DNA of 64,000 nucleotides from Nilaparvata lugens. Taxonomy: Eukaryota > Arthropoda > Insecta > Hemiptera > Delphacidae. The notes below the pieces were generated by a model. The model made no database searches and was not told the DNA's origin. It saw only the letters and a list, made by a program, of their open reading frames with translations. This document shows positions 1-64,000 of this stretch, piece by piece. Position 1 is the first letter of the stretch. Every line of letters begins with the position of its first letter. The stretch spans positions 63,855,417-63,919,416 of the forward strand of contig NC_052508.1 of the NCBI RefSeq assembly GCF_014356525.2, given 5' to 3'. The position numbers and the translations under genes were made by a program.

Positions 1-132
1 TAAAATTTCACTTGGAATACCACAGTCATCTTCAAGCATTTTTGAAAATTCGGAATGCACTAATCAACAATAATAATTAAATAAAACTGGTTGCGAAGCG
101 AATTAGTTTGATTCGAAACTGGAACTAAAATC

Positions 133-474
133 ATGGCGACTTCAGCTTATTATGAAAGTGGACACTCGCCCGATCTAGCGGATGACTTATTAATAATAAT
201 TAGCGCGTTGTTTCCAGCCATAAGCGGCTGGAAAGAGACAACTTTCTGGCCTAGCCCGGAAAAGAAACCCTTTTCTGACGTCGTCTGCAAACAAGGTCTT
301 TCAGATCTACGTAGGGACTGGAAAACAGCTGCTTTCTGTGCAGTGTGGCGAAAAATAACGTTCTCACCATGGGCAAAAATGTTTTTCCGGCTCTCAATCT
401 TTTCTAGTCCTCGGCCTACGGCCTCGGACTTGAAAACCGATTTCGAGCCAGAAAAGTCTCATTTTCGGCCCTAG
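133..474 (+). other. Open frame in a dispersed repeat, no known function
   Basis: A 113-codon frame opens with an ATG at 133. I recognise no domain. The sequence is GC-richer than its surroundings and holds two short palindromes, one reading CAGCCATAAGCGGCTGG and one around the CGGCCTACGGCC at about 410-425. It runs directly into a repeat (about 490-590) that recurs in reverse orientation at 42747-42841. I therefore think the whole stretch is transposon-derived, and the frame may be chance coding in a GC-rich repeat. Whether the protein is ever made cannot be told from here. Confidence 0.3.
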
Positions 475-487
475 GTGCGAAATATAC

Positions 488-592
488 TATTCTGCACTCC
501 AGATTTGCAACATGGCAACGCAAAATACTTAGTAGGTTATATGGAGCAACAGTGCAGCAAAATCAAAATGAAGTTGGTAACAGTGACTGGGC
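488..592 (-). repeat. Dispersed repeat, copy 1 (partner at 42747-42841)
   Basis: Read on the minus strand this holds GTTACCAACTTCATTTTGAT, then a GTTGCTCCATATAACC block and CATGTTGCAAATCTGGAGTG. The same order appears on the plus strand at 42747-42841 with only a few differences. In both places it abuts a tandem repeat: GT here, a 10-bp minisatellite there. Confidence 0.75.
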
Positions 593-616
593 TGCTATAG
601 TGAGCAGAGGTGCAAC

Positions 617-624
617 GTGTGTGT

Positions 625-681
<57 letters not shown>

Positions 682-687
682 GTGTGT

Positions 688-719
<32 letters not shown>

Positions 720-735
720 GTGTGTGTGTGTGTGT

Positions 736-773
<38 letters not shown>

Positions 774-774
774 A
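617..774. repeat. (GT)n microsatellite, interrupted
   Basis: About 155 bases of GT repeats broken by single extra G bases (GTGGTGTG). The overlapping open frames on both strands are low-complexity artefacts. In two other copies of the flanking transposon (28542-28640, 45060-45141) a CA/GT tract lies in the same place. Confidence 0.97.
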
Positions 775-1456
775 GTATGAGTGTATGTGCGTCTGTGTAC
801 ACGATATCTCATCTCCCAATTGACCGAATGACTTGAAATTTGGAACTTAAGGTCCTTACACTATAAGTATCCGACACGAACAATTTCGATCCAATGCAAT
901 TCAACATGGCAGCTAAAATGGCGAAAATGTTGTCAAAAACAGGGTTTTTCGAGATTTTCTCAAAAACGGCACCAACGATTTTGATCAAATTCATACCTGA
1001 AATAGTCATTGATGAGCTCTATCAACTGCCACAAGTCTCATATCTGTAAAAATTTCAGGAGCTCCGCCCCATCTATGCAAAGTTCGATTTTAGATTCCCA
1101 ATTATCAGGCTTCAGATACAATTTAAACAAAAAATTTCGAGTGCAAAGGATTAAGCATAAAAATCTCTACAATTAATGTTCAGTAACATTTTCACCTAAA
1201 ATTGAAAATAAGCACGAAATTCGAAAAAAATGTTATTATTTCAATTGCAAACTGTTGGCAACTGTTGATTCTATTAAATGATTCACTATGAAGAGATAGC
1301 AGACCTCGTATGTCTCCAGCGTTATTGTCCTGTCACCAGCTGTTCCAGATCTTTGTTTATAAGTAGACTTGAGATGCGCGGGAACACTAGCGTCAGGTGA
1401 TCAATTTTCATAACGGCAAGGAAAGTTGTATGAGTGCGCCACACTAGATTTTTCAA
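775..1456 (-). mobile_element. Microsatellite-bearing transposon family, copy 1, truncated
   Basis: On the minus strand it starts near 1456 with CTAGTGTGGCGCACTCATAC followed by AACTTTCCTTGCC, and runs through the block with CGCTGGAGACATACGAGGTC to the GT tract. The same sequence in the same order is found at 27895-28775 and 44298-45267. This copy lacks everything those copies have beyond the microsatellite, including the GGCAAGGAAAGT end. No coding capacity is seen, so it is a non-autonomous element of unknown class. Confidence 0.75.
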
Positions 1457-3056
1457 CTTCTATTCAATTTCTCTGAATCACATATGTAGGGATATAGAGA
1501 AAAATAAAATTTAGGTTATAATAAAATATTTTGGTGGTTAATGTCATAAAAAATAATAAAAACTCAAATGGTATTACATTTATGTAATGGATTTAATAAT
1601 AAATTGGGATATAAGGTAGAATTAATTTGTTGTGATTCATCATAAGCTAATTTTCTAACTTCCATAAATTATTATTTGAATAACTCAGAGACCGTTAATT
1701 CTAAAAAAAAATTACAAGAATAACTTTTTTCAGTAAATTTAATTACCTATCGATTGGTACCAGATGTTTTAAGATTGGATCAATATTACTTTATATATGG
1801 CAGACTTAGCAAACAAACTATTATTGGTTCATTGATGATTCATTGGATTTCTATTATTATTCAGCAGGATTCATTGCATAATATATTTGATCACTGCAAA
1901 TAAAAATTCATGAATAGAGTTGGAATAATCGACCAATTATTTCTGACTTTTCTAGAATGAAAATCTGAGAGGAAGCCTTCCCATGCAATTTGATGGGTGT
2001 TGGGATATTGCCTTGTGCTATTGTTTGAGAGCTATGAAAATGCGGCTTATGTGAGAATTGTTTTTGTTTTTTTTCCATCCATAATGATGAATTAATTATT
2101 TATTCATATATTTTCGCATTACTTTATGACGCTTTGTTGAGTGATAGAATAATATGCAAATGAATGAAAGAATAAGATTTAGAATATACTGTCATAAATG
2201 TATCTATGAATGTGATCTCATTAATTCAAATATTTAGAAAGTTTTGTGCTGAATGCTGATGTATCTTATTTTCAAAATTTTTCTGATCAGATCGAAATTA
2301 AGAACAAATATTGACTGAGAAATCGTATCGTACTATAAAATGATTAAATATGACCGTATTTGAACAATATACCATTTTTTATAGAAATTATTTTAACTTA
2401 AAATTGAACAGTATCTCTGACAGAAAATGAATACTGAAAGGGATTTACCATGAGAAAACTAAAATGAATACGGTACATTATATCTGTACTAGTAGTGGAA
2501 TCTCATCCTCATGAATTGATATCCTAACAAATTGATGGATTTGAACATGGAGTTGACAAATCTTAAATAGTAACAATAAAAATATTTTTAAAGCATGTGT
2601 TAGATTTAAAATATATACATCTTCTAACACTCATCTCATAAATGCCTAATCCTCATTATATTCGTCTCCTGCTGTTATAGCTATATTTTTTCAATGAAAT
2701 TTATTTATTTGATGCATGGATGTGGCTTATATTGGCAGAGAGATCCTCGTGGCATAAAGATTTTCTGCCACGCCGTAATTCTCAATAATTATGATCATTA
2801 TATAATTATATCAGAACTTGAATAAACAACAATATTATCCGCCTGATGAATTTTAAAGTCAATAAAATTTGACGGGTCGTAGATAGCTTTATACTCTATG
2901 TTCACATTAACTGTTACTCAAGTTGAATTGTGTTACAATGAAAAATTATTAAAATGTATTATCCATTGAAGGGTCATTGGAAATAATTATTATTATTTAT
3001 CAATTGAAGGATGAACTTGTTTCTTTGTAAATGTAAAAGGATATTGAATTTTTCAG
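1457..3056. other. AT-rich DNA without recognised features
   Basis: No convincing exon, tRNA or repeat copy was found here. Long A/T runs and many stops in all frames suit an intron or intergenic DNA. If the exon at 3057 is real, its upstream intron covers this stretch. Confidence 0.5.
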
Positions 3057-3171
3057 GAGACAAGATCATAAGTCAGCGAACAGTAGTGAATCTACAGAGG
3101 ACACGTCGACCAAAGTCCAGGCCTCAACAACCAAATCTGTAACCAGAAAAAATTCAAGAATAAATGTCTAG
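3057..3171 (+). CDS. Candidate terminal coding exon of an unidentified gene
   Basis: A pyrimidine-rich acceptor (GAATTTTTCAG, ending 3056) is followed by a frame that stays open for 37 codons to TAG at 3169-3171. The first base completes a split codon. The peptide starts RQDHKSANSSESTEDTSTK and ends in KNSRINV. It is hydrophilic and rich in Ser, Thr and Lys, like a disordered cytoplasmic C-terminal tail. The frame is closed by a TAA only seven codons upstream of the exon, so it fits the acceptor. Poly(A) signal AATAAA follows at 3234-3239. I do not recognise the protein. The other exons would lie upstream, outside the window or behind a long intron. A chance ORF of this length is possible, but the acceptor, stop and poly(A) signal together make an exon plausible. 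Confidence 0.45.
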
Positions 3172-3233
3172 AAAATATACGATCTGAATTATCATAACTA
3201 TTCTCTACTTTCAATATAAAATGAAATTAGTAT

Positions 3234-3239
3234 AATAAA
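3234..3239 (+). terminator. Poly(A) signal AATAAA after the candidate exon
   Basis: Canonical AATAAA 63 bases after the TAG of the exon at 3057-3171. In AT-rich DNA the hexamer is common, so it supports the exon only through its position. Confidence 0.4.
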
Positions 3240-3318
3240 ATTCAATTGTTGAATACATTAGACAGGGGTGAGCCAATAACAAACTAGAAATGAACGAGCT
3301 ATGAACGAGCTAGTAATG

Positions 3319-3491
3319 AACCGTACGAAAATAGTCCAATGGAAATTGGAACAGATGAGTTCAAATGAGTTGATCAACGTTGTCCACAGTTGAATATAAA
3401 TGAAAATTGTTGATAGTTTCATAATTCATCTGACGAATTGGCAACGACTATTCAGTCGTTCCAATTCCCATCGGCCTATTTTCGTGCGGTT
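3319..3491. repeat. Imperfect inverted repeat, 34-bp arms
   Basis: Arm 3319-3352 (AACCGTACGAAAATAGTCCA...) pairs with arm 3458-3491, whose complement reads AACCGCACGAAAATAGGCCG... About 30 of 34 positions match, with about 105 bases between the arms. It may be a small MITE. No target-site duplication is evident. Confidence 0.65.
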
Positions 3492-4470
3492 GACTATAGT
3501 AATTCCGTTGTCTTAACAACAACCAATGGGAGTTGAGAATCAGATAATTTGGAAGTTTGAAGATTATAGATATTTTATAACTTCTAATAAATTACTAATC
3601 AATTTCAAAGAAGCTTTCCTACTTGAGAAATCAGTTGAATCAGTTGAAGCTCACTGATACTATAGAGGATATGCTTTTTGGTGTGTTGTGATCCTGATTT
3701 TGGAATCTGTATCTTAATCTATAATTCATTCACTATCAAGTCGACAAAATAAGTTAGAAATGGTAAAACAACAAATCATACAGAACATGGTAAAAATGGT
3801 GAACCGACAGATCAATCAGAATGGTTATCGATAGTGAGATAGATCTTGCATCTCTCAATAATTCAATTAGCTAATAATATGATCAGTATCTGCACAATAT
3901 TTTCTTTATGTTGCTGTTGTTGTTGTTGTCTCTCCTCTAAATAAACGAAACATAGACGAGATAGGTATAGACTGTATAGGTTTCATCTACGCTGAGTATC
4001 ATCAGAGGAAACCCATGTTTGCTCTATGATATTCATAATATCCTTGGTTCCTTGCAATCATCTCACATGCTTCACAGTTTATTGATCCAAACATTCATAC
4101 TGCAGTTGCTTGATCAAAGTTTCTCCATGATTTGAACCAAGCTTCTCTATGATTCATACAACTTCTATCTATGTTCTATGATAAAAACTGTACAGTTACA
4201 CAATTTAAACAACGTTTTTCTATTCAAAAACTAACACCAGTTTCTCGCACGATTCTCAAATCTTCTTATGTCAACAGCACTACTTGACTTGGATATGGAG
4301 CATCCACTACACAGAATAATACAGCGGCTTCCGACTGTGATCTTTGCTGAATAATAAATATATCATTTATTTATAATGTGCTGAATAAAAGAGAGACGCG
4401 ACTGAGGTGATAAATAATATATTTTCCCACGATTGGTGACCGGCGGTTGAGAGAAGGTGTTAAGTGATAT
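3492..4470. other. AT-rich DNA without recognised features
   Basis: Only short simple repeats are seen, such as TTGTTGTTGTTG near 3915-3930. No exon or repeat copy could be supported. Confidence 0.4.
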
Positions 4471-4474
4471 AGTC

Positions 4475-4560
4475 AGATTCACTGATATCTGTCAGCATTG
4501 GTTCAATGGGATGCATTGATGTTAGTTAATGAGGGATACTGACAGATTGGAGTGAATTCA
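4475..4560 (+). mobile_element. 84-bp foldback element family, copy A
   Basis: Starts AGATTCACTGATATCTGTCA and ends GATACTGACAGATTGGAGTG, so the two ends are imperfect inverted repeats of about 24 bases around a short centre with CATTGGTTCAATGGG. The same layout and length appear at 9989-10072, 26362-26450, 26459-26540, 29216-29300 and 47870-47952. It is too short to encode anything, and is probably a MITE. Confidence 0.7.
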
Positions 4561-4565
4561 ACTAT

Positions 4566-4690
4566 GGGATTTGATCCCATTACGGGACGCCGGGTGAAAT
4601 GATAAATATAAATAATAAAAAGAGACTTGGACCTAAGGTGGAACCCCGGTGAACAACATGCCGTCAAACTGAGCCAAGCTTTTGAATTAT
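4566..4690 (-). mobile_element. Probable tRNA-derived SINE
   Basis: On the minus strand AAGCTTGGCTCAGTTTGACG resembles a pol III A box (TGGCTCAGTTTGACGG) and CGGGGTTCCACC lies where a B box would be. A second tRNA-arm-like hairpin, GGGATCAAATCCC, follows after an AT-rich linker. No target-site duplication was found. The classification is an inference from the box-like motifs alone. Confidence 0.4.
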
Positions 4691-4715
4691 TCATCGCGGC
4701 AATAATTCCCGATCG

Positions 4716-5860
4716 GTGGCAAGTCTCTTCTCTTCTACTCTCTCACTTTCTCTCTCTTCCCTCTCTTTCCTCTTTCTCATCTTTGAATCAGTCTCTCCTC
4801 TGTTATGCATGTATTCGCGCCTTACCCTCCCTCATTCTTTATTTTCTTCTCATCTTCCTTTCAACACCAATTTTCGGCCTATTTTATTGAATTCATCAAT
4901 TCTTCTCTACCCGTAATCACGGCTCTATTGTCTCTTCTTCTCCTTCTTTCCTTCATGCGGTTATTCATTCAGTTTATCTATCATTTATCATGATATTCTG
5001 TTCTTTACTCCTTCTTTATCAGCTCTTTTTTCACGGTATTTTTTATTCTTTCCAATTCTACTTCCCTTTGCAGAGTTTCCATTGATTAAAAATATTGTTC
5101 TATATTATGTCTCCAAATATTTTTCGTCTGTATTCTTTGTGCTCTTTTCTGCTAGACTGATTCGCAATATTCCTTTCATCTACTCCTCTTTATAATACAT
5201 AGCAAGTTCGCTTAAAGTGATCTCTCATTTTTTGTTTTTCTGTTAATTTTCCTTCTCTTAGAATGTTTCCTTTTTGCACCCATTTTCACCGTTTTCTCTT
5301 ATTTTTCTCCTTCTTCTTCTTCTCCTCCTCCTCCTCCTCCTCCTTTCTCCTCCTCTTAGTCTTTTTCTTCTTATTCTTGCTTGACTCTACATGATTCACA
5401 CCCTAAATAATCAATATGATTCACCACATTATGCTCCTCAATTTTTCTTCGTCGACTATAATTTTTTTACATATTTATTTCTCTCTCGCTATCATTCGCA
5501 CACAGTTTTCTCGTATCATCCCTTTGTCCTCTTTCACACCAAATTATTTGATGATGTATGTCTATAAGCACTACTCAAAACTCGATATTAGTTATTCTCT
5601 TCACTATATTGTATTCCTTTTTCATCCATTTGTAGCGTTATCTTTTTATCACTTCATCTTCTCATTCGCAGTCTGCTCCAATTGTTGATATATTATTCAG
5701 TCTTCAAATCTTTCTCGGTCAGTTCTTCTTTCCAGTTTCAATCTAGGCCTTATCTTGAGTTGCTCTCTATCTTGAGTTGCTGTCCACTGTTATTTTATTG
5801 TATCTCTAGTAGAGTAGTCTTTTTGATGTATTTTTCGTTCGCAGTGTAGCTCTAGTGTTT
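4716..5860. repeat. Pyrimidine-rich (CT/TTC) low-complexity tract
   Basis: About 1.1 kb dominated by C and T on the plus strand, with a core of CTTCTTCTTCTTCTCCTCCT at about 5310-5345. The several open frames across it give Leu/Ser/Phe-rich chains typical of polypyrimidine DNA and are not taken as genes. Confidence 0.85.
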
Positions 5861-6002
5861 TTTTTTTCTTTTTGCTTCTTTGTTTTGTTTTTTTTCTCAT
5901 TGTATTTCTATAGTGGAGCAGAATGATAATACTAAGTGCTTAGTTTTCTATTACTCTTAATTTTAACATGTTTTGTATTTTTTTTTCACGCAGAAATAAA
6001 GT

Positions 6003-6029
6003 CAAATTTATTATTATTATTATTATTAG
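6003..6029. repeat. (TTA)n microsatellite
   Basis: A run of TTATTATTATTATTA just after an AATAAAG motif. Nothing else is supported between 5860 and 6540; the stretch looks like unique AT-rich DNA. Confidence 0.8.
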
Positions 6030-6548
6030 TGAGAATAAAGTGCTCTAGTAAATTCCATTTTGCACTCCATATGCCCAGGACATGCAATTGTGATGTAGCG
6101 TTCCGATCCTACTGAAGTCCAATATTTCAGAGTGGTGGAGGGGTCGTGGTGTTACCTATGACTATGACGGATATGTGTTGCATGCACCATCTAGATCGGT
6201 AGCTGAAATTAACTTCCATTGAAATATTACAATGATTTGAATTGATCAAGTTTACGATGTTTATAATAGAATTTTATTCTCACGTTTTTTATTGGTGAGG
6301 GTTATGATGAGGTAGATTGCTGATTTCGACGGACTATAGGATTGATGATTTATAGAGTCAGATCTATCAGATCTATAGTCATGATTTTTGAGGGGTATTT
6401 TGAGCCATCAGCCAAGGGACGGAATACTGCATGATATGATAGGGTGGCCCCGTCTCCATGCTGTTGTACAAGCTTAAACCAGCAGTTTCTTCTTGTGTAA
6501 GTACAAATAGTAAGTCCTCTTCAGCTCCTGTATCGTATAATCTGTATA

Positions 6549-6552
6549 ATAT

Positions 6553-6619
<67 letters not shown>

Positions 6620-6620
6620 C
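6549..6620. repeat. (TA)n microsatellite, left of the palindrome
   Basis: About 70 bases of alternating T and A. It and the tract at 6853-6910 bracket the large palindrome. Confidence 0.95.
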
Positions 6621-6667
6621 AGAAGACACTTTAAAGTTTGTAATATAAATTAAACAGGAGACACGAT

Positions 6668-6847
6668 AAAAATAGATTGAAAACACTTGAAAACTCACAT
6701 TAGAAATGGGGGAAATTTTCGGAGACTGTGTCTCCTTTCTCAACCGAGAAGACTCTGCTCTTCTCGGAGTCTTCTCGATTGAGAAAGGAGACACAGTCTC
6801 CGAAAATTTCCCCCATTTCTGATGTAAGTTTTTAAGTGTTTTCAATC

Positions 6848-6853
<6 letters not shown>
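6668..6853. repeat. Large palindrome, 88-bp arms
   Basis: Arm 6668-6755 (AAAAATAGATTGAAAACACT...GAGAAGACTC) is the complement of arm 6767-6853 with only about four or five mismatches. The arms are separated by an 11-base loop, TGCTCTTCTCG. It could extrude as a cruciform or, if transcribed, form one long hairpin RNA. TA repeats on both sides suggest either a foldback element inserted into TA repeats or local inverted duplication. An open frame crossing it on the minus strand is an artefact. Confidence 0.9.
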
Positions 6854-6909
<56 letters not shown>

Positions 6910-6910
6910 A
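6853..6910. repeat. (TA)n tract at the 3' end of the RTE fragment
   Basis: Alternating TA directly after the LINE 3' terminus (minus strand GTTAACTGAACTCGCGAT). RTE elements often end in short tandem repeats, so part of this tract may have come with the LINE. Confidence 0.85.
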
Positions 6911-6911
6911 A

Positions 6912-7803
6912 TCGCGAGTTCAGTTAACAGCTCAAGCTGTCACTCGTATCCTACATTCCATCTCACTCTATCCATCAAGTCTCCCTCTGCCAAATTCCTC
7001 TCGCACATGTCACTCTTCACTTGCTTCATCCAAGTTTCAGGTGGTCTTCCCCTCTTCCTTCTTCCTGGTGGTTTCCAATTCAATATCCTTTTGGGGCACC
7101 GTTCATCATCCATTCTTTGCATGTGTCCCATCCATACAAGGCGCCTTCTTTTGATCTCATCCACTGTTGAAATCTGCTTCCCGACGCTTTCCCTGATCTC
7201 CAAATTCCTGACCCGATCCATCCGAGATACACAGTAACTTCTTAGAAGAGAATCCATTTTCACTTCGTTCAGTCTCTGGCTGTCCCTTTTTGTCATTTCC
7301 CATGTTTCTGAGCCATATATCAGAATGCTCTGTACAATGGAGTTGTAAACTCTAACTTTGGTACTGCTCTTAATGCTTTTCGACCAGAGCATAGAGTTTA
7401 GTCTCTGTGTAGCATGCCTAGCCTTCCCAATTCTATTTGTGATCTCTCTTCTTGAATTACCTTCCGAGGTTATAAGACTGCCAAGATACTTATACTCTTC
7501 ACATTTCTTAATTACTTGATCACCTTCACAGGGATCGTTTGCATCACCACCGGAAACTAGATATTTTGTCTTTTTATAGTTGATCTGCATACCGTTTTCT
7601 ACATATGCCTCTACAAGCTTTCTAAACATATAGGTGATGTCATGCTCATCTCCGGCCATTATGACTTGGTCATCAGCAAATATCAGAGAGTAAATAATGT
7701 GATCCTCATTTATTGGAATTCCCATATATCGGCATTTTTTTCCATCCAATCAATATGTGCTCCATGTACAATTTTAAAAGTGATGGTGATAGACAACAAC
7801 CTT
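6912..7803 (-). pseudogene. RTE-like LINE reverse transcriptase fragment
   Basis: A 5'-truncated non-LTR retrotransposon. The main frame, 6940-7749, shows the catalytic FADDQVIMAG (RT motif C), NGMQINYKKTKY, EEYKYLGSLIT, then YGSETWEMTKRD and the C-terminal RRLVWMGHMQRM and GRRKRGRPPETWMKQ, an order typical of RTE-clade elements. Upstream in another frame, about 7745-7803 reads QGCCLSPSLLKLYMEHIL, the RT segment before motif C. The frame is broken at the A-run near 7740, where a TGA precedes the main frame. The endonuclease domain and the first RT motifs are missing. The short 3' UTR ends at the TA tract. It would have supplied nicking and target-primed reverse transcription, and this copy is dead. 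Confidence 0.9.
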
Positions 7804-9060
7804 GTATAATCTATAATCTGTCATAGCTTCAAAAAGAGCAGAAAACTATGAAGATGATAAACAACCCGAGTGAACAATATATTATCCAGAAGAGTACTAA
7901 ATCCTAGGAGAATAATATATTCACATACTACTTTACAAGCTATCTGCCATCTTCAAGCTACATCCTGAATAGCACCGTAATTCCCAGTAGCCAGAGGAAA
8001 CTCAAACCTGTACTCTTTCACGTTTCACTGTCAAATTCTTTCAAAGTCCATCCACAGTAACTGACTACTGTAAAATGGTATACATTATATTGTCTGTGAC
8101 TGTTGGAGCAGGCAGCCAGACTACCTGAATTCACCTTTCTGCTACCTGTCTAACAGAGTCTTACAGCAACCTGAACTGTCAGTCAGTTCAACTCAGACCA
8201 GTAATTTCCACCCTGACTCTAAATATATTCTAGACATGGAAAACAGGGTCTTTGTTACTCTCTCTCTCTCTGTCTGCCAGAGCAGTCCCCTGTAGGCATG
8301 TACCGTATTCAAATCAAGACTTTCTTGGAAAGATAGTGCACTCACTAGATGTGAGAGCGCTTTAGGCTGAGAATGATGACACTGAATGCAGAAAAGATTT
8401 ATGAAAAAGTTGAAGTTCATAAAAAGCTGTTTAAATAATGATTGAGCTTGAATAAACTTGAGTAAAAAGTTGAACTTGCGTCAGTTTCATAAGCTTTTAC
8501 TTTGTCAAGTTTGAGTAATAGAGAAGATGCTTGGATCTCAACTTCACCTGTTAAAGATGATTTATTTCTGTTCTAAATCCATATCCATGAAATTATGTTA
8601 AATTATAATTATTATGGAGTTCAGCTTTTGTACTTGGAATTAAAAAATAAAAACCAGTATTGGGTTAACGAGTGATAAGTAGTTGGGTTCATAACATTGT
8701 TTGAAAGTTTGTCGAACAAGAGTACTTTCAGCTTTTCAATGATTGTTTTATGTCCAATCGTTCAATGATAAACACCAGCATTGAAATCTTTGCATTGGGA
8801 AAAGCGATTCATATCAACTCAAGAATGATCAATCTTGAAATCTCATATGAAATCTTGATTCGAAAAGTAGTTAATTTCCTACTCTATTGCGATAAAACCG
8901 TCGAACCTATCACAACTACATCTCTTTCATTCTTTTCTCTCATAATTTTCTCCAAATATTCTGTTTTTCAAAATGATATAGAGTCTGTGTTGTCCTTGGA
9001 CTGTAGGCCTATCACTATTCAAATTTGGAAAACTTAAAACGGACAAATCACACCTCATCT
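7804..9060. other. Unique-looking DNA, no gene supported
   Basis: Contains a short (CT)n run near 8258-8272 but no recognised repeat family. The open frames at 8193-8420 (minus) and 8750-9037 (plus) show no domain or splice support. Confidence 0.4.
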
Positions 9061-9067
9061 ATACTGC

Positions 9068-9240
9068 ATTAGAGATAGAGAACAGACAAAAAAAGAAGAT
9101 GGAAGAGAAGAAAAAGAAGAAGAAGATAAAGAAGAAGAAGAAGAAGAAAAAAAGAAATAGAAGAAGAAGAAAAAGAAGAAGAAGAAATATATATTCGATA
9201 GAATTCAAATGCGAAGTGGAGGAAGAGGATGATGATGTGG
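9068..9240. repeat. (GAA)n purine-rich microsatellite tract
   Basis: Runs of AAGAAGAAGAAGAAG with small interruptions. It leads straight into the 139-bp tandem array and is part of a 0.8-kb purine strand (9068-9870). Confidence 0.9.
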
Positions 9241-9657
9241 GTGAAAATGATGAAGAATTGTGATGAGATGAGGAAGAGAATAGTGGCAGAATATTACTCA
9301 GAGCAGAAAAAACAAATGGGAGTCGAAAAGAAAGAGGATCAAGCAGAGAGAAGTTGAAAGTAATAAAAAAAGTGAAAAGGTGAAAATGATGAAGAATTGT
9401 GATGAGATGAGGAAGAGAATAGTGGCAGAATATTACTCAGAGCAGAAAAAACAAATGGGAGTCGAAAAGAAAGAGGATCAAGCAGAGAGAAGTTGAAAGT
9501 AATAAAAAAAGTGAAAAGGTGAAAATGATGAAGAATTGTGATGAGATGAAGAAGAGAATAGTGGCAGAATATTACTCAGAGCAGAAAAAACAAATGGGAG
9601 TCGAAAAGAAAGAGGATCAAGCAGAGAGAAGTTGAAAGTAATAAAAAAAGTGAAAAG
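9241..9657. repeat. Tandem array, 3 copies of a 139-bp unit
   Basis: Units start at 9241, 9380 and 9519 with GTGAAAATGATGAAGAATTG and end in GTAATAAAAAAAGTGAAAAG. They are almost identical; I noticed one difference (GATGAGGAAG in units 1 and 2, GATGAAGAAG in unit 3). Such uniformity points to recent expansion or gene conversion, and also to possible assembly collapse of a longer array. Confidence 0.95.
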
Positions 9658-9988
9658 AGAATTGTATTGAGATTGGATGAAATGCGAAGAGGATTAATTG
9701 AAAGATTGAGTAACAGATCAGGAAAAGAAAGAATGAACATTGAGAAATAGAAAGAATTTGAGGTTTGTCAAAAACAAAGAAAAAGAGAATACGCACAGAA
9801 AAATAACATTTGAAATGAGAAATTGAAGAAGAAAAAGAAGGCAGCATAGAAGAAGGCAAGGATGGACCAGAAAGGGTAAGAACCGAAGTATAATGGCATA
9901 AATTAGATGGCGCTGAGGAGGCCTGAGGCGTTGGTTGGGCTGCATATTCATTTTGTTTCCCCAGTTTGAAGCAATAGCAGAGATAGTC

Positions 9989-10072
9989 AGTTTCACTTTA
10001 ATCTGTCAGTATTCCTCATCTAATAACATCAAAGCTTCCCATTCAACCAATGCTGACAGTTGTAAGTGTAAC
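9989..10072 (-). mobile_element. 84-bp foldback element family, copy B
   Basis: Begins CAGTTTCACTTTAATCTGTC and ends with CCATTCAACCAATGCTGACAGTTGTAAGTG; the centre is in the opposite orientation to the copy at 4475. The ends CACTTTAATCTGTCAG and CTGACAGTTGTAAGTG are inverted repeats. Confidence 0.7.
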
Positions 10073-10152
10073 AGAAGGCACATTAAGCCACTGCCTCCTC
10101 CGATTTTGATGAATTTCACTCTATCAATGTCCACGAATAATAATTACGCTTG

Positions 10153-10540
10153 ATTAGTGGTTGGCTGCATGTCTCCTTGTGACCATGTATTTATGTACCA
10201 CAAGTACATATCCAACATGTAATTACTTATATCCAAGTAATCAGTACCTGGCTACTAGATGATTCTTGACGTCTCCTGGCTTCTGTCTGTTGTTCCTGGC
10301 TACCATTCAATCATTCTTACTTTCCTTGTTCCTCTCTTTCTACATTTCATCCTTGTCTCTCCCAATTCATTCCACTTTATCTTGTTCCTGTGTGTACACC
10401 TCCCAATTTCACCCGCGAATGCTTCTGTAGAATAGCCTACACAACGCGCAGTAGCCGTTCTATTTTTCTATTGATTTAGACAAATAAATACCTCCTATCA
10501 TATTATTTTACTTTCTCAATTTTTCCTCTCCTATGATGGA
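10153..10540. other. No gene supported
   Basis: Unique AT-rich sequence with CT-rich patches. No exon signals or repeat copies were recognised. Confidence 0.35.
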
Positions 10541-10930
10541 TATTTTCTACACGAGTCATATTCAAATAGTTGTTGAAATTTCACCTTATGGTTTTTTGGA
10601 CTAGGGTTGATTTTATTTTAAGATTAATTGTACAATTGGTTAACGTATTCCATATTTTCATTTTCTCAAATGATTTACAGTCATTTTCTACCCCAGTCAT
10701 ATTCAAATAGTTGTTAGAAATTCCACCTGATAATTTCTTGAACTGAGGTTGATTTCGTTGTAAGATTTGGAGATTAATTGAACAATTTTAGATAACGTAT
10801 TCCATATTTTCATTTTCTCAAATGATATACAGTCATTATCTACCCCAGTCATATTCAAATAGTTGTTGGAAATTCCACCTGATAATTTCTTGAACTGAGG
10901 TTAATTTCATTGTCAGATTTGGAGATTTGC
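10541..10930. repeat. Degenerate tandem repeat, about 2.7 units of 141-152 bp
   Basis: The motif AGTCATATTCAAATAGTTGTT recurs in a longer shared context with units beginning near 10542, 10683 and 10835. Each is followed by an AATTTCACCT or AATTCCACCT segment, and the first two by TAACGTATTCCATATTTTCA. The second unit has about 11 extra bases. Divergence is clearly higher than in the array at 9241. Confidence 0.85.
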
Positions 10931-11302
10931 TTGGATGAATTTAGAAAATAACGTTCTAATAATAAGTTTTTATTACTTTGTCTTTGAATTTCAATTTCAA
11001 ATTCGACTATTATTGTAAATTCGGGTTTGTTGTATTTTTTCAAATATTCTTGAATTTTTTGCTGTGATTGAAAAGGAAACACAATGCAAGAGATTTTGAA
11101 GGATAACCTGTTGTCTTTATATGAGAATGAAAGAAATTGACAATCCCAACAGCTACTGTGAATCAATTCTGGTAATAATCCTCTTTTCTTCTATCTATAC
11201 AAAATTACACCAGGTTCAGTGGTAATTCAATCAAATTCTGATGATGATCAATCAAAATATTGATGTGAAGTCTGCTATGAACGTTACTTTCAATTTCTAT
11301 CG
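10931..11302. other. No gene supported
   Basis: The minus-strand open frame at 10855-11166 overlaps the third tandem unit and shows no known domain. I see no splice or promoter support. Confidence 0.35.
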
Positions 11303-12557
11303 GTAGATATCAATACAGTAACTATAATACCCACAGTATGGCCATTGACTGTCACGCTTCTGATTGGTTAGCTCGGTCACATGGTGCAAATCCGCCTTTA
11401 AGATTCCAAACAAACATTCAAGTCCTATCTTATAGCATTAGATATTTGTAACTTATCACTCATTTTACCGATTGGAAACATATCATGAACTTAAGATGTG
11501 TTTCATATATCATTTTCGAAGAGAAATTGATTATACTTTAATATAGACAAATAATATAACTTTAAAAAACACTAATAAAGCTTGAAACATCAATAATTTA
11601 TTTTCCTTTCCTCGGACTCCTCGCAGATCACTTCTAGAGCTTTCACGGACAACTTGGGTACCAGTCATCTATATAAGTATGCAGAAAGATAAATTTCAAT
11701 TTTGTTGTATTTCCGCATCTTTTTATAATGGATCGAACTTCAAATAATCGAATAATTTCAAAATATTTCTTGTGACTCAATTGAATATAACATTTTATGA
11801 AATATTTAACCATGATTAAGTGCTGATTAAAGACGTCTTGACTTTTCTGATTGATTCTCTTCAGTACTGAGTACCCTACCCATAACATCATGTTCAATTG
11901 GTCAATAGCTATTGATATGAATTTCGAGTTGCATTACCACGAGCAATGGTTAAAATTAGAAATATCATTAAATATAAACAATAATGGTTAGGTGTGTTAT
12001 TTTTCAATTGCTTTCATGTTTATTGAATTCATCAAGTAGTACTTTGGCTAGAACAATTGGCTCTTCCATAGTTTATATCCAATGTTGTGCTTTACAATAT
12101 TTTCATCAGACTTATTGGCTGAATAAAACAAACTATTTAAATGTTATGGAATCTATTGTGATGAGAATTCCATCATGCTTCTAGAAATAGATATGAGAAC
12201 TTCATTATTTTTTGTCAATGGAACAAAATTTTTTACAATATCATGACACGTTTTAAAAGTTTTTGGAAATTCAGCTTTCAGGTTACGTTACCTACCTTTC
12301 ATTTTTACTTGCTATTATCTACGATTCACTATTTCAAGTTCCAAAACTATATTGGGAATATAGAAAGAACATGAGAGAAATTATATCGAAGTTAATAAAC
12401 ACAAAAATATACTTTAATAAGTAAAAGCAAGCGATTTTGCTTATAATCCCATATAAGCTCCATTGTAAAATTCAAATATTTGGAATCTTCATGGCGGCGG
12501 TGAGAAAAAAAATCCAATGGCCATGCTGTGGGTAATATAGTTAGTGTAGATATCAAT
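11303..12557. mobile_element. Non-autonomous DNA transposon with 12-bp flanking direct repeat
   Basis: The direct repeat GTAGATATCAAT stands at 11303-11314 and again at 12546-12557, exactly outside two inverted ends. Left end 11315-11351 starts ACAGTAACTATAATACCCAC. The complement of right end 12511-12545 starts ACTAACTATATTACCCACAG, and both continue with an ATGGCCATTG core. The 1,231-bp interior has no transposase-like frame. A duplication this long would suit Mutator-like elements (usually 8-11 bp) better than hAT (8) or Tc1 (2), but the class is open. The two short frames inside (11643-11897 minus, 11984-12184 plus) show no domain. Confidence 0.75.
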
Positions 12558-13398
12558 TTCAATTCCAATGTCAGCTGAGCAATCTATTACGTCACACAAC
12601 GTCCACCAATCACGTGCAAGTACACTTTTAGCTGCTCAATGCAAGTCCAAGACTACAACGCGCTCTCATTGGCTGATGTCTTGAAGCCATCATGAAGACT
12701 GAAAATATAATTTGAACTGATGAGATGCTGCTCTTAAAATCTTATAGTATGAGGAAAAATGGGTGGTAAAGCGATCAGTCAACAATTTAAACAAAAATTA
12801 AACTTTAGTTCATCATTATTTAAAAAGTATTAAGTTTGGTATTACATGAGTTTTAACTGTGATATTACATTATTAACAATTTGTCATTTCCGTCATTTAT
12901 AGATCAACAAATTTGTATTCAATTCAAAAGCCCAATATCTCACTGAACGTCAGCTTCATATCCACTCATACTGCGTTGCACAAACGTTTTTCAATAGAAA
13001 ATAAAATACCAACCTGAATATCAATGGCGTTAATAAATAAGTCACGCCACGTTCCATGCGTTCCTGATAATGTGTAATGTTCAAAGGGCATGATTAATTG
13101 ATTTTCAGCCCGTTAAGACCAAGTACGCGAACTGGTTTATGAAATAAACAGCTTTTTGTCATGCGATTATTACACGATTTAACTTCTGCCACACCATTTT
13201 TCACGAAACTAACATCTTGCCAGTTTCTCAATCCAGTTATTCTATCTTCATGATGACAAGAGTAACTGATTCCGAACTTGTTTTGACCAGTATTTCACAA
13301 ATTTATTAGTGGTCGAATTTTCCCAAATTAATAAAACGAGGTATCCATTTTTGGTGGAAAGGAATGCTGTAGCATCGTACACGGTTGTGCATATGAAT
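12558..13398. other. No gene supported
   Basis: Unique AT-rich sequence between the DNA transposon and the Jockey-like LINE. No motif beyond simple A/T runs is claimed. Confidence 0.35.
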
Positions 13399-14996
13399 GG
13401 AAATTACTATTCCACTTTGTCATATTATTAACTGTAGTTCCAATTCAGGTATTTGCCCCAATATTTTCAAATTGGCTAAGGTTATTCCTCTATACAAGTC
13501 AGGTGATAAGGGAGATAAAAATAATTACCGTCCAATATCTTTACTGAGTGTATTTTGAAAAGTTATTGAAAAATGCTACAAAAACCAAGTGTCTCAATAT
13601 TTAAAAATAAACAAATTATTATCTGATTGCCAGTTTGGATTCAGGAACGACTGCAACTCTTCCAACTGCTTCTATCAACTGAGTGACTACTTGAGAAAAG
13701 GCATTAATAATAACAAATATATTCTTTTGCTGTTTGTTGACCTGGCAAAGGCTTTCGATTCTATCGATCGCGCAATATTGCTCAATAAATTGAAAAATAT
13801 TGGGATAATTGGCGCTTCTCATGATTGGATCGGAAGCTACTTGTCGGGTCGCAAACAAATAGTAAACATAAATAGTCCATTCAGTTATAGTAACAATGGT
13901 GGTAACAATGAAATTAATAGCAATAATGTAAATAACAACAATACAAATTCTGTCGATAGTGAGGTGCGAAGTATCGATTTTGGGGTTGTCCAAGGAAGCA
14001 CACTTGGGCCAATCTTATTCCTTATATACATCAATGACATTATCAAATCTGATATATCGGGTAGAATGCTACTGTTCGCTGATGACACTGCAGTCTATTT
14101 TGAGGCAGACAGCTGGATGGAAGTCTACGAGAAGGCATCCAGAGACTTAATTACACTCAAAAATTGGTTTGACGAGTATGAATGCGAAGAAGACCAAAAT
14201 TCTACCAATATTCCTTCATAAAAACCGCGCCCCTCCGGATAATTTTCTGCTAAAACTACATTGTTGTGGTCAGGTGTGTAATGATGACTGTGATTGCCAG
14301 GTGATTGAATCGGTCAACGAGTTCAAATACCTGGGTATAATCATTGATAATAATTTATCTTGGCATCCACGTATTTTCTACTTGAAAAAAAATTACGGAT
14401 ATTGATTTTTGTTTTTTCAAAACTGAATGGCATTCTTAACACGAAGGAATTGAGGACAGTGTATCACGCACTTGTGCAGTCAATCCTTACCTATGGAATT
14501 ATTGTCTGGGGAGGTGCGTGTGATACTAAGATTGCAGAACTTTCAGTGACTCAGAAAGCTATTATCAAAGCCGGACTGGGCCTGGAAAGAACATATTCTT
14601 CCGAACGTTTATTTGTTTATTTTAATGTTCTAACTATTAAGAAGCTTTATGTTAAATTTGTCTTAATGTATGCGTTCAAGAATAAAATGAACTTAAATAT
14701 TCCAGCACAACAAGAACATAGGACTAGAAGCGGACTCCTTCTGCATCCCAATTTAGAGAGAAATTCGCGAGCTGTTTGCGACAGAAATGTCTCTTATGTA
14801 ATTAATATGATTCTGCGGAATGCTCCCCCCCATATAAGTCATCCTGGTTCTTGTACTGTACTAAAGTACAAGAAAGTGCTACATGAATGGTTGGCATCTT
14901 TAAATGACTATCAGTGTGGTAGATTGATCAAATCAATGTATGTGTAACGCCTTGGAATTTATTCCCTCATGTGTGTGCGTAGTGTGTGTGTGTGTG

Positions 14997-15065
<69 letters not shown>

Positions 15066-15421
15066 CCCTTCCCGTGCGAATGTTCATAGTTGAGCTTGAA
15101 TATTAAAATTAAATAAGTATTTTTATCTTTTATTTAAATAGTTTTGATATTGTATTATTCAATACTATTAAATATTGGTAGCTATCTATAATAGTAATAT
15201 TACTTCTCTGTATCATAGATAAGTTATCTGTGTAAATTAAATTTTAATATACTTATGCGAACTCTTACTCACGAACAGACCGACAGGTCCATGTGAGTAC
15301 AGTTTCAATTATTTTGTGAAATAGTTTAAACATAGATATAATTTTCTTTAAATTAGTACATTTACTTATGTTTTATAAGTCTTCTTTTTGTGAAACAATA
15401 AATCAATTCAATTCAATTCAA
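13399..15421 (+). pseudogene. Jockey-like LINE, 5'-truncated, with 3' UTR and tail
   Basis: The RT domain begins near 13405 and shows LAKVIPLYKSGDKGDKNNYR (motif 0/1 region), LLSDCQFGF, VDLAKAFDSIDR (motif A), VVQGSTLGPILFLIYIND (motif B region), LLFADDTAVYF (catalytic motif C, about 14068-14100), then VNEFKYLGIIIDNNLSWH and the thumb segment YHALVQSILTYGIIVWGG, ending at a stop at 14947. It is dead: an in-frame TGA lies at 13556-13558, and the frame shifts near 14177 and again at the A-run near 14385. The endonuclease half is missing. The 3' UTR includes a GT microsatellite (14968-15063), an AATAAA at about 15399 and a tail of ATTCA units ending near 15421, as in several non-LTR families. 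A (GATA)-type tail or poly(A) is absent. Confidence 0.88.
14968..15063. repeat. (GT)n microsatellite in the LINE 3' UTR
   Basis: About 95 bases of GT repeats starting 20 bases after the ORF stop. It lies between the coding end and the rest of the 3' UTR, so it may have grown after insertion. Confidence 0.95.
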
Positions 15422-15509
15422 TGTGTAGTAGGCCTACTCTTTTTACTGTATTTGCTGACATAACAGATTTCGGGTAACCTATTCTTCCCATTATCAAGAT
15501 GATGGCCTA

Positions 15510-15609
15510 ATGAAAAATATTAATCTTTATATAATAATATATATATAGATTAATATTTTTCATTTCACATATATATATATATATATATATAATATATATA
15601 TATATATAT
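15510..15609. repeat. 17-bp inverted repeat and (TA)n tract at the left edge of the LTR element
   Basis: ATGAAAAATATTAATCT (15510-15526) is perfectly complementary to 15547-15563. A (TA)n tract follows to 15609. The LTR element begins at 15610, so it inserted into this TA tract. The matching TA sequence on the other side begins at 24384. Confidence 0.85.
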
Positions 15610-18130
15610 TGTGGTGCGGTATTTTACTCGCCTCACATGTGTAGAGAGATTTGCCAAATCATGTAGTGCTGTATTTAAATGCCTCACGTTGGGCCGGCAA
15701 ATCATGTGGTGCGTTTTTTAACGGCTTCACACATGTAGGGTGAACCTTGTACTGAGTCAATGGTGTAGAGGCTATAAATTTTGCAGTGCGTGTGTGGACG
15801 CTGAGTGAACACCAGACTGATTGATTCACTACAAGATTCATACAATTGTCGGAATCGCGGGAGGCCTAAACGCTCGCTCACCCTTGATTCTTCTAATGAC
15901 AGATTGTATAATGATGAAATTTTTATAAGTAGTGTAGCGGACGCTAAACACTGAATACGGATACCTTAAAATTATTACCTGTGAAGAATGAGCATACAAA
16001 ATCATACAGGTCGAGCAAAAATCCCGATGTAGATAATTTACGGGACTGCGTCTCTAATAAGTTCTGAAGGATTAAAATACGGTATTTGAACCAAATATCG
16101 TTCAGAATATATTTCGAGAACAGAGTCTTGTCGGGTTTTAAGCTCTATTGTAGGAATTTATATGATCTATGGCTGCCACTGCTGTACAATTGATGCGTTC
16201 GCTCCTAAGTCGAGGTAGGTAACAGATAAAAGCTGATGTATGAGCAGGTAAGGACAAAGAATAAATATCTCGATCTGACCCCACTCGCTACATCCACTTA
16301 GACCTGTTCCAATATCCAGCTTGATTCAATTATTCCAATGATTGTATTCGATCGGTTCTTGATGATATAGAACGTATCAGACACAATAATTGACAGGCTT
16401 AAGAAATAATCGAACTCAGAAAGCGAATTAACAAAACTGAAATATATTATAATAAAATATGTAATCATACAGTGCAGATTCAGAATTTGATTTACAGGTT
16501 GATAATAATTTAGCATTAATAGAATAGTTAAAAATTTTCTTGTGCTTGCATGATACCATGCGTGATTCAACAGAATTTTACAATTGATAAAATTGAACAG
16601 TTTTGAAAAAATAGTGAAAAAAAAAAATGAATTATAGAAAATATTTTTTAAAATGCTCGGGGTCGTGGTTCAGGCAGCGGAGGATAGTCAATCAACTACA
16701 AATTCTTATAAATTTAATATGAATAAATTCTAGACTCTTAAATGCTAAAGCGCTTGTCGGCGTGGCCAATAATTTAACGAAGAAAAAATTTATGTTTTTC
16801 TGCACTGAAATATTTTCGAAGCGTAGATTGGGGCCCCTTTTAAAACTTATAACTCACGTGAATTTCCTTGGCGGTCGTGGTTTTCTTCTTTAGATCAAAA
16901 ATCGTTTGATCGGCGGCAATCCAGGCTTCGGTTTCAGCACGTGGGGAATTTTAATTTAAATATCTCCTTCACCGAATTAATTAAGGGATAATTTACTTTA
17001 AGCTTTTAAATTTATCGATTGATGAAAACAGAAATTTACAAATAACAAATAAATTGGCCTAAAATATCGGCTCACAAATAGAACATTTAAAATCGAACAA
17101 GAAATTTTCACAAATAGGTCTTGGTAACTATAAAAGAGATCTGCACGGTGAGGATTTCAAAAGGGAAGTGCTGTCTTTTCTCTAAGCTTCTAGGCTAGAC
17201 CTTGCTTCTCAGAATCTCGATGTAATAATTTGCATAAAAATTTGCCATTGGTAGAACGCTTGTGACGTAAACATGACGTCAGTGGCAAGCAGTAGAATAT
17301 AATTCTTTTAATTACAATAATAATTCAATTTATGTAATTCTTAAAACTGCTTAATCTTCTAGACATAGTTCCTCTCATACAATGTACATGTGCTAGTGTA
17401 ACTGATAAGGCAGGGTTGTTGTCTGATAATAGATTAACATGTGTTGCTTTCAAACGATCACCTTCTTGGTGCTATTTCTATGCACTATGATTGGCTTAGA
17501 CCTGCCAAAGAGATTTAATTACCATGTGGTTCAGTTGAATTAAATCATTAATAAATTAATATTCTTATACAATTTTTATTAGGTTTGAGATTGTTATAAT
17601 TAATTTCTGTCGTTTTATCAATAATATAATTTCATGCTATGACCTATTTAGTTACAATAAGACCTGACATATAATATAATTTCTTAAATAATAAATAATT
17701 TCAACGATAACACATACATTTTATTTTTTTATTTGAAATTCTTGATCCTTTATGGATAGTTTTAATTTTTAGAGATGGTATTATATCTTACGTGAAGCCA
17801 GCGTGACATTTGACAATACTTTGAATCAGTCAGCTGCGTTCGAACTGTTTTAAAAACATCTGATCGATAGTAAACAAAGTGTAACCTCAAAATCAGTGAG
17901 CGATTCATAAATAATTTGTGCTTTATTTGCAAAATAATTATAATTTTATTGAATAATTTTCCTAGAAAAATATTCAGTACAGAACGGTACTCTTATCAAA
18001 TATACAGTTACTGATAAGTAAGCTTTATCGCTCGGTCGCTAACTATTCCTTTAGCAAATTCTTTCATTTTAAAAGGTAATCACAATTTTTCTCTCTTTTC
18101 ATGAGATCTATTTGAAAGATTCATCACACA
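15610..18130 (-). repeat. 3' LTR of the gag-only element
   Basis: 2,521 bp, nearly identical to 21864-24383. I counted roughly 12-14 substitutions and small length changes in A/T runs, for example CACGTTGGG versus CACATTGGG and ATCGGCGGC versus ATCGGCAGC. That is about 0.5 per cent divergence. Open frames of 60 and 90 codons inside occur in both LTRs and show no domain; I do not take them as genes. Confidence 0.92.
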
Positions 18131-18142
18131 AAAGCCCCCAGG
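18131..18142 (-). promoter_or_regulatory. Polypurine-tract position
   Basis: Minus strand CCTGGGGGCTTT abuts the 3' LTR start. The five-G run is where plus-strand priming is expected. The purine stretch is short, so the exact primer boundary is uncertain. A similar ATGGGGGCTTGAGG lies at about 19513-19526. Confidence 0.5.
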
Positions 18143-19494
18143 ATATTTTAAATAGGTAATTGGGAGACGAGTCGAAACAATGACTATTTGAAAAATCCGA
18201 TATTGTGATGAATACACTATTTCATCTCCTTACTTCTACGAAAACTCCACACTTAACACTAAAAACAATATATCGTGCACTTTTGGCTACGAGAAAATAA
18301 ATAATTGATTGTTCCTTTCATTGGATACAATCGAAATACAATAATTAATGAGGTCTCTTTGGATCCTTCATTAAAACAACTCCACAACTTCCATTCACGG
18401 GTGGCTTATGAGCAGACCCATAACTATAACAAATATACAAGATTTCACATATTACTTCTTAAGATTTGAACAGTATTTGCAACAAATATAGATTTTCATC
18501 ATTTTTTCATGGTTATTACAAGTTTCGACTCTTTATTCTGGCTTTTACATAAATTGGGTGAGAATGTGATTTTACTTCGGTGACTTGACAATCGTCTACC
18601 GTTTGACTCGAGCAATTTCTTATTTGCGCTTAGTATGTTGTGTACAAACGGGGCTACACTTGAAATGGCTTTCTTGATTTTTATCAATGTTGGTTACAAA
18701 TATTAAGTCTTTAAGATTATATTTATCAATTTGAATTACAATTCATGATCTTTTGATGCAACAGTAATAAATTTCACATTTGAAGGTAAGAATTTCATTT
18801 TCTTTGGAGTTTTTTAGAGATACATTCATATAACACAGAACATGCGCATTTCGTGCAAATTAACATAAATATATATTTTTGGTTGCGTTTTTTACTTATA
18901 ATTCCACATTAAATAACAGGTTACAATAATTAAATAACGATATTGCTTTGATTCTATACATTGACTCTAGGATTTCGCACACATTGGTTGGTGGGACGAA
19001 GAAAATTATCGAACAGGCTTTGGTTCTGAGTAGATTTTTCTATTGATTCTGTATTTCAAGGTTAGATTTACACATTTTTTCGAATAAACTTTGTTTGTTT
19101 TCTTTCCTCCTATTCACTACTAATTTCATCTGATTTCCAATTTACAAATATTTTCTGTTGATAATATAACTCTTGTTTCTGTTTTTCAGTTGTGCAGATG
19201 ATACCAGGCGATTGTTTCGGTGATGATTGTAACATGAGGTGGATGGCTTGATCAGGTTGGTAAATTCTTAAAGTTGTTTTCAGTTTTATTTCTTGATTTA
19301 AAGTTGATTTCAATTTCTTCTTTTGAAGTGAATTGTTGTTTATTAGATGAGATGTGGCGAAGTTTAGGTTATGTTGATTATGATTAGGCTGCAGTAAAAA
19401 GATGCCAGTATGCAAGGATATGATTTGATGGGTAGGCTGTGACTATGAAGAAGTTTGATAGCTGATGTACTTCACAAATGTAGCTTCCAATTGA
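18143..19494. other. Interior of the LTR element with no recognisable pol
   Basis: About 1.35 kb between the end of the gag frame and the 3' LTR. The longest frames are 62 and 101 codons on the minus strand (18499-18687, 19110-19415). They lack RT, RNase H or integrase motifs such as YMDD, YVDD or the DDE triad. It may be a long 3' untranslated region or the remnant of deleted pol. Confidence 0.6.
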
Positions 19495-19635
19495 TTAAAA
19501 GATTATTATTTCCTCAAGCCCCCATCTAAATTTGATTTCGGTATCCTCCAAGGTCCAATTCCGATTTGTGACTATCCATTTTATTAAATTTGGCTTAAAA
19601 CGAATGTGCCTGTGGTGTAGATCATTTCCTACAAA
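19495..19635 (-). pseudogene. In-frame continuation of the gag array beyond a TAA
   Basis: After the TAA at 19636-19638 the same frame stays open for 46 codons to a TAA at 19495-19497. Its start, FVGNDLHHRHIRFKPN, is a fourth copy of the HRHVRFK motif, and it ends with WTLEDTEIKFRWGLEE. So the stop either truncated a longer protein or is read through. Which one cannot be decided from one copy. Confidence 0.6.
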
Positions 19636-21030
19636 TTATTCATTTCCTCTTGGTCGGCCGGTGACATGCAGTTTGATATCCTTAAATCTGACATGCCGGT
19701 GGTGTCTGTGTGTCTTTCCAAATAATCCTTTTCTTTTCTGCATGGTGGTGTACAGTTGGCTTGATTTTAACCGGACATGACTGCGGTGGTTGTAGGTTCT
19801 TCTTGATATGGTTTTTCTCCTATCATGCATGCTTGTAAAAGATTTGATGTACGATTTCAGCCTAACATGACGGCGATGTAGATAAATTTTTCTTGAGACC
19901 ATTTTTCTTTTCCGTGGAGCTGCTATTTTACTTGTGTGTTGTTTTGATTTAGAGGTTTTTATTTTCAGTTGTGATTTCAATTTGTTGTGGGTTTCTGTTT
20001 CATTTCTATTGTTTAGGTGACTATCTTCATGAATGCTGGGTTTATATGTTGCAGGCGCTGTCCTCGGTGGATGGACGGTGATGTGGGCGGTCGGCGGTCC
20101 GGGCTGCTCTTCTACGCGGCGGGCAACGTCCTTGGACTCCTGGTGTCCAGCGCGCGGTGGTACGAGCTGTCCCTCTATGCCACGAATGATGTCCTCAGCT
20201 TGGCGGGCGATGTCGACTGGTTCCTCTCGGCGTTCGGCGGGGTGCATCGCGACTCCAGTCTTGACATTCTCGGTGGGTTGGTTTTCCATACATGTGTTAT
20301 GTTCGCTTGCTTGTTTGACTTTAACCACCTTTATTGTATCCTTCTCCACATGTATATGTTTCTTAATGCTGACTTCGACGCTGATTTTTCCCATATGCAT
20401 ATCTTCAGATATCCTATCCAATCGGTTATTTGTTTCTAAAATTGATTTATCCAGACACTCAGCTAATTTTTTGATGGTTTTATCTGTGTCGCGGAATGCT
20501 CCATCCATCCGCTGACTCAATTTCTCCAAACCCTGTTCATTTACCTTCTTTGCTTCTTGAACTTCCCTTTTTAATTCTTCCTTTGTTTGTTTGTTGCCTT
20601 CTTTTAATTCTTCCTTTGTTTGATCGCTTTTTTCATTTAAGTTTTTTATTTCTGCATTTGTTTTATTTATTGCTTCATTGGTTTTCCTTATTTCTTTCAG
20701 GATGAGGGTCCAGTCAACGGCGGGAGTGGGTGCATGGTTATCGGTTAGCCGCTGGTTTTTTATCCGAGCAACGGTGCGAGAAATGGGAGTTCCTGTTTCT
20801 GAGACGTCATCGACTGAGTGCTCTTCTGATGTTTCATCCTCCGGCTCTTGGGCTACCAACGTATCCTCCACCAGAATGCAGCTCTCCTCCACCTGCGTCG
20901 AAGATAAATCATCCAGTACATTGGGATGGAAATCGGCGGATGCGGCGGCAGATGCGGATGGCGGCGAACAATCGGGTGAGATGTCTTCGGTGTCCGACAG
21001 ACTTGGATTGACCTGGTCGTTTCCTGCCAT
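19636..21030 (-). CDS. Gag-like coiled-coil protein of the LTR element
   Basis: The frame is open from 21171, but the ATG at 21030 (MAGNDQVNPSLSDTED) looks like the real start and gives 464 residues; the 47 upstream codons are hydrophobic and unlike the rest. Residues about 1-95 are acidic and Ser-rich. Residues about 106-213 form a likely coiled coil with repeated KTNEAINKTN and QTKEELKE motifs. A Pro-rich spacer follows, with the related segments VDIARQAED and KDVARRVEE. The last 90 residues are strongly basic, with three repeats of about 30 residues built on HRRHVRLKS, HRSHVRLKS and HRHVRFKDI. There is no CCHC zinc knuckle, so the basic array may do the RNA binding. That is an inference. 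The role would be particle assembly and packaging. The leader from the primer site to the ATG is about 820 bases. Confidence 0.7.
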   Translation of the reverse strand: MAGNDQVNPSLSDTEDISPDCSPPSASAAASADFHPNVLDDLSSTQVEESCILVEDTLVAQEPEDETSEEHSVDDVSETGTPISRTVARIKNQRLTDNHAPTPAVDWTLILKEIRKTNEAINKTNAEIKNLNEKSDQTKEELKEGNKQTKEELKREVQEAKKVNEQGLEKLSQRMDGAFRDTDKTIKKLAECLDKSILETNNRLDRISEDMHMGKISVEVSIKKHIHVEKDTIKVVKVKQASEHNTCMENQPTENVKTGVAMHPAERREEPVDIARQAEDIIRGIEGQLVPPRAGHQESKDVARRVEEQPGPPTAHITVHPPRTAPATYKPSIHEDSHLNNRNETETHNKLKSQLKIKTSKSKQHTSKIAAPRKRKMVSRKIYLHRRHVRLKSYIKSFTSMHDRRKTISRRTYNHRSHVRLKSSQLYTTMQKRKGLFGKTHRHHRHVRFKDIKLHVTGRPRGNE

Positions 21031-21833
21031 AGTTTGCGGAAAAATAGCGCAACGAAAGTGTGCAGTGAATAAACGTGAAAGTGTTGTGATATACAAAATA
21101 ATTAATAAGAAATCCAATAGAAATTGTGATAGCTTCGTAGTGAGTGAAATACAGAAAAAGTGGTTTAGCAATGTGTTCAGTGATAAAATGAGTCAAGTTA
21201 GCAATATCATTAACATAAAAATGACAAGAACATACAGGATACACAGTGAACACTTATGCGGTAATACAGGTACGCCTCTTATAATTTATTATTACTATTA
21301 TTATAAATATCTTACTTTTATAATTTCTTGCCGCAATTCAATATATAGGCTAGTGTTCTTTGCAAAATTTTATATAAAAGGGGCAGTGTTTTGTTTGAAT
21401 TATTCCGCAATATATCCGTGATTTAATTTTACTTCCCTCTTTATGTTTTAAAAACTTTTAAAAATGTAAATAACTTCAATCCTCTTTTCTGTAAATATTT
21501 ATAAATTGTTTCAATATAGACCTAATATTCTTCAAATAATATGACCTTTCTTATGATATCTCTTATACCTATGACTTATAGTATGACCAATTTTCGAATA
21601 ACACGATAATAAAATTCTGAGTTCGATTTTCTCTCTAAAAATTCATCAATCGATAAATTTCTTTTCTGTTCAAAAATTGGGTATGGTACTTCTTGTTATT
21701 TTATATAACAGTGAACAGTCAATATTAAATTCGAAAAAATTCACAACCATGAATTTTTCACAAATTTTCCCATTGTCAGCGCTATAGTATACTGAGCAAC
21801 TAAATAATCCTCGTAGTCGATTATCCACCTCTT

Positions 21834-21863
21834 CAATGCCTATCACTGTTGGGCGCCAAATCA
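21834..21863 (-). promoter_or_regulatory. Primer-binding site region
   Basis: On the minus strand, five bases (TGATT) after the 5' LTR, the sequence TGGCGCCCAACAGTG begins. TGGCGCC at this place is the usual 3'-CCA-complementary start of a tRNA primer site. I do not assign the tRNA. Confidence 0.7.
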
Positions 21864-24383
21864 TGGGGTGCGGTATTTTACTCGCCTCACATGTGTAGAG
21901 AGATTTGCCAAATCATGTAGTGCTGTATTTAAATGCCTCACATTGGGCCGGCAAATCATGTGGTGCGTTTTTTAACGGCTTCACACATGTAGGGTGAACC
22001 TTGTACTGAGTCAATGGTGTAGAGGCTATAAATTTTGCAGTGCGTGTGTGGACGCTGAGTGAACACCAGACTGATTGATTCACTACAAGATTCATACAAT
22101 TGTCGGAATCGCGGGAGGCCTAAACGCTCGCTCACCCTTGATTCTTCTAATGACCGATTGTATAATGATGAAATTTTTATAAGTAGTGTAGCGGACGCTA
22201 AACACTGAATACGGATACCTTAAAATTATTACCTGTGAAGAATGAGCATACAAAATCATACAGGTCGAGCAAAAATCCCGATGTAGATAATTTACGGGAC
22301 TGCGTCTCTAATAAGTTCTGAAGGATTAAAATACGGTATTTGAACCAAATATCGTTCAGAATATATTTCGAGAACAGAGTCTTGTCGGGTTTTAAGCTCT
22401 ATTGTAGGAATTTATATGATCTATGGCTGCCACTGCTGTACAATTGATGCGTTCGCTCCTAAGTCGAGGTAGGTAACAGATAAAAGCTGATGTATGAGCA
22501 GGTAAGGACAAAGAATAAATATCTCGATCTGACCCCACTCGCTACATCCACTTAGACCTGTTCCAATATCCAGCTTGATTCAATTATTCCAATGATCGTA
22601 TTCGATCGGTTCTTGATGATATAGAACGTATCAGACACAATAATTGACAGGCTTAAGAAATAATCAAACTCAGAAAGTGAATTAACAAAACTGAAATATA
22701 TTATAATAAAATATGTAATCATACAGTGCAGATTCAGAATTTGATTTACAGGTTGATAATAATTTAGCATTAATAGAATAGTTAAAAATTTTCTTGTGCT
22801 TGCATGATACCATGCGTGATTCAACAGAATTTTACAATTGATAAAATTGAACAGTTTTGAAAAAATAGTGAAAAAAAAATGAATTATAGAAAATATTTTT
22901 TAAAATGCTCGGGGTCGTGGTTCAGGCAGCGGAGGATAGTCAATCAACTACAAATTCTTATAAATTTAATATGAATAAATTCTAGACTCTTAAATGCTAA
23001 AGCGCTTGTCGGCGTGGCCAATAATTTAACGAAGAAAAAATTTATGTTTTTCTGCACTGAAATATTTTCGAAGCGTAGATTGGGGCCCCTTTTAAAACTT
23101 ATAACTCACGTGAATTTCCTTGGCGGTCGTGGTTTTCTTCTTTAGATCAAAAATCGTTTGATCGGCAGCAATCCAGGCTTCGGTTTCAGCACGTGGGGAA
23201 TTTTAATTTAAATATCTCCTTCATCGAATTAATTAAGGGATAATTTACTTTAAGCTTTTAAATTTATCGATTGATGAAAACAGAAATTTACTAATAACAA
23301 ATAAATTGGCCTAAAATATCGGCTCACAAATAGAACATTTAAAATCGAACAAGAAATTTTCACAAATAGGTCTTGGTAACTATAAAAGAGATCTGCACGG
23401 TGAGGATTTCAAAAGGGAAGTGCTGTCTTTTCTCTAAGCTTCTAGGCTAGACCTTGCTTCTCAGAATCTCGATGTAATAATTTGCATAAAAATTTGCCAT
23501 TGGTAGAACGCTTGTGACGTAAACATGACGTCAGTGGCAAGCAGTAGAATATAATTCTTTTAATTACAATAATAATTCAATTCATGTAATTCTTAAAACT
23601 GCTTAATCTTCTGGACATAGTTCCTCTCATACAATGTGCATGTGCTAGTGTAACTGATAAGGCAGGGTTGTTGTCTGATAATAGATTAACATGTGTTGCT
23701 TTCAAACGATCACCTTCTTGGTGCTATTTCTATGCACTATGATTGGCTTAGACCTGCCAAAGAGATTTAATTACCATGTGGTTCAGTTGAATTAAATCAT
23801 TAATAAATTAATATTCTTATACAATTTTTATTAGGTTTGAGATTGTTATAATTAATTTCTGTCGTTTTATCAATAATATAATTTCATGCTATGACCTATT
23901 TAGTTACAATAAGACCTGACATATAATATAATTTCTTAAATAATAAATAATTTCAACGATAACACATACATTTTATTTTTTTTATTTGAAATTCTTGATC
24001 CTTTATGGATAGTTTTAATTTTTAGAGATGGTATTATATCTTACGTGAAGCCAGCGTGACATTTGACAATACTTTGAATCAGTCAGCTGCGTTCGAACTG
24101 TTTTAAAAACATCTGATCGATAGTAAACAAAGTGTAACCTCAAAATCAGTGAGCGATTCATAAATAATTTGTGCTTTATTTGCAAAATAATTATAATTTT
24201 ATTGAATAATTTTCCTAGAAAAATATTCAGTACAGAACGGTACTCTTATCAAATATACAGTTACTGATAAGTAAGCTTTATCGCTCGGTCGCTAACTATT
24301 CCTTTAGCGAATTCTTTCATTTTAAAAGGTAATCACAATTTTTCTCTCTTTTCATGAGATCTATTTGAAAGATTCATCACACA
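21864..24383 (-). repeat. 5' LTR of the gag-only element
   Basis: 2,520 bp, almost identical to 15610-18130. By the biology of the family it should hold the promoter and the R/U5 boundary, but I could not place a TATA box or start site with confidence. Confidence 0.92.
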
Positions 24384-24384
24384 A

Positions 24385-24451
<67 letters not shown>

Positions 24452-25184
24452 GCGAAATGGCACTCACTGACTGACTGACTGACTCACTCACTTTCAGAAC
24501 TAAAAATCTACCGGACCAAAATCGTTCAAATTTGGTAGGTACGTTCAGTTGGCCCTTCAGAGGCGCACTAAGAAATCTTTGGCGATATTTTAACTCTAAG
24601 GGTGGTTTTTAAGGGTTTAAAGTTCTTTTAGCTTGTATATTCTTCTTATTCCAATATCTTGAAATAAATTATAATTGAAATGTCCATATCATATGTTAAT
24701 ATAGAACTATAATCTAGAGAGTACCTCTTCGAAACAGTTGTTGCGGTAATTAAATTAAAATTTTGTCAGGTTGGCATTAAGTTGAGTTGACTTTGTTAGG
24801 TTGGCACCAAGTTGAAGAATCCAGGACCTCCTAAATACCAATTTATCCAATTAGCCAATATCAGCGTTTTCTCAGCTTTCCTGCTTTTCCTCACCTTCTT
24901 CAATAATTGATGGAAATATATTAACAAAAAAAAATCAGTACACAGGTTTAGCTGAGGTGGAAGAATTTTGTTCGCCAAAGATACGCCGATATAGTAACAG
25001 GGTGTTTTTCGAGATAAAATTGACATAATACCTTCAAATTCGGTACAGAGGTTCCGCTAAGGTCCACATGCAGGCGAGCGAAGCGAGCCCGTTGATCTCA
25101 TTTTTGGACGATCTAGTCGGGCGTCCAGGGGGCGGAGCCCCCTGGCTAGATGGATATGGCGAGCGAAGCGAGCCTGACGGCTAG
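24384..25184 (+). mobile_element. Helitron-like element, copy 1
   Basis: A (TA)n tract (24384-24446) leads into GACTGACTGACTGACTCACT, then AAATCTACCGGACCAAAATC. The 3' part carries GGCGAGCGAAGCGAGCC twice, a GC hairpin GGGGGCGGAGCCCCC, and ends TGACGGCTAG with a T following. A 3' end in CTAG before T with a nearby hairpin suits a Helitron, but a clear 5' TC end is not seen. A second copy lies at 60496-61201 on the other strand, in the same order. No Rep/helicase coding region is present. The 76-codon minus frame inside is not taken as a gene. Confidence 0.6.
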
Positions 25185-26100
25185 TATTGTATATATTTCT
25201 AATGTGTGGAATATACAAATGTGAGAAGTGAACATGCAAATAAAGTAGACGCTTTTGAAATTTTGAATATTGTGTGAATGGGAAATTCTAGGCCCATAAG
25301 CATTGAATTCAAGCCATTTCTTGAATTGATGTTGTTAAACTTTATTGGAATCTTATGAACTCTATATAAAATTAATTATTGTGACTTACTTGTGCTCTCA
25401 ACCAATCAGCGTTGCCAAATTGTTTGAAATTGAGACTTTTCTATGCAAACTTATGTGATATTCAACGTGACAACGCTGTCTTACCTGATTCAAGTGATGT
25501 CATCATATTGATTGGCTTGCAGGATTGACGTTTTTGGGGCAATATAGGAAACTCTCAAAAATGCTGAATGAGTTTTGGAAACGTGGTTAGTGATGAATGT
25601 ACAGTTCAACAATGCTACCTCATTCGATGATAGAGATCTTTTAATGGGAGAAAATGAGACAGAAACACATGAATGAAACTCATTCGTTAATGAAGTCGTG
25701 TGCTAAGTGAAGACGTAAAATACGTGAAGATACACTTGACCAGCTTTAAAATGTAGCATGTAATGTGTATCTATATATTGGTAATTTATATATTATAACG
25801 AATACCATCAGACAAACATCATGAATATGTATAGGCCGTGTTATACCGAACAACACCTTCTACTCTAATACTCTTCTTCCTTTTCTTCTTCTTCTTCTTC
25901 TTCTTCTTCACGTTTTTCATCTTCCTTCTTCATCATTCTTCTCCTCCTCCTCCTCTCCCTTCACCTCATACTACTAATCCCCCACCCCCACCACCTCTCT
26001 CTCCTCCCCCTATTCTTCCTTCTCATCAGTTTCTTATCGTTTCTTAATGCACTTGCTGTATTTGATCGCTTGACCAACTATAAACAGATATAGACACTCT
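25185..26100. other. Unique-looking DNA and a pyrimidine-rich patch
   Basis: No gene is supported. From about 25860 to 26040 there is a TTC/TCC and CCCCCACC-rich tract with a core TTCTTCTTCTTCTTC at about 25884-25910; the frames across it are low-complexity artefacts. Confidence 0.6.
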
Positions 26101-26361
26101 ATGGTGTGTCATATAGGTCTATACATTAACACGCCTACCTTATACACCGATGTTGGATTGAGCACTCTACTGTACCAGTGTCTATACACTGAAAAACAAC
26201 ATGGCACAGCACAGAGCACAACATGGCTACCGAACAACCAACATCTCCATCTTGTCTCCACGAACTCGGATTCCTCGTATTTAAGTTGTCCATTAATCAG
26301 GATGGACTTTTGCATTTCAAATGGAGCACTTTCTTTAGAACAACCTGAGAACTTTGTTGTT

Positions 26362-26540
26362 AGATTCACTTGAATATGTCAGCATTGTTTGAATGGGATA
26401 TGGGAGCATCTATGTTATCTATTACAGGGATTATGTATGTTAGAAGTGAAGTTTAAGATGTACTTTAATATGTCAGCATTAGTTGAACGGTGAACATTGA
26501 TGCTATCTATTGGGAATGCTGACTGTTTAAAGCGAATCTC
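26362..26540 (+). mobile_element. 84-bp foldback family, copies C1 and C2 in tandem
   Basis: Copy C1 (26362-26450) starts AGATTCACTTGAATATGTCA and ends near TTAGAAGTGAAG. Copy C2 (26459-26540) starts ACTTTAATATGTCAGCATTA and ends GCTGACTGTTTAAAGCGAAT. Both carry the TTGAAYGG centre. They lie in the same orientation with only about 8 bases between, so one may have inserted beside the other or the pair arose by duplication. Confidence 0.7.
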
Positions 26541-27049
26541 TCCATGTACTACCTCTGAATACAATCTGCGCTCTAGCAAGAAGCTTTGAGTATCTTCCAG
26601 ACTCCCTTACAAAGACATTGATTCAATGCCAGTTACTTATTATCTTATATTGGTGATTTATGGCGAAAAAGCGATATTGTGTTTGACATAATAATATACT
26701 GTTCCATAATGAACAGATACCTAAAACAGTATCTGAAGATATACTGTTCCCTTTAATGGAGGATTGAATTATTTCAGGATAATAGCTGTGAGTATGTAGG
26801 CTATAAGTAGCAGTAGCCTACTGTATGAGGTTAAGGTAATATGATATAACTGTTTTTGAAAATAGGTTTTTGGTTTTTTGGTATAAAGTTTTCGTCTTAT
26901 GATTACAAGAAGAAAAATATATAAAGAGTAATTCATTCACAATGATCTTCAAATACTACGTAGAATCAAGAAACTATTTATCAATTGAATTAATAATTCT
27001 CCCATGGATCATAGAGAATGTTGTTTCCACTGAATTGTTGTACATAATT
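26541..27049. other. AT-rich DNA, no gene supported
   Basis: Only short runs are seen. It ends at the target-site duplication of the LINE at 27050. Confidence 0.35.
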
Positions 27050-27839
27050 TTTAATGTCGTCGAAGATTTGGGGGTGGGATGTGACTCAACACCGGGAGCC
27101 ATTCCACAGGGGTAGATTTCAGAACACCACCTATCATTCTCATTGAGTTATTTACCTGTACATCAACCCTATGAACATGAGAGCTATTCATCCAGACTGG
27201 AGCACAGTACTCAGCAGCTGAAAAGACAAGGCTTAGGGTATATCTTAGAGAGTACAAGAAGATACAGGAAAATCGAAGCCTGCCAATACATGAGGATATA
27301 CAAGATGCCAATCAGAGCCGTCTGCAATCTCGTAAGCCACCGGTTAGGACGGCAATTACAGCCTTAGATTCAGGTTTCCGTTCAACTGAGGCCTGGCAAC
27401 AAGCGTGGTCAGCAAAGCAGAACATTGACATCCCATTTGTAGCCAAAAGGCCACCAGGCTTCGATTTGCCTCGTAAAACATGGTCGGCATTGAATAGGGT
27501 ACGAACTCATCATGGTAGATGTGCCTATCTGATGCATAAGTGGGGGAAGGCTGACTCCCCTTTCTGTGAGTGTGGAGCAGTCCAGACTGTGAGACACATA
27601 GTGGAGGAGTGTCCCAGATCAGCATACATGGGTGCACATGAAGATTTCCTGGTGGCTAAACCAACATCAATAGCCTACTTAAATACCCTGGAAGCATGCC
27701 TCTAATTTCCAGGTCAAAAGTGACTAAGATATTTTCATTCGTTTTATATATGAATTTTCTATTGTTTTCTTTTTTTTTGAATTTTGTGATCATAAATGTG
27801 TTGTGTATACTGCCATACGCTGAATAAATTTAATGTCGT
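27050..27839 (+). mobile_element. LINE insertion with 5' inversion and 11-bp target duplication
   Basis: TTTAATGTCGT occurs at 27050-27060 and again at 27829-27839, bracketing the insert. The right part (about 27230-27828) is plus strand: RVYLREYKKIQENRSLPI, EAWQQAWSAKQNIDIPF, then KTWSALNRVRTHHGRC and the Cys-His motif CECGAVQTVRHIVEECPR, with a stop at 27705 and a 3' UTR ending GAATAAA. The left part (27061 to about 27228) is minus strand and reads VFSAAEYCAPVWMNSSHVHR, NNSMRMIGGVLKSTPVEWLP, the segment that should come just before. This is the classic outcome of twin priming. There is no poly(A) tail. The clade is one with a C-terminal Cys-His motif, R1/Jockey/CR1-like. Confidence 0.88.
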
Positions 27840-27894
27840 ACTAATTATTTATCAGAGACAAATAAATGGGTGCCATTTTGAATAAACAAAAATC

Positions 27895-28564
27895 TGGTGT
27901 GGCGCACTCACACAACTTTCCTTGCCGTTATGAAAATTGATCACCTGACGCTAGTTTACCCGCGCATCTCAAGTCTACTATTCAAAGATTTGAGCCAGCT
28001 GGTGACAGGGCAATAACGCTGGAGACACACATGAGGTCTGCTATCTCTTCATAGTGAATGATTTAATAGAATCAACAATAATTTGCAATTGAATAATCAT
28101 ATTTTCTCGAATTTAAAGCTTATTTTCAATTTTAGGTGAAAATGTTACTGAACATTAATTGTAGAGATTTTCATGCTCAATCTACTCCACTTGATTTTTT
28201 TTGTGTCAATTGTATCTGAAGCCTGATAATTGGGAATCTATCTGCATTGATGGGGCGGAGCTCCTGAAATTGTTACAGATATGGGACTTGTGGCAGTTGA
28301 TGAAGCTTATCGATGACTATTTTAAGTATGAATTTGATCAAACTCGTTGGAGCCGTTTCCGAGAAAATCACGAAAAACCCTGTTTTTGAAAACATTTTCG
28401 CCATTTTAGCCGCCATCTTGAATTGCATTTGATCGAAATTGTTCGTGTCGGATCCTTATAGTGGAAGGACCTTAAGTTCCAAATTTCAAGTCATTCCGCT
28501 AATTGAGAGATGAGATATCGTGTACACAGACGCACATACACTCATACACACACACACACACACA

Positions 28565-28626
<62 letters not shown>

Positions 28627-28775
28627 CACACACACACACATACAGACCAATACCCAAAAACCAGTTTTTTGGACTCAGGGGACCTTGAAACGTATAGAAA
28701 TTTAGAAATTGGGGTACCTTAATTTTTTTCGGAAAGCAATACTTTCCTTACCTATGGTAATAGGGCAAGGAAAGT
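27895..28775 (+). mobile_element. Microsatellite-bearing transposon family, copy 2, most complete
   Basis: Starts CTGGTGTGGCGCACTCACAC, then AACTTTCCTTGCC, and ends with ACTTTCCTTACC and GGGCAAGGAAAGTAAAA. The 12-base ACTTTCCTTGCC near the left end and GGCAAGGAAAGT at the right end are inverted repeats. The middle has AGCCGTTTCCGAGAAAATCA and a CA microsatellite (28542-28640). About 880 bp, no credible ORF. I found no clear target-site duplication, so the class is unknown. Confidence 0.8.
28542..28640. repeat. (CA)n microsatellite inside the element
   Basis: About 98 bases of CA repeats. The three frames reading His-Thr chains across it are artefacts. Confidence 0.96.
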
Positions 28776-29215
28776 AAAAAATCAAACAGTATCTCTACTG
28801 TATGCTTCAACCTAATATGAACAAAATATTCAATACTTGGTGTGAGAGAAAAATATGATGAATACTGTTGGAAGAGGCTCATGAATGAACTTTTCACCAT
28901 AAATGTGTTACTAGCCAAGCACGATGTGATTTTTCAGTTACCATTTACTACGCCTTCATTGGTTCCTGGACAAACACAGCAAGCCGTATTTATTGCCACC
29001 AACAATGTGAAACATATAAATATTTATGATAAAATCATCAACTCCAGGTATGCTCCTTTAAAAATTCTAGCAAGCAGTTTCATGTCCACGCCGTGACTTG
29101 ATATTAAGTATGAAATATATTGAGATTTATCTCATACTGACTCTCAAAATAGACTTTCTGTTTATCTTTTTAAGTAGATCGTGAGTTAGACTCTTCTCAA
29201 TGAACAGAAGCTAGT
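28776..29215. other. No gene firmly supported; 84-codon frame noted
   Basis: The plus frame 28842-29096 starts MREKYDEYCWKRLMNELFTI and has a fairly even residue mix, but I see no domain, no homologue in memory and no clear splice signals. It could be old transposon coding or chance. Confidence 0.25.
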
Positions 29216-29300
29216 GAGTCTTACTTTAAACTGTCAGTATACTACATGAATAACCCAAGTGATCCCCATTTAACCATCGCTGTCAGTTTAAAGTGAATCT
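29216..29300 (-). mobile_element. 84-bp foldback family, copy D
   Basis: Starts GTCTTACTTTAAACTGTCAG and ends CTGTCAGTTTAAAGTGAATC. The ends CTTTAAACTGTCAG and CTGTCAGTTTAAAG are almost perfect inverted repeats, which makes this the clearest copy. Confidence 0.8.
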
Positions 29301-29682
29301 CAAAATAGAAACAGACACCATTAACCTTCCGATGACGTCATTATTTTATTTCTTTAACGTCCAGCTCCATAAACACAGAACACTTTCCACAGCCATAATT
29401 ATCGCTCTCTTATTATCATTATTATTTACCTGGCTGGCAATGAAACTCAACGAGAAAGAAATCTGAGAGAATAGAAATGAATTGGGAAAAAGATGAAGAC
29501 AAGAAGTAAATTGAAAGGATTCAAACGGAAGAAGAAGAAGATTAAGGAGTGTAGTAAAACGTACCGGTAACGCCTATTGTATCTGCTAATGATTGCTGGT
29601 GTTAATGAGTGGTGATTTACAAGGCCTTCAAATGATATTTCAATGCAAACGGAATGATGTGTTCAAGATTTAATAATAGTAA

Positions 29683-29710
29683 TGATAATAATAATAATAA
29701 TAATAATTAT
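29683..29710. repeat. (TAA)n microsatellite
   Basis: A run of ATAATAATAATAATAATAA. From here to 30385 I see AT-rich sequence without a supported gene. Confidence 0.8.
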
Positions 29711-30340
29711 ATTCTACCATCGTGAGTACAAGCTCATACCAACCATGTGGGTATCAAGCTCAATTTTCATTGTAGTGGAATAATAGTGTGCTGAATAGTG
29801 AGTTGTGTTTTTTCTGGCTCTAAATTTTGTAAAATAACTCAAAAATTTTCCAATTAATGGTGATTTGAGAGTGATATTTTTGTTTTTTTATTCTGTTTCC
29901 AACCGTCAAAATTTAAAATCTTAGTTTTTGTTGTTTTTGAGTGAAAATGGACTGAATTTCAGTAAAGTGAAATCATAACCCTATTTTGGACTTTTAAAGT
30001 TACAGCTGTGATAAGTTCTAAATAGTGTGTTTGTCTTTTCGGTCTTTAAATTTTATAGTTTTTTCAAAGTTTGGAATTTTTTAATTAATTGTCATTGATT
30101 TAATTTAATTTTGAAGTATTTTTAATTTAAAAATAATCTTTGTGTGTTTCAAATTGTAAATTGAGTGTGAAATAGGAGAATGTTGAGTGACACATAGCCT
30201 AGCTACATTTGGACTGTTGTATAAATTAGAATTGGAACCGTTTTGGGCTTATAAGCCTGTGGTACTTTCTGTAAGTTGTGTAATTCTGAATGATTGGATA
30301 AATAAATAAAGTGTTATCTAAATTTGGGAAAGAAATAGTA

Positions 30341-30437
30341 CAAGGAGTATCCTTAGTTTTCCTCTCCCAATCAGTGCTTCTCTGTAAAAAATATAAATAA
30401 ATAAAATAAATAAATAAATAAAATAAATAAATAAATA
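30341..30437 (+). repeat. (AAAT)n tract after a weak dispersed-repeat match
   Basis: AAATAAATAAATAAATAAA runs from about 30388 to 30436. The bases before it, TATCCTTAGTTTTCCTCTCC, resemble GTAGCCTTATTCTTCCTCTCC at about 62137-62157, and both continue to a TTGTAAAAA or CTGTAAAAA. It may be the 3' end of a retroelement family. Confidence 0.5.
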
Positions 30438-30737
30438 GAATAATTTGATTTGATGTGAAAAGATTTCATCCATTTTTTAGTGTGATTGAAGTAAGTAGAG
30501 TAGGTTGACAGCTACAAAGAGATTAGATTCCTCGGAAAACTCCAATTTTACAGACTTAGACATGAGGGGTGAAAATGTCGAGTTATAATTTCACACTGAA
30601 TAAAGAGACTGGATAGGCCTACTGTCCAACCACAGATTTATTTTAAAAATTGAGGCATCGGTTTTGGTTACTGCACCATTATCAATCTTTGGTAAACCCT
30701 GCAACCAAAAGTTTACCATATCATATTTACAATATCT

Positions 30738-30892
30738 AGTACCGGTTGCACGACAGCCGGTTGAATTTTAACCGTGATTAATCCAATGAGAAACAATCAG
30801 AGAAGTCGTCTTTTCAAATCGCCTTCTCTGATTGGTTCTCGTGAAATTAATCACGATTAAAATTTAACCGGCTGTTGTGCAACCGGGCCCTA
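30738..30892. mobile_element. Foldback MITE, about 150 bp
   Basis: Left end ACCGGTTGCACGACAGCCGG and the complement of the right end, CCCGGTTGCACAACAGCCGG, continue as inverted repeats (GTTGAATTTTAACCGTGATT versus GTTAAATTTTAATCGTGATT) almost to the centre, with ATCAGAGAAG on both sides of a short loop. It is flanked by CTAG or TAG on each side. I know this type of end from many arthropod genomes, but give no family name. Confidence 0.85.
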
Positions 30893-31780
30893 GTCTTCCT
30901 ATTCATTATGGATAACAACCACAATATCACCTTCACAGCTACTCAAAAAATTATTTCTCATACTGGTGATGTGGTTCAACTGAATATTTGACTATACATA
31001 AGTCTTAAATATGTGTGTTGCAAATATTTGTTATAATATTCATAAACAATGAATACAATTCAGTTATAATGAATACAAATTCATTATGATGATTATAATA
31101 CATATCAATACATAATAATATAATAATGCACATTTAGCCGCAAGCTTAATTAATTCAGTTATTCCGATATGATAATGAATATTATTCATTACCAGTATTA
31201 TTATAATGAATATTATACTCATTAAATACTAATAAACTCATTTTGTATTACAATAATATGTACAAAAAATAAGTGAGAGGAACAGTTATGAGTAGTTTCT
31301 CCTCTATCATAGTCATGAGTCGTGAATGAGTGGCAATAGTTCTCTTCTTCATTGCATTTTGTCAATTTGCTTATTTGAGACGATGAATTCTATCACATTC
31401 AATTATTCTGTAGATTGATCGAATCATTGTTATTTGTATTTCCATCAAAGTCAAACCCAATCAGTTTTCAAGATACGGGTGCTGTGACATGATAATATAA
31501 TGGTTAACAAACAATTCTGAACTGAAAGTTTCAATTCAAACTCACATGTAGTGACCTCAGACCTTCCAATGATTGTTGACATTTAGTTGGCCATAATAAG
31601 TTAGTTCAGAAGTTCGCCGACACTTATGTAGTGGCAAGTTTCGCATAACTCGAATAGTAACTAGTTAGTTATAAGCTGATGCATAACTTATTCCAGTGGC
31701 AATAAGTTATATTCTCAATGATATTATGAAGCATGCAGATAACACAGACAAGGATAGTAGGCTGTAAATCAAAGGAGAAA
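30893..31780. other. Very AT-rich DNA without gene
   Basis: Between about 31020 and 31260 there are many AATGAATA/ATTATAATGAATA motifs, a degenerate AT-rich repeat. No exon is supported. Confidence 0.5.
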
Positions 31781-31784
31781 TAGT

Positions 31785-32090
31785 TTGAATTTTAATTTCT
31801 CCTATCTTCTCTTCTTCTCCTTCCTCTTCTATCTTCTCTTATTATACTTCTTCTTCTTCCTACTTCCTACTCTCCTTCTTTTTTTACTCCATTCTTCACT
31901 TTCCAACCTTTTTCTCTTTCCCCCGTTACCAATCTGCTTCAGTTTTCTAGACTTTTGCTTGTCTCCTTCTTTTCATCTCAATTTTCCTAAATGTGGTTTT
32001 CCCCAATTTCCTTGTGCTTCACCTTCCACTTCTTCTCTTTCATTTTCTATTCATTCATGCTTTCTCATTTCACGTAAACAGGTTTCATCT
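31785..32090. repeat. Pyrimidine-rich low-complexity tract
   Basis: CT/TTC-rich plus strand. The 104-codon frame across it is rich in Leu, Phe and Ser, as expected from base composition, and is not called as a gene. Confidence 0.8.
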
Positions 32091-32795
32091 TCACTATGAT
32101 AAATGTAATGATAATCCTCATGTAGGCTTTCAATTATTGTTCAAATGAGTTCCGCAAAATCTAAGAGAATGTTAAAAAGTTATAAATCAATATTATTGCA
32201 GTGGCTCTAATGATGTATGACTGGGTAGAGTACAGCATATGACTTTGATTCAATTTGATTTTTTTGACAAATAAAGAAAGAAACATTTAGTTTTCGAATA
32301 TATTCTTTTGGAATCGTATCCGACGTTGGGACAATGTCATCTCATCTTTAATTAACTTGAGGTATTTGAAGCTGATAATTCTAGATTGGAGTACCTGTAT
32401 TGATTGGAGACAGGATTTATCCGTATATTGAGCCCCGAAAATAAAATCCTGGGATGGAAATTGAATCTCAAATAATTAAGATGGAAACAAACTTTTCACC
32501 TTCCTGCGTCAGGCTATTATACAACATCTTTCCGGTCTATTATCCTAATTGATAATAAAAATGATGGTGAGCGAATATGTGCTCAGAAGAGAATAAATAA
32601 AAAAAAACAAGAGAAAGGATAGAATAGAGAGAATAAATGTGTATGAAAGAGAGAGAGGGAGGAAGAAAGAGTGTGTGAGAGAGATAGATAGATGGAAACT
32701 CAGCCATAAACGGTAATGGTGCAAGACAATAAAAGCCGACGACATGTTTGCATGAGCGACTGGAAGTCGAAGGATGGTCGTAAATAAAGTTAGTG

Positions 32796-32876
32796 TCAGT
32801 TCGGGAGTCGAACCCAGGACCGCGAACAAGGATTTTCTCTTAGCTGAGAATGCCGCCGACTCGAACTATACGACAG
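32796..32876 (-). mobile_element. tRNA-derived sequence (SINE head)
   Basis: Minus strand: TAGTTCGAGTCGG fits a pol III A box and CTGGGTTCGACTCCCG fits a B box (GGTTCGANTCC), about 50 bases apart. The spacing and the GGCGGCATTCTCAGC part recall a Leu/Ser-type tRNA with a long variable arm. The ends do not pair as a proper acceptor stem, so I call it a SINE head rather than a tRNA gene. Confidence 0.5.
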
Positions 32877-33142
32877 CAAAAGTGAGAAGGAGAACATCAA
32901 ATATGGGCGAGGGAATTCCAAATATGATGAGAGAGAAAACACCTGATATTGAGTAGAATGTGTGAGTGAGAGAGGATGATCACTACGGCAATTGAAAGGT
33001 CTGATTATTAGATGAAATTTGAAGGAAATTGATCAAATGGTGCAAAATCATAAATGTAGTGCCGAGGATAGCATAAAATATGAGGAAGATTGCCAAATTT
33101 TTAAAGAAAAACGTTGAATATGAGTGAGGAACATCATATGTG

Positions 33143-33192
33143 TAGGAGAGGGAAAGAGAGAGGGAGAGAGAGAGAGCGAGAGAGTGTGAGAT
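33143..33192. repeat. (GA)n-rich tract
   Basis: AGAGAGAGGGAGAGAGAGAG with small interruptions. The sequence around it (32580-33240) is purine-rich on the plus strand. Confidence 0.85.
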
Positions 33193-33249
33193 AGTATGAG
33201 AAGGAATCTGTGACTTCTCACAAACGGTAGCATCAGTAGCGCAAAAATG

Positions 33250-34073
33250 CTGCTCAAGATTAGAGACTCTTTGACTCTCTTATCACACCGCCTTAGCACA
33301 ACGCTAGTAAATTCAAATATTCCCGCTATTAAATGTCGCTTGTTGTCATTGTGAATAATTGGCTCAAGGTAACCATTATTCATAGAGCTACAAGTATATT
33401 TATCCATTATATATAACAGAAGAATGAGTATACAAATATAATGTTGCCACTCATTCCATAATTTTCAAAAAATGTTGATTGAAACAGTAGTTGTTCTTAT
33501 CTTTCACGGCAATACTCGCTCTTTTCTTGAAAAAGAGTGCAGGAAAATATTCAATTAATTAACTTCTAATATTCCATCTTCTATGGTTCTTCAATAATGA
33601 AGGTAACGTCTGTGATGTGAATCATCTAAGATTTTCCAAAGTTGATGATTTCTTAAATATAATTTGACTGCCATTATTCCAATTAACTGTTAAATTTTAG
33701 CTTGAATTAATAGGAAGTTTCACACTGAGGGGGCTTGTCGCTTCTTTACAACTTTGATGATGCTAATGAGCCCTAGGCCTAGGCTTTGTTGAAGTGGCGT
33801 TTGTTTCAACTGATAGAATATGTTAAAATTAGTCTTTCATTCATGGATCATTCCCTGAATGGTATCATCAATTAACATTCACCAAGGTAAAGATAGAATT
33901 ATTCCACGAATGCTTTTGTAGGATGAGGAGATTGTTAGCATACAATAATATGAAACAGAGCCCTATAATAATAATAATATGAAAGAGCTCAATAATTTAT
34001 AATAATATAAAAGAGCTCTAAGGAGAAATTAAGAAGATTCAGTACTTAAAATCGAAATCAAATCACTTTTATT
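33250..34073. other. No gene supported
   Basis: Mostly unique sequence. The bases around 33280-33370 (with CACACCGCCTTAGCAC and TAAATGTCGCTTGTTGTCAT) are less AT-biased than the surroundings and could be conserved non-coding DNA, but I have no second signal for it. Confidence 0.3.
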
Positions 34074-34990
34074 TTGACACTAGCTGGCCCGGCAAACTTC
34101 GTACCGCCAAAAAGTTAATGCATCTCATGACGAACTTTAGCTGTATGCACACCTGAGGAGGCGCGATGCGGTATTTTGCATCCAGGTGCTTCTTGCTTAT
34201 TGGTTTGAATGGAAGCACTCGAATTTTATTGTTTCAGCTTTTTATATTGTTTCTAATAATTTTAATAAAGTAGCCATACAAGTAAAGTGATTTCACTCAT
34301 CCATCTATTATGAATTATTTTTAATGTCATGGCGATCAATGGGAGATCGGCCTGGAAAATATAATTGTTCTAGTATCAACTATTGTCCACTATAGTATTG
34401 TTCTATTGTCCACTTTGGGTTACAGGTCAAGGTGATAAACAAATCTGACCTTATTTTTGGTTTAATTTATATGAATAATTTTCCAACTGCAAAATAAATA
34501 ATTTACTATGAATCAATTAATTCTGAACTCCGAAGACAGCACAATTATTCGAAACAAAGCAATGTCTTTAGAGCATGTAAGTCTTCAACCTGAGGCCGCA
34601 CTGCTGGATGGTTACACACAGAACAGTCATTTTGTTTTTAGTCGGGGCGTTTAGAATAAAATACATGGGTGGTTATGGAGCAGCACACACTCTTGTATGC
34701 TAGCTACTGACGGCTGTTGGATGGCGCAATGATTATATTATAACAGCTGAGTAATAAGAGAATAAGAGCAACAGCTGATTTTTATTTCTGTGTGTGACCA
34801 GCTCACAAATCTTCTCCCATTAGGAATACATGTCAACTTTGAAGGACCGTAGGAAAGAGTCATGAAGTCGGATTATAAATTTGATAGGCCATAAACCTGA
34901 TCCTGAACATAACGAACACAACTGAAAAAAAATCATCAAATTTGGTGCACACATCAAAAAGTTATTGAATGTCAAAATTTGAGGCTCGAT
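34074..34990 (+). mobile_element. Dispersed arthropod repeat starting CTAGCTGGCCCGGCAAAC
   Basis: ACTAGCTGGCCCGGCAAACT followed by TCGTACCGCC is an opening I recall from many insect genomes. The stretch ATCAAATTTGGTGCACACAT to TTTCTATTCATATAGAT near 34935-35005 looks like the far end of the same family. The segment between is variable and may hold other insertions. I think it is a non-autonomous DNA element, possibly Helitron-related, but the class is uncertain. Confidence 0.5.
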
Positions 34991-35750
34991 TTCTATTCAT
35001 ATAGATAATCATAAATGACACCTCAACATTTTGTAGATAATAATCTTATCCAACTGGGATTTAACAAAAACAAAATGAATTTTGTTACAATCATTCAAAA
35101 TTAGAAAGAATAGACTAGATTATCGTACGTATTTCTAAATTAAACGCGGTTAAGTGACGTCATTGCACTGTTTTATGACTCTTCTATTAGATCTCGTTAC
35201 ACTGTAACTCTAGTTATGATACAATATTAATCGAGGTTGAAGATAATAGATGAAATAGTAATAGGTTGATGATAGATATTTCTATTCTAACAAAAATAGT
35301 GGCACGTAATAAATATTTCTATCCTTATCTGGAATCTGACATGGTCTGTCAACCTATAGGAATGGAGAAAAGAATATTGACATGAATTCACAGATCCATA
35401 CCAGACGAGGTACAGACTAAATAATATCACGATTCTTATTGGCTGATCCAATGATGTCGGAGGTTGATCGGAGTTTCTATTTTCTCTCAAATTCAACATA
35501 GCTTCTCAACTTGGAGGAAGAATTCACATAACTCATTATGAAAAAACAAAAATGAAATGAATTCCACACCAGACATCGAACAGACAAAATAATATTACGA
35601 TTGCTCGATTGTAATTTATATTTATCGATTTCGGCTGCAATACGAATGTCATAGCATAATACATGGGAAATGGATGCACGCCAACAAGTGAGTGTTGTGT
35701 ATTCGGCTACTGAAAAAACGAACAAGAATACAACAAGATTAACGACACGA
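34991..35750. other. No gene supported
   Basis: The segments 35380-35480 and 35560-35640 share a rough pattern: ACCAGACGAGGTACAGACTA then ATAATATCACGATTC versus ACCAGACATCGAACAGACAA then ATAATATTACGATTG. So an old local duplication of about 190 bp is likely. No coding support. Confidence 0.45.
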
Positions 35751-35759
35751 ATCTTATAA

Positions 35760-36910
35760 ATCTCCGTTCAGAGCAGACAGAGAAGGAAAAGGAGAAAGAG
35801 AAGGCGAAGGAGAATGAGGTGGTAATGCTGGTGAAGAGGATGCAGGTGAAAAGGTAGATTGTGAAGGAGAATGATAAGGAAAGGGAGATGAGATAAAGTC
35901 AAAAATAAGAGAAGGAGAATGAGAAGAACATATGGGAGAAATTGAAGAAGAGAAAAGGAGGAGGAGTACGTGTAGGAGATGCAGAAGTGAATAAGAGAGA
36001 AGACGATGTAGTGGGAGAAGGGAGAGAAGGGAAAGTAGAAGAAGATGAAGATGGAGAAGTAGAGAATGTTCAGGAAAAAGTTATTGTGGAGAGGTTTCAG
36101 TAGAAGAGGGAGGGAATGGAGAAGGAGATGATATGAGCGAGAAGACGATGGAGAAGGAAGATAAGGAGATGAGAAGGAAAGGGCAAAGATATAGAATATG
36201 GATAAGAAGAAGAGAGAAATGTGGAAGAGAGAATGAATGAGGGATAAGGAAGAGATCAGTAGTAGGCGTAGAGTTCAAGCGGGTGTTGAGGATTGAAAAC
36301 GTTAGAAGAAAGTGAAGAGAAAGATGTATGGAAAGAAGTAGAACTGTAGTAGAAGAGGAATCTGAATGGGTGATGAGAATTTGAATAGGAGGGAGAACGA
36401 CTACAAAAAATGACGTTGAGAGGAGTAATAATGTGAAGAATTGATGTGAAAAACGAGGAAATTAGAATAAGGAGAAAGATCAGGAAAACTACGGAGGATA
36501 GGAGACTGAAAATCGGAGAAAAATTATAGAAATGCAAGGATTAGGGAAAAGGAGGAGGATGAAAAGAATAAGTAGTAGAATAAGGAGAAGAAGGAGGAAA
36601 AGAGAATTAAAAGTGGCAAGTGAAGAGGGGAAAGAGGAAAAGAAAAACAATGCTGAGTAGGAATGAGATATGGCTGTAAAGAGGAATTGATAGGATGAAA
36701 TAAAGAGGAGAAGAAAACGGATGAGGATAGAAAGAAAAATAAGATGAAGAGCAAGTTATTGGAACAGTGCTCTTTGTATTGTCAGAGCAGAGAAGAAATC
36801 ACAGACAATAGAATTTTAATGCGTTTTGTTAGTGAGAGATAAGGTAAGAGATAGAGAGAGTGAGAGAGAATGATAGTGAGAGAGAGAGTGAGTAAATGAG
36901 AGGGAAGAGT
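35760..36910. repeat. Purine-rich (GA/GAA/GGA) tract, 1.15 kb
   Basis: The plus strand is dominated by A and G without a fixed period. The minus-strand frames (36081-36278, 36256-36537, 36524-36754) are Ser/Phe/Leu chains caused by the composition and are left out. Confidence 0.85.
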
Positions 36911-37034
36911 GCTGCTGGTTACCTCTTGCTGTTTTTACGTCGGAAATAATTATTTAATTCTCTTTGCGGGGCGCGGAAGAGAGAGACGGATAGACGGTGT
37001 GAGTGGGTGTAGAAAATAAAAAAAATTGGTCCAT

Positions 37035-37075
37035 GGGGGTCGAACCCATTGCAAGAGAGTACATGGCACGTCGTA
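37035..37075 (-). mobile_element. Possible SINE head (B-box only)
   Basis: Minus strand TGCAATGGGTTCGACCCCCA holds a good B box (GGTTCGACC), preceded by TACTCTC and followed by a T-rich stretch. I cannot find a convincing A box, so the call is weak. Confidence 0.35.
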
Positions 37076-37099
37076 AATAAAATTTATGACCAACTGTAA

Positions 37100-37780
37100 G
37101 ACTGTAAGATGGTTTCAGCTCCTGGTGATGTCTTAATTTCTTACATACTCACTCCCTACAGTCTGCAATTATTGTTTGTAGGCTGCATTATGATCTTCTC
37201 ATTCAGAATTTGAGCCTATATTGATTATTATTATCGTAGACGATTTACAGACGAAAGATTAATCCAACTATCACTTCTTCTTTAGTGGAAATCGGTATGA
37301 ATTTAATTTATACTCTTGATATTCATTCAATTGTCGATTTCAATTTCAATGTTATGAGATCATTCATTGATGATCGGGATATTCAAGACCGATTGTAAGT
37401 TATCATGTTGTATTCAATGAACTCAGATATTTTAAATTTATTTGAATATTCAGATTTGAGAGTTGTTCTGGTGATATCACTTGATCTCACTTGAAATTCG
37501 TCCAATCTTGGAAAATGAAGTGTCAATCGATTTGTGATTGAATTTAACAAAAGAAGTTATTCTTGTTATTTGTTCATAGAATGAAAGGATTTTTGGTTCT
37601 TCAAGAAATAACATTTTGAACAGACGCCATTTTGTTTTATAAATTTGAGAAACTGTCATATTTTTTGTAGCTCTGTCTAGTTGACATAGATGTTTGTGCA
37701 AATATTCAATCCTTCATTACCAGCCATTATTTTAAACAAAATGGTTTGTGAAGAAGCAAAATGACGGCTGTGTGAGTAAG
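37100..37780. other. No gene supported
   Basis: Unique AT-rich sequence. The 74-codon minus frame at 37477-37701 has no known domain. Confidence 0.3.
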
Positions 37781-37787
37781 GCTAGCT

Positions 37788-37962
37788 TAGCTACACACAC
37801 ATCGAGTTTTATCCATACGATATTTTTCCGTCCTTATAAATTCTATCAGATTAAACAGATGATTTCAAACAGATGATGTTTGTTAAGTCCCGTTTAATCT
37901 TATAGAATTCACGAGTACGCCACTACATCGTACAAACAAAAATCGATATGTGTGTGCAGGGC
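37788..37962. mobile_element. Foldback MITE, about 175 bp
   Basis: Left part CTACACACACATCGAGTTTT and the complement of the right part, CTGCACACACATATCGATTT, are inverted repeats. Further in, AAATTCTATCAGATTAAAC pairs with the complement GAATTCTATAAGATTAAAC. It has no coding capacity. The target duplication is not clear. Confidence 0.7.
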
Positions 37963-37968
37963 TCTACT

Positions 37969-39584
37969 AGGGTCTTTCGAACAGTTTGAAAGTGATACAT
38001 AGATATTTTCTTACACAGGAACAATGCCATAGAATATTGGTAGAAAGTTTTGAAACTCTCTGTATTACAGAGAATTCAAGCTTTTTCAAATCATCATATT
38101 AGTAAGGAACAAATTATGGTGATAGATAGAGCATTATATCTAGTACCATTATATCTAGTATCATTATATCTATTGTTAAGTATTTTAAGTGAATAATATA
38201 TTTGCCATGTTACGTTCATATTTCTCATTAAGGTTACATTGATTTTATGGGAAAAATCTTCTCAGTGAAGCTTCTACCCAACTCTCTGCTATGGAGTTGA
38301 AATTCTTTACTCCAAAATCAATCTGAACCCGCCTTTTGTATCATTGTTCAATCATTTGATGCACATCGTTGATCTGTCCAGGCTCCCTTACAGGATTCAA
38401 CAACATTTCGAACAATCCTTAACTACAAATTAGAAACAATAAATCCTCAGCTTTGTATGGCAGAATTTCCTCTCTCCTACCCTTTCCCCTCATCCACTCC
38501 TCTTACTGATTTTTCCGTGTCTGTTCATCCAATTTCCGATTATTCTTTTCAGTTTAGCGCTCATTAGGAATTTATGAATTCGTTTCTGATCAATATTCGA
38601 TCATGTTTCGCTTTCAAAGTCGGGACGCGAAGATGTTCAGCCCAAACGAGACTCTAATAATCTTGATGTTCCACTTGATATACGATGGGGACATGTGAGG
38701 GATGGGAACTCATGCTTCCACTTTCGAGAACATGTTTTTGGAACTCATTTTATGTAGCCTAATCCTGATCATCAGCAGAAATCAGGAGCAGAACGAATTT
38801 TGCCACCATGAAATCCGACAAACAAGATTCCAAAAGTTTCAGTTTATATCCTTCCACTCATCCTGTCCCTCTCTTCCTCATTCAAACCTACTTTTTCTCT
38901 CGTACCCACAACTTTTTCTATCTTTTCCCCCTTATAACTCTTCACCTCCTTCAGTTGCCGCCGAATAAAAAATTATACATCAGCAAAGATTCACTTTTTC
39001 AGAAGCTGATTTTTTCATGTACTCACCCGTAATTGGCTATTTTTGAAATCACGTTTCGGCTTTCGGATTAACAACTCTTCAGTGTCTCTGAACGACTTTT
39101 GGTTACAATATAATTGAATAATATATTTACTGAATTGAACTGTATTGGATTATATTCAACATCGATTCAATTATATTTACTGACAATTTTCAAAACGTAA
39201 AAATGCCATTGTCCGTAATAATTGAATTTTAAAGTTATTCAAAATTGAGAAGAGTTGAATTTGTCAATAGCTACTGAATGAATGTATGAAAGTTATGCAT
39301 TCTGATAGATGAATCAAATTAAATTCCTCGTAGAAGAAGAAGCGAAGTAGTTCCGTTGTCAAATTTATCTCTCATTCCAATTATTATTAAAGACCAGCAT
39401 CAAAGGAATATTAGGATCTTGAAATAATCATATCTTAATTTCATAGTCTGTGCTCTTTGAACTATGATGGAATTAATTCATTATTAGATCGACGATAATG
39501 TTCATTGATTTGAGCTACAAAACAATATTTTATTACAGATGGAATAAAATAGAGAATGCATTTATTCAAATGCTAATTAATATA
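37969..39584. other. No gene supported
   Basis: Small features only: ATTATATCTAGTA repeated three times at about 38130-38175 and a CT-rich patch at 38850-38950. The frames 38702-38968 and 38808-39032 cross this patch and lack support. Confidence 0.4.
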
Positions 39585-40027
39585 TAATTATTATTTTACG
39601 AAAATCCTAAATAAATGCTGCAAATCACCCCGAAGACCTCTGCTACTGCAGACATTGACAACAGGGTTAACAGCTGGTTGGAAATTCGATGAGAACTACT
39701 ATCCAAAAATTAGTTGCCAGCCCGGGAATCGAGCCCGTTACCTCCCAATTGCTAGTCAGGAATGCTTGCCCTTACACCAAACTGACAATCTGTGGATAGC
39801 AGCGCTCATTTTATACGTATAGATTGTCAGTTTGGTGTAAGGGCAAGCATTCCTGACTAGCAATTGGGAGGTACCGGGTTCGATTCCCGGGCTGGCAACT
39901 AATTTTTGGATAGTAGTTCTCATCGAATTTCCAACCAGCTGTTAACCCTGTTGTCAATGTCTGCAGTAGCAGAGGTCTTCGGGGTGATTTGCAGCATTTA
40001 TTTAGGATTTTCATAAAATAATAATTA
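39585..40027. mobile_element. Head-to-head inverted pair of tRNA-derived SINEs
   Basis: Arm 39585-39791 (minus) and arm 39821-40027 (plus) are each 207 bp and complementary with only a few mismatches (for example GAATCGAGCCCGTTACC against GAATCGAACCCGGTACC), with a 29-base spacer. The plus copy opens with GATTGTCAGTTTGGTGTAAG, an A-box-like segment, and has a perfect B box in CGGGTTCGATTCCCGG about 55 bases later. The arms match right to their outer AT-rich ends (TAATTATTATTTTA). No target-site duplication is visible around either copy. Confidence 0.88.
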
Positions 40028-40259
40028 AATATTTTATTACATGGATTCAAAAGAAGAACTCAATTGAAATATACCAAGATCTCCGATCTCAGATACTTGA
40101 ACCATGTAAATCTTTGGAATACAAAAATCGATGATTCGAGGTTCAAGAAGGGAGTATATAAAGTGAAAAAAGATTACAAAATAGTAAAGAGATTGAGAAA
40201 AGGGAAATAGCTGAACCATTACGACAGTGGAATGAATATGATAATGATTTCAATCAGGT

Positions 40260-40480
40260 ACCCTTTTGCTGTGGCTGTGGCATGTGGCATACTGTGACGC
40301 CGACTGAGCTGTTTGTGTATTCAATAGGAGTACTACCGACTACTTCGATTGTGGTACACCATTAAATGATGACCTGGGGATATTTTGCAGACCGAAAGGT
40401 GCCCGTCTATCCCAGGGTGGCGCGCAGAGTCTCAAACCCACAACACGAGCTACTGTTTCATTATTTATTCATCGATCAGT
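40260..40480. other. GC-raised segment of unknown nature
   Basis: Includes GCTGTGGCTGTGGCATGTGG and, on the minus strand, TGTGGGTTTGAGACTCTGCG, which is only a loose match to a pol III B box. It may be a decayed SINE; I cannot decide. Confidence 0.25.
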
Positions 40481-40496
40481 GGATGGTTGCCCACTT

Positions 40497-40912
40497 GATC
40501 TTCATCTTCTTCTTCGTCTTTTTCTTCTCCTTTTTCTTCTCCTTTTTCTTCTTCTTCTTCTTCTTCTTCTTCTTCTCCTTCTTATCCTCTTCTTCTTCTT
40601 CTTCTTCTTCTTCTTCTTCTTCTTCTTCTTCTTCTTCTTCTTCTTCATCTTCTTCATCTTCTTCTTCTTCGTGTCTGTGACTGTGTATTGCTTCCTATGT
40701 TGTATCTCAATTCATTCATTTTCTCGAATACGCCTTACTTCTAATACTTCTTGATTACCCTTCTTTTCTCCAATCTCATTTATTTTCTTTATTCTCCTCT
40801 CATCTTCACCATTATACAAGTTTTCTTCCTCCCACTCTTCCTCCCCCTTTCCATTCTCCTCTACTCTCTCCACCATCGGCTTCTCTTCCTCCATCTCGTT
40901 TCCCACTCCTCC
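40497..40912. repeat. (TTC)n microsatellite and pyrimidine-rich tract
   Basis: A nearly pure TTC run covers about 40499-40673, followed by CT-rich sequence with single purines to about 40912. Frames giving poly-Phe, poly-Ser or poly-Leu here are artefacts. Confidence 0.95.
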
Positions 40913-41683
40913 TCTTAGTCAATATATTGTCGATTCCTCTCAATAGCAGTCAGTTACAAGAAAACTTGAGAGTAATTCAATAATAATTTTCTTGTCCAAG
41001 TGATTCATCTTGTAGTGGTTTGTTACTGCTTACATTCTCCTGTCAATTTCATCCTGCCATATTACAATGTCTTTTTCAAGGGCACTTTTTAAATTACATA
41101 AGGCGAGGAGAGCTGATTATTATAATAAAATGAATTCAACATAATGTATGAATAATTCAGAATAGTGGAATTTCACTAATGTGGAAAGCATATTGCCCAC
41201 TGTCTCCTGTACTCAATCACGAATTATGAACTTTTATGGTAACGCCAAGAAAAATCATTGCTTTTAGTATCGTAGCCTATTACTTCATGCTCAAACAACA
41301 ATTCCATTATGAGGAAGTTGGAAACAGTGTAGCTGCATTATAATTCAACCTGGCAATTCACCGAAAATTGAACACGTAGAGCTGCTAAACTTGCTTTTGA
41401 AAGTGATTTTCGGTCGCAAGTGTCAGGTTGTAATGATAGTAATTTCTGTAGCGTGTGCAGACAATATTAGGAAGCTGGACCAACAATTTGAGAGAAAAAC
41501 GTGAAGTAAGAAGAATGAAGAAGTCCTTGTACTTGGTGAAATTGCTTGAGCACTTTGCTTCTTAATTGACTGTTGAAAAAGACAAAACTCACTGTCAACC
41601 GATTTTTGTAGATGGTAACATATTATTATTTGACCCTCCAACGGCTGGGATATTATTTTTTAATACAGTGAAATTCGTCCATT

Positions 41684-41688
<5 letters not shown>

Positions 41689-41721
<33 letters not shown>
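41689..41721. repeat. (TC)n microsatellite
   Basis: About 33 bases of pure TC. Between 40920 and 42430 I see nothing else that can be supported; the sequence is unique and AT-rich. Confidence 0.9.
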
Positions 41722-41723
<2 letters not shown>

Positions 41724-42655
41724 ACAATATGAATCCATTGATCAAACTTGATAGATAATCACAGATTCAATATATTCTGTAAATTTGTGTAGCTTTTGAT
41801 GAAGATTTCGTTTTTTCATGATCTTCAGATGATATTTTCTGGATGTCCAATGATTGAGAGTTTTCTATTGTTATCCATACAGTAATCCACCAGTAATTGG
41901 ATTACTCTACTTTACTTATCCTATTGTTTCTGTTGTTTTTTTATTGTAAATCTTCAAGTGTTATTGCTAATATAATGCAGCTCACGGTGCTCATTCCCCA
42001 CACTCAGACTTGTTGTCTTTGTGGGGAATATTCACTATTTATCTAATGTTTCTGCTGCTGTATTCCTTTTTTTGTGAATGAAGATCATCTGAATTTGAAT
42101 TCCCCAGTTGTTTTCAAAACCTTATTGGTTTCCAGTTCAATACATCATTCAGGGAGCTCACAGGGGGCTCAAAATAATTGAAAATGTGAGAAAAGAAATT
42201 TAAAATGACGACTGACGGCCTTTTTTATGGTTTTCCCAATTTATAGGGGGTCAGAGCTGAATTTTTACTATGTTGAGGCTGATAATATGAAAACACGACT
42301 CAAGTATATTCACAGTCTTTGACATTAGATTAGTTATTTGTGCAACTAGTGCGCAAAGTGACAGTTTAGTGCACCGAAAGAATCGTTCACGGCTTCTTGA
42401 GTGCAGCAGAGGAACTTTTCGCACGTATTTCATATTAAATTTTTCCTACAGTTACCATTGAATATAAAAAGTGGGTAATCATGGGTAAAATTCCCTGAAA
42501 TCCATAAAATGTTTTTCTGTGTAATTTTATCATTAATAAAAACTTTACTTTATTTAAAATTGAATAATGTAGTAAATAAATGAAGGCGGCTGTGGCACTC
42601 ATGTGGTGGCTGTCGCTGTCATCCACTGCCTTCATATTATTATAACGTGCACCAC

Positions 42656-42748
42656 AACACTATACCACACTATACCACACTATACCACTCTATACCACAC
42701 TATACCACACTATACCACACTATACCACACTATACCACACTATACCTC
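42656..42748. repeat. Minisatellite, about nine 10-bp units
   Basis: Units of CTATACCACA, one varied to CTATACCACT. The 10-base period is close to one DNA helical turn. A short frame reading YHTIPHYTTL across it comes from the repeat. Confidence 0.95.
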
Positions 42749-42841
42749 AGTTACCAACTTCATTTTGATTTTGCTGCACTGGTGCTCCATATAACCTACT
42801 AACTATTTTGCGTTGCCATGTTGCAAATCTGGAGTGCAGAA
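42747..42841 (+). repeat. Dispersed repeat, copy 2 (partner at 488-592)
   Basis: GTTACCAACTTCATTTTGAT through TTGCAAATCTGGAGTGCAGA matches the complement of 488-592, with a C/G change at ACTATTTTGCG versus AGTATTTTGCG and one in CTGGTGCTCC versus CTGTTGCTCC. Confidence 0.8.
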
Positions 42842-43492
42842 AAAATTTTTCCCGCACTAGAGCGGAAAAGTGATTCTTTGCGTTCTGTAATCAGTGCAGG
42901 AATGACCACTTTTCAAGATAACTGTAGGAAAAAGAATATGTAGGCGAATGACATTGATGAATGCACTTTCATTGAATTGAAATTCAAACAATTTTCGCTA
43001 TAACTCTGGTCTTCAGCTAAGTAGATCCAAATAACGATAGGTGGTCTGGTATTATAATGTAGGCATACTGCTGATGCTGATTACAACTGAACTGCTGAAT
43101 GGATGAAGCGAAGAATGCTGATCGCTGAGTGCTGATCTCATAATGATCAGAGCAAGTCACTGATACAAATGAGCTCACCTCGTCAACTCTATTCATCAAG
43201 CTCCAAAAGAACTGTTGATTATGTATTCAAAGGCAGTAGATCACAATCACATGATATAAAGGCAACCAAGAAGAGGACAGAAATGAGACGATGGAATTTT
43301 TGGTTTTATAACAGTAGGAATAGGAATAGTTTTGGGATTGACTCTAGTGTTCTTTTCCAAAAATTTTACGATTGTTGCTTGCTGTAATGCAGAATGGATG
43401 AGTTATCGATTTGGTCAGAAATCAGGAATATGGAAATCGAGTGCATTCTTTATATCAAATATTCATAACGTATAATATTGCATGCACATAAT

Positions 43493-43503
43493 ATCATCAT
43501 CAC

Positions 43504-43554
<51 letters not shown>

Positions 43555-43556
43555 TT
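43493..43556. repeat. (ATC)n microsatellite
   Basis: About 60 bases of ATC/CAT. Frames giving poly-Ile or poly-Asp across it are artefacts. From 42940 to 43490 and from 43560 to 44290 no gene is supported. Confidence 0.93.
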
Positions 43557-44297
43557 TTATCATTGACTCGACAATCCAAAGCGGATCTTGGCCTCTTCAT
43601 TGTACTCTGACCATGGAAGCACGCCTCCAATTCCTGACTCCAACAACTCTTGCATCTCCGGCTTGATAGATGATATATTCTGAATATCATCAGAATATTT
43701 TGGAGGCAATGATCTACTCATCCGTGAGTTTGTAAGCTATTAGATCAAATAGGATTCGCGTATATACTGTCTCTGATGGAATCTAGATAAAATCCTCTTT
43801 GATAATATCCACTTGAAATTGTAGTTTTGAAGCTGTGAAGATTTCTAATTCATTCAAAATTTAATTTTCCATTTTTAATCTAAAATCCAATTTTGTAAAA
43901 TAATAGCAAAGTCATCAGTTTCATCAAAGTCACTTGAAATATGGATTCAAATATTGGAATAATATTTGGAATACCTTTCATTTTCATCATGTGTTATTCA
44001 TTTTTTTTTCACGGGATTTCATACTTCATCAACCGACGACCTCTTTGTGTATTGCATCGTGCCAGGTCTGGGTGCTTTATGCTTGACGTGATATCGTACA
44101 AGCGATAAAAAATAAAGTTCCTTCATACTGAATTCCTCAATATATTTGGAATTTTCATAAAACTTGAAAATTCCTTCTCACGATACAATAATTCCCTATG
44201 AAAATATTTCTCAAATGAACCTTCCATGGTGTGTATATCTATTTATTTGTTCATTAGGTTAGCAAAAACAATACAAGGATCGGAAAAGAAAAAAAAC

Positions 44298-45084
44298 TGG
44301 TGTGGCACACTCACACAACTTTCCTTGCTCATTGAACTGTAAGCCCCATTCTTAAAGGAGAATAATTTAAGGGAATAACATATTGACGATTGGCAGCAAC
44401 ATATTTGAAACTACGATCAGACTACTGTATATGTGTATTATATAATTGTTTTCAGAGTACTTTTTCTCTTGTGTAAATTGTGAAATTCGATATTTTTTGA
44501 AAATCGTCAAAACAGCTGTTCTACAGATATTATATCTCGACTATGTGTTCTTTTTATGAACTGCGCTACCTACCTACCTAATAAACGAAAAGGAGGCTAC
44601 TAAGTCCATTTCTCAAGGATGGGGTGGACCCCCCATTAGTTTCCCAGAAAGGAGACTCATGCCAGTTGTCAGGGCTTATAAATAGCTCTCCATGGTATAA
44701 ATTTGAAGAGAATCGTTGGAGCCGTTTTTGAGAAAACTGTGAATAACATGTTTTTAAGTGATTATCCGCCATTTTTCTCAAGAATATTACGGAGCTCCTG
44801 CAATTTTCCCAGAAATGAGACTCATGTCAATTGATAGGGCTTATAAATAGCTATCTATGGTATGAATTTGAAGAAAATCGTTAGAGCCGTTTTCGAGAAA
44901 ACCGTGAAAAACATGGTTTTTTAGTAATTATCCGCCATTTTCTCCGCCATCTTGAATTGAATTTTATTGAATTTCTCATTGTCGGATCCTCATGGTATAA
45001 GGACCTCAAGTTAAAAATTTCAAGTCAATCAGTTAATTAGGAATGGGGTGATCGTGTTCACAGACATACACACATACACACATA

Positions 45085-45119
<35 letters not shown>

Positions 45120-45267
45120 CACACACACACACACACACACCCAAAAATCATGTTTTTGGACTCAGGGGACCTTGAAACGTATAGAAAACTTGAAATTTAG
45201 GTACCTTAATTTTTTTTGGAAAGCAATACTTTCCTTACCTATGGTAATATGGCAAGGAAAGTAAAAA
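44298..45267 (+). mobile_element. Microsatellite-bearing transposon family, copy 3
   Basis: Starts CTGGTGTGGCACACTCACAC, then AACTTTCCTTGC, and ends GGCAAGGAAAGTAAAAA, as in 27895-28775. It carries an internal tandem duplication of about 165 bp: GGGCTTATAAATAGCT and GAGCCGTTTT recur at about 44630-44775 and 44797-44945. The CA tract (45060-45141) sits where the other copies have theirs. Longer than copy 2 because of the duplication. Confidence 0.78.
45060..45141. repeat. (CA)n microsatellite inside the element
   Basis: ACACATACACACATACACAC followed by pure CA runs. Same internal position as in copies 1 and 2. Confidence 0.95.
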
Positions 45268-45426
45268 CAGGCTATTGCCAAAACTTCTTATATGCTGCAA
45301 AGGTATAAATTTCATTGAGATCACAGACTCACATCAAATTAAACAAGAGCCCACAAGGGTAAAAAATCACTCAATTATCCACATTGAGAGCTGCACACCT
45401 TCTGTTGATTACATTTCGTTTCTCAG

Positions 45427-45572
45427 TAGTATTCTCCCTCTTATTGGAGAGTGAAATCTTGTTCAAATTGAAAGAAAAAGATGTTCAAAAACAAGAATTA
45501 CCTGAGCAGTTAACAACAAAGCTCACTGAAGCGGGCTGTTTGATAGGAGAAGATTGTTTAATTGGCGAGTGA
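45427..45572 (+). CDS. Possible terminal coding exon, unidentified
   Basis: An acceptor-like ACATTTCGTTTCTCAG ends at 45426. The following frame is open to TGA at 45570-45572 and reads VFSLLLESEILFKLKEKD, then QKQELPEQLTTKLTEAGCL and IGEDCLIGE. The mix of charged and polar residues looks more like coding DNA than the surrounding sequence. AATAAA follows at 45596-45601. I do not recognise the protein. It could also be old transposon coding, because it lies 160 bases after a transposon end, or chance. Confidence 0.3.
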
Positions 45573-46424
45573 AGATGCCAAGCAATGATAGTCGGAATAA
45601 AGCATCGAAACAAACTTCTGGATGCATTTTTTTCCACAACACCTCCTTCAAGAGGTGCATAATAATTTATGGTTATCTGTTATTTATAAATTAATCTTGT
45701 ACCATGTCCCGTACTGTGTCCTTTATCATACTGACCAATCTTTTGATTGAGAAGTGAATAAATAATTTGAATAATATTTTTATCTCTCAACCTTTGTTCT
45801 TCTTCTCTCTCTCTTTTGGTCCTTCTCTTCTGTGTTGTTGCAACACAGCACGGAACAAGCCATAAATTAGGCGCAACCTTGGTTTTAATTGTCACATATC
45901 GGGCCTAATTCTCTGATTAATTGTGTTTTGTGGTTAGATTGGAACGTTATTTATGTTGCAACTGTTTTGTTCGGCTTGTTCGTGAATGGTATCTTCTGAG
46001 GCAGTGGGTTAATGGAACCTTTATTCCACTGCAGAGCGAGAAGAGAAGACTCAATTTAGTGGAACAGCAATTATTTATAGTGCGGATTAAGATGTCCAAG
46101 TAGCCTCCTAAATGATACTCATACATTCATCCTTGTTTTGAGAAGCGTTTGAGACAAATAATAAGAAATTGATAAACATGGGAATTATCTTTGTATTTTG
46201 TAGTTTATGTAAAAATACTTAACAGAAGTGGATCCACAACATCATAATAAAACCAATTCAGGACTATATTTACATATTATATAAGATATTACATAAGAAT
46301 ACCAATAATGGAATAAGAAGACTTGTAATTATCATAGCCAAAAAATTTATCAGAATAACAATATACAGCTTCCGGTTGTTATTCCATTGTCCTTATACCT
46401 GGTGTTACACCTTATACATTATTG
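45573..46424. other. No gene firmly supported
   Basis: The 60-codon frame 45921-46103 ends LVEQQLFIVRIKMSK and has an acceptor-like TTTATTCCACTGCAG inside it (ending near 46034), but nothing else supports an exon. Confidence 0.25.
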
Positions 46425-46800
46425 ACCGAACGAAGTGAGGTCCAAGATTCATGTCGACTGTTTGGCATTTCTCTTAATGTTCAAATGTTTGAATGTTTAT
46501 ATGTTTATATGTTGCGCATTTACGGCGAAACGCGGTAATAGATTTTCATGAAATTTGACCATGTATGTTCCTTTTTTAATTGCGCGTCGACGTATATGCA
46601 AGGTTTTCGGAAATTTCGCATTTCAAGGATAATATAAAAGAAAAAAGGAGCCTCCTTCATACGCCAATATTAGAGTGAAAATCAGACCAGAGAATTATTC
46701 ATCATAAATCAGCTGACAAGTGATTACACAGATGTGTGGAGAAGCCAGTCTATTGCTGTATTTCCATAAGGTCTATAGTTTCAATCAGGTAGTAAGTTGT
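46425..46800 (+). mobile_element. Dispersed repeat beginning ATTGACCGAACGAAGTGAGG
   Basis: Includes ATATGTTGCGCATTTACGGC, GAAACGCGGTAATAGATTTT and AGGAGCCTCCTTCATACGCC, which I recall as a common repeat in planthopper DNA. There is only one copy in this window, so boundaries and class cannot be set. Confidence 0.45.
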
Positions 46801-46897
46801 GGATGAGAATACTGCGTTAGGTCTACTGTTCAGAGAACTACTAGTGTTATACCTGGTGAACTTAAACATGAATACAGAGCGGCATAAGAGCAGTACG

Positions 46898-46996
46898 GTA
46901 GTGAGTGAGCTCTACGATTGGTAGAAGACATAATCAAGTTCAACATTTGCAATTGGCCTAGACAAGCCACACCCACAATCACCGGTCCATCCACAC
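46898..46996 (+). repeat. Direct repeat, copy 1 (partner at 47420-47528)
   Basis: GTAGTGAGTGAGCTCTACGA, then TTGGTAGAAGACATAATCAA, TTTGCAATTGGCCTAGACAA and ACCGGTCCATCCACAC recur 522-532 bases downstream with a few changes and a small insertion. It may be a duplication inside a longer repeat. Confidence 0.85.
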
Positions 46997-47419
46997 GTCA
47001 CAACAATAGTAATTCCTACATCAGACAGTATAGTAGAAATCAATGAATATTCACAAGAAAAATGTGAGTTGATTGATATATTAATAGAAAAAATAGTAGG
47101 AAACCGGAGAATCATACAATATTTTCTGAGAAGAATCTAATGATTGGACAATTTGAAACTAAATTAGGAAATTGAAGATGTTTTGGGCAATAGCCTGTTT
47201 TCTCTTCTCTGATCTTTGTAGTGTTTATGCTAACCTAATAGATTAATAAAAAACCTATGGCAGATTTGGATTGGTGATAACTTAATGTAAGAATATCATG
47301 GAGTTTAGTATGACACCAAATCAATATTATTCTAGATTAATTTGGAAAAATTCAGTTGCAAATATGAAAAAGAAATTTAACTGAATGGGTACCGGATTTT
47401 TATTTTAATCATTTATGAG

Positions 47420-47528
47420 CAGTAGTGAGTGAGCTCTACGATTCTACGATTGGTAGAAGACATAATCAAGATCAACATTTGCAATTGGCCTAGACAAGCC
47501 ACATCCACTATTACCGGTCCATCCACAC
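47420..47528 (+). repeat. Direct repeat, copy 2
   Basis: Same sequence as 46898-46996 but with CTACGATT duplicated (CTACGATTCTACGATTGG) and TCCACTATTACCGG in place of CCCACAATCACCGG. Confidence 0.85.
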
Positions 47529-47869
47529 TATTTGGGTCTACTTTTATCTCAAGAAAAGACACAGATTTTGACTTGAATGCAAGGTCTTCAAATTTATCAT
47601 TTCTATACAATACATTTTAAAATCTTTTTTTTTTTGAAACAATAATTCAGATTTTATCAGCAATGTGCTGAAGCTCGTAAGTCATTGACACCTATTCTCA
47701 TAGCTAGTAAAACAAGGAGCTCAATTAAAATAATTCAAAACCAGCACATTTTATACAACCGACTCAAATGTCATGCAAAAATAATTGAACATTGGCGACT
47801 CATTACCAACTGTCAGCCTACAATCGGTGTGAATATGTCAACAGGTCTGCCAACCTAATATCCAGTAGT

Positions 47870-47952
47870 CAATCACTTGTTACTGTCAGCATTTGTTGAA
47901 TGAGAAACGCTGGTATTAATAATGAGAAGATGCTAACAGTTCGAAGTGAACT
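47870..47952 (+). mobile_element. 84-bp foldback family, copy E
   Basis: Starts CAATCACTTGTTACTGTCAG and ends GATGCTAACAGTTCGAAGTG. Centre CATTTGTTGAATGAGA. More diverged than copy D. Confidence 0.6.
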
Positions 47953-48239
47953 CACTTCACCCTAATCATTCGGGCGGTAATATAGCAATGCCGCCGCAAT
48001 GCTCATCTATATAAATTAACATCAACGTGCTGGAAAATCAATATAAATTTATTTCACATAAAAAGCGTATCTGATTCTGTTATTGAGATAGAACTACAAC
48101 GATTGTATTTGCCGACTTGCAATTATTATGACTTTTATGTATTTGTGTGCAGATTTTTCAAACTTATAATGGAAGATATCTTGTTTCTGCAAGTTTCTCC
48201 TTTTTATTGGTGTTTTTTCTGCCCTACCTACATGTGACA

Positions 48240-48790
48240 CTTTCGTTAAGCCGGTGATATCACCAAAGGTGGCGCTGCGCTGCGTTGCGGCTGGCTAATT
48301 GAACAAAAATAGACAAAAATGAGCGAATAAATCATACAAAGTACATGTGACCTTCCAAGCTGTGTACCTGTATAATAATACGAGTATCTAAAGCCGCGCG
48401 CTAATTAAAATAATCTTTTCATCGATGAATGCGTCGCTGTTCGGACTGGCTGGGGTTGGCGATCGCGCCTAATCCGACCACATTAGCGGACTGACAGTGT
48501 CGATCCAAGATTCTAGATTTGCACAACTCGAGAAAAATAATCTTCCCCCTCTCTCTTACACTCCCTCTATCCAACTCTATATCGTTTCCCTTTTCACAAA
48601 AATAATTTTCCACACCGCCGCGCGAATTAATCATCGCCTGTTTAATTGGCGGGGACATTGCGAAATGCGCCGTCAAAATAATGAGCCGGCGTGTAGCGAT
48701 TGTCAGCTGATAAATTGAGGCGTCGCCGCCAATAATGACAACATTTGTCGGGTGCCAGGGGTGCCGAACTCCCAGAGCGTCACATTCCAA
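48240..48790. promoter_or_regulatory. GC-raised block dense in homeodomain-type sites, candidate enhancer
   Basis: In AT-rich surroundings this block has many CG dinucleotides and clear transcription-factor-like words: CTAATTAAAATAATC (about 48401), ATTAATCA (48626-48633, complement TGATTAAT, the PBC/Hox composite form), TTTAATTGGCGGGG (about 48641), and CAGCTGATAA (about 48704, E-box plus GATA). No spliced coding frame is evident; the 138-codon minus frame across it has no domain. I infer a conserved non-coding element, but conservation cannot be tested here. Confidence 0.4.
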
Positions 48791-48799
48791 TATATAAAT

Positions 48800-49860
48800 A
48801 TATATTTCCAGAATATATTCACCCTTGAAATACACCGAGATGAATATTCAGAGAAGCTGTTTAGAAACCGAACGCATTTATTTATCTGGCTACTGAACTG
48901 TGGGTGAAGAAAAATTGGATGGTACAACCTGTTTTTATCGCGCTTAGAGGATATTGATCAGTTTTTATCGATGCTGTAGATGGTGACTTTTTCGTAAGAC
49001 TAGCTAGCCACAGTGGAGGAATACATGGGAGTGGGGAAACTATAAAATGTGTGATAATTTGATTTGATTATTCAGATCAGTCAGTGGGTTCAATCTTCAA
49101 AATGTTGTGCCGTTTTAAAAACAGGACAAACAGAAAACAGTACAGTTGAACGATATTATTATTCTGCGTGTTACTATGTAACAGAAGATTATAAAGTGTT
49201 ATAAAAGCTGAAAGAATTGAGGATTATGGTTTCACTCATTGCAATATTTATGACAATTAAACCCATGAATCATAAAATTATTAAATCATAGTCCAGTCCT
49301 CTATGATTGTGATCAATAAAATATCTATACCATCAAACCTATTCCATGTTTTCTGTGTTGAATTTCATAGAGATCATGAAATTCTCCATAAGTTGTGAAA
49401 AATAAAAATAATCATAGAATCAGTAAGATAAAGCTGGGAGGGAATACAAGTGGGAATTCTATTAATTTTGGGAAATGATAATTCACTGGTTAGTAAGGTA
49501 AGTTACCACTCAATTGAAAATCAATTTTGAATTTGAATTCAAAAAATGTCCATTATAAACATCAATTTTCTGACAGACTTGGAGTTATATGTTGAAGCTA
49601 TATTCTACTTAGCACTGTTAATCGATTCTATAGCAAGACAAACGAAAAAATGCACAATTTTCTCGATAGAATTCCATGATATGAATTGGGAAAGATGATA
49701 GCTCGTAACTTGTTATAATTTATTGATTATAAACTCTTGATTGGTTTAGTAAATGGCTGTCAAAAAATATAAGATTTGATAAGTGGGAAAAGAGGAGGAG
49801 GTCGAGAAAGAAGACAAAGATAAAAAAGAAGGAAAGAAGGAGAAGAAAGATAGAAAGGCT
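48800..49860. other. No gene supported
   Basis: AT-rich unique sequence; a purine-rich patch (AAAGAGGAGGAGGTCGAGAA) starts near 49788. Confidence 0.35.
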
Positions 49861-49867
49861 AGTCTTC

Positions 49868-50090
49868 AGAAGCGTGCCACTTAATTAAAAGTGTGTGCAG
49901 GTGCTTTGCCATATTATGGTCAAGAATCTCCAAAAACCAGGTGTATAATTCCATAAATTACACGAGAAGGGATGCAACTTTCACAATAATCCACCCCTAG
50001 ACGTTTTAATAATACAGCTGGCCTCTCCGAGCCCTTATTAACCTTTAAGCCCTAAGAGGGCTTCTCTTGATTATGATAGACTTGTGATAG
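49868..50090. promoter_or_regulatory. Second candidate non-coding regulatory block
   Basis: Holds CACTTAATTAAAAGTG (49878-49893), an imperfect palindrome combining an NK2-type CACTTAA with TTAATTAA, then GCAGGTGC (E-box), CCATATTATGG (one base longer than a CArG box) and GTGTATAATTCCATAAATTACAC, of which GTGTA and TACAC are mirrored. No coding frame fits. The regulatory reading is inference only. Confidence 0.3.
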
Positions 50091-50720
50091 TGCTCAATTT
50101 TTTTAGTTAGCCCTTATAGTCTGAATGTTTCTAGTTTGGTTGAATTTATGGATGTCAGATCTGTTTAATTTTGAAGGGTAGTTCTTAATCGAGTCTTTCT
50201 ATTATTCAAATGTTTCCATAATCATAGTATCTCTCTTTGTATGACCGATCTTTATAAAACAAGTTAGACTGATATTTGTAGGATATATATTTCAATTGAC
50301 TCGATATTATATTGAATGACGGAAAATGTGTGATCAATAATAATTGCTGCTACAAATCGATTCAACCGTTAAAAAAGAAGAAAAGAATAAAGAATAATTA
50401 TTGACAATCGGCTTACAACACTGCTTCTACAAAAATGTGAAATATGGGAAATAAGTGGTTATAGTTGAAACTTTAACGAGCCAACAATTTTGAACCATTT
50501 GTCTTCTAGAAGGTAAGGCTTTCTTCAGAACAGACTATATACAGTAGCTTCTATGTGTAGAGGATGGTGAACAAGCATGGTGGATGTTCCACTTTATACT
50601 GTAAGTACAGTATCTAGGATTTGACAGGTCGTAGTTACCGACGTAAATAGAGATGTAACAATTACGATTGACCCTTGGCCTCTTTGATGGTGAATACTGC
50701 CGTCAACTAGGAAACAACTA
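50091..50720. other. No gene supported
   Basis: Unique AT-rich DNA without recognised repeats. Confidence 0.3.
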
Positions 50721-50724
50721 GCCT

Positions 50725-51295
50725 ACAGTTACTTCTTCCTCTTCTTCTTCTACTCCTCTTCTTCATCTAATTCCTCTCCTGTATCATCCTATTTTCTCAC
50801 AGCCTCCTCTTCCTCTTCGCCAAGGTCCCTCTTCACCTTTCTCTGTATCCTCTTCACTTTCTGCACCCTCTTTCAAGATTCTCATAATAATCTCACTGCT
50901 AATTACTAGAGCATCATTAATTTTATCCGATTCCTTCTCTTTCCTTGTTCATCTTACATTCTTGTACAGTAATTTCATTCCATCATATTTTTCCCATTGT
51001 TGAATGTTCCTTGCCTTTTATCTAATCCTCCTTGTACTTATTATCTTTTCCGAATTTTTGTTTCAGATTTTCTTGTTTCTCACTTCTTGATTCTAACCTT
51101 CTTCTTCTCTCTCTACTTCTCTATTCAGTTCTCTCAAAGTCATTATTATGCACTTCCATTTCCCCATCATCCTTGCTTACCTATCAATTTCCACTTGGAC
51201 CCTCTTCTTTGTAGTATCCTTCTCCTTGTTATTCCCTCATTCTTATTCCTTACTCCAATCTTTTTTCCCCTTCCTAATTTTGTAGAGAGTTAGTG
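50725..51295. repeat. Pyrimidine-rich tract
   Basis: CT/TTC-rich with irregular units. Frames across it are low-complexity artefacts. Confidence 0.8.
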
Positions 51296-51299
51296 AGAA

Positions 51300-51568
51300 G
51301 GATAGTATAAATATTCTTCCCGAAGAATGGACATTGATATGTCCAAAGCTCCTTCAATTTATGTAGATGCATAACAAAATTACAGTATCTATGGTTATTC
51401 CAAATTGCTATTAATAATTCATATCATATACAATTCAATAATAATTATTTTCTCTATATTATGTAAATTCATCTATAATTTTGCTTTATTGTAAGCTATT
51501 GTATATGAATGTATAAGCCAGTATATATTATAATCTACATAAAGTACTTAATCAATCAATCAATCCTT
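51300..51568 (+). mobile_element. Possible LINE 3' end with (AATC)n tail
   Basis: AT-rich sequence interrupts two pyrimidine tracts and ends TACTTAATCAATCAATCAAT, the short tandem tail seen in several non-LTR families. The preceding ATTGTATATGAATGTATAAG has the look of a 3' UTR. No coding part remains. Confidence 0.4.
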
Positions 51569-51579
51569 TTCTAGTACTA

Positions 51580-52230
51580 TAATCTTTCCGTTCATACTCT
51601 TTCAGTTGCTATAATTTCCTATCGCAATCTACCCTGAACTTCTTTCTTTCTTCCTTGATCATCTCCCTCTTTTCTCCTTCTTATTCTCTTCTCTCTCTCA
51701 AGTTCCATCTCCATTTTCAAATATTCAATTTTCCCCTCATTGTTCCATCTTCCGCAGCTCTGTCTTACCTCTTTATCGTATTTTCTCGTTCCTCGTTCTC
51801 TACTTCTGAATGGTTCCTCTTTCTCTCCTTCGAATTCTCTTCTTTATCTATGCTCTACTTCTATAACTCGATATCCATCATCTGTTTACTCTCTGTTTTC
51901 TTGAGTAATTGGAGAAGATAAGAGAATTATCATTATTCTCCCATCTTCTCTAGTTCTGCTCTCTTCTTTCTTTTCCGTCCTACTTTATCTTATCCTTCAT
52001 TATTCTCTCATCTTCTCTTGCTCTTCTCTCTTCTTTCTTTTCCGTCCTACTTTATCTTATCCTTCATTATTCTCCCATCTTCTCTTGTTCAGCTCTCTTC
52101 TTTCTTCTCTGTTCTACTTTATCTTATCCTATCTGTTCATCTTCTTCTCCCTTCCTCTGGCGTCTCTGAAATGTGCTCCACTACTGTTCTCCACTTGCTC
52201 CCAATAGCTCACTCAGCACTGTCCTGGACT
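51580..52230. repeat. Pyrimidine-rich tract with a 67-bp tandem repeat
   Basis: Within it, units starting CATTATTCTC at 51931, 51998 and 52065 run through TCTTCTTTCTTTTCCGTCCT and ACTTTATCTTATCCTT. The first two are almost the same; the third varies at its end (about 52130). Confidence 0.88.
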
Positions 52231-53826
52231 TTCACTTAAATACCGGTAGTCGGTAGTTGGTAGTTGGTAATTGTCTAGCCTTACTCACAACAAAATTACA
52301 AGTTTGTACCAATTTATTACAATTGTCGACCCACGACTGAACACGGCTACTGTAACAGATTGTTAGTACTTCGAATTTATTTTATTGTAATAATAAAGCC
52401 GGTGGTTGCCGCTCGAATTATGTGACAGCTGTAGTTGAACCTAACCGTGCACACTGCCGTGATATACCCTGCTACACACAACGTCATAATATTGATATAG
52501 TTCATGAGGTACTATATCGTAATACACACTACCATTGTTGGAGATATAGGTACAGCTATAAATAGAGTATAGGTACATACTCTATAGTATAGGTAGTTTA
52601 TAGTATAAATGGGTATATATAGATATGTAGTATAGGTACAGCTCAGAGTTAGTCCCATATATACGCTACCAAACAGTAAGTAATAGCATAACTATATTAT
52701 CTTCTGGAGTTCCAGAGTAACCTTATTCTTCTATGATGATATAGTAATAGGTTCAAAGCTACTGTATTGTAATACACTCTATCATGGTTGTAGCTATATA
52801 GTTATAGTTCCAAAGTTACCTGTAACTATTAAGTTACAGTGCAGGATATGAAGTGAAATGGAGTCGGAGAACTTTATTAGATCGTAGAATAGTGCATTGT
52901 AGTAACTCAATTGACCATAAACACCATTATTGGAATTAATTGGAGATAGTTATTTGAGTTAGCTGTCTGTGTAACTAAGATGTTGATTTTCAGTGGGTAG
53001 GTTGATCAAGTAACTAAACAGGGTGTAGACTGCTGCTGAGTTACTTGAGGCTCGTATAATTATTGAGTCATTGATCAAGCATTGCTTTTACATGAATAGA
53101 ATAGTGAATGATGAAACAATAAGTCGCCTACACATGAGACATGCATGCATAATTTTTGACATACTTGCAGTAGTAAGGTTGTCCAGTGTGTGAACATGGT
53201 TACAGTTGTTCAGAAATCCAGTACTAGATGTTCAGAATCAACAATTCAGAGTTCTAAATATTCCATATTGCCAAATTTGTGATGAATCAGGATAATAAAT
53301 TTATGAGGATGCTGTATTATTTGCTTCTGGAATTATATAAGATACGAATATTTTCTCGCAGAATACATCACAAAACAATTTGGTTTCATCAGTATTATTA
53401 ATTAAATGAAGGGGTGCCTACATTAATGTTTGGACTATTTTCTTTTTTTAGGAGGGTGGTTTCAAAATAAAATCTTGGTGTGGTTCCAAGAAATGTGTTC
53501 GGAATTAATACTGACGACATTTTTTGGGTTTCCAATTCATGTGGAGGGGGTACCCCTGTTTAATCACGAAGTATTCATAATCAAAGAAAAACCGTCAATC
53601 AAAAAATTCTATTCCTTTAAATAAATACCAATGTGAGACTTGGCTTCTGAACATGTAGATACACAGGGCTTCTATTATGAGTTCTTCAGAAGATATCTTA
53701 CTCAGTTGAACATGTTATGGCTAGCTATTTCATAGAACAATGACACAAACCAATCAAAACGATTTCAGATTCGGATTGTTGGCCATAAAATACTTGCTTG
53801 GCGAGGTTTATTCTTTGGAATACTGT
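52231..53826. other. No gene supported
   Basis: Unique AT-rich DNA with short local repeats such as GGTAGTTGGTAGTTGGTA at about 52254-52270 and ATAGTATAGGTA-type words at 52560-52640. The 64-codon frame 53430-53624 has no domain. Confidence 0.35.
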
Positions 53827-54090
53827 TCAAGTACGGATAGATGAATTCGGCACACAGTAATCGATTTGGAAAACTTTCTTAGGTAAGCACGCTTTGTTGA
53901 ACCTATCTATCACAATCACTATGATTTTAGTGGTGTGTTCAACAATTTCGATGGTCTCGCAATTGTTTGCTAAGGAACCGAAGCCTGATTCGATAAGACC
54001 GTTCCAAGGCTCATAAACTCGGCCAAGTTTCATAAATTCCCTTTCAGCGTTAGGCCGTGGGCTAATAAACACATTGCAGGATCTCCACAA
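53827..54090 (-). CDS. Possible coding exon or transposon fragment, unidentified
   Basis: An 87-codon frame with higher GC than its surroundings and a balanced residue mix: RSCNVFISPRPNAEREFMKL, GRVYEPWNGLIESGFGSLAN, IVIDRFNKACLPKKVFQIDY. Upstream a T-run and GTGGAG could serve as an acceptor; a donor is not clear, and the frame stops at TGA near 53827. I do not recognise a domain. It may be a transposase or gag remnant. Confidence 0.3.
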   Translation of the reverse strand: MWRSCNVFISPRPNAEREFMKLGRVYEPWNGLIESGFGSLANNCETIEIVEHTTKIIVIVIDRFNKACLPKKVFQIDYCVPNSSIRT

Positions 54091-54179
54091 AAAATCAAGT
54101 CACCACTAAATTTTAATTCAACTTAACGATTGCAATTTAACAACACTTACAATCAGAGATAAGATGTGACTCCTCAGTT

Positions 54180-54660
54180 ATAATGATCATGGTTGTCGCT
54201 GTTCTCCCTCTGAGTACTCTTCTTCTCCCTTTACATATTTTTTATCCTTATTTGTTTCTCTCTCCTCCGTTTTCTACCCTCCACATAAACCACACCTCTC
54301 ATCTTGCGGTCATAGCCTGATGATTGCTCCTGTAATAAACTGAGTGGCAAGAAATAATGTAATGTACAATATACAGAAGCGGAATAAAATGACAATAAAG
54401 TGAATTTGAAAAAAATGAGAGGAATGAAACACATAAAACATTGAACCAGTTTAATGTATCATAAAACGCTCCGTGAGTGCTGCTTAATTGTCTGAGGAAG
54501 AGGTGAGGGAAAACGTAGAAGGGAACTAAAAAGAGAGGGAGTTTTCGATGAAGTGAGAAAGGAGATGGAGTGGGGGAAGTTAGTAAGAGAATCGGGGGAT
54601 GAAGGAAGATAGGAAGGTGGGAATGAGAGAGAATCTGAAAAAATCGTGAAAGAGTCAATT
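54180..54660. repeat. Pyrimidine-rich then purine-rich low-complexity patches
   Basis: CT-rich at about 54200-54300 and purine-rich (GAGGAAGAGGTGAGGGAAAA-like) at about 54490-54640. The 119-codon minus frame (54299-54658) is produced by this bias. Confidence 0.65.
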
Positions 54661-55209
54661 CTTTATCCTCGTCTTTTTTCTAGTCATTTCATGATTTGGT
54701 TCAATCTGTTCAATGAAATCATCTGCCATTTTATTGCTACATCCAACCCTTCATTCTTATTCTCACCATTCGTCTCCTATTAATTTTTTTTTAAAGTTAC
54801 CTTTGTATTTAGTTACATTATAATTACTATGCTCTGTTTTATTCCTCATTCATTTCTTAAAGTCAATCATTTTCTATGATCAATACCTCACAATTCCCCT
54901 GCATTTTCATAAAATCCACGTTATAATATTACTCGTTACATCTCTTCCCTTTGCTGCTATCAACCTCTCTCTTACTTCTCCATTATCACAATTCCTCATC
55001 CTCCATTTCCAATCCTTTCCTTCCCTACTCAGCAATCTTCCACTTCTCTCCTAGACACTGGCAAAAACACAGAAAATAATCGTAACAGTCGTAATAATGA
55101 CGAAAATAATAAAAGTGATCTTTACGATTCGCCATTCGCCTAATGATGACTACAACTGGAATTGAGCTGGATTGGGTGTGATGAGTAAGTACACACTTCT
55201 GCTTCCAGT

Positions 55210-56200
55210 ACTAAGATTTCTCCGTCTCTTACTTCTTGTCCTTTTTCTCTTTCTCTTCCTTCTTCTTCTCTATTTCCTCTCTTTGAGGAGTATACATGTA
55301 TTCTGTACTGCATTTATGTTTGGCCTGCACTCATAGCAGAATGATTTTTGTCAGTGGTAGCTCTGGCCAATTTATAAAATACTACAAATTATTGTTCTTT
55401 GTGCAGTTGATAACAGTGATAAAGTGTGGTCCACGTTATAATGGCAGTGGATAAAGATAGAGGAATAGCGATGCCGATTCTCTGCATCAATTAATTATAT
55501 TTCTACACTGTCAAGGACATAATTGTCATCGATGTGTACCTAGAAACGGATAGTACAACCGGCTTTGTCGAATGATAGACAAGGATAGCAAAACCAAAGT
55601 TGATCAAATACTGTCATTATAACGTGGACCTCACTATAGCTTCTCCTTTGTATTTTGTATCTCATTTTTTTCAGGTTCATCTCACTCTGTTTCTGTTTCG
55701 TCTTTGTTTTCGTTTTCGCACCCACCTTCATCCACCTTCATTCTTGTTTCGTCTCAATATTGTTCCATTACTTAACATTCTGTTCTATCATTTTATCAAT
55801 ATTTTTCCTTATTCTTTTCCTCTTTTTCTACTTTCCACTTTCCATTCGTTCATATTCTCTTCATCCACTCTCTATTCGTAACATTGCGTCCTTTTTCAAA
55901 AAATTAATAATTTTCCCGTCTTTCTCTTTTCTTTGCTTATATTCTATCCTCTTTTCTACCTTCTCAAACCTCAAATCTCATTCCCCCTCATCATCATCCT
56001 GCTTTTCAACTTCCTCCTTCTTCCTAATTTCCTTAAGTTCATCTTCCTACTCTACAATTCAAATATTGTGTCTCATCTCTCTCTTCTATTTCTACTCTCT
56101 CACCTCGTCCACCTCCTTAACATCCTCCTTCTCACTCTCCACCACCTCCTCCTACTCCTTGAGTTCTCACCACCAATATCCTCTTGCGTGTTATACTAGC
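55210..56200. repeat. Pyrimidine-rich tract
   Basis: About 1 kb of CT-rich plus strand with an AT-rich interruption at 55300-55600. The 273-codon frame 55655-56476 reads Phe/Leu/Ser then poly-Ile/His chains, following base composition, so it is not called as a gene. Confidence 0.8.
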
Positions 56201-56244
56201 CTAAGCAATAAATTAGAGGCATTGGTTAGTCAAGAGTGTAGGCA

Positions 56245-57332
56245 GAGCGCCATCATCCAAAATATCATTCTCATTATCATCATCAATATCAGCAGAAAAA
56301 AGAGAAGTTGCAAAGTTAGTATCATCATCATCATCATTGTCATCTTCAGTATTATTATAATTCAGCAACATCGTTGTCATCATCATCATCATCAGAATAA
56401 AATTCAGAATTATCATAATCTGAATCTGCACAATCAACATCATAGTAGCCATGATCAGAAGCAACCGAAACAGTAGTAACAATAACTGTAGCATCATCAT
56501 CATCATCAGTGTCATCAAATCAGTAACTTCATGATCATCATCAGCAGCTTTATCATGAGCAGGAGCAGCAGCAGCTGTAGCACCATCATAAACATCATCA
56601 TCATCATCAGCTTAATCAGCATTATCATCAACAGTGGCAATCAAATGACTAGGATTCATAGGACTAGTCATTCATAGGAACAACAGCATTATCACCATGA
56701 TCATCATTATTATAGTAACATCAGTATCGTCAGCAACATCAGCAAGAAAATAATAATAATAAATTCATTTATTCTTCCAATTTATGCATTACACATAATC
56801 AAAAATTATGTATAGTACAGTAGATATATAACAACAACAATCTTGCAAATTATAAAAAGTATAGATAATAAAAATAATACAATTACACGTTGTACAAAGA
56901 AATCACAATAATTCATTTACATCAAATGAAGAATAAATAATTTCAAGTACCACGAGGACCAAAAGTCCTGTTTGGGGCACCTTCATATTTTTAATTAAGA
57001 AAGAAAAAAAGCAATGAATTATCTTGCCGAGTCGGAACTTGCATACTATGACAGGGTGAGGAATTTTAGTTTAGAAAATACATGTATATTAAATTTTTAT
57101 CTACTTTCATTTGAAAAGAATAACCAACAATCAATGCACATTCCAGGCAATTAGCAGACTAATAAATTTCATTTTATAAATTTCTGTCCATAATGATCAA
57201 CATTTTAGGAAAATTACTCATTTAGCTTGAATAATAGTATTATCTTCACACAATTTCCAAGAGAGAGAGAAGACATTCATCCAATGTGACCCGTAAATTC
57301 ATCTATTCTACTCTTGAGAGTAAAATCATCGT

Positions 57333-57374
<42 letters not shown>

Positions 57375-57600
57375 AATCAGCAGTAGCAGCAGCAGCAGCA
57401 TCAGCTTAATCAGCATTATCATCAACAGTAGCAATCAAATGTACAGCATCCATAGAAGCATCAGCATTCTCATAATGATCATCATATAGTAACATCAGTA
57501 TCGTCAGCAACATCAGCAAGAAAATCATCGTCATCATCGTCGTCATCAACATCATCATAAGGATCATCATCGTCGTCAGCACAGAGCAGCAAATGAAGTC
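56245..57600. repeat. ATC/AGC-rich imperfect trinucleotide region with a duplication
   Basis: Dense CATCATCATC with AGCAGCAGC and GTCGTC variants. The segment 56605-56750 (CATCAGCTTAATCAGCATTA ... CAGCAACATCAGCAAGAAAA) recurs at 57399-57524. A purer (ATC)n run lies at 57334-57374. The central part 56760-57280 is ordinary AT-rich DNA with AGGACCAAAAGTCCT, a small palindrome, near 56955. Confidence 0.85.
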
Positions 57601-57825
57601 ATAAACATTAGTGCTTGCGTCTGGCTACAGTCACAGTGGCAAGCTAGCCGGTCGGTTTGTTTTTTAATAATAACGATAAATCTTTGTGTTGAGATGGAGG
57701 CGCTCCCACTTTCCCTAATATAACTGCCCTAACAACGGCACCACTCTTCCCTCTATAACCTCTTGTAATTCTCTTTGCATTGACATCGGCAAGTTATCGC
57801 CTTCCTCTCATCCCTTCTTGTCATT
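57601..57825. other. Less repetitive segment between simple repeats
   Basis: GC-raised sequence with GGCAAGCTAGCCGGTCGGTT and AATAATAACGATAAATCTTT. It could be unique functional DNA, but I see no defined element. Confidence 0.25.
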
Positions 57826-58335
57826 CTTCTTCTTCTTCTTCTTCTTCTTCTTCTTCTTCTTCTTCTTCTTCTAGGAGGAGTAAGGGAATAAGAAGAAGAA
57901 GGAGTAGCATATGAGGGAAATAAGAATTAGTGGATCATGAAGGAGGAGAAGAGGATAAGAAAGATGAAGATATACTATACAATAGTGATGAAAAATAATA
58001 AATATTTAGAAGATGATGAACTGAAAACTTCTTTTTTTTCTTCTTCTTCTTCTTCTTCTTTGTCTTCTTCCTCTTCTTCTTCTTCTTCGTCTTCTTCTTC
58101 TTCTTCTTCTTCTTCTTCTTCTTCTCTTCTTCTTCTTCTTCTTCTTCTTCTTCTTCTTCCTCTAGGAGGAGGAAGTGAATAAGAAGAAGGAGTAGCATAT
58201 TAGAGAAATAAGAATTAGTGGATCATGAAGGAGGAGAAGAGGATAAGAAAAATGAAGATATACTATACAATAGTGATGAAAAATAATAAATATTTAGAAG
58301 ATGATGAACTGAAAACTCGATATTTTTTCTTCTTC
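57826..58335. repeat. 291-bp tandem duplication with TTC tracts
   Basis: Each unit is a TTC run followed by CTAGGAGGA and about 155 bases ending GATGATGAACTGAAAACT. Bodies are 57871-58030 and 58162-58318, with TTC runs at 57826-57871 and 58031-58162. Differences are few (AGTAAGGG versus GGAAGTG, AAAGATG versus AAAAATG). Slippage or unequal exchange between TTC tracts is the likely origin. Confidence 0.93.
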
Positions 58336-58860
58336 TTCTTCCGCGTTACCCTTCTGCTCCTCATCTATTTCCTTCTCCACATCCAATATCCCATCTCCTC
58401 ACACTCTCACTGTTTCTCATCTTTCTTCCAAAACTTCCCTTCTCTGAATTATTGAAAATTATCATCTCATGTGATAAATGTTATTACCGTGCTCACTTCA
58501 ACTATTTTCCTTATTATCCTCTCATAGTTTCCGAATTCTTCTCCAATTCATATTTTTCGTAATCTCTTTCTAATTCTTTAACCATATTCTATAAATGAAT
58601 ATTATTAATGGCAATGTCTTTCGATTTTCGATTTATTCAACTTTTTTCCCAAGTAAAAGCTTCCTGCAAAAAAATAAATTTACCTATACTTCAACTTTCG
58701 ATTAATCTACAACTCTATTTTGTTTTGATGATGATTCCTCCATTATCACCACTATTCCTTCTTCTCCTTTTTCATCTGGAGGATGGATTCTTGATTTATT
58801 GGTGGTTCATTCGAAAAACATTACTTAAATTCCTCTTATGCTATGTGGATTATTATTAGC
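58336..58860. other. No gene supported
   Basis: CT-rich to AT-rich sequence. The frame 58608-58859 lacks any domain or splice support. Confidence 0.35.
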
Positions 58861-58867
58861 GTATGGC

Positions 58868-59060
58868 TTTGAATGGTGGAGAGACCCAAGGGTAGTTCCA
58901 CCTCGCCGTATATAGTCCAAACTTCCCTAACAACTTAACAACTTAACCGTCATCCACATATTTTCATACTGCAATGGTGGGCCGTGAGACCCCATGTGGG
59001 ATCTCACATGACTTTGCCAACCAGCCATGAGACTCCAAATGGAGTCTCACTTACTGTGTG
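58868..59060 (-). mobile_element. Probable SINE-related repeat sharing a tail with 60163-60406
   Basis: The plus-strand left end, GCGTATGGCTTTGAATGGTG followed by GAGAGACCCAAGGGTAGTTCC, resembles CGTATGGCTTTTGTTGGTGG and GGAGTCTC...GGTCCC of the SINE at 60163. So the 3' tail on the minus strand (AAAGCCATACG) is shared. Two hairpins lie in the other half: 58984-59007 (GTGAGACCCCATGTGGGATC...) and 59028-59049 (TGAGACTCCAAATGGAGTCT...). No pol III boxes were recognised. Confidence 0.45.
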
Positions 59061-59414
59061 CTCATCTGGAGTCTTAATTCACGTGTTTTTATACTCTATT
59101 CTTGTTCCTCACATTCCAATCTTTCAAATCATATGTTTAGCCAGTCAAAAAGAGGGTTGGGAAAGAAATTATACAAAATCAAAAATTTTTGTATATTTTT
59201 AAGTTGATAGTGTCTTTACCAATAATAAAACTATAATCATCTTATTTATTCTCAGCAAATAAAAGTTGTGGTGGTAGAACTGCTGTACAACAGCGTTGAA
59301 GGTGGCACTGGTTGGGTTGGCTTCAGTTGTCGCGTGCTCGTTGTGATTTCTAACCGATTGTGTTTTCTTGTTTTATAATTTTCGTGTTTTGTGTGTTTAA
59401 AATTCGGATTAATT

Positions 59415-59501
59415 ATGGATGAAGAGGAGATATACGATTGCTTAATGGAAGACAGCAGTGATGATGACGACTTTGAGATGCTATGGGAAACTGGACACTA
59501 A
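59415..59501 (+). CDS. Short acidic ORF, 28 codons, unknown
   Basis: ATG in a good context (AATTATGG) opens MDEEEIYDCLMEDSSDDDD and closes with FEMLWETGH and TAA. It is preceded by a GC-raised, promoter-like stretch (GTTGGGTTGGCTTCAGTTGT to CGCGTGCTCGTTGTGATT) and followed by GGAATAAAG at about 59547. Several DNA transposases begin with such acidic peptides, so this could be the start of a transposase in an internally deleted element. That is a guess; no transposase domain follows. Confidence 0.3.
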   Translation: MDEEEIYDCLMEDSSDDDDFEMLWETGH

Positions 59502-59714
59502 GGTTTTAGTGAGCAAAATACTTTAAACTTACTCTTTTCACTTTGGAATAAAGTTCATTTGATGTTAAAAAGTCAAAACCGAAACAATACCGAAACAAAA
59601 CACAAAACCATCAAGCCAAATTTAGACTTTGTTTTTTCTTTGTTATTTATTTATTAATAATTTCTACAAAGCAGCATAGATTGGGAATAGATTGCTATGT
59701 GGAATAGACCTCCA

Positions 59715-59778
59715 AATGGAAATAGAGGATCAAATGAAAATAGGGAATCAAATGAAAATAGAGAATCAAATGAATGCT
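59715..59778. repeat. Tandem repeat, about three and a half 18-bp units
   Basis: Units like GAAAATAGAGAATCAAAT vary slightly. The minus-strand frame SFDSLFSFDPLF comes from it. Confidence 0.85.
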
Positions 59779-60150
59779 CTAATGTTAAAATGAATGAGAA
59801 ATGGCGAGTTGAAAAAGTGTAGAATTGATGTATCAATCAAGAATCCCTACTCTCTGATGAATTACATTCGTTTATGTTCCAGTGAATAGGTTTATACTGT
59901 CACGAATCATTTTCATTTCATTTTCGGGGTTGTTCGTTGAGGCAAAGAGTAGCTTGTTGAGCATGATCCACTCAAATATTTTAATACATCGATATTATTA
60001 ATAATTGGCAGGTAGCTTGAGGTCCGCAAGGGTCTATTAAAGATTTTACAAACTGAAAACTTGACCTACTGGAATCTTCAAGTACTTGAAATGAGCCTAT
60101 AACTATCCTTGGTGAATCATGAATCTATATTTATGCAAAATTTCAAGTTA

Positions 60151-60418
60151 ACCAGTTCAGTAAATAAATTCGTATGGCTTTTGTTGGTGGGGAGTCTCTT
60201 GCGGGAAGGTCCCACCGCCTGAATAATTAATTTGAGCCGTCAATGGGCCTTAAGACTGTATACTTCAGCCGGGACCGACAGTTAACGTGCCCATCCGATA
60301 ACACGGGAGTGATCTGGTTAAAAAACTTTTGGTTGTGAGAGGGTTCGAACCCGGGATCTCTATGCTGCTACGCAAGCTCTCTATCCACTAGAACACGGAT
60401 CAGTCCACCAGTTCAGTA
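60151..60418 (-). mobile_element. tRNA-derived SINE with 12-bp target-site duplication
   Basis: ACCAGTTCAGTA at 60151-60162 and again at 60407-60418 flanks a 244-bp body (60163-60406). On the minus strand the head reads GTGTTCTAGTGGATAGAGAG (A-box region) and, about 45 bases later, CCGGGTTCGAACCC (perfect B box). The body continues with CGGATGGGCACGTTAACTGT and ends AAAGCCATACGAATTTATT. Pol III transcription and LINE-driven insertion are known for this kind of element. The exact 12-bp duplication makes this the best-defined SINE in the window. Confidence 0.92.
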
Positions 60419-60495
60419 GTTCAGACGTGATGATGTAATTCGTGAATTTACTATCCCCTAAATGTATAAGCCGATTTTTTACCTCTATTATATAA

Positions 60496-61150
60496 CTAGC
60501 CGTCAGGCTCGCTTCGCTCGCCATATCCGTCTAGCAAGGGGGCTCCGCCCCCTGGACCCTCGACTGGATCGTCCAAGAATGAGATCAGCAGGCTCGCTTC
60601 GCTCGCCTGAATTTTTATCATATGTTATGACGATATGTTTATTATTAGGACGATCCAGTCGGGGATCCAGACTAAACGTCTGGCTAAACGGATATGGCGA
60701 GCGAAGTGAGCCTGACTGCTAGTAATATAATATTCCCAGGATTGAAGTAGCAGTGCCCAATCAATTTTTCCGCGATAAATGCATTTAAATCTTCAACTTG
60801 GTGCCAACCTAACAAAGTCAACTCAACTTAATGCCAACCTGACAAAATTATTAATTTAGTTGCCAGTCAACAACTGTTTCGAAGAGAGACTCTATCTAGA
60901 TTATAGTTCTATAGTAACATAATATGATATGGAAATTCCAATTATAATTAAGAGATTGGGAGAAGAAGAAAGTACATGCTAAAAGACGAACTTTAAACCC
61001 TTAAAAACAACCCTTAGAGTTAAAATATTGCCAAAAGATTTCTTAGTGCGCGTCTAAAGGGCCAACTGAACATACCTACCAAATTTGAACGTTTTTGGTC
61101 CGGTAGATTTTTAGTTCTGCGAGTGAGTGAGTGAGTGAGTCAGTCAGTGA

Positions 61151-61201
<51 letters not shown>
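60496..61201 (-). mobile_element. Helitron-like element, copy 2, with inverted terminal unit
   Basis: Same order as 24384-25184 read on the minus strand: (TA)n at 61152-61201, the GACT/CACT repeats, AAATCTACCGGACCAAAAAC, TTGTTAGGTTGGCACCAAGT, then the GC-rich end closing with GGCGAGCGAAGCGAGCCTGA and CGGCTAG at 60496. Unlike copy 1 it holds an extra terminal segment in inverse orientation, so 60496-60722 is bounded by CTAG at both ends. No coding capacity. Confidence 0.6.
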
Positions 61202-61206
<5 letters not shown>

Positions 61207-61797
61207 GATAGCTCATTGATATAGAGGACCTGTTTTTCCAGAGAATATGGGGATATTGTGTCCAAGAACAATAATTGGTTCTAGAAAAAGCAGAAGAGGA
61301 AGAAGGTGAAGAGGGTTAGCTTGAAAGCGGCAAGTTAAACGTTCGGAACTCGTCTGTTATTTATGGTAGTCAGACAGCGCTCGAATCTGCATGCGAGCTT
61401 TTTCACCCACTCGTCTCAAGGATGGAGGAATACTGGAATACTGGAATGGATTGAATAGATGCCAGCAGTTGGATGGAATCCAACCGATTCCAGTAGCAGC
61501 AAATGACTGGAGCGGGAGGGAGGGAGATAGAAACAAGGGTAGAGATATGTGAGAAGAGAGCAAGTTAAATTGCAGCCGACGACCCGAGGCTAAACAGAGC
61601 AGGGTAATCAACGGATAGAGTAAAAGTGAGGAAAATGAAAGAAGAGAAAATGAATACAGTATGATAATAAGAGGAGGAATAAAACCAAGAGGAGGAACAA
61701 TGAACTATGATAATATTGTTTTATAGAATAAATTTAATAAATGAGCATGTTGAGAGTATCCAACACTTGTAGGAAAATTGTTTTCTCGAATTTATTC
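61202..61797. other. No gene supported; purine-rich patch
   Basis: From about 61500 to 61700 the plus strand is purine-rich (GAGCGGGAGGGAGGGAGATA). The 84-codon minus frame across it (61357-61611) has no domain. Confidence 0.35.
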
Positions 61798-61798
61798 A

Positions 61799-62036
61799 TT
61801 TATTGAAGTTTCTTCAGTTTATCGGATTGATAGTTTGAGAATTTGACACCTTTGGGACCGGACTCCTAAAGTCTTGTTGATTCAAGAGATTCGTAAAGTG
61901 GCATGGTCCACTTTATAAATTTTATTGAAGTTTTCTCAGTTTATCAGATTGATAGTTTGACACCTTGTGGGACCGGACTCCCCAAGTATTGTTGACTCAA
62001 GTGATTCGTAAAGTGGCAAGGTCCACTTCATAAATT
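61799..62036. repeat. Tandem duplication of about 120 bp
   Basis: TTGATAGTTTGA, GGGACCGGACTCC, GATTCGTAAAGTGGCA and GGTCCACTT occur in the same order at 61799-61917 and 61920-62036. Divergence is about 12 per cent plus an 8-base difference, so it is older than the array at 9241. Confidence 0.88.
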
Positions 62037-63020
62037 TTAGTAAATTACTATAATTTTAATGATTTTAATAATTTCCTGGATTATTATAATTTATTTCAGC
62101 CTTTGTAATAGAAATTTAGGATAGATATAGCTCAAAGTAGCCTTATTCTTCCTCTCCCGATCATTATTCAATGATATACTTCTTGTAAAAATTAAATTTA
62201 AGAATGAAAATTATTCCAGAATGATTATTATTGTATTCGTTATGAATATTGTTGGCCAGAGAATTCAAATATTATATAATTCATTAATTATACTTGATAG
62301 TTTATTGATAGAATCGTAATTGAACATTTTAATCATTATCATAATAGTATTTTTATTATCTATATTGTATTATACCATCGTGATCCTTATAATATCCAAC
62401 CAACTTTTATACTTTAAGCTTCTCAAATACTAGTTGTTTATAAGAAATAATGATACAGTGGAGTGAGATGAATGGAATTGATAATAACATATTATTTACT
62501 TCCTATTATCATCAAAATTTTTATAGTTTTTGCTTTTGAATGTGATTTTGTGTTTGAAAATAGTTTTCTTGATTTTAAAATTTATAAAATAGGAACTCAG
62601 GAAGTGAAAGTGCAAATTTTTAGTGAGAAAAGTTTTTCTGGGAGTTTCTAGAAGAAATGAATAACACTGTAACGGTAGCAGTTTTCTATTTTTTCCTCTT
62701 CATTGTTCAGATTGGAGTGTGATTAACGTTGTTTGAAGAGGATGGATAAACGGAGAAGAAGACGAAAAAATAAAGATTGATTTTTACCGAAGTCATTGAA
62801 GGACAATTATAATGTGAAGAGTTTTTAGTGGGTTGATGATCAGCTGGCATTTTACTAACAATGATGGTATCTAGTTAGCCTTGGAAGAAACATAACAAGG
62901 TGCAAAATCTGATAGTGATTTGCTTTATTCGTTTCGTTCTGGCACAGTGATTATGAAATAGTTTTTATTCATTTAAACAACGATTTTTATTATTTAGTAA
63001 AGTTTCCCCAGCTATCAACT
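62037..63020. other. AT-rich DNA, no gene supported
   Basis: A weak match to 30341-30395 lies at about 62132-62200. The rest shows no recognised feature. Confidence 0.35.
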
Positions 63021-63027
63021 GAATAGT

Positions 63028-63149
63028 GTTTTTGAGTTTTGTGGAGCCAACAAAAAACTAAACCATCAACTATCAACTAAACTAAAAACTAAACAAAAAA
63101 CTAAACCATCAACTATCAACTAAACCATGTTTTTGAGTTTTGTGGAGCC
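63028..63149. repeat. Local duplication with ACTAAAC/ATCAACT words
   Basis: GTTTTTGAGTTTTGTGGAGCC occurs at about 63029-63049 and 63129-63149. Between them AAACCATCAACTATCAACTA is also duplicated. The frame that starts in the second copy (63127-63315, MFLSFVEPVNLKTSVVLAEA) has no known domain. Confidence 0.8.
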
Positions 63150-63315
63150 TGTTAACTTGAAAACGTCAGTGGTTCTTGCAGAAGCTTTACAGCTTATGGA
63201 ACTTTATTGTAACTTCAATTCAAACCAATTAATATTCTCATCTGAATCAGATAGCGATTGTGCACCCTCAATCAAGTTGACTAATACCTATCCAGTTGTA
63301 AAATTTGGAACTTGA

Positions 63316-63940
63316 CTCAAGTCTATCAGTTCATCAAGCTTTAATGGAAATTACCTATGAGAATGCATATTTGAATAATGATTGTTCAAAAAGTACTCGA
63401 CGCGAGTTGTATGTTGATAAATGCATGTGAATGTTGAAAAAATGGTCATTTCCCTTGTATTTATATGAATTCGTTCTCTTGAATAGTGTTCAAAAAATAG
63501 CTGAGGAAACATTTTCAGTAAATCTAGCGTGCAAAATCTGTTTCTCCCACTTGTAAACTCTACTGGTAAAAGTATCAAGGTGCTTGATGTATATGATCTG
63601 ACTCAGGTTACTTGACCAATTTAGACGTCCTTCGAACTCCATTAGATTTAAACTTCTTGAAACCCTAAACTTCTTGAAACTCTTACAACATATTCGATCC
63701 TGCAGTATCTTAAGAGTACAATACTGTGCTATCCAAAAGACACATAAACGAGAATGATTAATTGGTTGTCTTCCATTCATATTTTTCATTCAAGTGACCA
63801 GTCAAAAACATGCAGGAGATCTATCAATGCAGTGATCTATCTTATCTATTAGAGAAACATCCACCAAAACCATAGCGCAGCTAATTTAGAATTTTGAATG
63901 TCAAAAAGATGTTGAGGTGAATTAATGGAGCTGGCGCTAT
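63316..63940. other. No gene supported
   Basis: AT-rich unique sequence. The minus frames 63351-63578 and 63490-63789 show no domain. Confidence 0.3.
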
Positions 63941-63944
63941 CCTT

Positions 63945-64000
63945 TCTTCTTCTTCTTCTTCTTCTTCTCTTCTTCTTCTTCTTCTTCTTCTTCCTCTTCT
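63945..64000. repeat. (TTC)n microsatellite, cut by the window end
   Basis: TTCTTCTTC with one CTCTTC interruption runs to the last base, so its full length is unknown. Confidence 0.93.

Follow-up and report, generated by a model that had tools for sequence, protein, structure and literature searches.

Introduction

Elements with long terminal repeats (LTRs) that lack pol and borrow the enzymes of other elements are already known, and they show what a retroelement has to provide in cis. An insect example is reportedly CM-gag, which, going by the title of a 1997 report by Bensaadi-Merchermek et al., is a transposable-like repeated element of Culex pipiens that contains only the gag gene; the comparison made here is with that title alone, and no sequences were compared. 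Among insect elements that are notable for the length of their LTRs, Ulysses of Drosophila virilis has LTRs of about 2.1 kb, and the Osvaldo/Ulysses clade, a conceivable parent group for the element described below, has both long LTRs and a tRNA-Lys primer.

Here, we describe an LTR element within a 64-kb window (the whole 64,000-nucleotide stretch of DNA analyzed) from the planthopper Nilaparvata lugens. The precedents set by TR-GAG elements of plants and by elements of Culex and Anopheles place it within an already known kind, of which it is another example. In the literature searched, no paper on the planthopper element itself was recognized. According to the portion of the source that describes it, the plant TR-GAG AT5TE33540 (ATCOPIA63) is mobile in Arabidopsis ddm1 and is similar to an element that is potentially autonomous (PMC8704663). 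Like the planthopper element, AT5TE33540 is described there as having two LTRs, a single open reading frame (ORF), and no pol; however, its ORF is given as a 562-aa GAG, whereas the ORF of the planthopper element has no recognized Gag domain (PMC8704663). Of the features that define TR-GAG elements, the lack of pol and the presence of one ORF were found here, whereas a Gag domain was not detected by Pfam searches, a CCHC scan, or a single-sequence structural model.

The LTR elements described in Culex quinquefasciatus are also insect elements without pol, and one group of 38 is described as having no known master copy; however, in the part of the source that treats them they have no coding capacity, carry tandem repeats between their LTRs, and have LTRs of 208-315 bases among the rows listed (PMC3286476). 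Cluster 149 of Anopheles gambiae is likewise an LTR element with one ORF that, as presented in the relevant part of the source, is without conserved regions, but it differs in having 168-nt LTRs and two primer sites for different tRNAs, and in being grouped with a Copia element (PMC3212995).

Structure and Insertion Site of the Element

The original prediction described two 2.52-kb repeats with TG...CA ends that make up more than half of an LTR element, and both parts of this description were borne out. Alignment of positions 15610-18142 with 21864-24385 (blastn) revealed direct repeats at 15610-18130 (2521 bp) and 21864-24383 (2520 bp), both with TG...CA ends, that are identical at 2508 of 2524 aligned positions and differ by 13 substitutions and 3 gap positions. 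The element lies entirely on the minus strand, such that 21864-24383 is the 5' LTR and 15610-18130 the 3' LTR. Together, the LTRs account for 5041 of the 8774 bp of the element (57%) and flank a 3.7-kb interior. Read along the minus strand, the 5' LTR is followed by a primer-site motif, a mostly AT-rich leader of about 0.8 kb (21031-21847), an ORF of 464 codons (19636-21030), a 1.5-kb 3' region without long ORFs (18141-19635), a G-run, and the 3' LTR. No further copy of the LTR or the interior was detected in the 64-kb window (blastn, E 1e-3). By insect standards, 2.5-kb LTRs are long. The 13 substitutions in about 2520 bases correspond to an LTR divergence of 0.5%, which indicates, judging from the divergence itself, that the insertion is young.

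The primer-binding-site motif TGGCGCCCAAC (21848-21858, minus strand) lies 5 nt inward of the 5' LTR and occurs only once in the window when both strands are searched; it presumably corresponds to the 3' end of a tRNA-Lys of insects. At the opposite end of the interior, the polypurine-type G-run TGGGGGCTT (18140-18132, minus strand) stands one base before the 3' LTR, although it is short and is broken by C and T. A correctly placed primer site and a G-run ahead of the other LTR had been claimed in the original prediction. Collectively, the matched LTRs, the primer-site motif, and the G-run confirm that the LTR-element structure is real.

The window holds two copies of the G-run TGGGGGCTT, and both are in the interior of the element and on its strand. 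The second copy (19524-19516, minus strand) precedes the 3' LTR by 1.4 kb and is close to where the in-frame open piece after the ORF ends, and our guess is that it could be either an internal plus-strand primer or a relic of an older 3' end. An origin of the 3' region as the remnant of an old LTR was considered and rejected, since no LTR alignment was better than E 0.076.

The junction between the LTR end and the primer site is marked by a 16-base motif, CGCACCACATGATTTG, that has three sites on the minus strand within 111 bases (21857-21967). Two are inside the 5' LTR, at 21952-21967 (the reference copy, and thus with 0 mismatches by construction) and at 21909-21924 (2 mismatches), while the third is the junction itself (21857-21872; 1 mismatch). 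Repetition of the junction motif near the inner LTR end was recorded both at 21857-21967 and at 15655-15713. In the rest of the window, with both strands searched, there were no sites with up to 2 mismatches, 2 with 3 mismatches, and 5 with up to 4. After the first copy comes CCGGCCCAAT, in the place where the junction continues with GCGCCCAACA, a distant resemblance to the primer site. Such an arrangement could arise if the junction were duplicated and priming then took place at the inner site, which would make the LTR longer, although for a single element this is a guess.

Dinucleotide arrays flank the element, (TA)n on the left (15528-15609) and (AT)n on the right (24386-24447). Because (AT)n is present on both flanks, a target-site duplication is not readable, and the repeat match extends about 4 A's beyond the CA end, so that this outer end is placed only to within about 4 bases. 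Perfect (AT) runs of at least 8 units occupy 244 of the 64,000 bases of the window, and 88 of these bases are in the two flanks of the element. This single case may reflect a preference for insertion at ATAT. A search of 15000-25000 against Rfam returned no ribozyme and only one match of any kind, to mir-1277 on the AT array, which was rejected with 33.3 bits where the gathering score is 81.

Coding Capacity of the Interior

None of the 29 stop-to-stop pieces of at least 40 aa in the six frames of the interior (18143-21863) matched a Pfam family at the cut-off, where 28 pieces were searched at E up to 5 and 1 piece at E up to 1; the best match (E 0.029) was to an unrelated family. These pieces therefore include no match to the pol of an autonomous Ty3/gypsy-type element, with its PR, RT, RNase H, and IN. 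As a positive control, the same approach was applied to four further ORFs of the window and identified RVT_1 in two of them, in one case above the cut-off and in the other under it. When all six interior frames were scanned with simple motifs of RT, protease, integrase zinc, and zinc knuckle, nothing was found except one plus-strand FGDD, which was taken to be a chance occurrence. This included positions 18143-19494, where the original prediction had named RT or integrase motifs beforehand as grounds for its own rejection. The longest element-sense open piece in the 3' region is 110 aa, and this region carries no trace of pol. Thus, the conclusion that the element is pol-less, with no recognizable enzymes for copying or insertion, stands at the level of sequence comparison.

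The ORF is far longer than expected by chance. From stop to stop it spans 518 codons, compared to a maximum of 246 in 1000 first-order Markov sequences modeled on the interior and a maximum of 242 (n = 1000) when the model was built from the ORF region alone. Its codon positions are biased, with T at 11% of first positions and A at 41% of second positions. The predicted protein comprises an acidic N-terminal part (residues 1-105, net charge -18), a coil-like and proline-free segment (residues 106-215), a linker with 12 prolines (residues 216-340), and a basic tail in which the last 124 residues (341-464) have a net charge of +33. It has four cysteines and no CCHC. The ORF thus looks like a genuine coding sequence, yet one without recognizable Gag character.

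A single-sequence AlphaFold model of the protein had a mean pLDDT of 55 and a pTM of 0.25, with 265 of 464 residues below a pLDDT of 50. The only confident helix is predicted to run continuously over codons 107-212 (20395-20712, minus strand), a block with pLDDT mostly above 90 and a coiled-coil-like composition; a second long helix (376-434) and several shorter ones were modeled with low to middling confidence. The model contained no compact domain, although such a weak single-sequence model could leave a capsid fold unseen. A search of solved structures returned three chains (two V-ATPase G subunits and a designed helical protein; best E 0.13), which were taken as chance matches between coils.

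The basic tail carries three copies of the motif H-[RHS]-[RHS]-H-V-R-[LF]-K (codons 385-450; 19681-19878, minus strand). A fourth copy, HHRHIRFK (I for V; 19594-19617, minus strand), lies in frame past the stop codon, within a 46-aa open piece (19498-19635). Not one of 20,000 shuffled tails contained the motif more than once; the pattern had been picked after the sequence was viewed.

Gag normally has a capsid domain. No Gag family was identified for the ORF in Pfam at E up to 5 or 1, where divergent insect Gags may be missing. Accordingly, the claim that the interior codes only for a coiled-coil Gag-like protein holds in part: there is a single long ORF with a coiled-coil-like helix, but the name Gag was given by position, and neither a capsid nor a nucleocapsid was recognized. 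We infer that the ORF may represent the Gag segment that precedes the capsid, fused to a basic tail.

Searches of proteins of about 255-812 aa, a range below that of longer Gag-Pol proteins, identified one relative of the ORF protein, the 268-aa protein LOC120352209 of Nilaparvata lugens. It was the only match to the whole ORF among the 7997 scored candidates sharing most words, and again the sole match to residues 1-115 among 394 candidates; for residues 325-464, none of 31 candidates matched at E up to 1. The similarity is confined to residues 180-256 of LOC120352209, which align with residues 34-114 of the ORF (50 of 81 identical, 62%), and the remainder of LOC120352209 matches neither the ORF nor a Pfam family. 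The gene model of LOC120352209 has therefore probably incorporated part of a related element, with its last third apparently fused to an unrelated protein. In collections that hold little or no insect DNA, relatives of the ORF were not confirmed in any of 5 pattern-matching stretches of viral contigs or any of 22 pattern matches in genome contigs, none were detected in phages, and the pattern of LTR end and primer site was not detected in viral contigs.

Mode of Propagation and Alternative Explanations

The cis parts that reverse transcription by borrowed enzymes uses (LTRs, primer-site motif, and G-run) are present, and the lack of recognizable enzymes makes it most likely that the element moves with those of a partner. 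The original prediction that pol is absent agrees with the Pfam and motif scans, and the dependence on a partner that it also proposed is the best reading of them. We consider it reasonably probable that this is a non-autonomous LTR retrotransposon, recently inserted into an (AT)n array by means of a partner's enzymes, with an ORF that encodes an adaptor of Gag descent rather than a capsid. Its RNA would be transcribed from the 5' LTR and packaged into particles of a pol-bearing relative, where a host tRNA (probably tRNA-Lys) would prime reverse transcription and the partner's enzymes would copy and insert the element. The most likely ancestor of the ORF, which encodes a coiled-coil rod with a basic tail, is the Gag segment ahead of the capsid. 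If its product acts at all, it would do so as an adaptor that binds RNA or co-assembles, and not as a capsid.

With one copy in view in the 64-kb window, pol may have been lost from this copy alone. The main rival is a simple deletion derivative, in which capsid, nucleocapsid, and pol disappeared from this one copy of an autonomous element. What is left would be the beginning of Gag fused to a tail fragment that came from the 3'-terminal part of the coding region, in a dead element with no function of its own. The apparent lack of a capsid-like region in the ORF protein is consistent with such a history, as is the fourth tail repeat in frame past the stop, which gives the impression that a longer frame was truncated. 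The final ORF of an element commonly ends close to its polypurine tract, and the open piece past the stop likewise ends close to the internal G-run. Nonetheless, with only 13 LTR substitutions, the period since insertion was hardly long enough for the whole of pol to be lost cleanly, no trace of pol remains on either side, and the 1.5-kb 3' region is still present. We regard a lone deletion as somewhat unlikely.

A further rival, in line with the original prediction of a Gag kept for its own particle or RNA packaging, is that the ORF is a complete but very divergent Gag that still builds its own particle, as in a TR-GAG-like element. The position of the ORF directly after the leader would suit a Gag, and a coil with a basic tail would suit a self-associating, RNA-binding protein, but the ORF matches none of the Gag families at E up to 5 or 1, has no zinc knuckle, and is predicted, in a weak single-sequence model, to have no compact helical domain. 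Selection for a particle of its own is thus not supported where no capsid or nucleocapsid is recognized and the Gag label comes from position, and we consider a complete Gag highly improbable.

A bolder extension of the partner-dependent reading is that the element represents an insect LTR-element family that dropped capsid, nucleocapsid, and all enzymes, kept a coiled-coil adaptor whose repeated basic RNA-binding tail carries its own RNA into the particles of a partner, and grew its LTR by repeated copying of the junction. Taken as a whole, this reading is unlikely. If many copies were to keep the ORF open despite the lack of a capsid, packaging or co-assembly would be the one function that the element must supply itself.

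Other Features of the Window

Two RVT_1 fragments are present outside of the element, one on the plus strand at 13559-14221 (E 8e-20) and one on the minus strand at 6940-7749 (E 7e-5, under the cut-off), and both are LINE-like in our reading. One 2-kb block (36001-38000) has a strong strand bias of G over C (skew 0.43). Two tRNA-Ala (agc) genes are encoded in opposite orientation, 37 bases apart, at 39713-39899.
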